Of a DNA stretch of 64,000 nucleotides, positions 1 to 64,000 are shown piece after piece. The translations under genes and the position numbers were made by a program. Under the pieces are notes generated by a model. It did no database searches and had not been told where the DNA came from. It worked only from the letters and a program-made list of their open reading frames with translations. Within the stretch, counting starts at the first letter, position 1, and each line of letters starts with the position of its first letter. Origin of the DNA: Caldicellulosiruptor naganoensis. Its GTDB lineage: Bacteria > Bacillota > Thermoanaerobacteria > Caldicellulosiruptorales > Caldicellulosiruptoraceae. Location: the NCBI RefSeq assembly GCF_026914285.1, contig NZ_CP113864.1, positions 1,209,001 through 1,273,000 on the forward strand, read 5' to 3'.

Positions 1-783
1 GGAGTATTTAGGAAAGAAGAGATAACACCACTTGTTGGTGACCATGTAACAATCGTAGAAAAAGCAAAAGGTGCTTATGTTATAGATAAAATTCATCCAC
101 GGAGAAACCAGCTTATAAGACCGCCGATTGCAAATGTGGATATTGCAATTGTGGTAGTAGCTTCAGTTTCCCCTGAGGTTTCGTTCATTGCACTTGACAA
201 ATTACTTGTAAATGTTTTAAAAGAAAAAGTAAAACCTCTTATCTGTGTTAATAAGATTGACCTTGACAATGGCAAAACATTTGAAATTATAAAAAACCAA
301 TATAGTGTATTTGACGTAATAGGAGTGTCTGCAAAAACAGGAGAGGGTATTGAAGAGTTGAAACAGTATATCAAAGGTAAGATATCAGTTTTTGCTGGAC
401 AGTCAGGCGTAGGAAAGACCTCTATCTTGAACTGCCTAATACCAGGTTTGAATCTTAAAGTTGGAGAGATCTCCAAAAAGATTGAAAGAGGAAGACATAC
501 AACAAGGGTTGTTGAGCTTTTGCGAGCAGCCGAAGACACATATATAGCGGACACACCAGGCTTTAGTTCAATTGAGATTATAGGAATGCTCAGAGATGAA
601 CTAAAATACTACTATCCGGAGTTCTATGATTATGAAAACTGTAAGTTTCCGGGGTGTAATCATATCTTTGAGCCAGAATGCGGAGTAAAGGCAGCTGTAA
701 ATGAAAAAAAGATAAATTTTGAAAGATATGAGCGCTACAAGGAAATATTTATGCAACTTCCCGCACAAAAAGAGTATGATTAA
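1..783 (+). CDS. rsgA: Ribosome small-subunit-dependent GTPase RsgA, 5'-truncated by window edge
   Basis: Circularly permuted GTPase that helps late 30S maturation. The reading frame is open from base 1, so the N-terminus lies outside the window; the first visible residues (PLVGDHV, then RPPIANVD) are the end of the OB-fold. The GTPase motifs follow in the permuted order: NKID (G4), SAKTGEG (G5), GQSGVGKT (G1, bases 397-420) and DTPGFSS (G3). A C-terminal zinc site is visible as Cys-x5-Cys-x-His-x5-Cys near bases 643-681. It is followed 45 bases later by rpe, the usual Firmicutes pairing. An internal GTG at 136 could be mistaken for the start, but homology runs upstream of it. High confidence. 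Confidence 0.96.
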   Translation, partial: GVFRKEEITPLVGDHVTIVEKAKGAYVIDKIHPRRNQLIRPPIANVDIAIVVVASVSPEVSFIALDKLLVNVLKEKVKPLICVNKIDLDNGKTFEIIKNQYSVFDVIGVSAKTGEGIEELKQYIKGKISVFAGQSGVGKTSILNCLIPGLNLKVGEISKKIERGRHTTRVVELLRAAEDTYIADTPGFSSIEIIGMLRDELKYYYPEFYDYENCKFPGCNHIFEPECGVKAAVNEKKINFERYERYKEIFMQLPAQKEYD

Positions 784-828
784 AAACTCAGAAGCAATAC
801 ATTGGATTTAAAAGGGAGGATTTTTAAA

Positions 829-1497
829 TTGTTCATAAAACTTGCACCATCAATTTTGTCGGCTGATTTTTCGGATTTGAAGAATGAGGTCAAAAAACTT
901 GAAAAAAGTGGAGCTGATTTAGTACACATAGATGTTATGGACGGGTGTTTTGTTGAAAATATCACAATTGGTGCTCCGGTTATAAAGTCTTTACGGAAGA
1001 ACACTAATCTTTTTTTTGACGTTCATTTGATGGTAATAAATCCTGAGAAACACATTGAGAAGTTTATAGAAAGTGGAGCAGATAATATTACAGTCCATGC
1101 AGAAACCACATATCACTTGGATGCTTTATTGAATAGGATTAAGAGCTTTGGCAAGAAAGCAAGTGTTGCAATAAATCCTGCAACACCAATTTGTCTTATA
1201 GAAAATGTGCTTGGGGTAGTTGATATGGTCTTAGTTATGACTGTAAATCCCGGCTGGGGTGGACAGAAGTTTATTCACTATACTTTAGAAAAGATTCGGA
1301 ATTTGTCTGAGTTGAGAACAAAGAAAGGTTATGATTTTGAGATAGAAGTTGATGGTGGTATAAATGAGCAAACAGTTATAGAATGTGTCAAGGCGGGAGC
1401 AAATGTAATTGTTGCTGGATCGTATGTATTTGAAAATGAAGATATAGAAAGAGCGATAAAAAAATTAAAGGAATCAGTCGAAAAATTGAACAAATAA
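829..1497 (+). CDS. rpe: Ribulose-phosphate 3-epimerase
   Basis: Interconverts ribulose 5-phosphate and xylulose 5-phosphate in the pentose phosphate pathway; cytoplasmic TIM barrel. Seen: LAPSILSADF at the N-terminus, the metal/acid motif HIDVMDG, NPGWGGQKF on the phosphate-binding side, and EVDGGIN near the C-terminus. I place the start at TTG 829, because GGGAGGA at 814-820 lies 8 bases upstream and orthologues begin close to APSILSADF; a TTG at 802 in the same frame has no ribosome-binding site. Length 222 residues is normal for the family. Likely co-transcribed with rsgA. The transaldolase at 44.4 kb is the other pentose-pathway gene here. Confidence 0.96.
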   Translation: MFIKLAPSILSADFSDLKNEVKKLEKSGADLVHIDVMDGCFVENITIGAPVIKSLRKNTNLFFDVHLMVINPEKHIEKFIESGADNITVHAETTYHLDALLNRIKSFGKKASVAINPATPICLIENVLGVVDMVLVMTVNPGWGGQKFIHYTLEKIRNLSELRTKKGYDFEIEVDGGINEQTVIECVKAGANVIVAGSYVFENEDIERAIKKLKESVEKLNK

Positions 1498-1510
1498 TTT
1501 TTTATGGTTC

Positions 1511-1539
1511 TTGTTAAAATAGATTTAAAATGGTATAAT
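1511..1539 (+). promoter_or_regulatory. Promoter of the rimP-nusA-infB operon
   Basis: A -35 TTGTTA (1511-1516) and a perfect -10 TATAAT (1534-1539) are separated by 17 bases. It lies 14 bases after rpe and gives a leader of about 100 bases before rimP. Housekeeping sigma-A type. Confidence 0.75.
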
Positions 1540-1579
1540 ATATGTAATCAATTTTGTTGACATAAAGTGAATGAGCAAA

Positions 1580-1600
1580 AGAGTGGGTGTCCCCCACTCT
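1580..1600 (+). terminator. Leader hairpin before rimP (terminator or attenuator)
   Basis: Perfect 8-bp stem AGAGTGGG / CCCACTCT (1580-1587, 1593-1600) with loop TGTCC. Only two to three T follow, so it is a weak intrinsic terminator at best. It lies downstream of the predicted start point of the rimP promoter, so it would be in the rimP mRNA leader. Confidence 0.5.
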
Positions 1601-1648
1601 TTAATGTTGTTAAGAGAAAAATTTTTCATGTGAAAGGAATGATTAAGT

Positions 1649-2104
1649 GTGTCAAAGATAGTTAAAAGAGTAGAAGAACTTGTAAAGCCTATTTTGGAGA
1701 AATATGGTTTTGACTTGGTAGATATTGAATTTAAAAAAGAAGGTAAAAGTTATTTTTTGAGAGTTTATATAGACAAGCCTGGTGGAATTACAATTGACGA
1801 TTGTCAGCTTGTAAGCGAAGAATTGTCTAATAAATTAGATATTGTTGATCCTATTCCTTTTAGTTATTATTTAGAAGTTTCATCACCAGGAGTTGACAGA
1901 CCACTTGTAAATGAAAAAGATTTTATAAGGAATAAAGGGAGATTAGTTGATGTTTTTCTTAAACAGCCTTTTATGAAGACTACCAAGCTCACAGGAGAGC
2001 TTGTAGAAAAGAGAGAAGATAGTCTGATTATAATGGTAGATGGAGAGAGCGTTTCTATCCCAGTTGAGAATATAAAGAAGGTAAAGCTTGCAATAAAATT
2101 TTGA
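1649..2104 (+). CDS. rimP: Ribosome maturation factor RimP
   Basis: Assists 30S subunit assembly. The 151-residue protein has the RimP signature regions: the N-terminal segment with GFDLVDIEFKKEG, the central EVSSPGVDRPL motif that ends the first domain, and a C-terminal SH3-like domain (VDGESVSIPVENIKKVKLAIKF). The GTG start at 1649 has AAAGGA about 10 bases upstream. It is the first gene of the rimP-nusA-ylxR-infB translation operon, the canonical order in Firmicutes. Confidence rests on both sequence and position. Confidence 0.95.
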   Translation: MSKIVKRVEELVKPILEKYGFDLVDIEFKKEGKSYFLRVYIDKPGGITIDDCQLVSEELSNKLDIVDPIPFSYYLEVSSPGVDRPLVNEKDFIRNKGRLVDVFLKQPFMKTTKLTGELVEKREDSLIIMVDGESVSIPVENIKKVKLAIKF

Positions 2105-2131
2105 AAAAAGAAAAGGGGGCTTTTAATAGAA

Positions 2132-3202
2132 ATGGCCAAAAAAGCTGCAACTGTGGATTTTCAGGAATTATTTTCTGCGATTGATGAGCTTGAAAGAGAA
2201 TATAAGATTGAAAGAGATTATATTTATTCTGTCTTAGAGTCAGCTCTTTTGACTGCTTACAAGCAGGTGAAAGGAATAAAGGACAAGAATCTTTCAAACG
2301 TAAAGGTTTCAATTGACCCTGAAAAAGGCGATGTAAAGATTTTTGAGTACAAAAAAGTGGTAGAAAACGTAAAAGACAAAAGAAACGAAATCTCATTAGA
2401 AGATGCGCGAAAGATTGATAAACGCTATCAAGTGGGTGACATTGTTGCAATAGAGGTACCAATTTCTGACTTTAGTCGAAAAGCTGCAATGACAGTAAGA
2501 CAAACAGTCATAGGAAAGATAAGAGAGAAGAAGAGAAATATAATATTTGAAGATTATTCAGCTAAAATTGACAATATTGTAACAGGAGTTATTCAAAGGA
2601 TAGACAAGAAAAATGTTATCGTTGAGATAGAAGGTGGAAAAGTTGAAGCAATACTTCCGATGGAAGAGCAGATACCAGGCGAAGAGTATAAGCCTGGAAC
2701 AATGATGAAATTTTATCTTGTGGATGTTAAAATTCCACCAAAAGAGAAAGAGCCTATAGTTTATCTTTCAAGAACGCATCCAAATTTAATCAAGAGACTT
2801 ATGGAAAACGAGGTACCAGAAATTCAAGAAGGTATAATAGAAATAAAAGCAATTGCAAGAGAGGCTGGGTCAAGATCAAAAGTGGCAATTTATTCTAATA
2901 GCTCAAAAATTGACCCTATTGGTGCGTGTGTTGGCGAAAAGGGAATAAGGATTCAAAATGTGCTAAAACATCTTGGCAATGAAAAGATTGATATAGTAAA
3001 GTGGAGCAGTGACATAGGTGAGTTTATCAAAAATGCGCTCAGTCCTGCAGAAGTTGTTCATATTGATTTGAATTTGGTTGAAAAAAAGGCTTTTGTTCTT
3101 GTGCCAAACGACCAATTATCTCTTGCTATTGGGAAAGGTGGACAAAATGCTCGACTTGCCGCAAAACTTACAGGTTGGAAAATAGATATAAAGGGTAAAT
3201 AA
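2132..3202 (+). CDS. nusA: Transcription termination/antitermination factor NusA
   Basis: Binds RNA polymerase and nascent RNA to control pausing, termination and antitermination. The 356-residue length is the short Firmicutes form without the C-terminal acidic repeats of E. coli. Seen in order: N-terminal RNAP-binding domain (residues ~1-130), S1 domain (~135-200), then two KH domains, the first around [23 protein letters not shown] and the second around [26 protein letters not shown] 2132 is preceded by AAAAGGGGG at 2111-2119. It follows rimP by 27 bases and precedes ylxR. Confidence 0.97.
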
Positions 3203-3221
3203 AATGAATGGGGGACAAAAA

Positions 3222-3509
3222 GTGCAAGAGTACATCCCACATCGAAAATGTGTTGGTTGTCAAAAAATAAAACCAAAAAGTCAGCTATTGAGAATTGCAA
3301 AAAATGATAAGGGAATTTTCATAGATGAAAAACAAAAGCTGCCTGGAAGGGGAGCATATCTTTGCAAAAATGAAGAGTGTTTACAGCTTGCAAAAAAGAA
3401 AAAGGGACTTGATAGGTCTTTGAAAGCGACTATACCAAGGGAGTTTTATGACCTGCTTGATAAATTTTTTGCTGAAAATTATAAAAAATCTGCGGAGGTG
3501 TCAGAATGA
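3222..3509 (+). CDS. ylxR: YlxR family RNA-binding protein
   Basis: Small basic protein of the YlxR (DUF448) family, found in most Gram-positives between nusA and infB; the family has been linked to RNA/ribosome functions and transcription regulation, but its role is poorly settled. Seen: the N-terminal signature PHRKCVGCQ and the GRGAYLC motif. I choose GTG 3222 because GGGGG at 3210-3214 sits 7 bases before it; the longer reading from ATG 3204 lacks a site of its own. The stop overlaps the infB start (ATGA), implying translational coupling. The usual ylxQ (L7Ae-type) gene is missing between ylxR and infB. Confidence 0.9.
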
Positions 3510-6079
3510 CAAATAAACTTAGGATATATGAATTTGCAAAGCTTTTAGAGATTCAAAACAAAGATTTAATGGATATACTTAGTAAGTTGAACATCGAATA
3601 CAAAAATCATATGAGTGCTTTAGAAGAAAACGATGTTAATCTCGTTTTGGAATATATATTACAAGAAAAGGAAAAAGAACAAGGGGAAAGAAGAAAAAGA
3701 GAGAGGTTGCCAGCTCATAAAGAAGGCAGTGTGGCAGAAAGGCCGCAAAAAACTCAAGATCAGAAAAGACATCAACAACAAGGGGAGAGAGTGTCTTATC
3801 CTCATGATAGAAGAGCTGAACAAAAACTGCCTCAAAAATCTCAGCAGGAAAGTAGACAAAGATTTGACAAAAGCAGAAGAGAAAGACCTCAAGTAAATGT
3901 AGCACAGAAAGAAAGTACTGCAGTTGTTGAGAAAAAGGAGAAAAAAGCTACTGTTGGTGAGCACAAGGTAATAGAAATATTTACACAAGAGCCTGAAAAA
4001 AGACAGGCTGCAAAACCTAAATATGAGGTTTCAAAAGAACAAAAGATTGAGAAAAAGTATCAGGACAAAACTACTACCAAGCAGAAAACTGAAAAGGCAC
4101 CAAAGCACAAAAAACAGCTATTTCATGTTGAGGACTTACTCCACGAAGAGGTTCCGGTTGATAGAGAAGAGCTTGAGAAAATTGATAAAGAGGTAGAAGA
4201 CACTTTATTAGAAGAGGAATACTTACAAGAAAAACATGTAAGGCGTGGAAGAAAAGAAAAACCCAAGAAAAAATCAAAAGAGCAAAAAGAAGTATTAAAA
4301 CTTCAAACAAAGACTGTACAAGAGGAAAAGAAAGAAGAGATTGTAAGAATTCCAGAAAAAATAACTGTTGGTGACTTTGCAAACCTGATAGGAAAGCCTG
4401 CTGCTGAGGTCATTAAAAAACTCATAATGCTTGGTGTGATGGCAAATATTAATCAAGAAATTGATTTTGATGTGGCATCTTTGATTGCAGAAGACTATGG
4501 GTTTAAGGTTGAAAAAGAGATAATAAAGAGCGAAGAGGAGATACTTTTAGAAGACCAAGAGGACCCACCAGAATCACTACAACCACGACCACCTGTTGTA
4601 GTTGTAATGGGGCATGTTGACCATGGAAAAACGTCACTTCTTGATGCGATACGAAAGACGAATGTGACGGAAAAAGAGGCAGGTGGTATTACGCAGCACA
4701 TTGGTGCATCTGTTGTTGAAGTAAACGGTAGGAAGATTACATTTTTAGACACACCTGGCCATGAAGCATTTACTGCTATGAGAGCTCGTGGTGCGCAAGT
4801 GACTGACATTGCAGTCTTGGTTGTTGCAGCAGACGATGGTGTTATGCCACAGACGGTTGAGGCAATAAATCACGCAAAAGCAGCAAATGTGACAATTATA
4901 GTTGCTATTAACAAGATTGACAAACCAGAAGCAAATCCAGAGAGAGTAAAACAACAACTTTCTGAGTATGGTCTTATACCTGAGGAATGGGGTGGAGATA
5001 CTGTATTTGTAAACGTCTCTGCTAAAAAGAAGATAGGTATAGACCATTTACTGGAAATGATTTTGCTTGTTGCCGACCTGCTTGAGCTCAAAGCAAATCC
5101 AAACAGGCCAGCTCGTGGTAGAGTAATAGAAGCAAAGCTTGACAAAGGAAGAGGGCCTGTTGCCACAGTTTTGGTTCAAAAAGGTACACTTAAAGTAGGC
5201 GATTATGTAGTTGTTGGCAGTACATGGGGAAGAGTAAGAGCAATGATTGATGACAAAGGGCAAAGAATTAAAGAGGCAGGTCCTTCCATGCCTGTTGAGA
5301 TTTTAGGGCTTGAAGATGTTCCAACTGCTGGGGATGAACTGGTTTGTGTGAAGGATGAAAAAACAGCAAAAACAGTTGCACAAATTCGCCAAGATAGACT
5401 CAAAGAAGAAAAGATGCAGCAGTCTAAGATTTCGCTTGATGAGCTGTTTGAGAGGATTCAGAAAGGACAACTTAAAGAGCTGAGAGTTATAATTAAAGCG
5501 GATGTACAGGGTTCTGTAGAGGCTTTGAAAGCTGCCGTAGAAAAACTTTCGAATGAACAGGTGACAGTGAAGGTCATTCATGCTGCTGTTGGTGCGATTA
5601 CAGAGTCAGACGTCACACTGGCTTCTGCATCAGATGCAATAATTATCGGGTTTAACGTAAGACCAGAAGTGGGTGCGATGTCTTTGGCAGAGAAAGAAAA
5701 GGTTGATATCAGAATGTACAGAATCATATATGATGTTATAAATGACATAGAAGCGGCAATGAAAGGTCTTTTAGAACCTGTGTATAAAGAAGTAATAATT
5801 GGTCATGCTGAAGTAAGACAGATATTCAAATCATCATCTGTCGGGACTATTGCTGGTTGTTATGTTTTAGATGGTAAAATAACAAGGACTTCTAATGCAC
5901 GAATTATCAGAGACGGTGTTGTTGTTTATGAGGGCAAACTTGCTTCGCTTAAAAGGTTTAAAGATGATGTCAGAGAGGTTGCAGCTGGGTATGAGTGCGG
6001 TATGACATTTGAAAAATTCAACGACATAAAAGAAGGAGATATTGTTGAAGCATACGAAATGCAAAAGGTAGAAAGCTAA
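3506..6079 (+). CDS. infB: Translation initiation factor IF-2
   Basis: GTPase that brings initiator tRNA to the 30S subunit and promotes subunit joining. 857 residues. After a short IF2_N segment (residues ~1-52) there is a long Lys/Glu/Gln-rich linker (~53-285) of low complexity, then a second IF2_N domain, and the GTPase: G1 GHVDHGKT at 369-376, G2 [10 protein letters not shown]3 DTPGHEAF, G4 NKID, G5 SAKKKIG. Domains II-IV follow. It starts within the ylxR stop codon. The linker is longer than in Bacillus IF-2; such linkers vary widely. Followed by rbfA. Confidence 0.97.
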
Positions 6080-6104
6080 TAGTATAAAGAGGTGAAGGTA
6101 TGAT

Positions 6105-6515
6105 ATGCAATTTGATAGGGCTGATAGAGTTGCTGAGGAAATAAAAAAAGAGATAAGTGATATAATTCAGCATGAGTTAAAAGACCCACGTATTTGTGCA
6201 GAACTTGTGAGCATTGTAAAGGTGAATATGAGTAAGGATTTGAGGCATGCAAAGGTCTTTGTCAGTATCTTTGACAAAGACAAAGAAAAGATTACAAGTA
6301 CTATGAAAGCTTTAGAAAATGCAAAACCTTATATAAGAAGAGAGATTTCTCAAAGGATAAAGTTGAGGTTTTCACCAGAGATATCATTTGAGTTAGATGA
6401 TTCAATAGAATACGGTGCAAGAATATCGCAAATTCTAAACCAATTGAAAATTTCAAAAAATGAAGAGGAAGAAGAAATACTTGAGGATGAAAGTGAAGGT
6501 GAACAGGAAAATTGA
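6105..6515 (+). CDS. rbfA: 30S ribosome-binding factor RbfA
   Basis: Cold-shock/assembly factor that binds immature 30S subunits and is needed for 16S rRNA 5'-end processing. The 136-residue protein begins FDRADRVAEEIKKEIS and contains KDPRI and the KH-like core with HAKVFVSIF; the C-terminal ~20 residues are an acidic Glu-rich tail. ATG 6105 has AGAGGTGA upstream. Its stop overlaps the nrnA start. Position after infB is standard. Confidence 0.95.
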   Translation: MQFDRADRVAEEIKKEISDIIQHELKDPRICAELVSIVKVNMSKDLRHAKVFVSIFDKDKEKITSTMKALENAKPYIRREISQRIKLRFSPEISFELDDSIEYGARISQILNQLKISKNEEEEEILEDESEGEQEN

Positions 6516-7468
6516 TAGAGAGCAAGATTATAAACTGCCTTTTGAACTCAGACAGAATTGCAATTGTCTCACATGAAAATCCTGATGGGGATTGTATAGG
6601 TTCTATGCTTGCACTTTATTTGGCACTCACCAAGAAAGGCAAAGAGACGAGAATGTTTTTAAAAAACAATGTTCCAAAGAATCTTTCATTTCTGCCTGCT
6701 GCAGACAAGATTGAAGTCAAAGAGGAGATTTATGAGGTATTTGATGTTTTAGTGCTTCTTGACACTGGAGAACTTGAAAGAACGGGGATTAAGAATGTTC
6801 AAAATTGTTATAAAAAACTCATTAATATTGACCATCATATAACAAGTGAAGGAATAGGTGATTATTACTATATAAACTCATCAGCTGCAGCAACTGGTGA
6901 AATAATATACCAATTAGTAAAACTTATGGGTATTGATAACGACAAAGATATAGCAACTTGTCTTTATACGAGCATTTTTACTGACACGGGTGGGTTCAGG
7001 TATTCAAATACTACATCAGTAACACACCAAATTGCAGGTGACTTGATAAATATGGGAATTGACTTTGTATATATCATAAACAAAGTATTTGATGAGATGA
7101 GTCTTTCTAAGTTTAACCTTTTGAGAGATGCTCTTCAGACTTTAGAGCTCTTTGAAAACAACAGAGTAGCTTTTTTGACAATTACAAGAGAGATGTTTGA
7201 GAAAAACAATGCCTCGCGAGATGAAACAGAAAATATTATAAATTTTGCAAAGAATATTGAAGGTGTTGAAGTGGCTGCCCTGTTTATCGAAGAGGATGGC
7301 AGAATAAAGGTAAGTCTTAGGTCAAAGTACTATGTGGATGTTGCAGCAATTTCAAAAGACTTTGGAGGTGGAGGCCATCCCAGGGCAGCTGGTTTTAGCA
7401 TAAACAGTAGCGACATAAGTCAAATCAAGAAGAGACTACTACAAAGGCTTAAAAGTGATGTTAAATGA
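6512..7468 (+). CDS. nrnA: DHH-family phosphoesterase, NrnA-like oligoribonuclease/pAp phosphatase
   Basis: Bifunctional enzyme of the DHH/DHHA1 family that degrades nanoRNAs of 2-5 nt and dephosphorylates 3'-phosphoadenosine 5'-phosphate. Motifs seen in the 318-residue protein: SHENPDGDCIGS (motif I, metal ligands), LLDTGELERTG (motif II), NIDHH (motif III, the DHH signature), FTDTGGFRYSNT (motif IV) and the DHHA1 nucleic-acid motif GGGGHPRAAG near the C-terminus. Starts with TTG 6512 overlapping the rbfA stop; its own stop overlaps truB. In Firmicutes this gene usually sits between rbfA and truB. Some members act on c-di-AMP breakdown products, which cannot be told apart by sequence alone. 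Confidence 0.9.
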   Translation: MIESKIINCLLNSDRIAIVSHENPDGDCIGSMLALYLALTKKGKETRMFLKNNVPKNLSFLPAADKIEVKEEIYEVFDVLVLLDTGELERTGIKNVQNCYKKLINIDHHITSEGIGDYYYINSSAAATGEIIYQLVKLMGIDNDKDIATCLYTSIFTDTGGFRYSNTTSVTHQIAGDLINMGIDFVYIINKVFDEMSLSKFNLLRDALQTLELFENNRVAFLTITREMFEKNNASRDETENIINFAKNIEGVEVAALFIEEDGRIKVSLRSKYYVDVAAISKDFGGGGHPRAAGFSINSSDISQIKKRLLQRLKSDVK

Positions 7469-8328
7469 ACGGAATACTTTTAGTTGACAAGCCAGTTGGT
7501 CTTACTTCTCATGATGTTGTTGAGTACGTTAGAAAACTCTTTAAAACAAAAGTTGGACACAGCGGAACACTTGACCCATTTGCAACAGGACTTTTAGTGC
7601 TTTTGATAGGAGAGGCAACAAAACTTTCATCTTTTTTTACACAAGAAAAAAAGACCTATATAGCCACAATGCAATTTGGAATGAAAACAGATACACTTGA
7701 TATAACTGGTAAAGTGTTGATGAAGAACAATGTCTTTATAAAGACAAGTGAAGTTGAAACTGTGCTGAAGAATCTAAAAGGGGAAATTGAACTTTTTGTT
7801 CCTCTCTATTCTGCAAAAAAGGTAAAAGGGAAAAAGCTATATGAGTATGCCAGAGAAGGAATTGATATTGAAATTCCAAGGATGAAGAGTATCATATATA
7901 ATATAGAGATGATAAACTATTGCTATCCTTATCTAACCTTTAGAGTTGAGTGTAGCCACGGCACATATATTAGAAGCTTGGCTGAAGAGATAGCAAGAAG
8001 ACTTGATACTATTGCTACTTTGACTATGCTTAGAAGAGTGAAAAGTGGTAGGTTTGATGTAAGCTCCTCTTTTACATTGGACCTTATTTCAAGAAAAACT
8101 ATGGTTCCTTTGAAAAGTTTGATTTCAAATGAGATATTTATAAAGGAAAGTGCTTATAAAAAAGTAGTTAATGGCAATCCTTTAACATTGAAAGATATAA
8201 AAGAAATAAGACAAAGCAATGGAGTTTTTGCAGAATTTTACAAAACACAGTTAAGTGATACCTTTTTCGTTTACCAAAGAGTGGATGATAAGTTTAAATA
8301 TCTATTGAAGGTGGAAAATAACAGATGA
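7465..8328 (+). CDS. truB: tRNA pseudouridine-55 synthase TruB
   Basis: Makes pseudouridine at position 55 of the tRNA T-loop. The 287-residue protein carries the TruB motifs: LLVDKPVGLTSHDVV at the N-terminus, GHSGTLDPFATGLL with the catalytic Asp37, and CSHGTYIRSLAEEIA. ATG 7465 overlaps the nrnA stop, and the stop overlaps ribF, so nrnA-truB-ribF are translationally coupled. Confidence 0.97.
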   Translation: MNGILLVDKPVGLTSHDVVEYVRKLFKTKVGHSGTLDPFATGLLVLLIGEATKLSSFFTQEKKTYIATMQFGMKTDTLDITGKVLMKNNVFIKTSEVETVLKNLKGEIELFVPLYSAKKVKGKKLYEYAREGIDIEIPRMKSIIYNIEMINYCYPYLTFRVECSHGTYIRSLAEEIARRLDTIATLTMLRRVKSGRFDVSSSFTLDLISRKTMVPLKSLISNEIFIKESAYKKVVNGNPLTLKDIKEIRQSNGVFAEFYKTQLSDTFFVYQRVDDKFKYLLKVENNR

Positions 8329-9242
8329 ATATTTACAACAGGATTCTAAAAAGAAATGATACACCAGTAGTGGCTTTAGGTTTTTTTGATGGTTTTCACG
8401 TAGGACACAAGAAAGTATTTGAGGTTTTAAACTTAAATGCTAATCGGCGTAGAAAAGTTGTTTTTACATTCAAAAATCACCCTGACAAACTGCTTGGACT
8501 CGACCTTAGATATATCCTTACAAATAGTGAAAGATTAGAATTTTTTGAAAAGCATGGGATCGAAGATGTATATTTTATTGAATTCACAAAGGAGTTTATG
8601 CAAATAGATAAAGATAGATTTATTAAAGAGATTTTGATTGAAAAACTAAATGCTGGTTTAGTAGTGGTGGGATATGATTTTACATTTGGTTATAAAGCAG
8701 AGGGAAATAGTGAATATCTCTGTAAAAAACTTAAAGACTATGGCAGAGAGTGCATAGTAGTAGACCCTGTAACATGCAACGACCAAGTTGTATCAAGTAC
8801 TCTTATTCGAAATTTAATAATGAATGGGAATATTCAGCTTGCAAACTCAATGTTAGGTTACAATTTTTTCGTAAATGGAATTGTTAAAAAAGGGAATAGA
8901 ATTGGCAGGAAGTTAGGATTCCCCACCCTTAATATACGGTTTGACAAAAACAAACTCGTACCCAAAAGAGGAGTGTATGTTACAAATACTATTATTGACA
9001 GCAAAAGATATATATCCCTCACAAACGTAGGCTTCAATCCTACAGTGTCAAAAACCCAGAGTATAAAGATAGAAACACATGTTTTGGATTTTGAGGAAAA
9101 AATGTATGGTAAAAAGATTAAGATAGAGTTTATTGATTTTATACGCGAGGAGAGAAAATTTGAGAGCTTGCAAGAGCTGAAAACTCAGATTGAGAAAGAT
9201 ATAGAATATGTAAAAGCTTTATTTTGCAAAGCAACTCTATAG
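8325..9242 (+). CDS. ribF: Bifunctional riboflavin kinase / FAD synthetase
   Basis: Phosphorylates riboflavin to FMN and adenylates FMN to FAD. N-terminal nucleotidyltransferase domain (residues ~1-165) shows the HxGH site GFHVGH (His25 and His28) and SSTLIR; the C-terminal riboflavin-kinase domain (~175-300) shows KGNRIGRKLGFPTLNI and GVYVT. 305 residues, normal. ATG 8325 overlaps the truB stop. This closes the operon before the separate rpsO promoter. Confidence 0.96.
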   Translation: MNIYNRILKRNDTPVVALGFFDGFHVGHKKVFEVLNLNANRRRKVVFTFKNHPDKLLGLDLRYILTNSERLEFFEKHGIEDVYFIEFTKEFMQIDKDRFIKEILIEKLNAGLVVVGYDFTFGYKAEGNSEYLCKKLKDYGRECIVVDPVTCNDQVVSSTLIRNLIMNGNIQLANSMLGYNFFVNGIVKKGNRIGRKLGFPTLNIRFDKNKLVPKRGVYVTNTIIDSKRYISLTNVGFNPTVSKTQSIKIETHVLDFEEKMYGKKIKIEFIDFIREERKFESLQELKTQIEKDIEYVKALFCKATL

Positions 9243-9268
9243 ACATCGAAGAAGATTTTTGCTACAAT
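9240..9268 (+). promoter_or_regulatory. Promoter of rpsO
   Basis: -35 TAGACA (9240-9245), 17-base spacer, -10 TACAAT (9263-9268). It starts in the ribF stop codon, so rpsO can be transcribed independently of the upstream operon, with a leader of about 88 bases. Confidence 0.65.
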
Positions 9269-9282
9269 ATGCTATGTGTTAA

Positions 9283-9353
9283 CCTGAATCCTTGTTAGAG
9301 GATGCTCCCAGCCTTTAACAAAGATTCAGGCATTTATAAAGGAAAGGGAGGTG
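9283..9353 (+). promoter_or_regulatory. Structured rpsO leader, candidate S15 autoregulatory pseudoknot
   Basis: Bases 9283-9301 pair with 9312-9330: outer stem CCTGAATC/GATTCAGG, inner stem TTGTTAGAGG with CCTTTAACAA (one G-U pair), one C-A mismatch between. The 10-base loop (9302-9311) contains CTCCC (9305-9309), exactly complementary to GGGAG (9346-9350) of the rpsO Shine-Dalgarno sequence. Loop-SD pairing would make an H-type pseudoknot hiding the ribosome-binding site, as known in principle for E. coli rpsO. Pairing is seen; the regulation is inferred. Confidence 0.6.
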
Positions 9354-9362
9354 TGAAAAGTA

Positions 9363-9629
9363 ATGCTCACAAAAGAACAAAAGCAGGAAATAATCAGAAA
9401 ATTCCAACTTCATGAATCTGATACAGGTTCTCCAGAGGTACAGATAGCTCTTTTGACAGAGAGAATAAATAGGCTAAACGAGCATTTGCAGATTCATAAA
9501 AAAGACTTTCATTCGAGAAGAGGCCTTTTGAAGATGGTAGGTCAGAGAAGGAAGCTTCTTAACTATCTAAAGAAGTATGACATCAACAGATATCGTGAAC
9601 TAATTGAAAAATTAGGACTGAGAAAGTAA
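9363..9629 (+). CDS. rpsO: 30S ribosomal protein S15
   Basis: Primary-binding protein of the 30S platform that contacts the 16S rRNA central three-way junction and bridge B4. 88 residues, standard length, with the family signature [19 protein letters not shown] and the [18 protein letters not shown] helix. ATG 9363 follows a strong AAAGGGAGGTG. Monocistronic promoter and leader upstream; a terminator hairpin sits between it and pnp. Confidence 0.98.
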
Positions 9630-9642
9630 AATCACAAAAAAG

Positions 9643-9670
9643 TGGAGCGGTATAGCCGCTCCATTATTTT
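9643..9670 (+). terminator. Hairpin between rpsO and pnp
   Basis: 8-bp perfect stem TGGAGCGG / CCGCTCCA (9643-9650, 9656-9663), loop TATAG, then TTATTTT. Probably a partial terminator, since pnp starts 18 bases later and has no promoter of its own that I can see. Confidence 0.75.
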
Positions 9671-9688
9671 AGAGAGAGGTGATTGAGT

Positions 9689-11794
9689 TTGGAAAGTAAA
9701 ATCTACAAAATGGAACTTGCCGGCAGAGAACTTAGTTTTGAAATTGGAAAGTATGCGCTTTTAGCAAACGGAGCAGTTTTGGCAAGGTATGGTGATACAG
9801 CTGTTTTAGTAACCGCTTGTGCTTCAGAAAAGCCAAGAGAGGGTATAAACTTTTTCCCGTTAACGGTTGATTACGAAGAGAGACTTTATTCTGTAGGGAA
9901 GATTCCTGGTGGTTTTATCAAAAGAGAAGGAAAACCTTCTGAAAAGGCAATTTTGTCTGCAAGGTTAATTGATAGGCCGATACGTCCTCTCTTTCCAAAA
10001 GACTTTTACCATGATGTATCTGTCATTGCAACAGTTTTATCAGTTGACCCTGACAATCCACCTGATGTTTTAGCTATGCTTGGATCATCAGTTGCTCTAT
10101 CAATATCTGATATTCCATTTGAAGGTCCAACTGGTTCAGTGCTTGTGGGATATGTTGATGGAAAGATTGTAATTAATCCTACAGCAAAGGAAAGGGAAGT
10201 CAGCAAACTGCATCTTGTTGTCTCTGGTACAAAAGATAAAGTTATGATGATTGAAGCGGGTGCTCAAGAGATTCCAGAAGACATAATGCTTGAAGCTATA
10301 ATGACTGCTCAAGAGGAGATTAAAAAGATTGTTGAGTTTATAGAGGGAATAGTAAAAGAAGTTGGGAAACCAAAGATGCAATATGAAAAAAGGATTGTTC
10401 CTGAAGAGATAAAACAGAAAGTAAGAGAACTTGCATATGAAAAGGTATATCAATATATTCAGATACCTGACAAGATAGAGAGGGATAAAAAACTTGACGA
10501 ACTGAAAGAAGAAGTTTTTAAAGCATTTGAAGGCGAATCAGAAGACACGCTTCTTTTGGTTGACGATGCTCTTTACAACTTAGAAAAAGAGATTGTTCGA
10601 AAGATGATTGCTGAAGAAGGTAGAAGACCTGATGGAAGAAAGTTTGACGAAATCAGACCTTTATATGCTGAGGTAGGAATTTTACCAAGAACACACGGCT
10701 CTGCCCTTTTCAAAAGAGGTTATACACAAGTTCTAACAGTTGCAACGCTTGGAACAAAGAGTGAAATGCAGTTTTTAGACGGTCTTGAGGAAGAAGAGGC
10801 AAAAAGGTATATGCATCACTACAACTTCCCACCATATTCAACAGGGGAGTCAAAGCCAGTGAGAGGACCCGGCAGAAGAGAAATAGGTCATGGTGCTTTG
10901 GCAGAAAGGGCACTTGAGCCTGTTATACCATCAGAAGATGAGTTTCCATACACTATACGACTTGTGTCAGAAGTTTTGACATCAAACGGGTCAACCTCTC
11001 AGGCAAGCGTTTGTGGTAGTACGCTTGCATTGATGGATGCGGGTGTTCCTATAAAGGCACCTGTTGCAGGTATTTCAATTGGTCTTATTACAAAAGAGGA
11101 CGGTAGTTTTATCACACTTACCGACATCCAAGGGATAGAAGATTTCTTTGGCGATATGGACTTTAAAGTAGCTGGAACGCGAGAAGGTATCACTGCTATT
11201 CAGCTTGATATAAAAATTCATGGTCTTACAAGAGAAATAATTGAAAAAGCGTTGTATCAAGCAAGAGAGGCAAGACTTAAGATTTTAGATTTTATGCAGA
11301 CTGTGATTGACAAACCTAGAAGTGAACTTTCACCGTATGCTCCAAAGATATTCAAAACTACAGTTGATCCTGAAAAAATTCGCGACATAATAGGTCCTGG
11401 TGGCAAAATGATTCACAAAATCATTGCAGAGACAAACGTAAAGATTGATATAGAGCCAGATGGTAGAATATTTGTAGCTGCACCTGATGATATCTCAGGA
11501 AATAGAGCAATTAGCATGATTGAAGGCATAGGCCGTGAGATTGAGGTAGGACAGTTCTTCTTAGGTAAAGTTACACGAACAGCTTCTTACGGAGCATTTG
11601 TTGAGATATACCCAGGTAAAGAAGGACTTGTACACATTTCCCAGCTTGACAACAGAAGATTAAAGTCGGTTGATGAGGTTGTGAAGGTTGGAGACCTGGT
11701 GTTAGTAAAAGTAATTGGAATTGACAAACTTGGGAGAATTGCACTTTCTCGAAAAGAAGCTTTAAATGTCACATATTCGCGCAGGGCAAAATAA
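9689..11794 (+). CDS. pnp: Polyribonucleotide nucleotidyltransferase (PNPase)
   Basis: Phosphorolytic 3'-5' exoribonuclease and degradosome partner. Two RNase PH domains (residues ~10-225 and ~310-545) joined by the all-alpha PNPase domain, then KH ([14 protein letters not shown] region) and S1 ([28 protein letters not shown]). 701 residues, normal. I choose TTG 9689: AGAGAGGTG at 9673-9681 is spaced 7 bases, while an in-frame TTG at 9683 would touch the SD sequence. rpsO-pnp is a conserved pair. Confidence 0.97.
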
Positions 11795-11795
11795 C

Positions 11796-11840
11796 AAAGA
11801 AAGCATAAACCATAGAAAATGGCTTATGCTTTCTTTTATT
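11796..11840. terminator. Bidirectional terminator between pnp and the exporter genes
   Basis: 13-bp perfect stem AAAGAAAGCATAA / TTATGCTTTCTTT (11796-11808, 11824-11836) with an apical ACCAT/ATGG pairing, then a T-rich tail on the plus strand and an A-run that gives a U tract on the minus strand. Serves the two convergent units. Confidence 0.85.
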
Positions 11841-11842
11841 TT

Positions 11843-12295
11843 TTACTTAATGAACTTTTCTTTTTGAAATACCTTAAAAATCCAATTGAATGATGTAACA
11901 AGCATCAAGGCTATTGCAATACTTCCAGCAACCAAAAGTGTTTGGATGCCTGTTTTTATTGCACTGTCAAAGTGACTTTTTATAAGTGCAATCATTGTAT
12001 TATACATTCCAGCGCCTGGTACAAGAGGTATTATGCCGGGTATAAGAAAGATTGGCACAGGATTTTTAAGAAGTCTTGCAAAAATCTCTGACAATTTACT
12101 AACCGTCAATGCAGCAAAAAACACCCCTATAATAGGAGAAAAGCTTAACCGTAAAAATATTATGTTAACAAGCCAGCCAAACATACCGATTATACCACAA
12201 TAAAACAGGGTTTTTTTAGGTGAATTTGTTAAGATTGCAAATGAAAAACTTACAAAAAATGCTGAGAAAAGTTGAAACCAGATACTTTGTTCCAC
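11843..12295 (-). CDS. Threonine/serine exporter, small subunit (ThrE_2 / YjjB-like)
   Basis: Integral membrane protein of 150 residues with four to five hydrophobic segments and the PGIIPLVPGAGMYNTM motif typical of the ThrE_2 (DUF3815, YjjB) half of the split threonine/serine exporter. The partner half is the next gene upstream, 15 bases away on the same strand, so the two form one operon. Known members of the family export threonine, serine or dicarboxylates; the substrate here is inferred. No signal peptide; it lies wholly in the membrane. Confidence 0.85.
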   Translation of the reverse strand: MEQSIWFQLFSAFFVSFSFAILTNSPKKTLFYCGIIGMFGWLVNIIFLRLSFSPIIGVFFAALTVSKLSEIFARLLKNPVPIFLIPGIIPLVPGAGMYNTMIALIKSHFDSAIKTGIQTLLVAGSIAIALMLVTSFNWIFKVFQKEKFIK

Positions 12296-12310
12296 GTTTT
12301 TGTACCTCCT

Positions 12311-13063
12311 TTATTTTAAAATGCTTAGGGCAATTCCTGCTCCAGTTGCAATGAAAATGGCTATCAAAGATGCTTCAACGCCTCTTGCAACACCAGAAAG
12401 AAGGTCACCTGCAATTGTATCTCTTATTGCATTTGTTATTGCAACACCGGGGGTCATGATCATAACAGAGCCAATGATTATCTTATCTAAGTTAATTCCA
12501 AGATGGAAATTAACGGTTATCAAAGCCAAGGTAGCTGTTGAAAAACCACCTATGATATAAGAAATAAAATAAGAAAGATTTTTTGAGTTAAGAATGTTGA
12601 GCACTATTTGAGTAAATAGGCCAACAAAAAAGGCAGATATTGCATCCAACATCTTTCCGCCGAAAAGTATTGTAGAAAAACAACATACTAAAGCTGCTGC
12701 AAGTGGGGTTATCTTATTACTATATCCCTTTTTGTTTTGTATATCATTCAAAATTTTAATAGCTTTTTCATAAGTGAAATCATGCTTTTCAAAATCTCTT
12801 GAAAACTGGTTGACAAGAGATATTTTGTTTAAGTCAATTGTTCTATTTTTTATTCTCTTAGAAATGGTCAAAAGATTGTTCTTTTCATCCGCAACTGTTG
12901 CTACAATTCCGGTAGGGATGACAAAGCTTTCGTTGAATTTCAGATTTCCTTTTGAACATATCCGTACCATTGTATCTTCAACTCTGTAAGTTTCTGCTCC
13001 ATTTTTGAGCATGATCTCCCCAGCTAACAGCGCAACTTCAATAAGTTCCTTTGGAGTCATCAT
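12311..13063 (-). CDS. Threonine/serine exporter, large subunit (ThrE N-terminal domain / YjjP-like)
   Basis: 250 residues. A cytoplasmic N-terminal region of about 100 residues (LLAGEIMLKNGAETYRVEDTM is the DUF1212 signature) precedes about five membrane helices. It forms the exporter with the small subunit encoded just downstream. It starts at ATG 13063 (or the adjacent ATG 13060) behind AGGAAG. It is divergent from glyA, an enzyme that consumes and makes serine and glycine, so an amino-acid link is possible but is inference. Confidence 0.85.
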   Translation of the reverse strand: MMTPKELIEVALLAGEIMLKNGAETYRVEDTMVRICSKGNLKFNESFVIPTGIVATVADEKNNLLTISKRIKNRTIDLNKISLVNQFSRDFEKHDFTYEKAIKILNDIQNKKGYSNKITPLAAALVCCFSTILFGGKMLDAISAFFVGLFTQIVLNILNSKNLSYFISYIIGGFSTATLALITVNFHLGINLDKIIIGSVMIMTPGVAITNAIRDTIAGDLLSGVARGVEASLIAIFIATGAGIALSILK

Positions 13064-13112
13064 CTTGAATTAAATCTTCCTTTCTGTTTAGTTTTCAAAG
13101 ACTTATAATATG

Positions 13113-13142
13113 ATTATATAGTAATTTAAACTTTCTTGTGAA
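13113..13142 (-). promoter_or_regulatory. Promoter of the exporter operon
   Basis: Read on the minus strand: -35 TTCACA (13142-13137), 18-base spacer, -10 TATAAT (13118-13113), about 50 bases before the start codon. Confidence 0.65.
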
Positions 13143-13175
13143 CATTCAGTTTTATGCTCTACTTTTCCAAGGTGA

Positions 13176-13233
13176 TTGACTTTAAAAGCAAAGCTAAAAT
13201 ATAATATACAAAAAAGCAAATTTGGTGTATAAT
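13176..13233 (+). promoter_or_regulatory. glyA promoter region (two candidates)
   Basis: P1: -35 TTGACT (13176-13181), 18-base spacer, -10 TATAAT (13200-13205). P2: -10 TATAAT (13228-13233) with a poor -35 TATACA (13205-13210). P1 is the better match. The rest of the 230-base gap between the divergent genes shows no further structure. Confidence 0.6.
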
Positions 13234-13293
13234 CATAAATCGCGAACATTGTATATTAAAGATTAAAAAAAACATTCGGAAAGGGAGATGTAA

Positions 13294-14541
13294 ATGTATT
13301 TCTATAATTTGGTAAAAGATACTGACCCTGAAATAGCTGAGGCAATTAAAAATGAGCTAAAAAGGCAGCAAAGTAAGATTGAGCTCATTGCTTCTGAAAA
13401 CTTTGTGTCAGTTGCTGTTATGGCAGCAATGGGTTCACCTTTGACAAATAAATATGCGGAAGGATATCCTAACAAAAGGTATTACGGTGGCTGTGAGTAC
13501 ATTGATGTTATTGAGTCAATTGCAATTGAAAGAGCAAAAAAACTGTTTGGGGCAGAGCATGCGAATGTGCAGCCACACTCTGGTGCTCAGGCAAATATGG
13601 CTGTGTATTTTGCAGTGTTGAATCCTGGAGATACCATACTTGGCATGAATCTTTCACATGGTGGACATCTTACACATGGAAGTCCAGTTAACTTTTCTGG
13701 TAAACTTTACAATATTGTGTCCTATGGTGTTAACCCTGAAACAGAGACAATAGATTATGATGAAGTATTAAGGTTGGCAAAAGAGCACAGACCCAAGCTG
13801 ATTTTGGCGGGTGCCTCTGCATATCCAAGAGTTATTGACTTCAAAAAGTTTAGAGAAATAGCTGATGAAGTTGGAGCATATTTGATGGTTGACATGGCAC
13901 ACATTGCAGGCTTGGTTGCTGCAGGGCTTCATCCATCACCTGTTGAATATGCTGATTTTGTGACCACAACAACTCATAAGACACTTAGAGGTCCTCGAGG
14001 GGGGTTAATCCTCTGCAAAGAAAAATATGCAAAGCTGATTGACAAGTCTATATTCCCTGGCATTCAAGGTGGACCTTTAGAACATGTGATTGCAGCAAAA
14101 GCAGTTGCTCTGAAGGAGGCAATGACAGAAGAGTTTAAAAACTATCAGATGCAGATTCTTAAAAACGCTAAAGCTCTCAGCTCAAGACTAATAGAAAGAG
14201 GATTTAGATTAGTTAGCGGTGGTACAGACAATCATTTGATGCTTGTTGATTTGCGAAACAAGGGTATTACTGGCAGAGATGCAGAAAAAAGACTTGACAG
14301 TTTGAATATAACATGTAATAAAAATGCAATTCCTTTTGATACTCAAAGCCCGATGGTGACGAGTGGCATAAGGCTTGGTACACCAGCTGTGACAACCCGT
14401 GGTTTTAAAGAAGAGGACATGGTAGAAGTTGCTGACATCATTCACGATGCTTTGACAAACTCTGATTCAGATGAGAATATATTGCAAAGAGTTAAGGCGT
14501 TGTGTGAAAAGTATCCACTTTATAGCGAATTTAAAGAGTAA
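13294..14541 (+). CDS. glyA: Serine hydroxymethyltransferase
   Basis: PLP enzyme converting serine and tetrahydrofolate to glycine and methylene-THF, the main one-carbon source. 415 residues. PLP lysine is Lys229 in [13 protein letters not shown]; other family motifs are [25 protein letters not shown] and VNVQPHSG-like [15 protein letters not shown] 13294 has GGAAAGGGAGATG upstream. Intact and full length. Confidence 0.98.
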
Positions 14542-14565
14542 AAATGAAGCTCTGGTGAGTTTGAA

Positions 14566-15891
14566 ATGGATTTTTTTCAGTATTTAGGGAATAAAAGACT
14601 AAAAAAAGAGTCTCCTCTGGCATATAAGTTAAGACCTAAGCGACTTGAAGATATTGTCGGACAAGACCACATTTTGGGTGAAGGAAAACCTCTTTATAAT
14701 CTCATAAAAAATGATAAGCTTACTTCTATAATTCTATATGGACCGCCGGGTACGGGGAAAACAACAATTGCACATGTTATTGCCAATGTTACAAATAAGA
14801 ATTTTAAATCAATAAATGCTACTATTGCTGGAATAAATGATATAAAAAAGATTATAGATGAGGCAAAGTTTGAATTTTCTCAAGATGGTAAAAAGACAAT
14901 ATTATTTATTGATGAAATACACAGGTTTAACAAGCTTCAACAGGATGCACTTTTACCATCTGTTGAAGAGGGAACAATAGTGTTAATCGGTGCAACAACC
15001 GAAAACCCATTTTATGAGGTAAACAAAGCACTGGTGTCACGATCACTTGTGTTTGAACTCTATCCTTTAAAACAAGAAGATATCATTAAGATAATTGACA
15101 GGGCAATCACGGATAAAGAAAATGGTCTTGGAGAAATGAAAGTTAAAATAGATGAAGAAACCAAAAAGTTTATCTCCAAACTTTCAAATGGAGATGCGAG
15201 GGTTGCTTTGAATATTTTAGAAGCCTGTGTGTATTCAACTAAACCTCTGCAAGATGGGAGCATTGTAATTACACAAGAAATGGTCAGCAATCTTTCAAGC
15301 AAGAAAGTTAGCTTATACGATGCTACAGGTGATATGCATTATGATACAATCTCGGCATTTATTAAAAGTGTCAGGGGTTCTGACCCTGACGCTGCTTTGT
15401 TTTATCTTGCAAAAATGCTGGAAAGTGGCGAAGATATTAAGTTTATTGCCAGAAGACTTATAATCTTAGCAGCAGAGGATATTGGTTTGGCAGATCCTAT
15501 GGCACTAAATGTAGCAACAGCTGCTGCATGGGCTTGCGAGTTTGTTGGTATGCCGGAGGCTCGGATAATCTTATCTGAGGCTACTATATATCTTGCATGT
15601 GCTCCAAAAAGTAACTCAGCATATTTAGCAATTGAAAAGGCTCTTGAAGATGCTAAAAGTATTCCTATCAAAAGCATACCTATGCATCTTAGGATGGCTT
15701 CACATGGTGAGCAGAGAATTGGACATGGGGTTGGGTATCTCTATCCTCATGATTATAAAAATCATTGGGTAAAACAACAATACTTACCAGATGAGCTTGT
15801 GGGAAGAAGATATTATTATCCTACTGAAATGGGAAGAGAAAAGGATATAAAAGAGTACATGGAAAAGCTAAAAAAAGAAGATAGTAACTGA
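14566..15891 (+). CDS. rarA: Replication-associated recombination protein RarA (MgsA-type AAA+ ATPase)
   Basis: Clamp-loader-like AAA+ ATPase that acts at stalled replication forks. 441 residues. Walker A GPPGTGKT at 59-66, Walker B LFIDEIHRFNK, sensor 1 IGATTENPF, then the MgsA/RarA C-terminal tetramerisation region (GSDPDAALFYLAKMLESGED; YLACAPKSNSAY). N-terminal LAYKLRPKRLEDIVGQDHILG is typical. 25 bases after glyA, weak SD (CTGGTGAG). Often annotated ycaJ/yrvN. Confidence 0.93.
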   Translation: MDFFQYLGNKRLKKESPLAYKLRPKRLEDIVGQDHILGEGKPLYNLIKNDKLTSIILYGPPGTGKTTIAHVIANVTNKNFKSINATIAGINDIKKIIDEAKFEFSQDGKKTILFIDEIHRFNKLQQDALLPSVEEGTIVLIGATTENPFYEVNKALVSRSLVFELYPLKQEDIIKIIDRAITDKENGLGEMKVKIDEETKKFISKLSNGDARVALNILEACVYSTKPLQDGSIVITQEMVSNLSSKKVSLYDATGDMHYDTISAFIKSVRGSDPDAALFYLAKMLESGEDIKFIARRLIILAAEDIGLADPMALNVATAAAWACEFVGMPEARIILSEATIYLACAPKSNSAYLAIEKALEDAKSIPIKSIPMHLRMASHGEQRIGHGVGYLYPHDYKNHWVKQQYLPDELVGRRYYYPTEMGREKDIKEYMEKLKKEDSN

Positions 15892-15941
15892 ATTAACTAA
15901 TGCATCTAAAGGTACAAGTAAAACGAGAGGAGTAAAAGAAG

Positions 15942-17165
15942 ATGGAAATTGCAAGTTTAGCCTTAAAACTTCACAAGGAGCACAGAGGAAAAATAGCCCT
16001 AAAAAGTAAGGTGCCAATAAGTGATGCCAATGATTTGAGCATCTATTACACTCCTGGTGTTGCAGAGCCATGTAAAGAGATTGCAAAAGATAGAGAACTT
16101 GTTTATGAGTACACATCAAAGTCTAACTGGGTTGCTGTTGTTACAAATGGAACTGCTGTTTTGGGCTTGGGTGACATTGGGACTTATGCTGGTCTTCCAG
16201 TAATGGAAGGGAAGGCAGTTTTATTTAAGGAGTTTGGTGGAGTTGATGCTTTTCCAATCTGTATTAATTCAAAGGATGTGGAAGAGATTGTAAAAGTGAC
16301 AAAACTTATTCAACCTTCATTTGGAGGAATTAATTTAGAAGATATAGCTGCTCCTTCTTGCTTCGAGATAGAAGAAAGGCTCATAAATGAGCTTGAGATT
16401 CCTGTGTTTCATGATGACCAGCATGGCACAGCAGTTGTTGCATTGGCTGCGTTGATAAATTCTTTAAAGCTTGTAAATAAAAAAATCTCGGATGTTAAAA
16501 TAGTCATTAATGGAGCTGGGGCAGCTGGAATTGCAGTAGCTCAACTTTTAATAAAATATGGTGCAAAAAACATTATAATTTGTGACAAATATGGTGCAAT
16601 TTATGAGAGCAGAGAAGAAGGTATGAACAAATATAAGCAACAAATAGCAAAAATAACTAATAGAAATCATTTAAAAGGATCTATTCATGATGTGATTAAA
16701 AGTGCTGACGTTTTTATTGGACTATCTGTTGCGAATGTACTTGATGAAGAGGATGTAAAGAATATGGCAAAAGATGCTATAGTTATGGCAATGGCAAATC
16801 CTATACCCGAAATTATGCCAGACAAAGCAAGAAAAGCAGGTGCAAGGGTTGTGTGCACAGGCCGTTCAGATTTTAACAATCAAGTAAACAATGTGCTGGC
16901 TTTTCCCGGCATTTTTAGAGGTGCACTTGACGTGAGGGCAAGAAAAATAACTGATGAGATGAAAATTGCAGCAGCAGAGGCAATAGCAAAGATTGCAGAG
17001 GAAAATTTGAGTGAAGATTATGTAATTCCAAATGCGCTGGATAAAAGAGTTCCATATGAGGTTGCTTTAGCTGTGGCAAGAAAGGCGATTGACCAAGGTA
17101 TTGCAAGGGTCAACTTAACTGAAGAAGCTCTTCAAAGGGAAATTTCACTTATGTTGAATATGTAG
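15942..17165 (+). CDS. Malic enzyme (malate dehydrogenase, oxaloacetate-decarboxylating), short NAD(P)-dependent type
   Basis: Converts malate to pyruvate and CO2 with NAD or NADP. 407 residues, the short bacterial form without a phosphotransacetylase tail. Seen: YTPGVAEPCKEI, VTNGTAVLGLGDIG, the metal region INLEDIAAPSCFEIE, DDQHGTAVV, the Rossmann motif INGAGAAGIAVA and ALANP-like MANPIPEI. ATG 15942 behind GAGAGGAG. In a fermenter it would feed pyruvate for pta-ackA or supply reducing power; cofactor choice cannot be read with certainty. Confidence 0.93.
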   Translation: MEIASLALKLHKEHRGKIALKSKVPISDANDLSIYYTPGVAEPCKEIAKDRELVYEYTSKSNWVAVVTNGTAVLGLGDIGTYAGLPVMEGKAVLFKEFGGVDAFPICINSKDVEEIVKVTKLIQPSFGGINLEDIAAPSCFEIEERLINELEIPVFHDDQHGTAVVALAALINSLKLVNKKISDVKIVINGAGAAGIAVAQLLIKYGAKNIIICDKYGAIYESREEGMNKYKQQIAKITNRNHLKGSIHDVIKSADVFIGLSVANVLDEEDVKNMAKDAIVMAMANPIPEIMPDKARKAGARVVCTGRSDFNNQVNNVLAFPGIFRGALDVRARKITDEMKIAAAEAIAKIAEENLSEDYVIPNALDKRVPYEVALAVARKAIDQGIARVNLTEEALQREISLMLNM

Positions 17166-17196
17166 AATTGTACACTTTTATAGAGAAATCTTTAAA

Positions 17197-17226
17197 AAAA
17201 TGCCCGTTTGAAAGGGCGTTTTTTTT
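17197..17226 (+). terminator. Terminator after malic enzyme
   Basis: Stem AATGCCC / GGGCGTT (17199-17205, 17214-17220; one G-U pair), loop GTTTGAAA, then a run of T to 17226. Classic intrinsic terminator. Confidence 0.9.
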
Positions 17227-17227
17227 G

Positions 17228-17256
17228 TAGACAGTAGTTGCAAGATGTAATATAAT
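17228..17256 (+). promoter_or_regulatory. Promoter of the GGDEF-nrdR unit
   Basis: -35 TAGACA (17228-17233), 17 bases, -10 TATAAT (17251-17256), directly after the preceding terminator. The ~110-base leader has a small hairpin AAATGTTA/TAACATTT (17298-17305, 17311-17318) of unknown role. Confidence 0.7.
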
Positions 17257-17375
17257 TTTTATCAGGTTCATCTTTATAATTGCGTTGTGTTTTAGCTAAA
17301 TGTTAATAAATAACATTTATGATAAAAAAACTGGGACTTCAAAGTAATGGATTGTTAAAAACGGGAGGAAGTTTT

Positions 17376-19049
17376 GTGAACGCTAAAAAAATGGCCATCG
17401 AAAGAGAATACATAAAAATTTCATGGTTTTTAATAGGAGCTATAGTTGTTTATTTAGTTTTTGACAAGCTTGTAATTACGAATGAGACGGGCTTTTCTTC
17501 ATTTTCTGACTGGCTTGTACCCCTTATATTTTTGTTTGTTTCAGTAGGTTATAACCTTTTTAAAGTATGGCTCTTTAAAAGCGATACTGAGCTCAGTGAG
17601 GAGATTTATAAATACCTCAAGTTTTTTGAGGTTATAAATCTTGTCTTTTTCTTTGGATATGAAAAGTTATTTGATCTTATGTTTGTTGTGTCTCTCATAT
17701 TTTTATTCTATCTCCAAAAAGTTAAAATAGGAAGTATTAAGCAAGTTATAGCATTCCTTATCGTCTCTTATATTTTCTTCATTTTTCGCGATTTTTTATT
17801 AAAGAATATAAGTATCGAGGTCTTGAAAAATCTATTTTACACCCTTTTTTATATTTTTTGGATTTACAATGTTGAAAAAATTGAGGTTATTGACAAGGCT
17901 TCTATTTCTGAATTAGAAACTCGTACACAGAAAATGGAAGAACAGTTAAAAGATCTAATGGAGTCAAATAAGGCTAAGGATATAAAAATAAAGGAATTAG
18001 AAAAGGAAATAAGCAATCTTAAGGAGATAAATAAAAGATTGAATGTTTCACTTGGTGAATTCTTTAATCTCCAAGAAATCAGTAAAATAATAACTCAAAT
18101 TTTAGACACTAATGAACTTTTAAAATTCGTTAATGATGTATTAATTGGTGTGACTGGAGTTGACAAGAGTTCAATTTTACTTTTTAATAGAGACAAGACA
18201 GAACTGTATGTTGCCTACTCAAATCTTCCTGAAAGTGATCAAAAGGAGAGTTTCAAACAAGAGAATATTGAATGGCTTAAAAATGTTGCTTTGAATTGTG
18301 AAAATGGATATAGAAATAGAATAAATCCCAAAGAATGTCCTTTTCTCACTGGAAGAGCTACAAAGTCAATCATGTATGCGTCCTTAGCAACTAAAAATGA
18401 TAAATATGGTATTATTTTGCTTGAACATGTACTTGAAAATATCTTTACAGAGGACAATTTAAGATTTTTAACTTCTATTGCTGCACAGGTCTCAATTGCG
18501 TTAGAGAACTCAAGTTTATATCAACAGATGAGAAGCATGGCAATGGTTGATGGTTTAACCGGCGCATATAACAGGATTTATTTATATGAGGTATTAGAAA
18601 CTGAGATTGAAAGTTCGAGAGGCAGGTACCCTATCAGCATTGCATTGTTCGACGTAGACAATTTCAAGAAACTCAATGATACCTATGGACATTTGTTTGG
18701 GGATAAAGTACTGCAAACAATTGTAAAAGTTGCAAAAGAAAAGATTAGAAAAGGAGATATTGTGGCAAGATACGGGGGAGAGGAGTTTGTAATTGTCTTT
18801 AACCATCTTGAAAGTTCGGAGGCTTACAAGGTTGTTGAGAGGATAAGAAGGACAATTGAAAACGAAACTATAGAAGACAATCTTATACAAACAAAAGTTA
18901 CAGTTAGCTTTGGAATAGCTTCTTATCCTGCCCATGCCGATAATGTTAAGGACTTAATAAAATGTGCTGATATTGCAATGTATCATGCAAAAAGCAGTGG
19001 TAAGAATTGTACTGTAATTTATGATCAGGAAATGGAGATGAAAGGATGA
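17376..19049 (+). CDS. Membrane-bound diguanylate cyclase with GAF and GGDEF domains
   Basis: Likely makes cyclic di-GMP from two GTP. Domain order in the 557 residues: N-terminal block of about six hydrophobic segments (~15-165), a coiled coil rich in Glu/Lys/Leu (~170-220), a GAF-like sensor (~225-380), then GGDEF (~390-550). The active-site motif reads GGEEF (467-471), a functional variant, and an inhibitory I-site RKGD lies exactly five residues before it (458-461). I choose GTG 17376, with GGGAGGAA 5 bases upstream, over a longer reading from 17319. The stop overlaps the nrdR start (ATGA). The GAF ligand is unknown. Confidence 0.88.
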
Positions 19050-19507
19050 GATGTCCTTACTGCGGATATGAGGATAGCAAGGTTGTTGATACAAGACCTG
19101 CTGATGAGGGAAGGACAATTAAAAGAAGAAGAGAGTGCTTAAAATGTCAAAAGAGATTCACAACGTTCGAAAAAGTGGAAAGGCAACCTGTTTTGGTTAT
19201 TAAAAAAGATAATCGCCGTGAAGAATTTGATAGAAGCAAAATTCTCAACGGTATTATAAAAGCATGTCAAAAAAGGCCTGTGTCTATTGAGCAGATGAAC
19301 AAAATAGTTGATGAGATTGAAAATGAGATTTATAACTCAATGAGAGATGAAATTTCCTCAAGAGAAATAGGCGAGATGGTTATGGAAAAGTTAAAAAAAC
19401 TTGATGAAATATCTTATGTGCGATTTGCCTCTGTTTACAGACAATTTAAAGACATAAATACCTTTATAGAAGAGCTTCAGAAACTTTTAACAGAAAAGAT
19501 AGAATAA
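19046..19507 (+). CDS. nrdR: Ribonucleotide reductase repressor NrdR
   Basis: Zinc/ATP-cone regulator that represses nrd genes when dATP is high. 153 residues: zinc ribbon with Cys3-Cys6 and Cys31-Cys34 (MRCPYCG, ECLKCQ), the RRRECL region for DNA contact, then the ATP-cone ([20 protein letters not shown]). Full length. Translationally coupled to the GGDEF gene by a 4-base overlap, an unusual partner. No nrd gene is in the window. Confidence 0.97.
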
Positions 19508-19585
19508 TTTTGAGAAAGATTGAGAAAAATAAATATCAGACCGGGAAAACTTCAAAAAATCATGAAATTTGGACAAATTTGAATG

Positions 19586-19613
19586 TTGAGATGAATGTGA
19601 AAAAATGTATAAT
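19586..19613 (+). promoter_or_regulatory. Promoter of hsp20-clpB
   Basis: -35 TTGAGA (19586-19591), 16-base spacer, -10 TATAAT (19608-19613). Start point near 19620, just before the first CtsR-like box. Confidence 0.7.
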
Positions 19614-19623
19614 AGTAAGTGAA

Positions 19624-19640
19624 AGTCAAAGATAGTCAAA
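19624..19640 (+). promoter_or_regulatory. CtsR operator 1
   Basis: AGTCAAA-GAT-AGTCAAA: two heptads separated by three bases, an exact fit to the established CtsR tandem repeat (RGTCAAA-N3-RGTCAAA). It lies at about +4 of the predicted transcript, a repressing position. Confidence 0.85.
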
Positions 19641-19650
19641 ATCAAATTGC

Positions 19651-19672
19651 AAGTGGCGATGTTTCGCCACTT
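19651..19672 (+). other. Leader hairpin between the two CtsR boxes
   Basis: 8-bp perfect stem AAGTGGCG / CGCCACTT (19651-19658, 19665-19672), loop ATGTTT. No T tract follows, so it is not an intrinsic terminator. It would sit in the hsp20 5' UTR. Role unknown; mRNA stabiliser is one option. Confidence 0.6.
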
Positions 19673-19687
19673 CAAAAGCCTTTCCAA

Positions 19688-19704
19688 AGTCAAAAAAAGT
19701 CAAA
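19688..19704 (+). promoter_or_regulatory. CtsR operator 2
   Basis: AGTCAAA-AAA-AGTCAAA, a second exact CtsR tandem heptad, ending just before the hsp20 Shine-Dalgarno AGGAGGGTG. The two boxes are 64 bases apart centre to centre, about six helical turns, so they lie on the same DNA face. Confidence 0.85.
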
Positions 19705-19720
19705 AGGAGGGTGATGTAAA

Positions 19721-20167
19721 ATGTTAAGAGACATTATTCCATTTGGAAGAAGACCATTTGACATCATGAGAAGAATTGAAAAAGAGTTTTTTGACATTGA
19801 CGAGTGGTTTGAGGATTTCTTTGTACCATTTGAGAAGGGTGCAAGATTTATGAGGACAGACATTAAAGAGACTGAAAATGAATATATCATTGAGGCTGAA
19901 CTTCCAGGAGTCAAAAAAGAGGACATCAAGATAGAGCTATATGACAATAGACTTACTATAAAGGCAGAGACCAAGAGAGAAGAAAAGGAAGAGAGAGAAA
20001 ACTTTATCAGAAGAGAAAGAAGGTACGGTGCATTTAGCAGAACATTCTACCTTGACAACGTTAAAGAGGATGGCATTAAAGCAAAATACGAGGACGGAAT
20101 TTTGAAAATTATACTTCCCAAAGAAAAACCATCAAAACCAAATGTCAGAACAATTGACATCGAATAA
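19721..20167 (+). CDS. Small heat shock protein, Hsp20/alpha-crystallin family
   Basis: ATP-independent holdase that keeps unfolded proteins soluble, usually as large oligomers. 148 residues: N-terminal arm rich in Phe (1-~43), alpha-crystallin domain (~45-135) with AELPGVKKEDIKIELYDNRLTI and the GILKIILPK motif, then a short C-terminal tail. The tail lacks a clear I-x-I motif except VRTIDIE. ATG 19721 behind AAAAGGAGGGTG. Two CtsR operators lie upstream. Followed by clpB, so holdase and disaggregase share a unit, separated by a terminator. Confidence 0.95.
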   Translation: MLRDIIPFGRRPFDIMRRIEKEFFDIDEWFEDFFVPFEKGARFMRTDIKETENEYIIEAELPGVKKEDIKIELYDNRLTIKAETKREEKEERENFIRRERRYGAFSRTFYLDNVKEDGIKAKYEDGILKIILPKEKPSKPNVRTIDIE

Positions 20168-20172
20168 AGATT

Positions 20173-20207
20173 AATCAGGGAAGGTAAAGACCTTCCCTGA
20201 TTGTTTT
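20173..20207 (+). terminator. Terminator between hsp20 and clpB
   Basis: 13-bp perfect stem AATCAGGGAAGGT / ACCTTCCCTGATT (20173-20185, 20190-20202), loop AAAG, then GTTTT. Read-through would set the hsp20:clpB ratio, as clpB has no visible promoter of its own in the 33 bases before its start. Confidence 0.85.
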
Positions 20208-20239
20208 ATGCTAAAATTTGAATGTGAGGTGAGAGAAAT

Positions 20240-22834
20240 ATGAATATGGACAAATTCACACAAAGCCTGCAGACTGCGCTTTTGGATGCACAAAATACTG
20301 CTATATTACACAAACATCAGGAGATAGGAATAGAACATTTGCACTACGCACTTGTCAATGAAGATGACAAACTAATTGCAAAGATACTCAGGAATATGGG
20401 AATAAATACAGAAGCATACAAAAAAGATACAGAAGATCAACTAAAAAAGATACCAATGGTATATGGTCCTGGGGCATCGGCTGTGTATGTAAATAGATTC
20501 TTAAATGAAATACTCTTGAGGGCAGAAGATGAGGCAAAGAAGTTTAAAGATGAGTATATCAGTGTTGAACATGTATATCTTGCAATGATAGATTATGACC
20601 ATCCTTCTACAAAAACTATATTCAGAAAGTATGGAATTAACCGTGAGAAATTCTTACAGCAACTTTACAAGATAAGAGGGAATCAGAGAATAACAAACCC
20701 CAATCCTGAAGAGACATATGAGGTTTTGAAAAAGTATGGTAGGGACCTTACTGACCTTGCACGAAAAGGGAAACTTGACCCAGTGATTGGAAGAGACGAA
20801 GAGATAAGAAGAGTAATTCAGATTCTTTCGAGAAGGACAAAAAACAACCCTGTTTTGATTGGTGAGCCTGGTGTCGGAAAGACAGCTATTGTAGAAGGGC
20901 TTGCTCAGAGAATTGTCAAAGGCGATGTTCCAGAGGGATTAAAAGGCAAGACAATTTTTGCACTTGATTTAGGTGCATTGATAGCTGGTGCAAAATACAG
21001 AGGAGAGTTTGAAGAAAGACTAAAAGCAGTTTTGAATGAGATTACGGCATCAGAGGGCAGAATAATTCTTTTCATTGATGAGATTCATAACATAGTTGGT
21101 GCCGGAAGAGCAGAAGGTGCAATGGATGCAGGAAATCTTTTGAAACCTATGCTTGCAAGAGGAGAACTTCACTGTATAGGTGCAACTACAATTGATGAGT
21201 ACAGAAAATACATTGAAAAGGATGCGGCATTAGAAAGAAGATTTCAACCTGTGTTGGTCAATCCGCCATCTGTCGAGGATACAATTTCTATCTTAAGAGG
21301 ACTCAAAGAGAGATTTGAGATTCATCATGGTGTCAGAATTACGGACGATGCTTTGATTGCTGCGGCAAAGCTTTCTGATAGATATATCACAGACAGATTC
21401 TTGCCAGACAAGGCAATTGACCTCATTGATGAAGCAGCTGCCCTTTTGAGAACAGAGATAGACTCAATGCCCACCGAGCTTGATGAGATTACAAGAAAGA
21501 TTATGCAGCTGAAAATTGAAAAGAATGTGTTGCAAAAAGAAGAAAATCCCAGCGCACAACAGAGGTTAGAGGAAATAGATAAAGAAATTGCTGAGCTAAA
21601 TGACAGAGCAAATAAGCTTTCTGCCCAGTGGGAATATGAAAAAGAACTTATCAAAGAAGTAAGACAAATAAAAGAAGAAATAGAAAATGTTAAAATTCAA
21701 ATAGAAGAAGCAGAGAGAAACTACGATTTGAATAAACTCTCTGAACTCAAATATGGAAAACTGTTAGATCTTCAAAAGAGGCTTGAACAAAAGCGTCAAG
21801 AGTTAGAAAAGATACCTCCTGAAAAAAGACTTTTAAAAGAAGAGGTTACAGAAGAGGAAATTGCAAAGATTGTGTCAAAGTGGACTGGTATTCCTGTTGC
21901 AAAGCTTGTTGAAACAGAAAGACAGAAGATTTTAGAGCTTGACAAAATTCTCCACAGAAGAGTTGTCGGTCAGGATGAAGCTATTGAGGCTGTTTGCAAC
22001 GCTATAATGAGAGCACGGGCTGGGATAAAAGATCCGCGAAAACCAATTGGAACCTTTTTATTCTTAGGACCAACTGGTGTCGGTAAGACAGAGCTTGCAC
22101 GAGCCTTAGCAGAAGCATTATTTGATTCTGAGAACAACATGATAAGAATTGACATGACAGAATATATGGAAAAGCACTCTGTCTCAAGGTTAATTGGTGC
22201 TCCTCCTGGTTATGTTGGGTATGAGGAAGGAGGACAGCTGACTGAGGCTGTCAGGACAAAGCCTTATTCTGTTGTATTATTCGATGAAATTGAAAAGGCT
22301 CACCATGATGTGTTCAATATACTCCTTCAGATAATGGATGATGGAAGACTTACAGATTCAAAAGGAAGAACAGTAGACTTTAAAAATACCATTATAATAA
22401 TGACGTCAAACTTGGGAAGTGAATATCTTTTGAATGCAAACATTTCAAATGGTGAAATTGATGAAAATACAAGAAAGCTCATAGACAGAGAGCTAAAAGC
22501 TCACTTTAGACCCGAGTTTCTAAACAGACTTGATGAGATAATAATCTTCAGACCTCTTACAAAAGATCAGGTAATAAAAATTATTGACCTGAGAGTTGCT
22601 GAAATTCAACAAAAGCTCATTGAAAAAGGGATTTCAATTGTACTTACTCCAAGAGCAAAAGAGTATGTAATGGAAAATGCATTTGATGTAAACTTTGGCG
22701 CAAGACCAATAAAGAGGTTCTTACAAAAAAATGTTGAAACATTGATTGCAAAAGAGATTTTAAAGGGTACTATTAATGAGGGAGATAGTGTTACTGTTGA
22801 CGTTGAAGATGGCAAGTTTGTAATAACAAAATAA
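20240..22834 (+). CDS. clpB: ATP-dependent chaperone ClpB (protein disaggregase)
   Basis: Hsp100 disaggregase that works with DnaK. 864 residues: Clp-N domain (~1-150), AAA-1 with Walker A GEPGVGKT at 208-215 and Walker [10 protein letters not shown], the long M-domain coiled coil (~405-530, rich in Glu/Lys), AAA-2 with Walker A GPTGVGKT at 610-617, and the D2-small domain. The full M-domain and absence of an IGF-type ClpP loop separate it from ClpA/ClpC. ATG 20240 (or 20246) after GTGAGGTGAGAG. Intact. Confidence 0.97.
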
Positions 22835-22880
22835 GGACTATCTCGGAAAGAGCCAAAAAAGACGAGATAGTCCTTTTTTT
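22833..22880 (+). terminator. Terminator after clpB
   Basis: 13-bp perfect stem AAGGACTATCTCG / CGAGATAGTCCTT (22833-22845, 22863-22875) and a run of T to 22880. Stem starts in the clpB stop codon. Confidence 0.92.
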
Positions 22881-22894
22881 ATTTGTCTTTTTAC

Positions 22895-22923
22895 TTGAAA
22901 ATCATCAAATATTACAATATAAT
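22895..22923 (+). promoter_or_regulatory. Promoter of the decayed paaK-ior operon
   Basis: -35 TTGAAA (22895-22900), 17 bases, -10 TATAAT (22918-22923). The promoter still looks sound although all the genes it serves down to 27.3 kb are broken. The intact ACT-domain gene beyond could keep it under selection. Confidence 0.65.
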
Positions 22924-22996
22924 AGCTTAAAAAGTTCGTAATTTCCAATTTATTATATTCTACAATGTACATAATCAGGAAGGATGGTAGGTTGGG

Positions 22997-24296
22997 ATGA
23001 TTTGGTCAGAATATGAAAAACTAAATAGAAAACAATAATGAAGAGCTACAATTTGAAAGGCTTAAAAGGACGGTAGAAAGGGTCTATGAAAATGTTCCTT
23101 TTTACCGTAAAAAATTTGATGAAATTGGAGTAAAGCCACATCACATCAAAACTCTCAAAGACATCCAACTTCTTCCCTTCACAACAAAAGACGATTTAAG
23201 AGAAAACTATACATATGGACTCTTTGCTGTTCCTCTTTCAAAGATTGTTAGAATTCATACTTCCTCAGGTACAACAGGAAAACCTACAGTTGTCGGATAC
23301 ACCAAACACGATATGGAGGTCTGGACAGAGGTTGTAGCAAGAATTGTAACAGCAGCCGGTGTAAGAGAACATGACCTTGCCCAGATAGCGTTTGGTTATG
23401 GGCTTTTTACAGGAGCATTTGGACTTCGTCAGGGCTTAGAAAGAGTCGGTGCGACTGTAATTCCTATTTCAAGCGGCAATACAGAAAAACAACTTATGGT
23501 AATGCAAGATTTTGGTGCAACAGTTTTGGTTTGTACTCCATCTTATGCACTTTACATGGATGAGGTTGCAAATGAACTCAACATTGACAGGTCAAAGCTA
23601 AAACTTAGGTTAGGATTATTTGGTGCAGAGAACTCCACAGTTGAGATGAGGCGACAGATAGAGAAAAAATGGGGGCTCTTTGCAACAGAAAACTATGGAC
23701 TGTCTGAGATTATCGGGCCGGGTGTTTCTGGTGAGTGTAAGTATCGAGAAGGGCTTCATATAAACGAAGACCATTTCTATCCAGAGATTATAAACCCAGA
23801 GACAGACGAAATTTTACCAAAGGGTAAAATAGGTGAACTTGTATTAACAACACTTACAAAAGAAGGTATGCCACTTATAAGATATAGGACAAGAGATATT
23901 ACATCATTGATTTATGAACCGTGCAAATGTGGTAGAACAAACGTCAGAATGACATCTGTAAAAGGACGTACAGATGATATGCTTATAATCAGGGGTGTAA
24001 ACGTGTTTCCTTCACAAATAGAAAGTGTTTTAATGGGAATTGAAGAAATAGGCCCTCACTATCAGTTGGTTGTTACAAGAAAAGGTTATTTAGATGATTT
24101 GGAAGTACATGCTGAGCTTGTAGATGGCAAGCTTTCAGAAAGATATGCTGAACTTGAAAAGTTAGAAAATAAGATAAAGCATAGGATATACACTGTGTTG
24201 GGATTATATGTAAAAGTAAAATTAGTAGAGCCAAAGATTTTAGAGAAAACAACAGGAAAAGCAAAAAAGGTTATCGATTTGAGGAAACCGAATTGA
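22997..24296 (+). pseudogene. paaK: Phenylacetate-CoA ligase, N-terminal frameshift (copy 1)
   Basis: Would activate aryl-acetates (or related aryl acids) to CoA thioesters with ATP. The N-terminus [12 protein letters not shown] starts at ATG 22997 but meets a stop at 23036; the rest (from [17 protein letters not shown] on) continues in another frame from about 23031 to 24296 with no further break. The shift lies in the A-rich stretch at 23027-23033. Behind it the family motifs are intact: [45 protein letters not shown] and the C-terminal [20 protein letters not shown]. The first usable start after the shift is about 23313, which would lose the ATP-binding motif. A homopolymer error or slippage could rescue it, but its three neighbours are broken too. 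Confidence 0.85.
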
Positions 24297-24327
24297 AAAA
24301 CAAAAAGCAAATTGGAGGCTGACACAT

Positions 24328-25790
24328 TTGAGACGACTTATGCTTGGGAATGAAGCTGTTGCCAGAGGTTGCTTTGAAGCAGGAGTTAGGGTTGCAACTG
24401 CTTCCCTGGTACACCTTCTACAGAAATTACAGAGTACATATCAAACTACAAAGAAATTTACTGTAAATGGGCACCAAATGAAAAGGTAGCATTAGAAGTT
24501 GCAATTAGACCTTCTGTCTATGGGAAAAGAGCAATTTGTTCTATGAAACATGTGGGTTTGAACATTGCGGCAGATCCGCTTTTCACTGCCTCTTATATAG
24601 GTATAAATGCTGGGCTTTTAATAGCTGTTGTTGATGGCTCTGGTATGCACTCTTCCTAAAAGGAACAAGATACCAGAAATATTGCAAAAGCTGCAAAGGT
24701 GCCAGTTTTAGAACCTGCTGACAGCCAAGAGTGTATTGATTTTGTAAAAAAAAGGATTTGAAATTAGTGAAAAGTACGATACACCTGTAATTTTAAGGCT
24801 TATAACAAGAGTGGCACACTCACAATCAGTTGTTGAAGAAGGCATCAGAAAAGAAATAGCCTATGAGTATAAAAAAGATATTCAAAAATACGTTATGATG
24901 CCAGCAATAGCAAAGAAAAGACATGAAGTTGTTGAAAAGCGCTTAAATGATTTAAAAAAGTTTGCAGAAGAGACAGATTTAAATAAGATTGAAGAAGGAA
25001 AAACTAATCTTGCTTTTATTACAGCAGGTATAGCTTATCAGTACGTAAAAGAGGTATATCCTGATGCTTGGGTCTTAAAACTTGGTATGATTTGGCCTCT
25101 GCCGCAGAGGTTAATTAAAGATTTTTGCAGCAGGTTTGAAAAAGTGTATATTGTTGAAGAGCTTGACCCATTTTTAGAAGAAAATATAAGAGCAATGGGA
25201 GTTAAAAATGTAGTTGGGAAAGAAATCTTTAAATTAACAAGTGAATACTCGCTCTTGTTTATAAAGTCAGCAATTGAAAAAATCCAAATGGAGAGTCCTT
25301 ACAGACCAAATGAAGAACTTGCTCCAAGACTTCCTGTTTTGTGCCCTGGCTGCCCTCACAGAGGTATTTTTTACGCCTTAAGTAAAATAAAAGACATTAT
25401 CGTCACAGGCGATATAGGATGCTATACCTTTAGGTGCTCTTTAACCTTTTAATGCCATGGATACATGTATTTATATGGGTGCAAGTGTTGGAATGGCTCA
25501 TGGTATTTCAAAGGCATCAGACAACAGCAAAAAAGCTGTTGCAGTTATAGGTAACTCTACCTTTGTTCCCTCAGGAATAACAGGGATTATTGATGCTGGG
25601 TATAATAAATCTGATATTTTTGTTTTAATCTTAGATAACTCCACAACTGGAATGACAGGCCATCAAGACCATCCTGCAACTGGATATACAATTAGAGGAG
25701 AGGAGACTTTTAAACTTGACCTTCTCAGTCTTTGCAAAACTATAGGATGTTCAGTTGTAGAAGAGATAAACCCTTACAGTATCAATGAAA
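24328..25790 (+). pseudogene. iorA: Indolepyruvate:ferredoxin oxidoreductase alpha subunit, decayed
   Basis: In intact form it oxidises indolepyruvate and other aryl pyruvates to aryl-acetyl-CoA with TPP and ferredoxin. Starts at TTG 24328 behind GGAGG (24314-24318). Breaks seen: a one-base loss near 24403 inside the expected TAYPGTPSTE, a stop TAA at 24657-24659, an extra A in the 8-A run at 24746-24753, an extra T near 25430 plus a stop TAA at 25442-25444. TPP-domain motifs (CPGCPHRG, GDIGCYT, DNSTTGMTGHQDHP) are still readable. The C-terminal ferredoxin (4Fe-4S) domain is absent: the frame runs at about 25790 straight into iorB sequence. Some conserved residues are also changed. Confidence 0.88.
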
Positions 25791-26065
25791 ACATAGTGTC
25801 AATAAAGTATTCTGATGTTGATAAGATTATAAGCGAACTTGGAGTAAAGTTCTATAAGATTGATATTCCCTCTTTGATTACTCAAATAGGAAATCCGCGT
25901 GTTCAAAACACTATAATGTTAGGTGCGTTTAGCAAGTTTATAGGAATTGAAGAGAGCTTTTTTAAAAAGGCTATAGAAAATAATGTAAAGCCGGAGTTCG
26001 CCACAATAAATCTCAAGGCATTTGAAATAGGTAGGAATATAGACTTAGGTGAAGTGAGGATTTAA
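25791..26065 (+). pseudogene. iorB: Indolepyruvate:ferredoxin oxidoreductase beta subunit, 3' remnant fused to iorA
   Basis: The last ~90 codons of the frame starting at 25457 match the C-terminal half of IorB (GNPRVQNTIMLGAFSKFIGI and NLKAFEIGRN). The normal N-terminal half with the GVGGQG motif is missing. The junction near 25785-25800 is in frame, so an internal deletion of roughly the iorA ferredoxin domain plus the first half of iorB is the simplest explanation. Deletion size is an estimate from the family lengths. Confidence 0.8.
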
Positions 26066-26066
26066 G

Positions 26067-27329
26067 ATGAAATATTGGGACGAGAAATTAAAGCGATTGG
26101 TCGAAACAGTAAAAAGAGTTTATACAAGTGTTCCATACTACAGAAAAAAGATGGAGGAGTTGGGACTTATCCCTGAGGATATAAAGGACTTAAGTGACCT
26201 ACAAAAACCACCATTTACAACAAAACAAGACTTAAGAGATAACTACCTTTATAGTCTTTTTGCTGTACCATTAAGTGAGATTGTGAGGATTTACGCATCA
26301 TCTGGTACAATAGGAAAACCCACAGTCGTGGGATATACAAAACATAACATTGGTATTTGGTCTGAGGTTATGGCAAGAACACTTGTTGCAGCAGGAGCTG
26401 ACAAGCATTCGTTTGTTCAGATTGCATATGGTTATGGACTTTTTACAGGTGGGCTTGGGGTACACTATGGTGCAGAGACAATAGGAGCATCTGTCATACC
26501 AATTTCATCTGGTAATACGAACAGGCAAATTTAGATTATGATTGATTTTGGAACAACGCTTTTGGCTTGTACACCATCTTACGCACTTTATCTTGCTGAA
26601 ACAATGGAAGAGATGTGAGTAGACAAATCTCAATTGAAGCTCAAGTCAGGTGTATTTGGAGCGGAGCCTTGGTCTGAAAATATGAGAAAAGAAATCGAAT
26701 CAAAGCTAAATATAAAAGCATATGATATCTATGATCTTTCTGAGATAATAGGTCCAGGTATGGCTTATGAGTGCGAATATCAATGCGGTATGCATATTAA
26801 CGAAGACCATTTCCTTCCTGAGATAATAAATCCTGAGACAGGTGAAGTATTAAGTGAAGGAGAGTATGGTGAACTTGTATTTACTACAATAACGAAAGAG
26901 GGACTTCCTCTTATAAGATATAGAACGAGGGATATAGCAGTTCTTCACTATGAAAGATGCAAGTGTGGCAGGACATTTGTTAGAATGGAAAAGGTAATTG
27001 GCAGAACAGATGATATGATAATAATAAGAGGTGTGAATGTCTTCCCATCTCAAATAGAAAGTGTGCTACTTGAACTTGGAGAGGTTGAACCTCATTATCA
27101 GTTAATTGTGGACAGGGTCAATAACCTTGATGTATTAGAGGTCTTGGTTGAAGTTTCTGAGAGAATGTTCTCAGATGAGGTTAAAAAATTAGAGCAACTT
27201 GAAAAGAAAATAACGAAGGCAATTGAAGACACGCTTGGAATTTCTGTTAAGGTAAGACTTGTTGAACCAAAGACAATTGAACGAAGCGAAGGAAAGGCAA
27301 AAAGAGTAATTGATAAAAGAAAGATATAG
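26067..27329 (+). pseudogene. paaK: Phenylacetate-CoA ligase, two premature stops (copy 2)
   Basis: Same family and role as the copy at 23.0 kb. The frame is unbroken from ATG 26067 to 27329 except for two in-frame stops: TAG at 26532-26534 (in the place of RQI-x-IMIDFG) and TGA at 26616-26618 (EEM-x-VDKSQ, likely a former Gly codon). The adenylate-binding motif reads SSGTIGKPT, with Ile replacing the second conserved Thr. C-terminal motifs [20 protein letters not shown] are intact. Two paaK paralogues flanking iorAB is a known arrangement in anaerobic aromatic amino-acid fermenters. Confidence 0.9.
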
Positions 27330-27389
27330 GCTAAATGGGTATTAATATAATTAGTAGAGGAGTTTGAAAAAATTCAGGAGGTTTTGAAA

Positions 27390-27821
27390 ATGTACGTAAA
27401 GCAGATTTCTGTGTTTTTAGAAAATAAGTCAGGAAGACTTGCTGAGGTGACAAGCATTTTAGGAAAGCATGACATTGATATTTCAGCTCTATCGATTGCA
27501 GATACCACAGATTTCGGTATCCTGAGACTGATTGTCAACAAGCCTGATTTAGCACTGCAGGTTTTAAAAGAAAATGGATTTACAGTTTCTGCAACAGATG
27601 TTATTGCTATAGCTGTTGAAGACAAACCGGGTGGTCTTGCAAAGGTACTTGATATTCTATATAAAAACGACATAGGTATTGAATACATGTATGCTTTTGT
27701 TGGAAAGGTGACTGATGAGGCTCTTGTAATCTTGAAGGTTGAAAATGGTGATGAGGCTGTGAGTATCTTGAGAGAGAACAATGTGAAAATTCTTTCGGCA
27801 GATGAGGTTTATTCTCTATAA
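27390..27821 (+). CDS. Tandem ACT-domain protein of the paaK-ior operon
   Basis: 143 residues made of two ACT domains (about 1-70 and 71-140): [34 protein letters not shown] and [34 protein letters not shown] domains bind amino acids and regulate enzymes; stand-alone double-ACT proteins of this kind are commonly encoded after paaK/ior genes. ATG 27390 is 8 bases after CAGGAGG; an in-frame TTG at 27384 is less well placed. Unlike its four upstream neighbours it has no break, which suggests a function of its own. Ligand unknown. Confidence 0.88.
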
Positions 27822-27847
27822 AGATTTTCTTTTAATGAAGGTTAAAT

Positions 27848-27881
27848 GGCAGAAGGGGTTAGGTCCCTTCTGCCTTATTTT
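27848..27881 (+). terminator. Terminator after the ACT-domain gene
   Basis: 10-bp stem GGCAGAAGGG / CCCTTCTGCC (27848-27857, 27865-27874), loop GTTAGGT, tail TTATTTT. Abuts the 3' end of the convergent SASP gene. Confidence 0.88.
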
Positions 27882-27882
27882 G

Positions 27883-28080
27883 TTATTGCTGGTTCTTTGC
27901 CCCGTTTTGATAGTCCTGAATCATCTTTTTGACCATATATCCTCCAACAGTTCCTGCTTGTTTTGCGGTGATATTTGGATTGTAGTTGTCAAGAGTTACG
28001 CCTACCTCTTGGGCTGTTTCTTGTTTTAATTTATCCAGCTGAGGAACAGCTTCTGGCACAAGTCTTTTCTTTCTTGGCAT
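27883..28080 (-). CDS. Small acid-soluble spore protein, alpha/beta type
   Basis: DNA-binding protein that coats and protects spore DNA. 65 residues from ATG 28080, with GGAGG 6 bases upstream; a longer frame to 28125 has no such site. Signature regions seen: LDKLKQETAQEVGV (germination-protease site region; here Glu-Thr-Ala where Glu-Ile/Phe-Ala is usual) and NITAKQAGTVGGYMVKKMIQDYQ. N-terminal MPRKKRLVPEAVPQLD is typical of clostridial members. Implies a spore-former or a lineage that kept spore genes. Confidence 0.9.
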   Translation of the reverse strand: MPRKKRLVPEAVPQLDKLKQETAQEVGVTLDNYNPNITAKQAGTVGGYMVKKMIQDYQNGAKNQQ

Positions 28081-28202
28081 AAATTTTTCCTCCTTTTTGT
28101 TTGAGGTAATTTTTAGATTTTTCAATACTAATTTGTTCTGATTTTATGCAAAATATTAAGAAAAAAATGGAACCTTATGATATTATAATTCCATGAACAA
28201 AA

Positions 28203-28211
28203 TGTTATAAT
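28203..28211 (+). promoter_or_regulatory. Extended -10 promoter of miaB operon
   Basis: TGTTATAAT, an extended -10 element (TGnTATAAT), about 40 bases before the miaB start. A second TATAAT lies at 28184-28189. Neither has a good -35. Confidence 0.5.
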
Positions 28212-28249
28212 AAAGCTTGTTGAATAAAAAACTTTAAGGGGGATAAAAC

Positions 28250-29665
28250 TTGGAAAATAGAGGTATTTATTATATAGATTTTGGTTCTCAAGCACAGTTC
28301 ATTGAAGAGATTGAAAAGATGAACTCAGAGTATTATTTTAAAAATGGAAAAAACAGAACATATCACATTATAACCTATGGATGTCAAATGAATGTCCATG
28401 ATTCGGAAAAATTAGCAGGAATGCTAAATGCAATGGGATATGTTGAGACTCAAAATGTTGAAGAAGCAGACCTTATCATTTTTAACACGTGTGCTGTGAG
28501 AGAACATGCTGAGTCAAGAGTGTATGGCAATATTGGTCCTCTAAAAAAATTAAAAGACAAAAAACCGGACTTGATAATAGGTGTATGTGGATGTATGCCG
28601 CAGCAGCTTGAAGTTGCACAAAAACTTGCCAAGTTATTTCCATTTTTAGACATTATTTTTGGTACAAAAAGCCTTCATAGATTTCCTGAGCTTTTGTACA
28701 AAGCAATTACTACACAACGAACAGTAATTGACGTTGCAGAAGATGAAGATGTAGTTGTTGAAGGCATTCCAACCGCACGAAGAGAAGGTGTCAGTGCATT
28801 TGTAAATATAATCTATGGCTGTAACAACTTTTGTTCCTATTGTATTGTGCCCTACGTAAGAGGGAGAGAAAGGAGTAGAAGGCTTGAAGAGATTCTATTT
28901 GAAATTGAGCAGCTTGCAGCAAATGGCGTAAAAGAAGTAACACTACTGGGGCAAAATGTGAATTCTTATGGTAAAGATTTACCTGATGGGATTCCATTTT
29001 ATAAGCTTCTCGAAAAGGTAAATGATATAAAAGGTATTGAGAGAATAAGGTTTGTGACATCACATCCAAAAGATTTGTCAGATGAGCTAATTTTTGCAAT
29101 GAGGGACTTGGAAAAGGTTTGTGAGCATATACATTTACCGGTACAGTCGGGTTCAACAAGGATTTTAAGAGAGATGAATAGGCACTATACAAAAGAGGAT
29201 TACCTGAAACTTGTTGAAAAGCTAAAAAATAACATTCCAGACATAGCAATTACAACAGACATTATAGTAGGATTTCCAGGTGAGACAGAAGAGGATTTTG
29301 AAGATACTTTGGATGTAGTCAGAAAAGTTGAATTTGACTCTGCCTTTACATTTATGTATTCCAAGAGAAAAGGAACAAAAGCAGCACAAATGCCAAACCA
29401 AGTGCCTGATGAGGTAAAACGTGAAAGATTTCAAAGACTTTTAAAATTAGTGGAGGAGATTGCTTTAAAAAAGAATCAGCAAATGCTTGGCAAGACATAC
29501 GAAATTCTCATAGATGGGTACGCAAAGAAAAATAACCTACTTGTTGGAAGAACCAGAACAAATAAAGTGGTAAATGTAAAATGTCCTGAGGATTTCATGT
29601 ATAAATTTGTAAATGTAAAAATTTTGAAGGCTACAGAGCACTGGCTTTATGGTGAGGTGATTTAG
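28250..29665 (+). CDS. miaB: tRNA-2-methylthio-N6-dimethylallyladenosine synthase MiaB
   Basis: Radical-SAM methylthiotransferase that modifies A37 of tRNAs reading U-starting codons, after MiaA. 471 residues: N-terminal UPF0004 domain with YGCQMNVHDSEK and the Cys of NTCAVREHAESR, radical-SAM CxxxCxxC at Cys191, Cys195, Cys198, and a C-terminal TRAM domain (GRTRTNKVVNV). TTG 28250 follows AAGGGGGA. Followed 3 bases later by mutS; miaA, the enzyme for the earlier step, is in the same operon. Confidence 0.97.
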   Translation: MENRGIYYIDFGSQAQFIEEIEKMNSEYYFKNGKNRTYHIITYGCQMNVHDSEKLAGMLNAMGYVETQNVEEADLIIFNTCAVREHAESRVYGNIGPLKKLKDKKPDLIIGVCGCMPQQLEVAQKLAKLFPFLDIIFGTKSLHRFPELLYKAITTQRTVIDVAEDEDVVVEGIPTARREGVSAFVNIIYGCNNFCSYCIVPYVRGRERSRRLEEILFEIEQLAANGVKEVTLLGQNVNSYGKDLPDGIPFYKLLEKVNDIKGIERIRFVTSHPKDLSDELIFAMRDLEKVCEHIHLPVQSGSTRILREMNRHYTKEDYLKLVEKLKNNIPDIAITTDIIVGFPGETEEDFEDTLDVVRKVEFDSAFTFMYSKRKGTKAAQMPNQVPDEVKRERFQRLLKLVEEIALKKNQQMLGKTYEILIDGYAKKNNLLVGRTRTNKVVNVKCPEDFMYKFVNVKILKATEHWLYGEVI

Positions 29666-29668
29666 ATT

Positions 29669-32260
29669 ATGCAAGAGCTCACCCCTATGATGCAGCAGTA
29701 CATGGAAATCAAACAGAAGGTAAAGGATTGCATCTTATTTTTCAGGCTTGGAGACTTTTATGAGATGTTTTTTGACGATGCAGTAATTGCCTCAAAAGAG
29801 CTTGAGATAGCTCTGACTGCAAGAGATTGCGGAAACAATGAAAAAGCACCTATGTGTGGTGTTCCTTACCATTCTGCACATAGCTACATTGCAAAGCTTA
29901 TTGAAAAAGGATACAAAGTAGCCATTTGTGAACAAGTGGAAGACCCCAAGCTTGCAAAGGGTGTTGTCAAACGTGAGATTACAAGAATTATCACACCAGG
30001 TACATTTATTGACGAGAGTTTTAGCAAAGCAAATAACTTTATCTGTTGTGTTGCAAGGGTTGAAAATAGTTTTGCTTTAACGTTTGTGGATATTTCAACA
30101 GGTGAGATGTACGCATGTTTAGTTGAAAATGATGTTCAGAAGTTGATAAACGAAATTGGCAAATATGCTCCGAGTGAAATCTTGGTTTCTTCATCAGACA
30201 CAGAGATGTATGAAGTTGTAAAAGAAAATTATAATACTTTTATCCAAAAAATAGACTTTATTGATATTGATAAATGCTACGAATTAATAAATACGCATGT
30301 ACAAATTGCCACTGTAGATAACAAAATAGCACTGTCTGTGGGAAATCTTTTGAACTATTTGGTTGAAACGCAAAAGATTTCATTCAATTATATAAAAAAG
30401 TTTGAGTTTTACAAAGTTCAGAATTATCTGCAAATTGACCTTAACACAAAAAGAAATTTAGAACTCACAGAGAGCATTATTACACGTTCTAAGAAAAATA
30501 GCCTTCTTGGAATTTTGGATGAAGCAAAAACATCAATGGGCTCAAGGCTAATAAAAAAGTGGCTTGAAAGGCCTTTGATTGATGTTGTAGAGATAAACAG
30601 GAGACTTGATGCAGTTGAAGAACTTTACAACAATTTTCCACTTTTAATGCAGATTGAAGGACTGTTAGAAGGAATATATGACATTGAAAGACTCTCTTCA
30701 AAGTTTGCTTACAAAAGTATAAACGCTAAGGATTTGCTCAGTTTAAAAAAGTCGATAGAGGTGTTGCCAAGATTAAAAGAGCTTTTAGGTGAGTTTAAAT
30801 CGCATTTGTTAAAAGAACTATATGACAATCTTGACACATTAGAAGATATATACACTCTTATTCACTCCTCAATAGATGAAAATGCGCCCGTAAGCCTAAA
30901 AGAAGGCGGAATTATAAAAGAGGGTTATAATGAAGACGTAGATAGGCTTAGAAACATTTCAAAAAATAGTAAGGAACTTCTTATTCAATATGAGGAAAAA
31001 GAGAGGAATTTAACTGGTATCAAGAATTTGAAAATAGGTTACAACAAGGTTTTTGGATACTACATTGAAGTAACCAAATCTAACTACTCTCTTGTTCCGG
31101 ATAGGTATATAAGAAAACAAACCCTTGCGAACGCAGAAAGATATGTTACAGAAGAGCTAAAGAGGTTAGAAGATGAGATTGTAAATGCAGAGCAAAAACT
31201 TGTTGAGCTTGAATACGAGCTTTTCTGTGAGATAAGAGACAAAGTAGAAAGCCAGATAGATAGAATTCAGAAAACAGCAAGTTGTATAGCTATAATTGAC
31301 GCTCTTTGCTCATTTGCTCACATTGCCATTGACAACAGATACACAAAACCCACTGTTTATTTGGGAGACAGAATCTATATAAAAAATGGTCGACATCCTG
31401 TTGTTGAAAAAATGATAGGACATGGCAATTTCGTTCCAAATGATACAGAACTTGACAATAACCAGAACAGAGTTTTAATAATAACAGGTCCTAACATGGC
31501 AGGGAAGTCTACATATATGCGTCAGGTGGCACTAATTGTCATAATGGCGCAGATGGGCTGTTTTGTTCCAGCAGAAGAAGCGCAAATTGGTATAGTTGAC
31601 AAGATTTTCTCACGAATTGGAGCATCAGATGACATCTCATCTGGTCAGAGCACGTTTATGGTTGAGATGAGTGAAGTTGCAAATATTTTGAAAAATGCAA
31701 CTCCCAAAAGCCTTATAATATTTGATGAGGTAGGAAGAGGTACAAGCACATACGACGGGCTTTCAATTGCCTGGGCTGTTTTAGAATATGTGGCTGACAA
31801 GACAAAGATAGGGGCAAAGACTCTTTTTGCAACTCACTATCATGAGCTTACTGAACTTGAAGAAAAAATTCCAGGGGTGAAAAATTACAGGGTTGATGTG
31901 AAAGAGGAGGGGAAAAACATCATTTTTTTAAGAAAGATTGTGAGAGGTGGTTGTGATTCGAGTTATGGTATTCATGTTGCGAGGCTTGCTGGTATTCCTG
32001 AAGAGGTTTTACAAAGAGCAGAACAAATCTTAAAGAAGCTTGAAGAGGCAGATATAAATCGTAAAGAGGCAAAAAGATTAAGAAGGGAGATAAAAAGGGA
32101 ATTTACTGAGCAGATTGAATTTTTCTCATACAAAAAAGACGAGATAATAGAGAAAATTGAAAATATTGACATTTTAAATATAACTCCCATTCAGGCGCTA
32201 AACATTTTAAGCGAGCTTAAGCATGAAATAATTAAAGCAAAAGAGAGGCAACTATTATGA
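29669..32260 (+). CDS. mutS: DNA mismatch repair protein MutS
   Basis: Recognises mispairs and small loops. 863 residues. N-terminal mismatch-binding motif GDFYEMFFDDA (the Phe-x-Glu wedge), connector, core and clamp domains, and the C-terminal ABC-type ATPase with Walker A GPNMAGKST at 607-615, the signature SSGQSTFMVEM and Walker B LIIFDEVGRGTST, followed by ATHYHEL. ATG 29669. The stop overlaps mutL by 4 bases. Intact, so the decay seen at other loci is not explained by a broken mismatch-repair gene in this window. Confidence 0.98.
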   Translation: MQELTPMMQQYMEIKQKVKDCILFFRLGDFYEMFFDDAVIASKELEIALTARDCGNNEKAPMCGVPYHSAHSYIAKLIEKGYKVAICEQVEDPKLAKGVVKREITRIITPGTFIDESFSKANNFICCVARVENSFALTFVDISTGEMYACLVENDVQKLINEIGKYAPSEILVSSSDTEMYEVVKENYNTFIQKIDFIDIDKCYELINTHVQIATVDNKIALSVGNLLNYLVETQKISFNYIKKFEFYKVQNYLQIDLNTKRNLELTESIITRSKKNSLLGILDEAKTSMGSRLIKKWLERPLIDVVEINRRLDAVEELYNNFPLLMQIEGLLEGIYDIERLSSKFAYKSINAKDLLSLKKSIEVLPRLKELLGEFKSHLLKELYDNLDTLEDIYTLIHSSIDENAPVSLKEGGIIKEGYNEDVDRLRNISKNSKELLIQYEEKERNLTGIKNLKIGYNKVFGYYIEVTKSNYSLVPDRYIRKQTLANAERYVTEELKRLEDEIVNAEQKLVELEYELFCEIRDKVESQIDRIQKTASCIAIIDALCSFAHIAIDNRYTKPTVYLGDRIYIKNGRHPVVEKMIGHGNFVPNDTELDNNQNRVLIITGPNMAGKSTYMRQVALIVIMAQMGCFVPAEEAQIGIVDKIFSRIGASDDISSGQSTFMVEMSEVANILKNATPKSLIIFDEVGRGTSTYDGLSIAWAVLEYVADKTKIGAKTLFATHYHELTELEEKIPGVKNYRVDVKEEGKNIIFLRKIVRGGCDSSYGIHVARLAGIPEEVLQRAEQILKKLEEADINRKEAKRLRREIKREFTEQIEFFSYKKDEIIEKIENIDILNITPIQALNILSELKHEIIKAKERQLL

Positions 32261-34059
32261 AAGAGTTAAATAGGTTATCTGAGGAGATTACTCACATTTT
32301 GGCGGCTGGAGAAGTTGTTGAAAGACCTGCTTCATGTGTAAAGGAAGTTATTGAAAATTCTATTGATGCAGGAGCGACTTTGATTGATATTAGATTAGAA
32401 AAAGGTGGTATAAAAAAAATCGAAGTTTATGACAATGGCAAGGGTATTCATCCAGAAGATATAGAATATGTGTTTGAAAGACACACAACGAGCAAGATAA
32501 AATCAGTTGACGACATTTTCAAAATTAAAACAATGGGATTTAGAGGAGAGGCTCTTTGTGCAATCTCAAGTGTCTCAAAAGTCATTCTTATCTCAAGACA
32601 TTACCAGCAAGAACAAGGCTGCAAGGTAGAGGTTGAGGGAGGAAAACTTACTTCAAAAACGGTATATCCTTTTGAGAAAGGGACAAAGATAATTATTGAA
32701 GACCTTTTTTTCAATACACCAGCAAGACTAAAGTTTCTAAAGTCACCTTCTACTGAACAAAAATACTGTACAGAGGTTGTTGAGAAGATTGCAATCTGCT
32801 ATCCAGAGATTTCTTTTAGAATGCAAGTGGATAGTAAAAGGCAGCTTTTTACCCCCGGCGATGGTAAAGTAGAATCTGCTATTGCTTCAGTTTTTGGGTC
32901 AGAGATTTTAAAGAACCTCATTGATTTTTATCTTGAAGAACAAGGACTAAAAGTGTGGGGGTATTTTGTAAATCCAGTTTTAAGTAAATCTACAAGAAGT
33001 GGGTATTACTTTTATGTCAATAGAAGGTTTATAAGAAGTAAGCTTCTTTCCAGTTGTATTGATGAAGCTTTCAAAAATTCAATCTTGACTGGCAGGTTTC
33101 CCATAGTATTTCTATTTGTAGAAATAGATCCTGTTGACGTTGATGTAAATGTTCATCCGGCAAAGCTTGAGATAAAATTCAAAGATGAAAGATTTGTTTA
33201 CAACACTGTATACAAGGCAGTTTTGAAAGCACTTCAGTCAGAAAAAATAATTCCAAAACCTGATTTGGATAGTGTTTATTTACATCAAGGCATACAAGAA
33301 AATAAGAGTAGTATAAAACCTTCTTTGTCTTTCGTCCACGAAAAACAGAGTGAAGAAAAAAGGTTTCCCGAAGATTTGAGAGAGTTTTTGAGGATAGAAG
33401 AACAATTTGATTTTTCTGAATTAGAACTAAAAAGAGAGATAAGAGATGTTATAAGTGTATTTTCAGAAACGTTTGATGTAGAAACTTATAAAATAGTTGG
33501 ATATGCTTTTGACACCTATATTATTGTTCAAAAAGATGAAAATCTTTATTTGATAGATCAACATGCTGTCCATGAAAGAAGACTATTTGAGCTTTTTAAA
33601 GAAGAAGTAATTCAGAATAAAATCCAAAAGCAGATATTACTCTCTCCTATTATAGTTGATCTTCCTCCTTCTCAAAAAGAATTTGTTCTTAGAAATATCC
33701 AATTTTTTGAGAGACTTGGTTTTGAAATAGGTGATTTTGGGAAAAATGAGATAGTAGTAAGAACAATTCCACTTTTGTTGGAAGGTTCAGTTGATAGGTA
33801 TTTAATACTTGATATAATTGAAATGGTGTACAATGAATCAATATCAGTAGACATAATGCAGGTTTCAGAGGAACTGCTCAAAAAAATTGCCTGCAAAGCA
33901 GCAGTTAAAGGTAAAATGAATATTTCTGACTTAGAAAAAGAGGAGATAGTAAGACTTGTTCTTGTTGAGAAAAAGATCTTTCATTGTCCTCACGGAAGGC
34001 CTGTTGTTGTTGAAATTCCCAAAAAGGATATTGAAAGGATGTTCAAAAGGATTGTTTGA
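32257..34059 (+). CDS. mutL: DNA mismatch repair protein MutL (endonuclease type)
   Basis: GHKL ATPase that links MutS to strand incision. 600 residues. ATPase motifs: IAAGEVVERP-like LAAGEVVERP, ENSIDAGA, DNGKGI, RHTTSK and GFRGEAL. The C-terminal domain carries the metal-binding endonuclease motif DQHAVHERRLFE from Asp434 and CPHGRPV near the end, as in organisms that lack MutH. Coupled to mutS by ATGA overlap. Confidence 0.97.
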   Translation: MKELNRLSEEITHILAAGEVVERPASCVKEVIENSIDAGATLIDIRLEKGGIKKIEVYDNGKGIHPEDIEYVFERHTTSKIKSVDDIFKIKTMGFRGEALCAISSVSKVILISRHYQQEQGCKVEVEGGKLTSKTVYPFEKGTKIIIEDLFFNTPARLKFLKSPSTEQKYCTEVVEKIAICYPEISFRMQVDSKRQLFTPGDGKVESAIASVFGSEILKNLIDFYLEEQGLKVWGYFVNPVLSKSTRSGYYFYVNRRFIRSKLLSSCIDEAFKNSILTGRFPIVFLFVEIDPVDVDVNVHPAKLEIKFKDERFVYNTVYKAVLKALQSEKIIPKPDLDSVYLHQGIQENKSSIKPSLSFVHEKQSEEKRFPEDLREFLRIEEQFDFSELELKREIRDVISVFSETFDVETYKIVGYAFDTYIIVQKDENLYLIDQHAVHERRLFELFKEEVIQNKIQKQILLSPIIVDLPPSQKEFVLRNIQFFERLGFEIGDFGKNEIVVRTIPLLLEGSVDRYLILDIIEMVYNESISVDIMQVSEELLKKIACKAAVKGKMNISDLEKEEIVRLVLVEKKIFHCPHGRPVVVEIPKKDIERMFKRIV

Positions 34060-34100
34060 TAAAAAAATAAGATTTTGAGGGAAAAGGTGAAGTCAAGAAG

Positions 34101-35039
34101 ATGCAAAAGATTCCTTTGATAGTAATTGCAGGTCTCACTGCAACCGGAAAAACAGATGTTGCTATTGAACTTGCCCAGCTGATAGATGGCGAGATTGTCT
34201 CTGCAGATTCTATGTGTGTTTATAAATATATGGACATAGGAACTGCTAAACCAACCAAAGAGCAAAGAGAAATAGTAAAACACTATGTGATTGACGTTGT
34301 CTACCCTGATGAAGATTACAATGTAGCGCTATTCCAAAAGGACGCGACAAAAGCAATAGATGAAATTTACCAAAAAGGCAAAATTCCGCTTCTTGTTGGT
34401 GGTACAGGGTTTTATATAAAATCGATTGTGGATGAAATTGAGTTTCCTGAAATGGGTGACTCAAAACAGGTGCGTCATAACCTTTATAAGGAGCTTGAAG
34501 AAAAGGGAAACATGTATCTTTACGAAATGCTTAAAAATATTGACAGCAAAGCTGCACAGACAGTTCATCCAAACAATGTAAAAAGGGTTATAAGGTATTT
34601 AGAGATTTACTTTCTTACTGGCAAAAAGCCTACTGATTTTTTGGATAAAGTAAGAAAAAAGGGTTCCGAAAGGTATAATGTATTGCCGTTGTGTTTTGTT
34701 ATGGAAAGGTCTGCTCTTCGTGAAAGAATCGATGCAAGAGTTGAAAAGATGTTTAGGATGGGACTTGTTGATGAGGTGAAGATGCTACTTGAAATGGGGT
34801 ATTCAAAAGATTTAAAATCTATGCAGGGACTTGGGTATAAGCAGGTGATACCATACATTGAAGGGAAAATTACTTTGGATGAAGCAAAAGAAGAGCTGAA
34901 GCTGAGGACAAGACAGTTTGCGAAGAGACAGAGTATTTGGTTTAAATACCAAGGAGATTTTATATACTTGGATGTAGGTAGCCTTGAATTTAAAGAAGTT
35001 GTGAAAAAATGTTTTGAACTTTGCAAAAGTGTGGTATAA
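34101..35039 (+). CDS. miaA: tRNA dimethylallyltransferase MiaA
   Basis: Adds a dimethylallyl group to N6 of A37 in tRNA; MiaB acts next. 312 residues. P-loop GLTATGKT (11-18), the Ser/Asp motif VSADSMCVYKYMDIGTAKPT, GGTGFYIKSI, and the RTRQFAKRQSIWFK region. ATG 34101 with a weak AGGTGAAG upstream, 41 bases after mutL. Confidence 0.97.
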   Translation: MQKIPLIVIAGLTATGKTDVAIELAQLIDGEIVSADSMCVYKYMDIGTAKPTKEQREIVKHYVIDVVYPDEDYNVALFQKDATKAIDEIYQKGKIPLLVGGTGFYIKSIVDEIEFPEMGDSKQVRHNLYKELEEKGNMYLYEMLKNIDSKAAQTVHPNNVKRVIRYLEIYFLTGKKPTDFLDKVRKKGSERYNVLPLCFVMERSALRERIDARVEKMFRMGLVDEVKMLLEMGYSKDLKSMQGLGYKQVIPYIEGKITLDEAKEELKLRTRQFAKRQSIWFKYQGDFIYLDVGSLEFKEVVKKCFELCKSVV

Positions 35040-35040
35040 T
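35014..35040 (+). promoter_or_regulatory. Promoter of hfq
   Basis: Extended -10 TGGTATAAT (35032-35040) with a loose -35 TTGAAC (35014-35019), 15 bases apart, overlapping the 3' end of miaA. Confidence 0.5.
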
Positions 35041-35103
35041 TTAAGAAAAACATATAAAAATTATAATATAAAAAACTTTTAAGTCTGGGGAGGAATACAT
35101 AAA

Positions 35104-35400
35104 GTGGCAAAAGGGAATTTAAACCTGCAGGATCTATTCTTGAACCAGCTTCGAAAAGAAAAAGTCAATGTCACAATCTTTTTACTAAGCGGAGTCCAAA
35201 TAAAAGGAATTATCAAAGGTTTTGATAACTTTACGTTGGTAGTAGAAACAGACAATAATAAACAATTGCTCATTTACAAACATGCAATTTCTTCCGTTCT
35301 TCCATCAAAGCCAATAAACTACATGGCTCAAGTACAAAATTCGCAAACACAAAATGCTGCTACTCAGCAGACAAATAATCAAAATCAAGAATCAAAGTAG
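35104..35400 (+). CDS. hfq: RNA-binding protein Hfq with Gln/Asn-rich tail
   Basis: Sm-like RNA chaperone for small-RNA pairing, a hexamer. Core residues ~5-72 contain Sm1 ([39 protein letters not shown]) and Sm2 ([12 protein letters not shown]). The following ~25 residues are a Gln/Asn-rich, charge-poor tail ([19 protein letters not shown]), longer than in Bacillus Hfq. GTG 35104 behind GGGGAGGA. miaA-hfq adjacency is conserved in many bacteria. Confidence 0.97.
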
Positions 35401-35407
35401 AAGCTTT

Positions 35408-35455
35408 AAAGAAAGCTCATGAACGATATAGCTTCATGAGCTTTCTTTAATTTTT
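35408..35455 (+). terminator. Terminator after hfq
   Basis: 16-bp perfect stem (35408-35423 with 35433-35448), loop of 9 bases, tail AATTTTT. Strong intrinsic terminator closing the miaB-hfq operon. Confidence 0.9.
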
Positions 35456-35490
35456 ACACAAGTTTATACAGAGAAAGGATGTGGCATGGT

Positions 35491-36765
35491 TTGGAAATCG
35501 ATTTTGAAGCTCTAAAAAAATTTTATAACTTTGATATGGAGCTAATAGCATTGGCACAACAAGCAATTGAAAATGTGAAAGAGATTTTTGAGAAAATAGA
35601 TAGAGTGAAATCTCACAATCAGTTGAAAATCTTAAATGCATTTCACAAAAACAAGCTTTCCTACACTCATTTAAACAAGACAGATGGTTATGGCTATTCA
35701 GACAGTGGAAGAGACGTAATTGAAAGAATATATTCTGATGTATTTGGGTGTGAAGATTCACTTGTTAGAATCCAATTTATATCAGGTACTCAGGCAATTT
35801 CAACCATGTTATTTGGGATTTTGCGCCCCGGTGATTTACTTTTATCCATATGCGGAAAGCCTTATGATACTTTGCAAAAAGTAATTGGGATAAAAGGAGG
35901 AGGATGTGGAAGTCTTCTTGAGTTTGGGGTAAGATATGAAGAGGTCGAGCTAAAAGAAGATAACTTTGACTATGACAAAATTGAGAATCTACTAAAAAGA
36001 CAAAAAGTAAAAGCAGTTTTCATACAGCGCTCACGAGGATACTCTTTAAGAGGGTCAGTCTCTATTGAAAAGATAAAGCAAATAACACAATTTATAAAGG
36101 ATATCAGCCAGGATACAATTGTGATGGTTGACAATTGTTATGGTGAGTTTGTAGAAGAAAAAGAACCAACAGAGGTTGGAGCAGATTTAATAGCAGGGTC
36201 ACTTATAAAAAACCCTGGTGGGACAATTGCGTCATGTGGAGGCTATATAGCTGGCAGAAAAGATCTGGTCGAGATGTGCGCAGACAGGCTCAACACCCCT
36301 GGTATGGGTAAAGAGGTCGGGCCTTCACTTGGATTTAATAAAGAGATACTCCAAGGACTTTTATTTGCCCCTCACATTGTTTCTGAAAGTTTAAAAGTGG
36401 CAGTATTTGCAGCCTACATTATGGAAAAAATGGGTTATGAAGTTTTTCCGCGGTACGATGAACATAGGACAGATATAATTCAGTCGATTGTGTTTAATAA
36501 TGAAGAGAAGCTGATTAGATTTTGTCAAGGGATTCAAAAAGGTTGCCCTGTTGACAGCAATGTTCTACCCGAGCCTTGGGATATGCCAGGGTATTCTCAC
36601 AAAGTGATAATGGCAGCAGGCGGTTTTGTACAGGGCACATCATTAGAACTTTCATGTGATGCACCAGTTCGAGAACCTTTTGTTGCTTATCTTCAAGGTA
36701 GCTCTTCATTTGAAATAGGAGTTGTGGGAATTTTAAAGGCTATTGAAATGATTAGGAGGATGTAA
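35491..36765 (+). CDS. Methionine gamma-lyase-like PLP protein (YnbB / 'aluminium resistance' family)
   Basis: Fold-type I PLP enzyme of the PF06838-type family found near hfq, lexA and glnR in Firmicutes; true reaction not established. About 424 residues. Seen: SGRDVIERIYSDVFG, QFISGTQAISTMLFGILRPGD (cofactor-phosphate side), VMVDNCYGEFVE with the PLP Asp, and the PLP lysine in AGSLIKNPGGTIA. Start uncertain: TTG 35491 is 12 bases after AAAGG, while the in-frame ATG 35479 touches that site. Its last codons lie in a palindrome shared with the convergent lexA. Confidence 0.85.
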   Translation: MEIDFEALKKFYNFDMELIALAQQAIENVKEIFEKIDRVKSHNQLKILNAFHKNKLSYTHLNKTDGYGYSDSGRDVIERIYSDVFGCEDSLVRIQFISGTQAISTMLFGILRPGDLLLSICGKPYDTLQKVIGIKGGGCGSLLEFGVRYEEVELKEDNFDYDKIENLLKRQKVKAVFIQRSRGYSLRGSVSIEKIKQITQFIKDISQDTIVMVDNCYGEFVEEKEPTEVGADLIAGSLIKNPGGTIASCGGYIAGRKDLVEMCADRLNTPGMGKEVGPSLGFNKEILQGLLFAPHIVSESLKVAVFAAYIMEKMGYEVFPRYDEHRTDIIQSIVFNNEEKLIRFCQGIQKGCPVDSNVLPEPWDMPGYSHKVIMAAGGFVQGTSLELSCDAPVREPFVAYLQGSSSFEIGVVGILKAIEMIRRM

Positions 36766-36784
36766 GAAATTACATCCTCCTAAT
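36751..36784. repeat. Perfect 15-bp palindrome spanning two convergent stop codons
   Basis: ATTAGGAGGATGTAA (36751-36765) is repeated inverted at 36770-36784 around the loop GAAA. Each arm encodes Ile-Arg-Arg-Met-stop, so both convergent proteins end in IRRM. No T tract on either side, so not a standard intrinsic terminator. Confidence 0.9.
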
Positions 36785-37378
36785 AAGTCCTATAACTTTT
36801 CCAAGTATTTTCACGTCTTTTACAATTATGGGTTCCATTGCTTTGTTTTCGGGCTGAAGCCTTATGTGGTCGTTCTCTTTAAAAAATCTTTTGACAGTTG
36901 CTTCGTCATCAATTAGGGCAACAACAATATCTCCATTTTCGGCAACATTTTGCCTTTTCACAATTATGATATCATTGTCGAAAATTCCCGCATCAATCAT
37001 ACTATCTCCTTTAACTCTTAACAAAAATGCATCTTCAGTTCCAACCAAGTCGTAGGGAAGAGTTAAGGTATCTTCAATGTTTTCTACAGCTAAGATAGGT
37101 TCACCTGCAGTAACTTTACCAACAAGAGGAAGCTGAACAACATTTCTGTGGACATAAAAATCATCATCTACAATCTCAATTGCTCTTGGTTTTGATGGGT
37201 CACGTCTGATATAGCCTTTTTTCTCTAAGCGAGTCAAATGCCCGTGCACAGTTGAGGTTGATTTTAAGCCTGTTGCTTCACATATTTCTCTCACAGCAGG
37301 AGGGTATCCTTTTTCTTTGATTCTCTTTTTTATGAATTCCAATATTTCTTGCTGTTTTTTTGTTAGTTGCTTCTTCAT
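36770..37378 (-). CDS. lexA: SOS repressor LexA
   Basis: Represses DNA-damage genes and self-cleaves when RecA is activated. 202 residues: winged helix-turn-helix (~1-65; [25 protein letters not shown]), cleavage site Ala91-Gly92 in VTAGEP, and the catalytic pair Ser126 (GDSM) and Lys163 (ATVKRF). ATG 37378 with AAAAGGGG upstream; a longer open frame to 37588 is not supported by family length. A LexA-like operator overlaps its -35. Confidence 0.97.
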
Positions 37379-37415
37379 CGAATTTCCCCTTTTCAATACT
37401 AAATTTTTTAAATAA

Positions 37416-37454
37416 ATTATAACACAAAAACAAATATTCTTCAAACAGTTGTTT
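37416..37454 (-). promoter_or_regulatory. lexA promoter with a relaxed SOS box
   Basis: Minus strand: -35 TTGAAG (37444-37439), 17 bases, -10 TATAAT (37421-37416). AAACAGTTGTTT at 37443-37454 overlaps the -35 and matches the Gram-positive core GAAC-N4-GTTC at 6 of 8 positions with symmetric changes. LexA autoregulation is inferred. Confidence 0.55.
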
Positions 37455-37498
37455 AGCATTCTATTTAAAAATAGATCCTTAAAATTTTGCAAATTAAT

Positions 37499-37530
37499 TC
37501 TTGTATACAAGATACAATTTAGTTTATAAT
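37499..37530 (+). promoter_or_regulatory. pta-ackA promoter with a 14-bp palindrome
   Basis: -10 TATAAT (37525-37530) and a -35-like TTGTAT (37501-37506), 18 bases apart. The -35 lies in the perfect palindrome TCTTGTATACAAGA (37499-37512), a plausible operator for an unidentified dimeric regulator. Confidence 0.55.
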
Positions 37531-37577
37531 ATATTAGGTGTGAAATGTTAAATAATAAACGAAAGGGGCTTTCAAAA

Positions 37578-38576
37578 ATGTCATTCATCGATACAATAAA
37601 AGAAAAGGCTAAGTCAAACCTGAAAACAATTGTGCTGCCAGAAAGCTATGAAGAAAGAAATTTAAAAGCTGCAAGTATTGTTTTAAAGGAAAAAATAGCA
37701 AAGATTGTATTGATCGGTAAAGAAGATGAGATAAAAAAAGAGGCAGCAAAGTTTGGTGCAAATGTAGACGAGGCAATCTTTATTGACCCAGACAACTTTG
37801 AAAGATTTGATGAGTTTGTAAATGATTTTTATGAACTGAGAAAAAACAAAGGTGTGACGCTTGAAGATGCAAGGAAAATTATGAAAGACCCGATGTACTT
37901 TGGCGTTATGCTGGTGTACAAGGGTTTAGCTGATGGAATGGTTTCGGGTGCAATTCACTCAACTGCCGATACACTGCGTCCAGCACTCCAAATTTTAAAG
38001 ACAGCACCGGGTGTAAAACTTGTTTCAAGCTTTTTTATAATGGTTGTTCCAAATTGCGAATATGGAGAAAATGGAGTGTTGTTGTATGCTGACGCGGGAC
38101 TAAATCCGAATCCTACCGCTGAAGAGCTTGCAGATATTGCTATTTCATCTGCCAAAAGCTTTGAAGCCTTGGTTGGAAAGACTCCAAAAGTTGCAATGCT
38201 CTCATATTCAACCAAAGGTTCTGCAAAATCAGAGATGGTTGACAAGGTTGTAGAAGCAACAAGAATTGCAAAACAAAAAGCGCCAAACCTTTTGATAGAT
38301 GGCGAACTTCAGGCAGATGCAGCGCTTGTACCGTCCGTTGCAAAACTAAAAGCACCAGGCAGTCCTGTTGCAGGGCGGGCAAATGTGTTAATCTTCCCTG
38401 ACCTTGATGCAGGCAATATTGCGTACAAGCTGACAGAAAGGCTTGCAAAAGCTGAAGCGTATGGACCTATTACCCAGGGAATAGCAAAACCTGTAAATGA
38501 CTTGTCAAGAGGTTGCAAAACAGAAGATATTGTTGGTGTTGTTGCTATTACTGCTGTTCAGGCAATGACGAAATAA
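37578..38576 (+). CDS. pta: Phosphate acetyltransferase
   Basis: Converts acetyl-CoA and phosphate to acetyl phosphate, the first step of acetate formation. 332 residues, the short single-domain type. Seen: [54 protein letters not shown] and [22 protein letters not shown] 37578 with AAAGGGG about 10 bases upstream; the frame is open to 37545 but that part lies before the SD. ackA follows by 23 bases, so the pair makes ATP by substrate-level phosphorylation. Confidence 0.97.
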
Positions 38577-38599
38577 AAATTTAAAGGGGTAGGATAATA

Positions 38600-39799
38600 A
38601 TGAAGGTATTAGTATTAAATTCAGGAAGCTCCTCATTAAAATATCAGTTTATTGATACTGATACAGAGGTTGCCCTTTGCAAGGGTGTTGTTGATAGAAT
38701 TGGATTGCCAGGAGCGTTTATAAGACATCAAAAAAACGGGCAGGAGATTATAAAAGAGCAAGATGTAAGAGACCACAATGTGGCAATAAAGCTTGTTTTG
38801 GAGATGTTAACACATCCTCAGATGGGGATAATAAAGTCAATGGATGAGATTGATGCAATTGGCCACAGAGTTGTCCATGGCGGGGAGTATTTTAGTGATG
38901 CCGTGATTGTTAATGAGGAGGTAAAAAAAGCAATAAGAGAGTGTATTGAGCTTGCACCACTCCACAATCCTGCAAACCTTATGGGAATTGAAGCATGTGA
39001 AAAAGAAATTCCGGGAAAGCCAAATGTTGCTGTGTTTGACACAGCTTTTCACCAGACAATGCCAAAGTACGCTTATATGTATTCAATTCCATATGAGATG
39101 TATGAGAAGTACAAGATAAGAAAATATGGATTTCATGGTACATCACACAAATATGTTGCGATAAAGGCAGCTGAGTACTTAAAAAGGCCATTAGAAGAAT
39201 TAAAGCTTATAACATGTCACCTTGGGAATGGGTCAAGTGTGTGTGCAATAAAGTATGGTAAATCAGTTGATACAAGTATGGGCTTTACACCCTTAGCTGG
39301 GCTTGCGATGGGAACAAGAAGCGGAACAATTGACCCTGCTGTTATTTTGTATCTTATGGAGAAAGAGAACATGGATGTAAAGCAGATGAATGATTTGCTG
39401 AACAAGAAATCTGGGGTGTTAGGGATTTCTGGTGTTAGCAGTGACTTTAGAGATTTAGAGAGAGCTGCAAACGAAGGAAACGAGAGAGCTCAGCTTGCGA
39501 TCGATATGTTCTGTTATAGGGTTAAGAAATATATTGGAGAGTATGCTGCAGTTTTAGGCGGTGTTGATGCAATAGTGTTCACAGCAGGGATTGGTGAAAA
39601 TAATGCGATTGTTCGTGACAAGTGCCTAACTGATTTAGAGTATATGGGTGTCTTGTACGACAAAGAGAGAAACTTTAACGCGGAAAAAGGCAAGGTATTT
39701 GAAATTAACAAACCAGAGAGCAAGGTAAAGGTTTTAATAGTTCCAACAAACGAAGAGCTAATGATTGCAAGAGAGACAAAGAGATTATTAGAAAAGTAA
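38600..39799 (+). CDS. ackA: Acetate kinase
   Basis: Acetyl phosphate + ADP to acetate + ATP. 399 residues of the ASKHA fold. Seen: [14 protein letters not shown] (phosphate 1), [28 protein letters not shown] (catalytic region), [13 protein letters not shown] and [10 protein letters not shown] (adenosine). ATG 38600 behind AAAGGGGTAGG. Together with pta it is the main energy-yielding fermentation pathway visible here. Confidence 0.98.
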
Positions 39800-39808
39800 A
39801 TTAAAAAA

Positions 39809-39848
39809 AGGGCTGTTTTGCCAAACTTAAGGCAGCCCTCTCTTTTTT
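39809..39848. terminator. Terminator between ackA and desulfoferrodoxin
   Basis: Stem AGGGCTG / CAGCCCT (39809-39815, 39833-39839) with an inner GCC/GGC pair, then CTCTTTTTT on plus and an upstream A-run giving U on minus. Serves both convergent genes. Confidence 0.85.
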
Positions 39849-40224
39849 ATTCCTTTTTCCAAAGCCCGTGGAGATTACAATATTCATATGCAACGAGCTT
39901 ATTAGCAGACACATTAAAGAGAGCTTTTGGCTCATCACCAGGCTTTAAGAATTTTCTGTGCACAACATCATCTGCTACAAGATCAATCCACATAATGTAG
40001 TGTTTTTCTTCCATTGGATGTGGAATCTCTCCAACTTTTACCAAGATCCCCTCTTCTGTTTTTTCAATAACTGGTACATGTTTTTCTAAACTCGCATCAA
40101 CTGTATTTGCTTCGAGCAAAGTCATTGGCTGACCACAACATACCAATTGTCCACCTCCTGCAAATAGAACCTCTACAATATTCCCACAAATTTCGCATTT
40201 ATAAACGTTGCCTTTTTTAACCAT
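39847..40224 (-). CDS. Desulfoferrodoxin (superoxide reductase, 2Fe type)
   Basis: Reduces superoxide to peroxide in anaerobes. 125 residues. N-terminal desulforedoxin domain with Cys10-x2-Cys13 and the adjacent Cys29-Cys30 (CEICG, LVCCGQ) for centre I; C-terminal superoxide-reductase centre II with His in [19 protein letters not shown] and the Cys/His of [11 protein letters not shown] 40224 behind GGGAGGTC. Marks an anaerobic, air-exposed lifestyle. Confidence 0.96.
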
Positions 40225-40308
40225 CTTGAAGTGACCTCCCTTGTAAAATTTAAATTTTTCAATTACAATTACTTTATACCCGCAAATTTAGATTCAGAAA
40301 CATAAAGT

Positions 40309-40337
40309 TTGAAATAAAAATAATTTTGAAATAATAT
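40309..40337 (+). promoter_or_regulatory. Promoter of valS
   Basis: -35 TTGAAA (40309-40314), 17 bases, -10 TAATAT (40332-40337). No T-box leader is present: only ~35 bases separate it from the start codon. Confidence 0.55.
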
Positions 40338-40377
40338 AAAAAGTGAAATTAAAACTTTGAAAGGAGGAAGAAATAAG

Positions 40378-43002
40378 GTGCAAAAAGTTTACAATCCTCA
40401 AGAGGTTGAAGACAGGCTGTATAAGATGTGGCTTGAAAAAAAATACTTTCATGCAAAGATTGACTGGTCAAAAAAACCTTTTACAATAGTAATCCCACCT
40501 CCAAATATTACAGGGCAACTACATATGGGACACGCTCTAAACAACACTATTCAGGATATTTTGATAAGATTTAAGAGAATGCAAGGATATTGTACACTTT
40601 GGCTCCCTGGCACTGACCATGCAAGTATTGCAACAGAGGCAAAGATTGTTGAGAAGATGAAAGAAGAAGGTCTCACAAAAGAGATGATAGGAAGAGAAAA
40701 GTTTTTAGAGCGAGCATGGGAGTGGAAGAGGGTCTATGGCGGAAGGATAATTGAGCAGCTTAAAAAACTTGGAGCTTCTTGCGACTGGGATAGAGAACGA
40801 TTTACAATGGATGAAGGACTTTCTAATGCTGTAAAAGAAGTCTTTGTAAGACTTTACGAGAAAGGTTTAATCTATAAAGGTGAGAGAATAATTAACTGGT
40901 GTCCAACTTGCAAAACAACAATTTCGGATGCTGAAGTAGAGTATGAAGAAAGGAAAGGTAAACTGTGGCACATCAAGTACCCTGCAAAGGACAATTCTTT
41001 CTTCGTAGTTGTTGCAACAACAAGGCCTGAAACAATGCTTGGTGACACTGCTGTTGCAGTAAATCCTAATGATGAAAGATATAAGCATTTAATTGGTAAA
41101 ACAGTTGTGCTTCCTCTTGTAAACAGGGAAATACCAATCATTGCAGATGAATATGTAGACATGGAATTTGGAACAGGTGTTGTAAAGATAACACCTGCTC
41201 ATGACCCAAATGACTTTGAAATAGGCCAAAGGCATAACCTGCCCATGATACAAGTAATTGATACTAAAGGATACATGAACGAAAATGCTGGCAAATACGC
41301 AGGACAGGACAGATTCGAGGCAAGAAAGAATATTGTAAATAACTTGAAAAATCTTGGCCTGCTTGTCAAAGAAGAAGATTACACTCACAATGTAGGACAT
41401 TGCTATAGGTGCTCAACAGTAATTGAACCGCTCGTTTCAAAGCAGTGGTTTGTTAAGATGAAACCATTAGCAGAGCCTGCAATAAGGATTGTAAAGGAAG
41501 GTAAGATAAAATTTATCCCGGAAAGATTTGAAAAGATATACTTTAATTGGATGGAGAATATAAAAGACTGGTGTATTTCAAGACAACTTTGGTGGGGGCA
41601 TAGAATTCCTGCATATTATTGCAGAGATTGTGACAATATGATGGTAAGTCGTGACGAAGTAAAGGTGTGTACAAAATGTGGTTCTACAAATGTATATCAA
41701 GATGAGGACACTCTTGATACATGGTTTTCTTCAGCACTTTGGCCATTTTCAACATTGGGCTGGCCAGAGGAGACAGAAGATTTGAAGTATTTCTACCCAA
41801 CAGATGTTCTTGTTACTGCATACGATATCATCTTCTTCTGGGTTGCGAGAATGATTTTCTCAGCACTTGAACATATGGGCAAAGAACCGTTTAAGTATGT
41901 GTTAATTCATGGTATTGTAAGAGATTCCCAGGGAAGAAAGATGAGTAAATCACTTGGCAATGGAATAGACCCGCTTGAGGTAATAGAAAAATACGGTGCA
42001 GATGCACTTAGATTTACACTTGTAACAGGAATTTCTCCTGGCAATGATACAAGATTTCACATGGAAAAGGTTGAGGCAAACAGGAACTTCGCAAATAAGA
42101 TTTGGAATGCTGCAAGGTTTGTGCTTATGAACCTTGACATTGATACAAATTACAAGCCTGATGAGAGTAAATTCACATTTACAGAAAGGTGGATCCTGTC
42201 AAGGTTAGATACCCTTATTAAAGAGGTTACTGAAAATCTTGAAAAGTTTGAAATTGGTATTGCAGCTCAAAAACTCTACGACTTTATTTGGGATGAGTTT
42301 TGCGACTGGTATATTGAAATGTCAAAACCTATACTCTACAACAAAGAGGCAGAAAATAACAAGGAAGTACAGTATGTTCTGCTAACAGTACTCACGAATG
42401 TTTTAAAGCTCTTACATCCATTTATGCCCTTTGTAACAGAAGAGATTTATTTAAACCTCCCACATGATGAGGAAAGTCTTGTTATAGCTAAGTGGCCTGA
42501 GCCAAGAGGATACAACTATGCTCAAGATATTTCAATGGTTGAAAAGTTGATTGAACTCATAAGGAGTATCAGAAACTTAAGAGTCGAGAGAAATATACCT
42601 GCAAATTTAAAGCCAAAGGTCTTTATAAAAATTGATGATGAGTGTATGCTTCAGCAAAGACAGCTTTGGGAGATTTACGTAAAAAGGCTTGCAAATATAG
42701 AAGAAGTTGTGGTAGCTCAAGATGCTCCACAAGACAGTGTCTCGCTTGTTCTCTCTTGGGGTGTTGCGTATATTAAGCTAAAAGAGATAATTGATATTGA
42801 GAGTGAGCTTAAGAGACTTACTGAAGAAAGAGAGAGACTTTTAAAAGAAGTTGAGAGGTCTGAAAAGCTGCTTAGCAATCAGAACTTTTTACAAAAGGCA
42901 CCTCAAAAGGTTGTAAATGAGGAAAAAGAAAAGTATGAAAGATACAAACAGATGCTAAAGTCTGTTGAAGACCAGCTTGAGAGAATCAAAAGCTTAAGGT
43001 GA
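40378..43002 (+). CDS. valS: Valyl-tRNA synthetase
   Basis: Class I synthetase charging tRNA-Val. 874 residues. HIGH-type motif HMGH (49-52), CP1 editing domain ([17 protein letters not shown]), zinc-like Cys pairs (CRDCDNM, CTKCGS), KMSKS at 521-525, anticodon-binding domain, and a C-terminal coiled coil (~805-874). GTG 40378 follows AAAGGAGG; a longer frame from 40357 includes the SD itself and is rejected. Usual partner folC follows by 7 bases. Confidence 0.97.
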
Positions 43003-43009
43003 TATTGTT

Positions 43010-44305
43010 ATGTCAATGACTTACGAAGAAGCACTTGAATATATACACGGGACATATAAGTTTGGTGTGAAACTTGGTCTCGAAAACATAAAAAGATTAC
43101 TCGAACTTATGGGAAATCCTCAAAAGGATTTAAAAATTATCCACGTTGCTGGGACAAATGGTAAAGGCTCAACCTGTGCTTTTATTAATCAAGTTTTGAT
43201 TGAAGCTGGATATAAGGTGGGGCTTTACACCTCACCTTATTTAGAATTTTTTAATGAGAGAATGAAAATAAATAACATTCCTATTTCCAATGATGAACTT
43301 GCAAGAATAACAAAGTTTGTAAAAGATAAGGTAGAGTTAATGATAGCTCAGGGGTTTAATCACCCGACTGAATTTGAGATAGTCACTGCAATAGCCTTTG
43401 AGTATTTTAAAAGGATGAATGTGGATTTTGTTGTGCTAGAAGTTGGCCTTGGTGGAAGATTTGATGCAACAAATGTAGTTGAGACTCCAGAGCTTTGTAT
43501 TATAACCTCTATTGGCTATGACCATATGGATATCTTAGGGCAGACAATTGAGCAAATAGCATATGAAAAGGCTGGTATTATAAAAGAAGGCTCTACTGTA
43601 ATCTTAGGGCTGCAGCGTTATAAAGAACCAACTGCTGTTATTTCGAATGTCTGTAAGCAAAAGAATGCTAAATTAATTGAAGTAAAAAGTGATTATAAGA
43701 TTATAAGCAACACTCTTGACGGAGTTGTATTTGATTGTATTACTCCAAGAGGTATATATAAAAATCTCGAAATTAAGCTTTTAGGTGAACATCAGGTTGA
43801 AAATGCTCTAAACTGTGTATATGCATTTGAATATTTAAGCGAAAGGTTTAATATAGGTATTGATGCTCTTGTGGTAGGGCTTTTAAATACTAAATGGAAT
43901 GGCAGATTTGAAATTATCTCAAAAGCCCCTCTTGTGATATTAGATGGCGCTCACAATGTGGATGGAATGAAGGCACTTGTTGAAAACTGTAAGCAGTATC
44001 TAAAAGGAAAAAAAATTAGTATTGTGGTAGGAGTGCTCAAGGATAAAGAGTATCAAAGTATGCTTTCTTTGATAAAAGAGATAACATCGGATGTTATATT
44101 TACACTGGTGCCATATCAAAAAAGGGCTTTTTCGACTACTGAGGCGAAGGAAGTTGCTATGAATTACCAATTTAAATTTATTGAAGATTTCAGGGAGGCA
44201 ATTAACATAAGCTTGGAAAAAGCAAAAGAAGATTCAGCCATTTTAATTTGTGGGTCTTTGTATTTAGTGGGTCCTGCAAGGACATATCTTAAAAGCATTT
44301 TTTAG
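43010..44305 (+). CDS. folC: Folylpolyglutamate synthase / dihydrofolate synthase
   Basis: Adds glutamate to folates. 431 residues, Mur-ligase family. ATP loop GTNGKGST (48-55), TSPYLEFFNERM, VLEVGLGGRFDATN, the Lys of YEKAGIIK, and ILDGAHN. ATG 43010 (or 43016). valS-folC is a conserved pair in Firmicutes. Folate supply ties functionally to glyA at 13.3 kb. Confidence 0.96.
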   Translation: MSMTYEEALEYIHGTYKFGVKLGLENIKRLLELMGNPQKDLKIIHVAGTNGKGSTCAFINQVLIEAGYKVGLYTSPYLEFFNERMKINNIPISNDELARITKFVKDKVELMIAQGFNHPTEFEIVTAIAFEYFKRMNVDFVVLEVGLGGRFDATNVVETPELCIITSIGYDHMDILGQTIEQIAYEKAGIIKEGSTVILGLQRYKEPTAVISNVCKQKNAKLIEVKSDYKIISNTLDGVVFDCITPRGIYKNLEIKLLGEHQVENALNCVYAFEYLSERFNIGIDALVVGLLNTKWNGRFEIISKAPLVILDGAHNVDGMKALVENCKQYLKGKKISIVVGVLKDKEYQSMLSLIKEITSDVIFTLVPYQKRAFSTTEAKEVAMNYQFKFIEDFREAINISLEKAKEDSAILICGSLYLVGPARTYLKSIF

Positions 44306-44308
44306 TTA

Positions 44309-44337
44309 TTGTAATTATATAGCAATTGGTATAAAAT
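44309..44337 (+). promoter_or_regulatory. Candidate promoter of the transaldolase gene
   Basis: -35 TTGTAA (44309-44314), 17 bases, -10 TAAAAT (44332-44337). Moderate match. Confidence 0.45.
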
Positions 44338-44375
44338 AATAGTCGAAAAAATTTTAAGAGAGGTGTTAGCTCAAG

Positions 44376-45029
44376 ATGAAACTATTTATTGACACCGCTA
44401 ATATAAATGAGATAAAAGAAGCTTACTCTTGGGGAATAATTTGTGGTGTTACGACAAATCCATCCTTGATTGCAAAAGAAGGTAGAGATTTTAAAGAGGT
44501 TGTAAATGAGATCTGTTCAATTGTAGATGGTCCAATCTCAGCAGAAGTTATTTCACTCAAGGCTGAAGACATGATTGAAGAGGCAAGAGACTTAGCAAAG
44601 ATTCACAAAAATATTGTTATTAAGATTCCAATGACAGCAGAAGGGCTCAAGGCTGTATCAGTGTTGTCAAAAGAGGGTATAAAGACAAATGTCACACTTA
44701 TTTTCTCAGCAGCTCAAGCACTTTTGGCAGCAAAGGCTGGAGCAACATATGTCTCTCCATTTGTGGGAAGACTTGATGACATAGGCCAAAATGGAATTGA
44801 GCTTATCAAAGAGATAGTTCAGATATTTAGAAATTATCCAGACATAAAAACAGAGATAATTGCTGCAAGTATAAGACATCCTATTCATGTGATTGAGGCT
44901 GCAAAAGCAGGAGCAGATATTGCAACTGTTCCATTTAAGGTACTTGAGCAGATGACAAAACATGCACTAACTGACGTAGGTATAGAGAGATTCTTAAAAG
45001 ATTGGGAAAAGGTACCTAAGAAAAGTTAA
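44376..45029 (+). CDS. tal: Transaldolase, short fructose-6-phosphate aldolase type
   Basis: Transfers a dihydroxyacetone unit between sugar phosphates in the pentose phosphate pathway. 217 residues, the small TalC/MipB subfamily. Schiff-base Lys83 in [33 protein letters not shown], and [20 protein letters not shown]. The subfamily includes true transaldolases and F6P aldolases; in Gram-positives most are transaldolases. Own terminator after it. Confidence 0.93.
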
Positions 45030-45031
45030 AG

Positions 45032-45060
45032 GCAACCTCTTTGCAGGTTGCTATTTTTTT
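45032..45060 (+). terminator. Terminator after tal
   Basis: 7-bp stem GCAACCT / AGGTTGC (45032-45038, 45045-45051), loop CTTTGC, then TATTTTTTT. Confidence 0.88.
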
Positions 45061-45081
45061 AATTTCAACTGGAGGATGAAA

Positions 45082-45873
45082 ATGGCCTTTGAAAAGATAT
45101 GTATAAATGGTCTTGAAATTATCAGAATTTCTGAACTTAAGCCATATGGTGTAGAGGCATTTTTTACAACAAGAAGATATCTTGGTTCAGATGATTTTAA
45201 TCTGAGTTATAAATGGGCAAGGTCGAAGGAGGAAATTGACAATAATTTTCTTGTCCTCTTTAAGAATTTGGGAGTTGACCATAGAAATATTTACTATGCA
45301 AAACAGGTACATAAAAATGATATAATAGTTGTTGAAAAAGGATTTGACTTTTTTGCGTATAATCAAGAAATAGAAGCTGATGGACTTATAACACTAAAAA
45401 GTGACATTACGCTTATGACCTTTCATGCAGACTGTATTCCAGTTTACATTTTTGACCAAGAGAAGAGAATAATTTCGCTTCTACACTCTGGTTGGAGGGG
45501 AACCTTACAGCATATAACAAAAAAAGCGTTAGAAGTGCTAAATTTCAAATTTGGATGCAACATTTCAAATCTCATTGTAGCAATTGGACCAGGGATTTGC
45601 AAAAATCATTTCGAGGTAGGAAAAGATGTATATGATGCTTTTTTAAAAGAGTTTTCTGGTGATATTTGTATGTCTAACAAGGAGAGATTTTATGTAGATT
45701 TAAAAAAATCTATTGAGAGGGATTTATTAGAAAGTGGAGTAAAAAAAGAACAAATTATAATATCTGAAATGTGTACTTATGAAAATGAAGATTTATTCTT
45801 TTCATATAGAAGAGACTTTAGGACTCCAGAGAAATTAGGTAGTATGGTTGCTATTATGAGGATGGTGAGATGA
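45082..45873 (+). CDS. pgeF: Peptidoglycan editing factor PgeF (multicopper-laccase-like, YlmD)
   Basis: Family DUF152; removes faulty muropeptides in E. coli and related members act on purine nucleosides. 263 residues. Conserved metal ligands seen: His in KQVHKND, Cys in FHADCIPV, His in LLHSGWRGT; IGPGICKNHFEVG is the family signature. ATG 45082 is 6 bases after GGAGG (45071-45075); ATG 45076 touches it. The stop overlaps phoP, an unusual neighbour. Confidence 0.92.
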   Translation: MAFEKICINGLEIIRISELKPYGVEAFFTTRRYLGSDDFNLSYKWARSKEEIDNNFLVLFKNLGVDHRNIYYAKQVHKNDIIVVEKGFDFFAYNQEIEADGLITLKSDITLMTFHADCIPVYIFDQEKRIISLLHSGWRGTLQHITKKALEVLNFKFGCNISNLIVAIGPGICKNHFEVGKDVYDAFLKEFSGDICMSNKERFYVDLKKSIERDLLESGVKKEQIIISEMCTYENEDLFFSYRRDFRTPEKLGSMVAIMRMVR

Positions 45874-46571
45874 TGAAAAATATTTTGATTGTAGATGACG
45901 AACCTCATATTGTGGAACTAATTAGATTCAATCTTCATAAAGAAGGATATACTACTTTTGAAGCTGAAAATGGCAACGCAGCCTTGGATATTATCAGAAA
46001 CAATAAGATTGACCTTGTAATCCTTGATATAATGATGAGTGATAAAGATGGTTATGAAGTTTTAAAAGAGATTAGGTTTAATAAAGAAACAAGAAATCTT
46101 CCTGTAATTTTGCTTTCTGCAAGGTCAGAAGAGATTGATAAAATATTAGGCCTCGAACTTGGTGCTGATGATTATATAACAAAGCCTTTTAGTGTAAAGG
46201 AACTTGTTGTAAGAGTAAAGGCGCTTTTTAGAAGGATTGAGAGCCTAAAGCCTGATGCAGAAGAGAAGATCAGGTTTGGTGATGTTGAGGTAGATTTAAC
46301 AAGAAGAAGCGTAAAAAAGAACAATAAGGAAATTGCTCTTTCTTTTAAGGAATTTGAGCTTTTAAAGCTGTTGATAGAGAACAGAGGAAGGGTTTTGGAT
46401 AGAGATTTCATTTTGCAAAGGGTATGGGGATATGAATTTGACGGTGATACTCGAACAGTTGATGTGCATATAAGATTTCTAAGAAAAAAGCTTGAGGACG
46501 ATGAGAAAAATCCACGGTACATTGAGACGGTAAGAGGAGTTGGCTACAGGTTGAGAGAAGGGTCGGAGTAA
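45870..46571 (+). CDS. phoP: Response regulator, OmpR/PhoB family, phosphate type
   Basis: Receiver domain (1-~120) with acidic pair DDE, phospho-acceptor Asp53 (LDIMM), and Lys in TKPF; C-terminal winged-helix DNA-binding domain (~130-230; LSFKEFELLKLLIENRGRVLDRDFILQRVWGYEFDGDTRTVDVHIRFLRKK, in part). 233 residues. ATG 45870 overlaps the pgeF stop. It is followed by its kinase and lies 4 kb from pit, pstB and phoU, and PhoP-box repeats stand before pstB. Phosphate role is inferred from this. Confidence 0.9.
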   Translation: MMKNILIVDDEPHIVELIRFNLHKEGYTTFEAENGNAALDIIRNNKIDLVILDIMMSDKDGYEVLKEIRFNKETRNLPVILLSARSEEIDKILGLELGADDYITKPFSVKELVVRVKALFRRIESLKPDAEEKIRFGDVEVDLTRRSVKKNNKEIALSFKEFELLKLLIENRGRVLDRDFILQRVWGYEFDGDTRTVDVHIRFLRKKLEDDEKNPRYIETVRGVGYRLREGSE

Positions 46572-46574
46572 GAA

Positions 46575-48281
46575 ATGAGAACAAAAATATTGGCTTATAC
46601 CATTTTAGTTATAGTAATTATAAGCTTTCTGCAGGGAGTTTTCTCGTATGAGGTATATAAGAATATATACCTTGAAGAGAACAAAAGACAGCTTGAGTTT
46701 ATGATAGAGGAGATTGAGAGATATATAAATAATTTTGGTATTCAACTTTTAGATAAAGTGTACAAAAAAGGCTTTTTTAGAGTTACAATTGTTAATAATG
46801 ATGGAACTGTGCTTTATGATTCTGAAGCAGATAAAGATAAGATGGAAAATCACTTAAAAAGACCAGAGATTGTACAGGCAAATGAAAAGCTTGGTGAGAT
46901 TTGTTTTTCGATACAAAAGAGCAAAACGCTAAAAAGTTTTTTTTTCTACGCAGCAAAGAAAGTAGAAATTAATAATAATCCCATATTTATACGTGTTTCA
47001 GTATTGCTTGACAAAACTGATGTAATTTTAAAAAGAGCTTTAATTCAAACATTAAAATTTGCATTTATTTGTATAGTCTTAGGATTAATTCTGATAATTG
47101 GCGTATCATCGCTTTTATATCAACCTCTCAAAGATTTAATTTCTCTTATTACACAAGCTTTAAAGAAATTTGCCATAACTGAGTTTGAAGAAGAAGAGGA
47201 TTTGAAATGGCTTAGTCTCAGTTTTACAAGGCTGTACCAACTTTTAGAAGAAAAAATTAATGAGGTAAATAGTCTAAATTGTAGGTTTAGTTCTTTGCTC
47301 AACTCTATCGAAGTTGGAATAATTTTTTTTGATAACAAAAAGCGTATCATTATGTTTAACCAGCAGGCTGAAAAAATATTTGCAACAAAGCTTAAAATTG
47401 GAGATAGTTTACTTGAATGCATTCGAATTTATGAACTTTTTGAATTTTTATACGACGAAATAATTTTTGAAAAAGAATTTGATGTAGTAATTGATGGTCA
47501 AAACAAGATTCTGAAAGTGACTAAAAAAAGAATCAAATATGAGGAGAATAAAGAAGGTATATTGTTGATTGTGAGTGATATTACTATTATTAAAAAACTC
47601 GAAAAAATGAGGTCTGATTTTGTTGCAAATGTCTCACACGAACTGAAGACACCGCTGACTTCTATAAAAGGATTTGTGGAGACACTCAGAGATGGAGCAA
47701 TTGAAGACAAAGATGTGGCTATGAAATTTCTAAACATCATTGAAGTTGAGGTTGAAAGGCTTGTTCGTTTAATAAACGATTTATTGTATCTTTCTGAGAT
47801 AGAAAATGCAAAGATAGAGATTAACGAAGAAGAAGAAGAAGAAGTAAATATAAAAGATGTTGTAGATGAATGTGTGCAGCTTTTGAAGCTTAAAGCTGAA
47901 AGCAAAGATATAAAGATACATCTTGATGTAGATAGCGAGCTTAAGATAAAAATGTACAGGGATTGGTTAAAACAGCTCTTTATAAACCTGATAGACAATG
48001 CAATCATATATAATAAAGAAGGTGGGGAAGTTTTCATAATAGTTGAAAAATCAGCTGACAAAATACTTATAAAAGTAAAAGATACAGGTATTGGTATTCC
48101 GCAAAACGAAATAGATAGAATTTTTGAAAGATTTTATAGAGTAGACAAAGGTCGTTCACGAAAAGTTGGTGGGACTGGTTTGGGGCTTTCAATAGTCAAG
48201 CATATAGTTGAACTTTACAACGGAAAAATATATGTCAATAGTGAAGTTGGTAAAGGAAGCGAATTTACAATTGTAATATAA
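46575..48281 (+). CDS. phoR: Sensor histidine kinase, PhoR type
   Basis: 568 residues: TM1 (~5-25), extracytoplasmic region (~26-152), TM2 (~155-180), short HAMP-like linker, a PAS domain (~230-330), HisKA with phospho-acceptor His355 (VSHELKTPLTSIKGF) and HATPase (N-box INLIDNAIIYN, DTGIGIP, GGTGLGLSIVKHIVE). Pairs with the response regulator 3 bases upstream. In Gram-positives this domain order is typical of PhoR/WalK-like kinases; context favours PhoR. Confidence 0.88.
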   Translation: MRTKILAYTILVIVIISFLQGVFSYEVYKNIYLEENKRQLEFMIEEIERYINNFGIQLLDKVYKKGFFRVTIVNNDGTVLYDSEADKDKMENHLKRPEIVQANEKLGEICFSIQKSKTLKSFFFYAAKKVEINNNPIFIRVSVLLDKTDVILKRALIQTLKFAFICIVLGLILIIGVSSLLYQPLKDLISLITQALKKFAITEFEEEEDLKWLSLSFTRLYQLLEEKINEVNSLNCRFSSLLNSIEVGIIFFDNKKRIIMFNQQAEKIFATKLKIGDSLLECIRIYELFEFLYDEIIFEKEFDVVIDGQNKILKVTKKRIKYEENKEGILLIVSDITIIKKLEKMRSDFVANVSHELKTPLTSIKGFVETLRDGAIEDKDVAMKFLNIIEVEVERLVRLINDLLYLSEIENAKIEINEEEEEEVNIKDVVDECVQLLKLKAESKDIKIHLDVDSELKIKMYRDWLKQLFINLIDNAIIYNKEGGEVFIIVEKSADKILIKVKDTGIGIPQNEIDRIFERFYRVDKGRSRKVGGTGLGLSIVKHIVELYNGKIYVNSEVGKGSEFTIVI

Positions 48282-48317
48282 AAGGAAGCTGCCAAAAAAG
48301 TAAGACAGCTCCTTTTT
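48281..48317 (+). terminator. Terminator after phoR
   Basis: Stem AAAGGA-AGCTG / CAGCT-CCTTT (48281-48291, 48306-48315; one bulged base), followed by TT. Confidence 0.7.
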
Positions 48318-48330
48318 GCGGTTTTCAATT

Positions 48331-49319
48331 CTAAACAATTAAATTGATAACCCATGCCATTAAGCCACCAATAAAGCTACACATTGGAATTGTTAAAATC
48401 CATGCAATAACAATATTCTTTGCAATTCCCCATCTTACTGCTGAGAATTTTTACATGCACCAACACCCATAATAGAAGATGAAATTACATGGGTTGTAGA
48501 AACAGGTGCTCCAATATGTGTTGCAAACTGGATTGTAAGTGCTGCTCCTGTCTCTGCGGCAAAACCATTTATTGGTGCTAATTTTATTATCTTTACTCCC
48601 ATAGTTTTGATTATTCTCCACCCTCCAAAAGAGGTACCAAGTGCCATTGCAAATGCACATGCGAATTTTACCCACTCAGGTACTACAAAGTTATTTAAAA
48701 TTCCTGCACTCACAAGTGCCATTGTAATTATCCCCATTGATTTTTGTTCATCGTTTGAACCATGGCTATACGCCATCCGCATTGCGGATATTATCTGTAG
48801 TTTAGAGAAGTATTTATTAACAACAGTAGGATGAACCTTTGCAAATACTATGGTCATAAATACATATTCAAAAACAAAGCCCAGCACAGGTTAAATAACA
48901 AGAGGTAGCACTATCTTTTTAACAAATCCTATCCAGTTTATATCAGAAAGTGATTTTGTTGTGACAATCGCAGCGCCAATTAAGCCACCTATTATTGCAT
49001 GTGATGAAGATGAAGGTATTCCCCACCACCATGTAATCAAATCCCACACAATTGCTGCTATAACAGCTGCAAGAACAAGGTATTCAGTAACAAACTTTGG
49101 GTCAACTATTCCATGCCCTATAGTCTTTGCAACCTCTGTGTTAATCATTGCACCAAAAAAATTAAAAACTGCTGACATGAATATTGCAGTCCTTGGCGTC
49201 AAAACGCGGGTTGAAACAGATGTTGCAATAGCGTTTGCTGTGTCATGAAAACCGTTTACAAAATCAAATGTCAAGGCTAAGATGATTATAAAAAGAAGAT
49301 TGAGTGGAATACTATGCAT
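48331..49319 (-). pseudogene. pit: Low-affinity phosphate transporter Pit, broken
   Basis: Would be a proton- or cation-coupled phosphate permease of about 328 residues. Both halves of the PHO-4 family repeat are readable: FDFVNGFHDTANAIATSVSTRVL near the N-terminus and MAYSHGSNDEQKSMGII plus APVSTTHVISSSIMGVGA later. Breaks: an in-frame TAA at 48893-48891 (expected Ser in LPLVI-x-PVLGF), and a one-base loss in the T run at 48446-48452, after which the last ~40 codons (FSAVRWGIAKNIVIAW) continue in another frame to TAG 48331. Ser-to-Cys and Gly-to-Glu changes at conserved places support real decay. The start overlaps the end of the DUF47 gene by 8 bases. Confidence 0.9.
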
Positions 49320-49938
49320 TTTTTGTCACAACTCCTTCTATTACATTTGCAACGTCTTCACAGGCATCTAAGGTGTCTTCCAGAAATCCGAATATTTCTT
49401 TCCAAATTATTACCTCAATAGGCTTGTCCCTATTTTCTGAAAAAAGTTTCTTTATTGCATTCCTGTAGACTATATCACCTTCATCCTCAATTCTATTCAC
49501 TTCAATTATCTTTTCTTTAATAAGTTTGGTATTTTTTGAGTCTTTCAGGTTTTCAACAACACTCTTTAGTTCCTTTGTACAATTGATTATCATTTCGGAT
49601 AGAATTTTTGCTTCTGGTTTAATTTGTTCTACGCCATATATTTCGAATCTATGTGCAACAGTTTCAAGTGCATCAACAATGTTGTCAATTTCTTTTATGA
49701 TTGCAAATAAATCCTCTCTATCAAGAGGAGCAATGAAGGTTCTGTTGAGAAGTTCAATTATTTAATGTGTAATATCATCACCTCTATTTTCAGCTTTTTC
49801 AAGTTCAGTAATGTATTTGTTCATATTTGAAAGGTTACTAAGAAGTTGATTTAACACAACCGCTGACTGGTAAACATTTTCAATTGCATTGTTTAGGAGA
49901 ACAAAAAATTGGTTTTCTTTTGGTATAATACTCCAAAT
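49312..49938 (-). pseudogene. Phosphate transport regulator, DUF47 (Pit accessory), broken
   Basis: PhoU-like helical protein that normally accompanies Pit. About 208 codons. The reading WSIIPKENQFFVLLNNAIENVYQSAV matches the family N-terminus, but the codon at the expected start is ATT (49938-49936), with AAAGGGG some 10 bases upstream. A stop TAA interrupts at 49764-49762 (GDDITH-x-IIELLNRTFI, likely a former Glu codon). The rest is intact to 49312. ATT could be a weak start, but the stop argues for loss of function. Confidence 0.85.
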
Positions 49939-49992
49939 TCCTTCACAACCCCTTTTTAAAGTTTCGTCCCAAAGTTCATTTTAATAAAAAGC

Positions 49993-50011
49993 TCTCATTG
50001 CTTCAATGAGA
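49993..50011 (-). terminator. Hairpin before the DUF47 gene
   Basis: 8-bp stem TCTCATTG / CAATGAGA (49993-50000, 50004-50011), loop of 3. On the minus strand it is followed by GCTTTTTATT, so it looks like an intrinsic terminator or attenuator in the DUF47-pit leader. Confidence 0.55.
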
Positions 50012-50060
50012 AGAATAGTATAAAAAGCTTTTACATCGCACAAAGAATATTATATAATAT

Positions 50061-50114
50061 TTAACACAGTTTTAACATACATTAAATAAAATTTTAAGAT
50101 TAAAAGTGTATAAT
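50061..50114 (+). promoter_or_regulatory. pstB promoter with four PhoP-box-like repeats
   Basis: TTAACA-like hexamers at 50061, 50072, 50083 and 50094 (TTAACA, TTAACA, TAAATA, TTAAGA), exactly 11 bases apart, match the established PhoP/PhoB direct-repeat layout. The -10 TATAAT is at 50109-50114; the -35 position has no match, as expected for an activator-dependent promoter. Confidence 0.78.
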
Positions 50115-50159
50115 CTATAAGTTGTAGTATTAAAATGGGTAGGGAGAGGTTGTTTTGAG

Positions 50160-50909
50160 ATGGTGATTATAGAAACAAAAGATTTAAATCTATACTATGG
50201 AGACAATCATGCTCTTAAGAACATAAACATAAAGATAAATGAAAAATCCATAACAGCACTGATCGGTCCGTCTGGTTGTGGGAAATCTACGTTTTTGAGA
50301 ACGTTAAATCGAATGAATGACCTTATTGAAAATGTAAGAATAGAAGGGAAGGTTTATTTTGAAAACAAAAATATTTACAAAGATATAGATGTTATAACCC
50401 TTAGAAAAAAGATAGGTATGGTGTTTCAAAAACCAAATCCTTTTCCGATGAGCATATATGACAATGTAGCATATGGTCCCAGAATACATGGAATTAAGAA
50501 AAAAGAGATGCTTGATGAGATTGTAGAAAGCAGTTTGAGGAAAGCATATCTTTGGGAAGAGGTGAAAGATAGACTTAAAAAAAGTGCATTTTCTCTCTCA
50601 GGAGGTCAACAACAAAGACTTTGCATTGCAAGGGTTTTGGCAGTAGAACCTGAAGTAATTTTGCTTGACGAGCCAACATCTGCGCTTGACCCAATTTCCA
50701 CTTTGAAGATAGAGGAGCTTTTAGAGGAGCTCAAGAAGAATTACACAATTGTAATAGTAACTCACAACATGCAACAAGCAGCAAGGATATCTGACTGGAC
50801 AGGATTTTTCTTAAATGGTGAGCTTATCGAATACGATAAAACTATTACAATTTTCAACACACCAAGAGACAAGAGAACCGAAGATTACATCACAGGTAGA
50901 TTCGGATGA
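50160..50909 (+). CDS. pstB: Phosphate ABC transporter ATP-binding protein PstB
   Basis: ATPase of the high-affinity phosphate importer. 249 residues. Walker [10 protein letters not shown] (36-44), Q-loop [10 protein letters not shown] (Pst-specific), signature LSGGQQQR, Walker [14 protein letters not shown], His-loop [13 protein letters not shown] 50160 (GTG 50163 next) after AGGGAGAGG. The pstS, pstC and pstA genes usually upstream are absent here; the space holds the broken pit operon on the other strand, so partners must be encoded elsewhere. phoU follows. Confidence 0.97.
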
Positions 50910-50946
50910 AGGTTAAATTAAAAAAGATGAGAGGTGATTTTTAAAA

Positions 50947-51609
50947 ATGACGAGACCTACCTTTGAAAATGAACTGAAAGAAATACACTTAGACATACTA
51001 AAAATGGGTGCAATGGCAGAAGAAGCGATTGACAAAGCAATTTATGCACTAAAAACCAAGGATATTGAGCTTGCTCAAAAAATCATTGAAAATGATGACA
51101 AGATAGACGCTCTCACTGAAGAGATAGAAAAAAAGTGCGCTATTGTAATTGCTACCCAGCAGCCTCTTGCAAGTGATTTGAGACTCATCATCACTGCGAT
51201 GAGGATTGCCACAGATATTGAAAGGATTGCAGACCATGCAGAGGATATCTCACAGATAACAATAAAGCTTGCAAAAGAGCCGTATATAAAGCCTCTTGTT
51301 GACATTCCAAAAATGGCAGAAATCACTCGTTCGATGCTAAAAGATGCTCTTGACTCTTACGTGAATTCTGATGTAGAACTTGCTAAATCTGTTGTAAAAA
51401 AGGATGACATTGTAGACCAGATGTATCAAAACTTGATAGATGAGTTGGAACAGATAATGAAGACAAATTCAGATGCTGTTCCACAGTGTGTACAGTTCTT
51501 ACTTGTTATAAAGTACTTGGAAAGAATTGCAGATCATTCTACAAACATTGCTGAATGGGTAGTTTATAAAATAACAGGAATGCACAAACATGATTGGGAA
51601 ACAAAGTAG
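50947..51609 (+). CDS. phoU: Phosphate signalling regulator PhoU
   Basis: Damps PhoR signalling when phosphate is plentiful and modulates Pst. 220 residues in two PhoU three-helix repeats, each with the metal-binding E/DxxxD pattern (RIATDIERIADHAEDI and KYLERIADHSTNIAEWV). ATG 50947 after GAGAGGTG. In the PhoP-controlled unit with pstB. Confidence 0.97.
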   Translation: MTRPTFENELKEIHLDILKMGAMAEEAIDKAIYALKTKDIELAQKIIENDDKIDALTEEIEKKCAIVIATQQPLASDLRLIITAMRIATDIERIADHAEDISQITIKLAKEPYIKPLVDIPKMAEITRSMLKDALDSYVNSDVELAKSVVKKDDIVDQMYQNLIDELEQIMKTNSDAVPQCVQFLLVIKYLERIADHSTNIAEWVVYKITGMHKHDWETK

Positions 51610-51623
51610 GAGGATACAAATTT

Positions 51624-52154
51624 ATGAAAAAGCTTAATCTGCAAGTTATTGCAAGATCAGGACTTATTGCTGCGCTTTATTTTGTTTTGACATCGTTTTT
51701 GCCTGCGATATCATATGGACCTATTCAGGTGAGAATTTCAGAGGCTTTGACACTTTTGCCAGCTTTAATGCCAGTATCTGCAACAGTTGGACTTTTTATA
51801 GGCTGCTTTTTAGCAAATCTATATGGAATGATGATTAATATAACAGGTATATATGACGTCATATTTGGTTCTTTAGCAACTTTAGTTGCTGCTATAATAA
51901 CAACTAAAATTAGAAAAAAGATACTTTTGCCTCTGCCAACAATAATTGTAAATGCTGTAGTTGTTTCAAGTTACATTTGGTATTATTTTATTGACAGTCT
52001 TAAAATAGAATGGTTGAAGCATTTAAATCCTGTTTTAAGATATCTTTTTACAATGCTATCTATTGGGACGGGTGAGGCAATTGCCACATATGTTTTGGGT
52101 CTTCCTTTATTTGTTGCCATTGAAAAGCAACTTAAGGGTAAAAGGCTGATGTAA
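51624..52154 (+). CDS. queT: Queuosine precursor transporter QueT
   Basis: Predicted substrate-binding (S) component of an energy-coupling-factor importer for the queuosine precursor preQ1 (DUF988 family). 176 residues, five to six membrane helices; signature YGPIQVRISEALTLLPAL and GCFLANLYG. ATG 51624 behind AGGAGG (51608-51613). It starts 14 bases after phoU, so there is no room for the preQ1 riboswitch often found before queT. Function is by family only. Confidence 0.88.
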   Translation: MKKLNLQVIARSGLIAALYFVLTSFLPAISYGPIQVRISEALTLLPALMPVSATVGLFIGCFLANLYGMMINITGIYDVIFGSLATLVAAIITTKIRKKILLPLPTIIVNAVVVSSYIWYYFIDSLKIEWLKHLNPVLRYLFTMLSIGTGEAIATYVLGLPLFVAIEKQLKGKRLM

Positions 52155-52169
52155 TGGACAAAAGGTAGA

Positions 52170-52206
52170 AAAAGTGGAGCAGTTTTTATGCTCCACTTTT
52201 TTATTG
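52170..52206 (+). terminator. Terminator after queT
   Basis: 12-bp perfect stem AAAAGTGGAGCA / TGCTCCACTTTT (52170-52181, 52189-52200), loop GTTTTTA, then TTATT. Confidence 0.9.
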
Positions 52207-52232
52207 CATTTTTTTAATGTGTGTAATATAAT
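52204..52232 (+). promoter_or_regulatory. Promoter of the his operon
   Basis: -35 TTGCAT (52204-52209), 17 bases, -10 TATAAT (52227-52232). About 50 bases of leader follow. Confidence 0.65.
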
Positions 52233-52237
52233 ATATC

Positions 52238-52269
52238 GTGATATCTGTTTATCACTTCATCATGATAAA
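52238..52269 (+). promoter_or_regulatory. Alternative inverted repeats in the his leader
   Basis: GTGATA/TATCAC (52238-52243, 52250-52255) and TTTATCA/TGATAAA (52248-52254, 52263-52269) share bases and cannot form together. They could be regulator half-sites or switching hairpins. No T-box features are present. Confidence 0.45.
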
Positions 52270-52289
52270 GTAAAGAAGGGAAGAAAAAG

Positions 52290-53456
52290 ATGAATAAAAA
52301 ATTCGTGGATTACTATCCATTACCAGCTAACCTTTTAGAGCAAATAAGAAAAAAGACTTTATCATTATTTGTAAAATTTGGATATCAACTAGTAGAACCT
52401 TCTACCTTTGAAGATTATGAAAAATCGAAAAGTTTGGATGGGCAAAATACAATAAAATTTATGGATGCTGATGGAAGTATAATAGCATTAAGAAACGAAT
52501 TTACACCAAAAGTAGCCGAGATTGCAGCTAAAAGATTTGAGGAGATTTACCCGATTAAATATTGTTATTTTGGAAGAGCTTACCAATTTCTACAGCATGA
52601 TGCTGGAGATTTGAGAGAATTTTTTCAGGCAGGGATAGAAAACTTTCATATATCAGACAGTATCTATATAGATTTAGAAGTATTGATTTTAGCAGTTGAG
52701 AGTCTTTTGCAGCTTGGATTTGATAATTTCACAATTGACATTGGAGAAGTTAACTTTTTCAAAGGGATAACAACTGATTATGGAATAGATGACTTTTCTT
52801 CTGAGATGCTATGTAAATTAGTAGACAAAAAGGATTATATTGGAATAGAAAATTTTCTTATTAAAAAAGGAATTTCAGAAAAGGTCATAGATATTTTTAG
52901 AAATCTTACCAAACTTTATGGTAAAAAAGATAAAATAGATGAAGCTTATAATTTTGCTAAAAATGAAATATCAAAGTCTGCAATAGATAGATTAAAAGAG
53001 ATATACGAAAAAATGAGTAAATTAGGATATGAAAAATACATTTCTGTTGATTTTGGTATGGTAAAACATTTAAATTACTATACAGGTATAATATTCTCTG
53101 GTTATCTTCCAAAGTTAGGATATCCAATACTAAATGGCGGAAGGTACGATAATTTATGCGAAAAGTTTGGTAAAAAGCTCTATGCTATTGGTTTTGCACT
53201 GGGAGTTGACAGGCTGGTAAAGTGGCTTTTAAAGAATACCGATTTGAAAATAAGTTTTTACAAATCTGCAATGTTCTACAGTAAAGGATTTTTTGAAGTG
53301 GCAATAAGAGAGCTTTTGAAATTTGAAAATGAAGTTTACTTTTATAGTGAGCCAATAGACCTTCAAAAAGCTGCTCGTATTGCTAAAGGACTTAAAATAG
53401 ATGAATTTTATTATGTCTGTGAAGAGGGTATAAAAAGATTTTTAGTGGAGGAATAA
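52290..53456 (+). CDS. hisZ: ATP phosphoribosyltransferase regulatory subunit HisZ
   Basis: Histidyl-tRNA-synthetase-like protein without charging activity, needed by short HisG. 388 residues, class II synthetase fold: motif 2-like CYFGRAYQ, the region GRYDNLCEKFGK and ALGVDRL motif 3. ATG 52290 behind AAGAAGGGAAG. First gene of the operon, in keeping with the short HisG next to it. Confidence 0.93.
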   Translation: MNKKFVDYYPLPANLLEQIRKKTLSLFVKFGYQLVEPSTFEDYEKSKSLDGQNTIKFMDADGSIIALRNEFTPKVAEIAAKRFEEIYPIKYCYFGRAYQFLQHDAGDLREFFQAGIENFHISDSIYIDLEVLILAVESLLQLGFDNFTIDIGEVNFFKGITTDYGIDDFSSEMLCKLVDKKDYIGIENFLIKKGISEKVIDIFRNLTKLYGKKDKIDEAYNFAKNEISKSAIDRLKEIYEKMSKLGYEKYISVDFGMVKHLNYYTGIIFSGYLPKLGYPILNGGRYDNLCEKFGKKLYAIGFALGVDRLVKWLLKNTDLKISFYKSAMFYSKGFFEVAIRELLKFENEVYFYSEPIDLQKAARIAKGLKIDEFYYVCEEGIKRFLVEE

Positions 53457-53458
53457 AG

Positions 53459-54088
53459 ATGATAACAATAGCACTACCAAAAGGAAGATTAGCACAGGAG
53501 GCTGCAGAGCTTTTTATAAAATCTTCTCTCACATGTATCAATATTATGCAAGAGACAAGAAAGCTTGTAATTGAAGATGAGAATAATAATATGCGTTTTT
53601 TGATGGTAAAACCTTTTGATGTTCCAACTTACGTGGAATATGGCATTGCTGACATAGGAATTGTAGGCAAAGATGTTTTACTTGAGCAGGGTAAAAAAGT
53701 TTATGAACTTTTGGACTTAGGGATAGGAAAGTGTTTTATTGCATTGGCAGGTCCGAAAGGTATGAAAGAAGAACTTTTGAATAAACCAGAAAAAACGATA
53801 GCAACAAAATTTCCTAATATAACAAAAGAGTATTTTGAGAATGTCCTTGATGAGGATGTTCAAATAATAAAACTAAATGGTTCTGTCGAGCTTGCACCTA
53901 TTTTAGGACTTTCTGATATGATAGTTGACATTGTCGAAAGTGGGAGAACTCTCAGAGAAAATGGGCTTGAGGTCTATGAAAAGCTCTATGATATAAGCGC
54001 ACGCTTGATTATAAACAGAGCGAGTCTGAAACTAAAGAATGAGATAGAAGAAATTATAAATCACTTAGAAAGGATGATAATGCAGTGA
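53459..54088 (+). CDS. hisG: ATP phosphoribosyltransferase, short form
   Basis: First, feedback-controlled step of histidine synthesis: PRPP + ATP. 209 residues, lacking the C-terminal regulatory domain, hence dependent on HisZ. Seen: IALPKGRLAQEAAELF, YVEYGIADIGIVGKD, and the PRPP loop DIVESGRTLRENGL. Stop overlaps hisD. Confidence 0.97.
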   Translation: MITIALPKGRLAQEAAELFIKSSLTCINIMQETRKLVIEDENNNMRFLMVKPFDVPTYVEYGIADIGIVGKDVLLEQGKKVYELLDLGIGKCFIALAGPKGMKEELLNKPEKTIATKFPNITKEYFENVLDEDVQIIKLNGSVELAPILGLSDMIVDIVESGRTLRENGLEVYEKLYDISARLIINRASLKLKNEIEEIINHLERMIMQ

Positions 54089-55386
54089 GGATAATAGAAA
54101 ACAAGAAAGAATTGGAAAGATACTTAGAGACTATTAGTTTCATTGGTTATGGAGTAGTCGAAGAAATAGAAAAAAAAGTGAAAAAAATAATTGCAGATGT
54201 GAGTTCTAGAAAAGATGAAGCAGTTTTAGAGTATACGAGGCTTTTTGACTGTAAAGAGATGGAACCTGTAGATTTGCTTGTTAAAGAAGATGAGATTGAA
54301 GAAGCTTATTTTGAGTGCCAAGAGGAAGAACCAAAATTTATAGAAGCATTGAAAATAGCATATGAAAACATCTATCAGTATCATTTAAAACAAAAAGAAG
54401 AAACTTGGCTTTATACAAAAGAAGATTCAGTCTTAGGGCAGATAATAAGACCTTTAGAGAGAGTTGGGATATATGTACCAGGTGGCAATGGTTCATACCC
54501 ATCAACTGTTTTGATGAATTCTATTCCTGCCAAAGTAGCAGGTGTGAAGGAGATAATCATGGTAACTCCTCCAGACAAAGAAAAAAAAGTAAATAAGTAT
54601 ACCTTGGCAGCAGCTAAAATATGCGGTATAAATAAAATTTTTAAAGTTGGGGGAGCTCAAGCAATTGCTGCACTCGCGATAGGGACAGAGCTTATACCAA
54701 AGGTAGACAAGATTGTTGGACCGGGGAACATTTATGTGGCCATTGCCAAAAAGCTCCTCTTTGGAGTTGTAGACATTGATTCGATTGCAGGTCCGAGCGA
54801 GGTTTTGATTATTGCTGATAGCTCTGCAAATCCAAAGTATGTTGCAGCTGATTTGTTATCTCAGGCAGAACATGACACAATGGCAAGGTGCATTTTAATT
54901 ACAACTTCTAAAGAACTTGCTTTTGAGGTAGTTGAAAACATAAATGGAATGTTAAAAGCAAATCCAAATCCGATAGCTTCTCAGTCCATTGAAAAAAATG
55001 GTGCAATAGTAATAATTGAGGACTTAGAGGAGGCAACCCAGATTGCAAATATGATTTGTCCTGAACACTTAGAGCTTTGTTGCAAAGAACCTGAAGACTT
55101 AATCTTTAAAATAAAGAATGCAGGTGCAATCTTCGTTGGAGAATTTTCACCTGAGCCAATTGGTGACTATATCGCAGGTCCAAACCATGTTTTGCCTACA
55201 TCTGGTACTGCACGATTTTTCTCACCTCTTGGTGTATATGACTTTGTTAAGAGAATTAGTGTGATAAAATATTCAAAGGAACAGTTTTTCAAAGATGCTC
55301 CATTTGCAATTGAGATGGCAGAAAAAGAGAGGTTTTTATTCCACGCAAACTCTTTGAAAGTGAGGTTGGAAGATGTTCAGAAGTAA
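54085..55386 (+). CDS. hisD: Histidinol dehydrogenase
   Basis: Oxidises histidinol to histidine in two NAD-dependent steps; zinc enzyme. 433 residues. Seen: PLERVGIYVPGGNGSYPSTVLM, KVGGAQAIAALAIGTE, KIVGPGNIYVAIAKK, DSIAGPSEVLIIAD, QAEHDTMARC and the GPNHVLPTSGTARF signature. GTG start at 54085 in the hisG stop; its own end overlaps hisC by 14 bases. Confidence 0.98.
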   Translation: MRIIENKKELERYLETISFIGYGVVEEIEKKVKKIIADVSSRKDEAVLEYTRLFDCKEMEPVDLLVKEDEIEEAYFECQEEEPKFIEALKIAYENIYQYHLKQKEETWLYTKEDSVLGQIIRPLERVGIYVPGGNGSYPSTVLMNSIPAKVAGVKEIIMVTPPDKEKKVNKYTLAAAKICGINKIFKVGGAQAIAALAIGTELIPKVDKIVGPGNIYVAIAKKLLFGVVDIDSIAGPSEVLIIADSSANPKYVAADLLSQAEHDTMARCILITTSKELAFEVVENINGMLKANPNPIASQSIEKNGAIVIIEDLEEATQIANMICPEHLELCCKEPEDLIFKIKNAGAIFVGEFSPEPIGDYIAGPNHVLPTSGTARFFSPLGVYDFVKRISVIKYSKEQFFKDAPFAIEMAEKERFLFHANSLKVRLEDVQK

Positions 55387-56422
55387 ACTACAAAATTTTT
55401 CAAACTACTCAACTCCTGTTTTTGAATATATTGTAAAGGCAGATGCAAACGAAAACCTTTTAGACTATCCTGAAGATTTAGAGGTTCTTATAACCGACGT
55501 TTTGAAGAAAAATGTAAGAAACTTGTGTTTTTATCCTGAGATAAATTCTCAGCCTTTAAAACAAGAGCTTGCAAAGTTTTACGGCCTTAAAGAAGAAAAC
55601 TTTATAATAGGAAACGGCTCGGACCAGATCATCCAGCTCATTATCCAGGCAGCTTGTGATAAGGATGATTTTATCTTCACGCTCTATCCATCATTTGCTA
55701 TGTATAAGATTACCGCTGAGCTATTTGATGTAAACCATAGTTTTTTAGACATTACACAAAATTGGGAAATTAATGCTGACGAGGTTATTGAAAAGATAAG
55801 TCAAAATGACAAAATTAAAGTAATTTTCATTGATACACCCAACAACCCAACCGGTGTAGCATTAGAGTATGAAAAGCTCAAACTGATTGCAGAATCCTTT
55901 CCGGAAAGATTAATTGTAATTGACAACGCATATGGTGAATATTGTGATATTAATTACTTAGACTTAGCTCTCCAGGAAAAAAATGTAATATTGTTAAAGA
56001 CATTTTCTAAGATAGGATTTGCAGGGATAAGGTGTGGGTATGCAATTGCAAATGAAAAGGTTATTGAAAATTTACATAAGGTAAAGCCTCCCTATAATGT
56101 GAATATACTCTCACAACAAATTGCGATAAGTTTGTTGAGGAATCTTGATAAATTAAAAAGCAACATTGACCTCATAAAAAGCGAGAGGGTAAGAATGACA
56201 AAGTGCTTAGAAGATTTTTACTTTGTTTTACCATCTCAAGCAAACTTTATATCAATAGTAGATGATGAGATTGATTACATCTTTGATTATCTAAAAAGTA
56301 AGAAAATTTTAGTTAAGAAATTTGATATAGGCATGAAAAAACTTTTAAGAATTACATTGGGTAAACCTAAGGACAATGATATAATATTAGAAAGTCTTAT
56401 TAATTACAAGAGAGGTAAATAA
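55373..56422 (+). CDS. hisC: Histidinol-phosphate aminotransferase
   Basis: PLP enzyme turning imidazole-acetol phosphate into histidinol phosphate. 349 residues. Seen: KADANENLLDYP, NFIIGNGSDQIIQLI, IDTPNNPTGVALE, IDNAYGEYCD, the PLP Lys in LLKTFSKIGFAGIRCGYAI. ATG 55373 within the hisD end. Confidence 0.96.
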   Translation: MFRSKLQNFSNYSTPVFEYIVKADANENLLDYPEDLEVLITDVLKKNVRNLCFYPEINSQPLKQELAKFYGLKEENFIIGNGSDQIIQLIIQAACDKDDFIFTLYPSFAMYKITAELFDVNHSFLDITQNWEINADEVIEKISQNDKIKVIFIDTPNNPTGVALEYEKLKLIAESFPERLIVIDNAYGEYCDINYLDLALQEKNVILLKTFSKIGFAGIRCGYAIANEKVIENLHKVKPPYNVNILSQQIAISLLRNLDKLKSNIDLIKSERVRMTKCLEDFYFVLPSQANFISIVDDEIDYIFDYLKSKKILVKKFDIGMKKLLRITLGKPKDNDIILESLINYKRGK

Positions 56423-56424
56423 AC

Positions 56425-57009
56425 ATGAACGCGCGCATTGCTGAAGTACAAAGAAAAACTAAAGAAACAGATGTCAAGATAATTTTGAACATCGACGGTC
56501 AAGGAGAATACAAAATCTCGACAGGGGTAGGTTTTTTTGATCACATGCTCCAGCTATTTTCCCATCATGGTAAATTTGATATCCAGATTGAGGCAAAAGG
56601 TGACCTTTACATTGATGACCACCACACCATTGAGGATGTTGGAATAGTGTTAGGACAAGCATTTTTAAAAGCCCTTTCAGACAAAAGGGGTATAAAAAGA
56701 TACTCTCATGCAATTCTACCTATGGATGAAGCACTTATAATGGTTGCTATTGATATATCTGGAAGACCTTATTTGACTTTTGATGTGGATTTTAAACTCC
56801 CGAAACTTGGTGAAATGACCTCTCAAATGGTGATTGAGTTTTTCAGGGCGTTTGTTTCTTCTGCCAAGGTTACTCTTCATATAAAAAAGATATCAGGTGA
56901 AAATGACCACCATGTTTGTGAGGCTATTTTTAAAGCTTTTGGCAGGGTTTTGAAAGATGCTTGTACAATTGTAGACGATAAAATACCATCATCAAAAGGA
57001 GTGCTGTGA
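56425..57009 (+). CDS. hisB: Imidazoleglycerol-phosphate dehydratase
   Basis: Dehydrates imidazole glycerol phosphate. 194 residues, monofunctional form without the phosphatase domain. Metal motifs GFFDHMLQLFSHHG, DDHHTIEDVGIVLG and ENDHHVCEAIFKAFGR. A separate histidinol-phosphatase is not in this operon. ATG 56425, 2 bases after hisC. Confidence 0.97.
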   Translation: MNARIAEVQRKTKETDVKIILNIDGQGEYKISTGVGFFDHMLQLFSHHGKFDIQIEAKGDLYIDDHHTIEDVGIVLGQAFLKALSDKRGIKRYSHAILPMDEALIMVAIDISGRPYLTFDVDFKLPKLGEMTSQMVIEFFRAFVSSAKVTLHIKKISGENDHHVCEAIFKAFGRVLKDACTIVDDKIPSSKGVL

Positions 57010-57617
57010 ATTTGAAAAGGATATGCATAATAGACTATGGGATGGGTAACTTGAGAAGTGTAGAAAAAGCATTTGAGTATTTGGGATTTTTTCCCATTAT
57101 TACATCAAGCAAAGAGGAAATTGAAAAACATGATGCAATAGTTTTGCCAGGGGTAGGTGCATTTGACGTAGCTTACAAAAACCTTGAAAAACTGGGTTTA
57201 ATTGAGATTTTGAAAAAAAAGTTAAATGACGCAATTTTCCTTGGTATATGTTTGGGATATCAACTTCTTTATGACTTTAGTGAAGAAGGGAATTGCGAAG
57301 GACTAAAGGTGTTAAGCGGAGATGTAAAAAAGTTCCCACAGAAACAGAATATTAAGATTCCTCACATGGGATGGAATAAAATAAAAGTAAAGGAAACATC
57401 AAAGCTCTTAAAAGGCTTAGATGGACAGTATGTGTATTTTGTTCACTCATTCTATGTTGACAACAAGGATAAAGAAATTGTTTCATCTACGTGTGAACAT
57501 GGAATAGAGTTTGACTCTTCTATAGAAAAAGAAAATATCTTTGCAACCCAATTTCATCCAGAAAAAAGTGGTGAGGTTGGGCTTGAAATCTTGAGAAATT
57601 TCGGGGGATTGATATGA
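57006..57617 (+). CDS. hisH: Imidazole glycerol phosphate synthase, glutaminase subunit HisH
   Basis: Class I glutaminase feeding ammonia to HisF. 203 residues. Catalytic Cys82 in LGICLGYQ and the His-x-Glu of TQFHPEKSG; oxyanion PGVGAFD. GTG 57006 overlaps the hisB stop, and the stop overlaps hisA. Confidence 0.97.
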   Translation: MNLKRICIIDYGMGNLRSVEKAFEYLGFFPIITSSKEEIEKHDAIVLPGVGAFDVAYKNLEKLGLIEILKKKLNDAIFLGICLGYQLLYDFSEEGNCEGLKVLSGDVKKFPQKQNIKIPHMGWNKIKVKETSKLLKGLDGQYVYFVHSFYVDNKDKEIVSSTCEHGIEFDSSIEKENIFATQFHPEKSGEVGLEILRNFGGLI

Positions 57618-58327
57618 TTATAATACCTGCAATAGACATAATTGGTGGTAGGTGTGTAAGGCTTTCTCAAGGAGACTATAATAGAGTACAAGAATACAAC
57701 TCAGACCCTGTGCAGCAGGCAATGTCCTTTGAAAAAGAGGGTGCAAAATATCTTCACGTGGTTGATTTAGATGGTGCAAAGAGGGGAAATCCCGTTAATT
57801 TTGAAGTAATAAAGAGAATAAAAGAAAGTACAAGTTTGACTGTAGAATGTGGTGGTGGCATAAGAGATGAGAAGACAATAAATAATTACTTTTTGGTAGG
57901 AATTGACTACATCATTTTGGGTTCTATTATTTTCAAAAATTCCGAATTTGTTGAAAATGTCTTGGAAAAATTTGGAAGTGAAAGGTTTATAGCTTCACTT
58001 GACTTTGAAGATGGATATTTAAAACTTTCTGGCTGGCAAGAGTCAACAAAAATTTCAGTAGAAGAAGGAATTCTACGTATTAAAAGTCTCGGTTTTCAAA
58101 GACTTATATACACTGATATAAAAACAGATGGAATGTTAAAAGGGCATAACTTTGAAGCTGCAAAGTATATTCGAAGCCTATTTGGTGGATTTTTAATTTC
58201 GTCAGGTGGAATTTCCTCTAAGGATGATGTTTTGCGACTAAAAGATATTGGTGTTGACGGTGTAATTATAGGCAAGGCTCTTTATACTGGTCACATTAAG
58301 CTAAAAGAGATAGTAAATATAATATAA
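57614..58327 (+). CDS. hisA: ProFAR isomerase HisA
   Basis: Amadori isomerase of histidine synthesis, TIM barrel. 237 residues: IIPAIDIIGGRCVRLSQGDY with catalytic Asp8, CGGGIRD, and YTDIKTDGMLKGHN with the second catalytic Asp. ATG overlaps the hisH stop. Confidence 0.97.
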   Translation: MIIIPAIDIIGGRCVRLSQGDYNRVQEYNSDPVQQAMSFEKEGAKYLHVVDLDGAKRGNPVNFEVIKRIKESTSLTVECGGGIRDEKTINNYFLVGIDYIILGSIIFKNSEFVENVLEKFGSERFIASLDFEDGYLKLSGWQESTKISVEEGILRIKSLGFQRLIYTDIKTDGMLKGHNFEAAKYIRSLFGGFLISSGGISSKDDVLRLKDIGVDGVIIGKALYTGHIKLKEIVNII

Positions 58328-58356
58328 TAAGGCAATAAAGAAGGAGAAGATGGTTT

Positions 58357-59109
58357 ATGGTTGCAAAAAGAATTATTCCATGCCTTGACGTTGACAGAGG
58401 AAGAGTGGTAAAAGGTATAAACTTTGTAAACCTTGTTGATGCAGGAGATCCTGTTGAATGTGCTCAAAAGTACAATCAGCTTGGTGCAGATGAGCTTGTA
58501 TTTTTAGACATCACAGCTTCACATGAAGAGAGGAATATAATGATTGAGGTTGTCAAAAAGGTTGCTGAAAAAGTATTCATTCCCTTTACAGTAGGCGGTG
58601 GTGTAAGAGATATAGAGGACATACGAAATCTACTGTTAGCTGGGGCTGATAAAGTGTCAATAAACTCAGCAGCAGTAAAGAATCCTGATTTGATAGAAAA
58701 GTCTGCCAAAATTTTTGGTTCTCAGTGTATTGTTGTTGCAATAGATGCAAAAAGACACAAAGACGGTTTTCACGTGTATATAAACGGTGGTAGGATTGAC
58801 ACAGGGCTTGATGCTATAGAGTGGGCAAAAGAGGTTGAAAGGAGGGGAGCAGGTGAGATTCTTTTAACTTCAATGGACAGAGATGGGACAAAAGCTGGTT
58901 ATGATTTAGAGTTGACACAAGCTATATGTTCTGAGGTCAATATTCCTGTTATTGCATCAGGCGGCGCTGGCAAACCTGAGCACTTTTTAGAAATCTTTAA
59001 AGTAGGTGCTGATGCAGCATTAGCTGCATCAATTTTCCACTTTGGTGAGATTTTGATTAGTGATTTGAAGCAGTTTTTGAAAAATTATAATATTGAGGTG
59101 AGAACATAA
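58357..59109 (+). CDS. hisF: Imidazole glycerol phosphate synthase, cyclase subunit HisF
   Basis: Forms imidazole glycerol phosphate and AICAR with HisH. 250 residues, TIM barrel. Catalytic Asp11 in [40 protein letters not shown] with the second Asp, and the phosphate site ASGGAG. 29-base gap after hisA with AAGGAGAAG. Confidence 0.98.
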
Positions 59110-59110
59110 A

Positions 59111-59728
59111 ATGTTGGATTTATCAGCACTCAAGTTTGACCAAAACGGTCTTATTCCCGTTGTTGTTCAGGATTTCAAATCAAACGAGGTTTTGATGTTG
59201 GCTTACATGAACCAAGAGAGTATAAAACTTACAATTCAAACTGGATATATGCACTATTTTAGCAGAAGTAGGAACAAAATATGGAAAAAGGGTGAGACAT
59301 CAGGAAATTTTCAAAAGGTAAAAGCATTGTATATTGACTGTGATGGAGATGTTATATTAGCACTTGTTGAACAAACAGGGGTTGCGTGCCATACAGGCAA
59401 CAGAAGCTGCTTTTTTACAAACATTTTTGGTCAGGATAAGAAAGGTGAGGCTGATATTCTCTTTAGATTAATCGAGACAATCAATGACAGAAAGAAAAAC
59501 AAGGTTGAAGGTTCATATACCTGTTATTTGTTTGAAAAAGGTCTCGACAAGATACTTAAGAAAGTAGGAGAAGAGGCTACTGAGGTGGTAATTGGAGCAA
59601 AAAATGAATCAAAACAAGAGATAATATATGAAGTAAGTGACCTTATTTATCATTTGAGTGTTCTGCTTTCGTATTTTGATTTGGATTGGACAGATATATT
59701 CAAGAGATTAGAAGAAAGAAGAAGATAA
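59111..59728 (+). CDS. hisI: Bifunctional phosphoribosyl-AMP cyclohydrolase / phosphoribosyl-ATP pyrophosphatase
   Basis: Fused HisI-HisE (hisIE). 205 residues: N-terminal cyclohydrolase (~1-110) with [17 protein letters not shown] and the zinc/magnesium region DCDGD and [10 protein letters not shown]-terminal pyrophosphatase (~115-205) with the [13 protein letters not shown] acidic helix. Catalyses the second and third steps. Last gene of the operon; no clear terminator follows. Confidence 0.96.
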
Positions 59729-59782
59729 ATGCCCTTCCGCCTCTATTTTGACTTTTCCCTGTTTAAAAGCTGAAAAATATTG

Positions 59783-59788
59783 TATAAT
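59783..59788 (+). promoter_or_regulatory. Candidate -10 for manC-murJ
   Basis: TATAAT 49 bases before the manC start; the -35 position (TGTTTA) is poor. Read-through from the his operon is also possible. Confidence 0.4.
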
Positions 59789-59836
59789 ATAAATGTTGAT
59801 AACTTTATTACTCTGTTTACAAGGAGGGGTTTAAAA

Positions 59837-60916
59837 ATGCAAAAGTTCGCAGTAGTTATGGCAGGTGGTGGTGGCACAAGGTTCTGGCCTTTGTCAAGGA
59901 GTTCATCGCCCAAGCAATTTTTAAACCTCTCTGGGAATGACATATTAATCAATGAGACAATTGATAGAATTTCGAAGATAATTCCAAAGAAAAATATATT
60001 TGTTGTGACAAATATAAACCAAAAAGAAATGATAGAAAAGGTTTTAGATAGCGAGGTTGATAGGAACAACATCATCTATGAGCCAATAGGTAGAAATACA
60101 GCTGCGTGCATTTTATACGCAGCACTCAAGATTAAAAAATTACATAAAGATGGAATAATGTGTGTATTTCCTTCTGACCATTATATAAAGGACAACGAGG
60201 GGTTTGCTGAAGTTCTAAATACTTGTATTGAAATTGCAGAGAAGACTGATAAATTAATAACAATTGGAATAAATCCAACCTTCCCTTCAACTGGATATGG
60301 GTATATTAAATTTGATAAAGACTCTCATGACAAGTATGACCATAAAGCATATGATGTTTTGGAATTTGTTGAAAAACCCTCATTTGACAAGGCAAAGGCT
60401 TATATAAAAAGTGGTAATTATCTTTGGAACAGCGGTATGTTTGTGTGGAGACTTGATACAATTATCCAAAACTTTAATAGGTTTTTGCCAAGAATATACA
60501 ACAAGTTTTATTCTGTCTATGAATGTCTATGGACAGAAGATGAGTTTAAATATGTGAGTGAAATATATCCAAGCCTGCAGGATATCTCTATTGACTATGG
60601 TATAATGGAAAGAGCTGATGAGGTTGTGGTTGTACCGGGAGACTTTGGATGGAATGACGTAGGTTCATGGGATTCATTAGGTGCAATCTTCCCACCAGAT
60701 GAGGATGGAAATATTGTCAAGGCACTTCATGTTGGTATAGATACACGTGACTGCATAATCTATGGAAATAACAGGCTCATTGCCACAATCAATGTATCGG
60801 ATGTTATTATTGCAGAGACAGAGGATGCTGTTTTGGTTTGTGCAAAGAATAGAGCTCAGGATGTTAAAAAGATTGTTGAAATGCTAAAAGAAAAGAAATT
60901 GGACAAGTTTATATAA
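59837..60916 (+). CDS. manC: Mannose-1-phosphate guanylyltransferase
   Basis: Makes GDP-mannose for glycans. 359 residues, the single-domain nucleotidyltransferase type without the isomerase domain. Seen: MAGGGGTRFWPLSRSSSPKQFL, EPIGRNTAACI, VFPSDHYI, FVEKPSF, WNSGMFVW and GDFGWNDVGSW. ATG 59837 behind AAGGAGGGG; the longer frame from 59780 lies before that site. Next to murJ, which suggests an envelope polysaccharide link. Confidence 0.95.
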   Translation: MQKFAVVMAGGGGTRFWPLSRSSSPKQFLNLSGNDILINETIDRISKIIPKKNIFVVTNINQKEMIEKVLDSEVDRNNIIYEPIGRNTAACILYAALKIKKLHKDGIMCVFPSDHYIKDNEGFAEVLNTCIEIAEKTDKLITIGINPTFPSTGYGYIKFDKDSHDKYDHKAYDVLEFVEKPSFDKAKAYIKSGNYLWNSGMFVWRLDTIIQNFNRFLPRIYNKFYSVYECLWTEDEFKYVSEIYPSLQDISIDYGIMERADEVVVVPGDFGWNDVGSWDSLGAIFPPDEDGNIVKALHVGIDTRDCIIYGNNRLIATINVSDVIIAETEDAVLVCAKNRAQDVKKIVEMLKEKKLDKFI

Positions 60917-60937
60917 AGCAAAGAAAGGCGGTCTTGA

Positions 60938-62509
60938 ATGTCTGACAATACAAAGAAAATTACAAAAGCTACTTTTTTAGTAGTGTTAGCAACAATTCTT
61001 TCCAAGATATTTGGATTTTTGCGCGAGGTTGTATTAGGTGCGGTTTACGGAACAAGTTATAAATTGGATTCGCTAATTGCTGCCCAGCTGCTGCCGGGCG
61101 TTTTTTTTGCAAGTATTCTAGCTTCGTTTTCAACAACGTTTATTCCAATTTATAATGAAATAGTAGTAAAAGAAGGTAAAGAGAAGGCAAACAAGTTTGT
61201 AAATAAGTCTCTTTTTTTAATTTCGACTTGTGCTCTTTTTATTGCAGTTGTGGGTTGTATATTTTCACCTTTTATAGTTGATTTGATATTTAGAGGATTT
61301 GATTTGCAAAGAAAAGTACTTACATCTTCCCTTATGCAAATAACATTTTTTTATATAATCTTTTTGGGAGCAAATTATATCTTTCAGGCTTTTCTTCAAT
61401 CAAATGAAAACTTTGTTGTTCCGGTATTGGTAGGATTGCCTTTTAATGCGATAATCATTTTTTCAATCTTTCTCAAAGATTTTCTTGATATCTCCGCTGT
61501 TGCAACTGCCTTTGTTTTAGGATATTTTTCGATGGTTTTATTTCAAATTCCGTTTGCCAAGAAAAAAGGTTTTAAGTTGGAAGTTGATTTTAATATAAAG
61601 GACGAGTATATACAAAAGATGTTTAAACTTGTATTACCAGTTTTTATAGGTTCTTCTGTGATTTCGTTAAACTCTTTTGTGGATAGATACTTAGCTTCGT
61701 ATTTACAAGAAGGAAGTATTTCAGCTTTAAACTATGCTGAGAAATTAAATGGGTTGGTTTATAGTATTTTTAGTGCCTCAATCTCAGCAGTAATTTACCC
61801 CTATCTATCACGATTTTTTTCAAGTAATCAGAAAGAAGAATTTAAAAAGTATTTGATACTTTCAATTAACTCCCTAATTTTGATAATGATTCCGATAACA
61901 TTTGGAGTTTTTATTCTTAACACTGAAATAGTCCAAGTTGTCTATGAAAGAGGAGCATTTGATAAAAAGTCTACATACCTTACAAGTGGTGCTCTTATGT
62001 TTTTTTCCTTAGGGTATTTAGGGTATGCGGTGAGAGATATACTTAGCAGAACATTTTATTCAATCCAGGATACACTGACACCTATGAAAAACGGAATAAT
62101 TGCTGTTTTTGTGAATATTGGATTAAATATAATTCTTGTTAGATTTTTGCAGCACAAAGGCTTGGCTCTGGGTACAAGTGTTGTTGCATATGTCTCTGTT
62201 TTCTTGCTTTTGAGAAGTTTAATTAGGAAAATAGGTAAGATAAATTTTAAAAACTCGTTTATTGTGCTCTTAAAATCAATTTTTGCCTCAATATGTATGG
62301 TAATAACTATAACGGTTGTCAAAAGGTTTGTTTATATACAAACGCCGCATATATTTTTAACACGCACAATAAATTTAGCAATCCAGATATTTTGTGGAGC
62401 TATTTCATACTCAATTGTGATTTATACTTTAAAAGTCAATGAAGTCAAATGGCTGTTTGAAAACTCAAAAATTGCGCTTAGCAAGTTCAAAGACTTAGTT
62501 ACAAAATGA
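60938..62509 (+). CDS. murJ: Lipid II flippase MurJ (MviN family)
   Basis: Membrane flippase of the MOP superfamily, moving lipid-linked cell-wall precursors. 523 residues, 13-14 hydrophobic segments. N-terminal LSKIFGFLREVVLGAVYGTS is the MurJ signature; PGVFFASILASFSTTFIPIYN and YPYLSRFFSS follow. ATG 60938 after AAAGGCGG, 21 bases after manC. Its last 11 bases overlap the convergent GNAT remnant. Confidence 0.93.
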   Translation: MSDNTKKITKATFLVVLATILSKIFGFLREVVLGAVYGTSYKLDSLIAAQLLPGVFFASILASFSTTFIPIYNEIVVKEGKEKANKFVNKSLFLISTCALFIAVVGCIFSPFIVDLIFRGFDLQRKVLTSSLMQITFFYIIFLGANYIFQAFLQSNENFVVPVLVGLPFNAIIIFSIFLKDFLDISAVATAFVLGYFSMVLFQIPFAKKKGFKLEVDFNIKDEYIQKMFKLVLPVFIGSSVISLNSFVDRYLASYLQEGSISALNYAEKLNGLVYSIFSASISAVIYPYLSRFFSSNQKEEFKKYLILSINSLILIMIPITFGVFILNTEIVQVVYERGAFDKKSTYLTSGALMFFSLGYLGYAVRDILSRTFYSIQDTLTPMKNGIIAVFVNIGLNIILVRFLQHKGLALGTSVVAYVSVFLLLRSLIRKIGKINFKNSFIVLLKSIFASICMVITITVVKRFVYIQTPHIFLTRTINLAIQIFCGAISYSIVIYTLKVNEVKWLFENSKIALSKFKDLVTK

Positions 62510-62976
62510 CCACATCTAAGTATCTACCGAATTTATAGCCTACTTGACACAGCTTTCCAACCTCTGCAAATCCTAAGGATTTGTGTAGGTTGAGGCTTGG
62601 TTGGTTTTCAGCACAGATTTTGGCAATTATATTCTTGATTTTGTTTTCCTTTGCTTTTTCAATTAAAAATTTTAAAAGCGTTTTACCAATACCTTTTCCT
62701 CTGTGAAGATGGTGGATATATAGAGAATCTTCAGCAGTAAGAAAATATCCTTCTTTTTCTGAAAAAAGGAGAGAGATACCCATACCCAACTATGAGCTTT
62801 GAGTTATCCTCAACTACATAAATTGGGTATTTTGAACTGTGCCTATCAAATAATTTCAAAAAATCTTCGGTAGACTTAGGACTAATGTCAAATGTTGAAG
62901 TTGAGTTTAAGACTTCATAGTTATAGATTGATAAGATGTGTGGTATGTCAGAGATTGTTGCTTTTCTTATAATCAT
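62499..62976 (-). pseudogene. GNAT-family N-acetyltransferase, single frameshift
   Basis: Begins MIIRKATISDIPHILSIYN at ATG 62976 (phosphinothricin-acetyltransferase-like start) and reads to GYGYLSPF; then an extra T in the 6-base run at 62767-62762 shifts the frame. The rest, SEKEGYFLTAEDSLYIHHLHRGKGIGKTLLKFLIE with the acetyl-CoA loop RGKGIGKTL, continues in another frame to 62499. About 158 codons in all. One homopolymer change only, so sequencing error or slippage cannot be excluded. Substrate unknown. Confidence 0.82.
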
Positions 62977-63043
62977 TTGTAAATAGTACCTTCTTTGTTA
63001 ATTATTTTTAGATATTCAAAAAACAGATAGGGAGTGAATAGAG

Positions 63044-63694
63044 ATTACAAAGACACAAAAAGCGATATACGTAATAGAAAAACTTTTAGAGCTCTACCCA
63101 GAGCCAAAGTGTACCTTAGAATATAATAAACCATACGAGCTTTTAATAGCAACAATTTTAGCAGCACAAAGCACGGACGAGCGTGTAAATAAAATAACTC
63201 CAACACTTTTTAAAAAATACCCTTCACTTGAGCATTTTGCAAATGCTGATTTAAAAGAGTTAGAAAAAGATATAAAATCTGTTGGGTTTTATAGAAACAA
63301 AGCAAAAAGTATAAAAGAAATAGCAAAACTTCTTATTGAGAAGTACAATGGCATGTTGCCAAACAATATCGAAGAGCTAACAACACTAAAAGGTGTTGGT
63401 AGAAAAACTGCAAATGTTATCATGGCAAACATCTTTGGAGTACCTTCTATAATTGTTGATACACATTGTATGAGACTTTCAAACAGAATTGGTTTTGTAA
63501 ATAGCGAAGACCCTGATAAAATAGAGTTTGAATTAAGAAAAATAATTCCTCAGGATATGTACACTATATTTAGTAATCTCATGGTTTATCATGGAAGAGC
63601 TGTATGCAAAGCAAGAAAACCAAACTGTAGTCAGTGCATTATCAATAATGTATGTGACTTTTACAAGAGGCTGTCCAAAAACAATAATTTTTAA
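63044..63694 (+). CDS. nth: Endonuclease III, probable non-canonical start and altered C-terminus
   Basis: DNA glycosylase/AP lyase for oxidised pyrimidines. Helix-hairpin-helix LKGVGRKTANV with catalytic Lys121 and Asp139 (VDTH), and a 4Fe-4S cluster at Cys188, Cys195, Cys198, Cys204. Homology extends back to ITKTQKAIYVIEKLLELYPEP, but no ATG, GTG or TTG exists in frame after TGA 63035. ATT 63044, 9 bases after GGGAG (63030-63034), fits best and gives residue numbers one above E. coli Nth. An ATG at 63353 would remove half the protein. The last residues (LSKNNNF) seem to come from the end of an insertion sequence. Confidence 0.8.
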   Translation: MTKTQKAIYVIEKLLELYPEPKCTLEYNKPYELLIATILAAQSTDERVNKITPTLFKKYPSLEHFANADLKELEKDIKSVGFYRNKAKSIKEIAKLLIEKYNGMLPNNIEELTTLKGVGRKTANVIMANIFGVPSIIVDTHCMRLSNRIGFVNSEDPDKIEFELRKIIPQDMYTIFSNLMVYHGRAVCKARKPNCSQCIINNVCDFYKRLSKNNNF

Positions 63695-64000
63695 TAACCA
63701 AAATCAAGCATTTGATGGTATTTAATGTTAATATTGAACTATGCAGTAAAAAGCAAGAGGGTTGGCTGGCAATTTTGCCCCAACCCCCTATTATTATCTT
63801 CGCCAATCTTTCTATGTTATAGGCAATACAAACCAAACTCTACTTTAGCTTCACACCCTTCATACCCCTGAGCAGGAATCTCCTAAACCCTTTATTGTTC
63901 TTTATTATCCCAAATACTGTCTCAACTTCTATCTTCCTTTTTTCGTAAATCTCTTCGCCTTCTCTACTTAACAGCCTTTGCCTCACCTCTTCCTTCAATT
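63671..64000 (-). mobile_element. Insertion sequence end (IS1182-like), truncated by window edge
   Basis: The transposase end is on the minus strand and the element runs off the window. CTGTCCAAAAACAA at 63671-63684 resembles the terminal inverted repeats of such elements and lies in the last codons of nth. The segment 63695-63839 holds no other gene. Exact end and target duplication cannot be set from one end. Confidence 0.6.
63840..64000 (-). pseudogene. Transposase C-terminus, partial, early stop
   Basis: Reads LKEEVRQRLLSREGEEIYEKR, then KIEVETVFGIIKNNKGFRRFLLRG, the conserved C-terminal block with the last acidic residue of a DDE transposase (IS1182-type). A TAG at 63842-63840 interrupts before SLVCIAYNIERLAKIII, which is still recognisable in the same frame and probably belonged to the protein. 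So this copy is likely inactive. The rest lies beyond base 64000. Confidence 0.7.

Follow-up and report, generated by a model that had tools for sequence, protein, structure and literature searches.

Whether the leader of rpsO in Caldicellulosiruptor naganoensis is a switch through which ribosomal protein S15 could control its own synthesis is the question raised by a hairpin in the window, the whole 64,000-nucleotide stretch of DNA analyzed here. The gene itself (9363-9629 on the + strand, with its ATG at 9363) is an open reading frame of 88 amino acids that matches the S15 family PF00312. The first-pass annotation had described, upstream of it, a hairpin with 19-nt arms, CTCCC in the loop and a complementary GGGAG in the Shine-Dalgarno (SD) sequence 36 nt downstream, and direct reading confirms this to the base. 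On the + strand, the 5' arm (CCTGAATCCTTGTTAGAGG, RNA CCUGAAUCCUUGUUAGAGG) spans 9283-9301 and the 3' arm (CCTTTAACAAAGATTCAGG, RNA CCUUUAACAAAGAUUCAGG) spans 9312-9330, with 18 of 19 positions paired, one mismatch (C9291-A9322) and one G-U pair (G9298-U9315). The arms enclose a 10-nt apical loop (ATGCTCCCAG, RNA AUGCUCCCAG, 9302-9311, + strand) that carries CUCCC at 9305-9309, and a 15-nt linker (9331-9345, + strand) leads from the stem to the complementary GGGAG (9346-9350, + strand), which lies within the SD AAAGGGAGGTG (9343-9353) upstream of the rpsO ATG. In RNAfold predictions of 9243-9400, the hairpin is present in both the MFE and the centroid structure (z = -2.25 against shuffles). 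Folded alone, it has a calculated energy of -23.8 kcal/mol at 37 C and -7.7 kcal/mol at 70 C, so that by calculation it remains folded at 70 C. A likely rpsO promoter (TAGACA, 17 nt, TG-TACAAT; 9240-9268, + strand), scoring 10/12 in a consensus scan, has a -10 region that is conserved among the genus leaders; since it ends at 9268, the transcript would start just 5' of the hairpin, likely about 7-8 nt before it. Beyond the gene, between rpsO and a pnp-like open reading frame (9683-11794), lies a terminator-like hairpin (GGAGCGG-TATAG-CCGCTCC followed by ATTATTTT; window 9641-9672), which the scan reports on the - strand and which is terminator-like on the + strand too; a role in separating the expression of pnp from that of rpsO is possible.

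By itself, the loop match in this one sequence is weakly suggestive, because at least 5 nt complementary to the SD core occur in 1.9% of random window 10-mers, and 12% have such a match somewhere in the 23-nt SD region. Relatives were therefore compared. Within the genus (12 genomes, comprising the window's own 2.49-Mb genome and 11 other species, with S15 of the window as query), the hairpin and the SD GGGAGG are kept in 12 of 12 genomes, and the loop reads AUGCUCCCAG in all except L002 (AUACUCCCAG). The genus stem contains one double compensatory change, from T9296-A9317 to C-G (U-A to C-G in the RNA), and the sister genus (L013) has the loop AGACUCCGA and the SD AUAGGAGGUGA.

Beyond the genus, rpsO leaders were gathered from named genomes, from the class of the window and then from the phylum. 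These leaders have a common architecture, consisting of AACC, a 19-pair hairpin, a 9-nt loop, GG(G/C)GAU, a linker of about 15 nt and the SD, with a family consensus of GCUAGG/CUUGGC in the middle of the stem and a loop ANNCUCCGR closed by CG/CG. An earlier covariance model (R1), derived from 108 leaders aligned directly with MAFFT, contained no pairs and was left unused. RNAalifold found no pairs in the MAFFT alignment because the stems were misaligned by single bases, a problem solved by basing the model used here (R2) on an ungapped seed alignment of 36 Firmicutes rpsO leaders, all from outside the window's order. The stem of this seed shows double changes at 15 of its 19 pairs and a covariation score of 0.444, compared with 0.168 for shuffled alignments and at most 0.154 for slid partners. 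Double changes are also found at 16 of the 19 pairs in 87 further distinct leaders, in an alignment that was fitted to the model.

R2 matches the window at 9279-9359 with 43.4 bits (E 8e-9 in the window), the only significant match in that genome (the next reaches 18.4 bits), and it scores the genus and sister-genus leaders at 38-46 bits, with the sister genus at 46.3. Across the phylum, 311 of the 398 Bacillota genomes contain matches, almost always a single one each, and these lie directly 5' of rpsO wherever their coordinates were compared with the positions of the S15 (PF00312) gene. Leaders of Geobacillus-like genomes, whose S15 shares 92% identity with a query sequence taken as S15 of G. 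stearothermophilus, reach 46 bits. The near-invariant C-G (model 12-44) and G-C (model 16-40) pairs of the family are present in the window as C9290-G9323 and G9294-C9319, and the window leader, like the others of the family, lies directly upstream of rpsO, extends to the SD, forms a single hairpin of about 19 pairs and carries an SD-complementary loop. Detection by R2, together with the match of R2 to the leaders of the Geobacillus-like genomes, places the window leader, on sequence comparison, in the Firmicutes (Geobacillus-type) family of rpsO leaders, of which it is a diverged member. The first-pass annotation had instead likened it to E. coli entrapment transferred to a clostridial setting. 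RF00114, the E. coli S15 family, has no match in the window at the gathering threshold or at E up to 5, and searches of Rfam at gathering and relaxed thresholds return nothing relevant for the window leader. Homology with the E. coli leader is rejected on this Rfam result, and it is the Firmicutes leader model that recognizes a homologue here. As a separate observation from the same survey, the S15 gene was not found by protein or Pfam search in one genome of the same class (G035, 100% complete), nor by Pfam search in G131, which reflects either an assembly gap or true loss.

The pairing of loop and SD was assessed in a set of 140 leaders whose mutual identity stays below 80%. Before alignment, another thirteen loci had been discarded as unlike the leader or unusable, and seven leaders were left out, namely one with a wrong start (L040), three without a recognizable hairpin (L180, L189, L216) and three without an apical loop (L112, L113, L135). 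The choice of start codons favoured starts with an SD, which might overstate how often an SD is present but would not improve the match between loop and SD. A CACC loop without CUCC occurs in 41 of the 140 leaders, and GGUG is found in the SD of all 41; a CUCC or CCUC loop occurs in 98, and all 98 have GGAG in the SD. Read from the SD side, all seven SDs without GGAG are accompanied by CACC loops, and none of the 25 SDs without GGUG is accompanied by a CACC loop without CUCC. Informative leaders thus split 7:0 against 0:24, with a probability of 1 in C(31,7), or about 4e-7, by arithmetic that ignores relatedness; this strong signal is carried by about 30 leaders, some of them related, in a family whose SDs vary little. 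Pairing length between each loop and its own SD exceeds that in reshuffled combinations (z 4.2; 0 of 20,000 SD reshuffles reach the observed value), and pairing energy behaves likewise (z -4.1; 2 of 20,000). Loops pair only modestly better with their own SD than with a swapped one (4.84 vs 4.62 bp); SDs are always constrained to 16S rRNA, so that loops resembling the anti-SD fit most SDs regardless.

A second set of 88 leaders (A3) was picked by model score and is therefore biased toward canonical forms, which makes it a weak replication: its 13 CACC loops all occur with GGUG, its 74 CUCC loops all occur with GGAG, and none of its eight SDs without GGUG has a CACC loop. The sole A3 loop with neither motif (L311, AAUCCCGC) faces the SD GGGGAGG, with which UCCC:GGGA is possible. 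In addition, a fifth pair follows the same pattern. The loop has a C after CUCC in three unrelated lineages (the window genus; L033/L318; L323), and the SD partner of this base is G in 3 of 3 such lineages, compared with 4 of 109 elsewhere (Fisher p 1.5e-4). Among Bacillus-like leaders, CUCC loops accompany the SD GGAGGAA (L346-L348), relatives with the SD GGAGGUGA mostly have CACC, and L349, with the SD GAGGUGA, has kept a CACC loop. Collectively, these comparisons indicate that loop and SD changed together in evolution, as expected of a base-paired switch. The compensatory change of loop and SD among relatives that the first-pass annotation had looked for is borne out by the 7:0 against 0:24 split and by the fifth pair, with the caveats of kinship and of little-varying SDs; its description of an rpsO leader with an SD-pairing loop stands on this co-change, whereas its E. 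coli-like picture does not. The f47 family (L112, L113, L135) keeps the AACC...GGCGAUU hairpin with a short apical part that has no SD-complementary CUCC or CACC. These leaders may represent a natural loss of the loop-SD switch, and they count against universality of the pairing.

The leader is probably the S15 feedback operator of the genus, a diverged Geobacillus-type leader that would combine a step contacted by S15 with an S15-stabilized loop-SD helix blocking the 30S subunit. When S15 is in excess over 16S rRNA, it would bind the hairpin at a non-Watson-Crick step and at the loop-SD junction, and the bound protein would stabilize the CUCCC:GGGAG helix, leaving the SD unusable for 30S subunits. 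When S15 is scarce, the anti-SD would outcompete the 5-bp loop-SD pairing and translation would proceed. Simple duplex energies, calculated without a pseudoknot penalty, are -9.9 kcal/mol at 37 C and -4.4 kcal/mol at 70 C for loop:SD, against -7.3 kcal/mol at 70 C for anti-SD:SD; loop:SD is thus the weaker duplex at 70 C, and ribosomes would be expected to win without S15. The linker of the window equals the family median for CUCC-type loops (15 nt), and by a geometric estimate such a linker could in principle span the 19-pair helix, about 53 angstroms.

The part of the hairpin that S15 would touch is suggested by comparison with relatives. According to published work, S15 contacts a three-way junction and, some ten pairs from it, a GU/GC step (PMC4684408). 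Among leaders of the family, model pair 13-43, which lies ten pairs below the loop-closing pair and adjoins the nearly invariant C-G, is U-G in 80 of 98 relatives, G-G in 14 and Watson-Crick in only 2, so that the GU/GC motif is usual, not defining, for the family. The G-G leaders have the contexts GCGAGG/CUUGGC and GCGCGG/CUGGGC. The only stem mismatch of the window, C9291-A9322 (+ strand), coincides with this pair, and A-A is found there in much of the genus; the strict GU/GC motif (U-G next to C-G, 5'-CU/GG-5') is accordingly absent from the window (C-A) and from the genus (C-A or A-A). A protonated C-A pair is shaped like U-G, and A-A is not. The non-Watson-Crick step kept at pair 13-43, one helical turn below the loop, is presumed to be the S15 contact. 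On the protein side, S15 of the window has the Geobacillus-type residue at five of six positions that PMC4684408 reports as distinguishing Geobacillus from E. coli S15.

A different route to the same block of the SD would be direct binding of S15 to the hairpin and the conserved C-rich loop, as a three-way-junction-like mimic of 16S rRNA, with steric exclusion of the ribosome and with the loop-SD match as a by-product. Phylum-wide conservation of the loop motif CUCCGRCG would agree with such binding, as would the existence of one family (f47) without loop-SD complementarity. The literature also describes the operator of Bacillus and Geobacillus as a three-way junction carrying a GU/GC motif rather than as a pseudoknot (PMC4684408, PMC8470358, PMC10931766), and in selected RNAs S15 bound near the SD is enough for regulation (PMC5100602). 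However, protein contact alone would not predict that the loop register tracks the SD register, that the fifth pair co-varies or that L311 combines UCCC with GGGGAGG, and this explanation is unlikely.

Much less probable is an entrapment pseudoknot of the E. coli type, in which the 30S subunit binds and is then trapped by S15. The pairing of a loop with a downstream segment does have the H-type pseudoknot topology of E. coli, and mycobacterial leaders likewise use a pseudoknot (PMC8470358). However, RF00114 has no match here, and the window SD itself is part of the pseudoknot helix, so that a 30S subunit could hardly dock while the helix is formed, whereas the E. coli pseudoknot embraces the SD and start codon in its loop region (PMC10931766). 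Sequence alone does not separate SD occlusion from ribosome entrapment; for the Bacillus/Geobacillus type, what has been published speaks rather for competition with ribosome binding (PMC10931766). For the window leader, we infer pairing of loop and SD in the RNA, binding and stabilization by S15, and occlusion rather than entrapment. A generic 5' hairpin serving mRNA stability or attenuation, stable and near the likely transcript start as this one is and with a single-sequence chance of a loop match of 2-12%, is the least probable explanation of all, as no U-tract follows the leader hairpin (the terminator or attenuator signature is thus missing) and homologous hairpins with conserved positions in stem and loop lie 5' of rpsO in most Bacillota genomes.

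With the S15-stabilized loop-SD helix as the preferred reading, the known can be set apart from the new. The S15 leader family itself is known, and the window element is a further member of it. It is possible, and we put it forward tentatively, that the loop-SD pseudoknot is a phylum-wide, undescribed part of the Firmicutes S15 operator, in which the "third helix" would be the SD paired to the loop and the register (CUCC, CACC or CCUC) would co-evolve with the SD; Firmicutes, E. coli and mycobacterial leaders would then all be pseudoknots. A one-off observation thereby becomes a testable statement about a widespread regulator without an Rfam 15 match, namely that loop and SD form a base-paired switch and that its register moves along with the SD. 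Should loop-SD pairing be missing from the published three-way-junction model, such pairing would explain how S15 bound far up the hairpin blocks the SD, and it would supply a model with which the rpsO leaders of most Bacillota genomes could be annotated.

Among known S15 leaders, the Geobacillus rpsO leader is the closest point of comparison, and it is reportedly the subject of Scott & Williamson 2001 (J Mol Biol 314:413). Its G. stearothermophilus / G. kaustophilus form (Gk-mRNA) is a validated example of the family (Slinger et al. 2014, 2015; PMC4137082, PMC4684408), and the former paper states that all characterized S15 leader structures encompass the SD (PMC4137082). The window leader resembles it in its rpsO context, in a 19-pair hairpin bounded by AACC...GG, in a presumed recognition step a helical turn away from the loop junction and in the inclusion of the SD. 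However, the window has C-A (and the genus also A-A) in place of the U-G of the GU/GC step, both the consensus GCUAGG/CUUGGC and the loop-flanking CG...CG are replaced, and the loop has 10 nt rather than 9, the extra C pairing with an extra SD G. The literature sets the Bacillus/Geobacillus three-way junction against the E. coli pseudoknot (PMC8470358, PMC10931766). The window leader shares with the E. coli rpsO pseudoknot (RF00114) its place in front of rpsO, a hairpin loop that can pair downstream and, by analogy, a probable role in S15 autoregulation, but it differs in having no sequence or structure match, a different stem and an SD that itself forms a pseudoknot strand. Mycobacterial leaders also contain a pseudoknot in the rpsO 5' UTR, one that is required for S15 repression (PMC8470358); it lies upstream of the initiation site, whereas that of the window includes the SD. 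The Thermus thermophilus rpsO leader, described as a three-way junction fold, is reported to have a G-G mismatch in place of GU/GC (PMC4684408), and G-G likewise occupies the equivalent step in 14 of 98 Firmicutes leaders.
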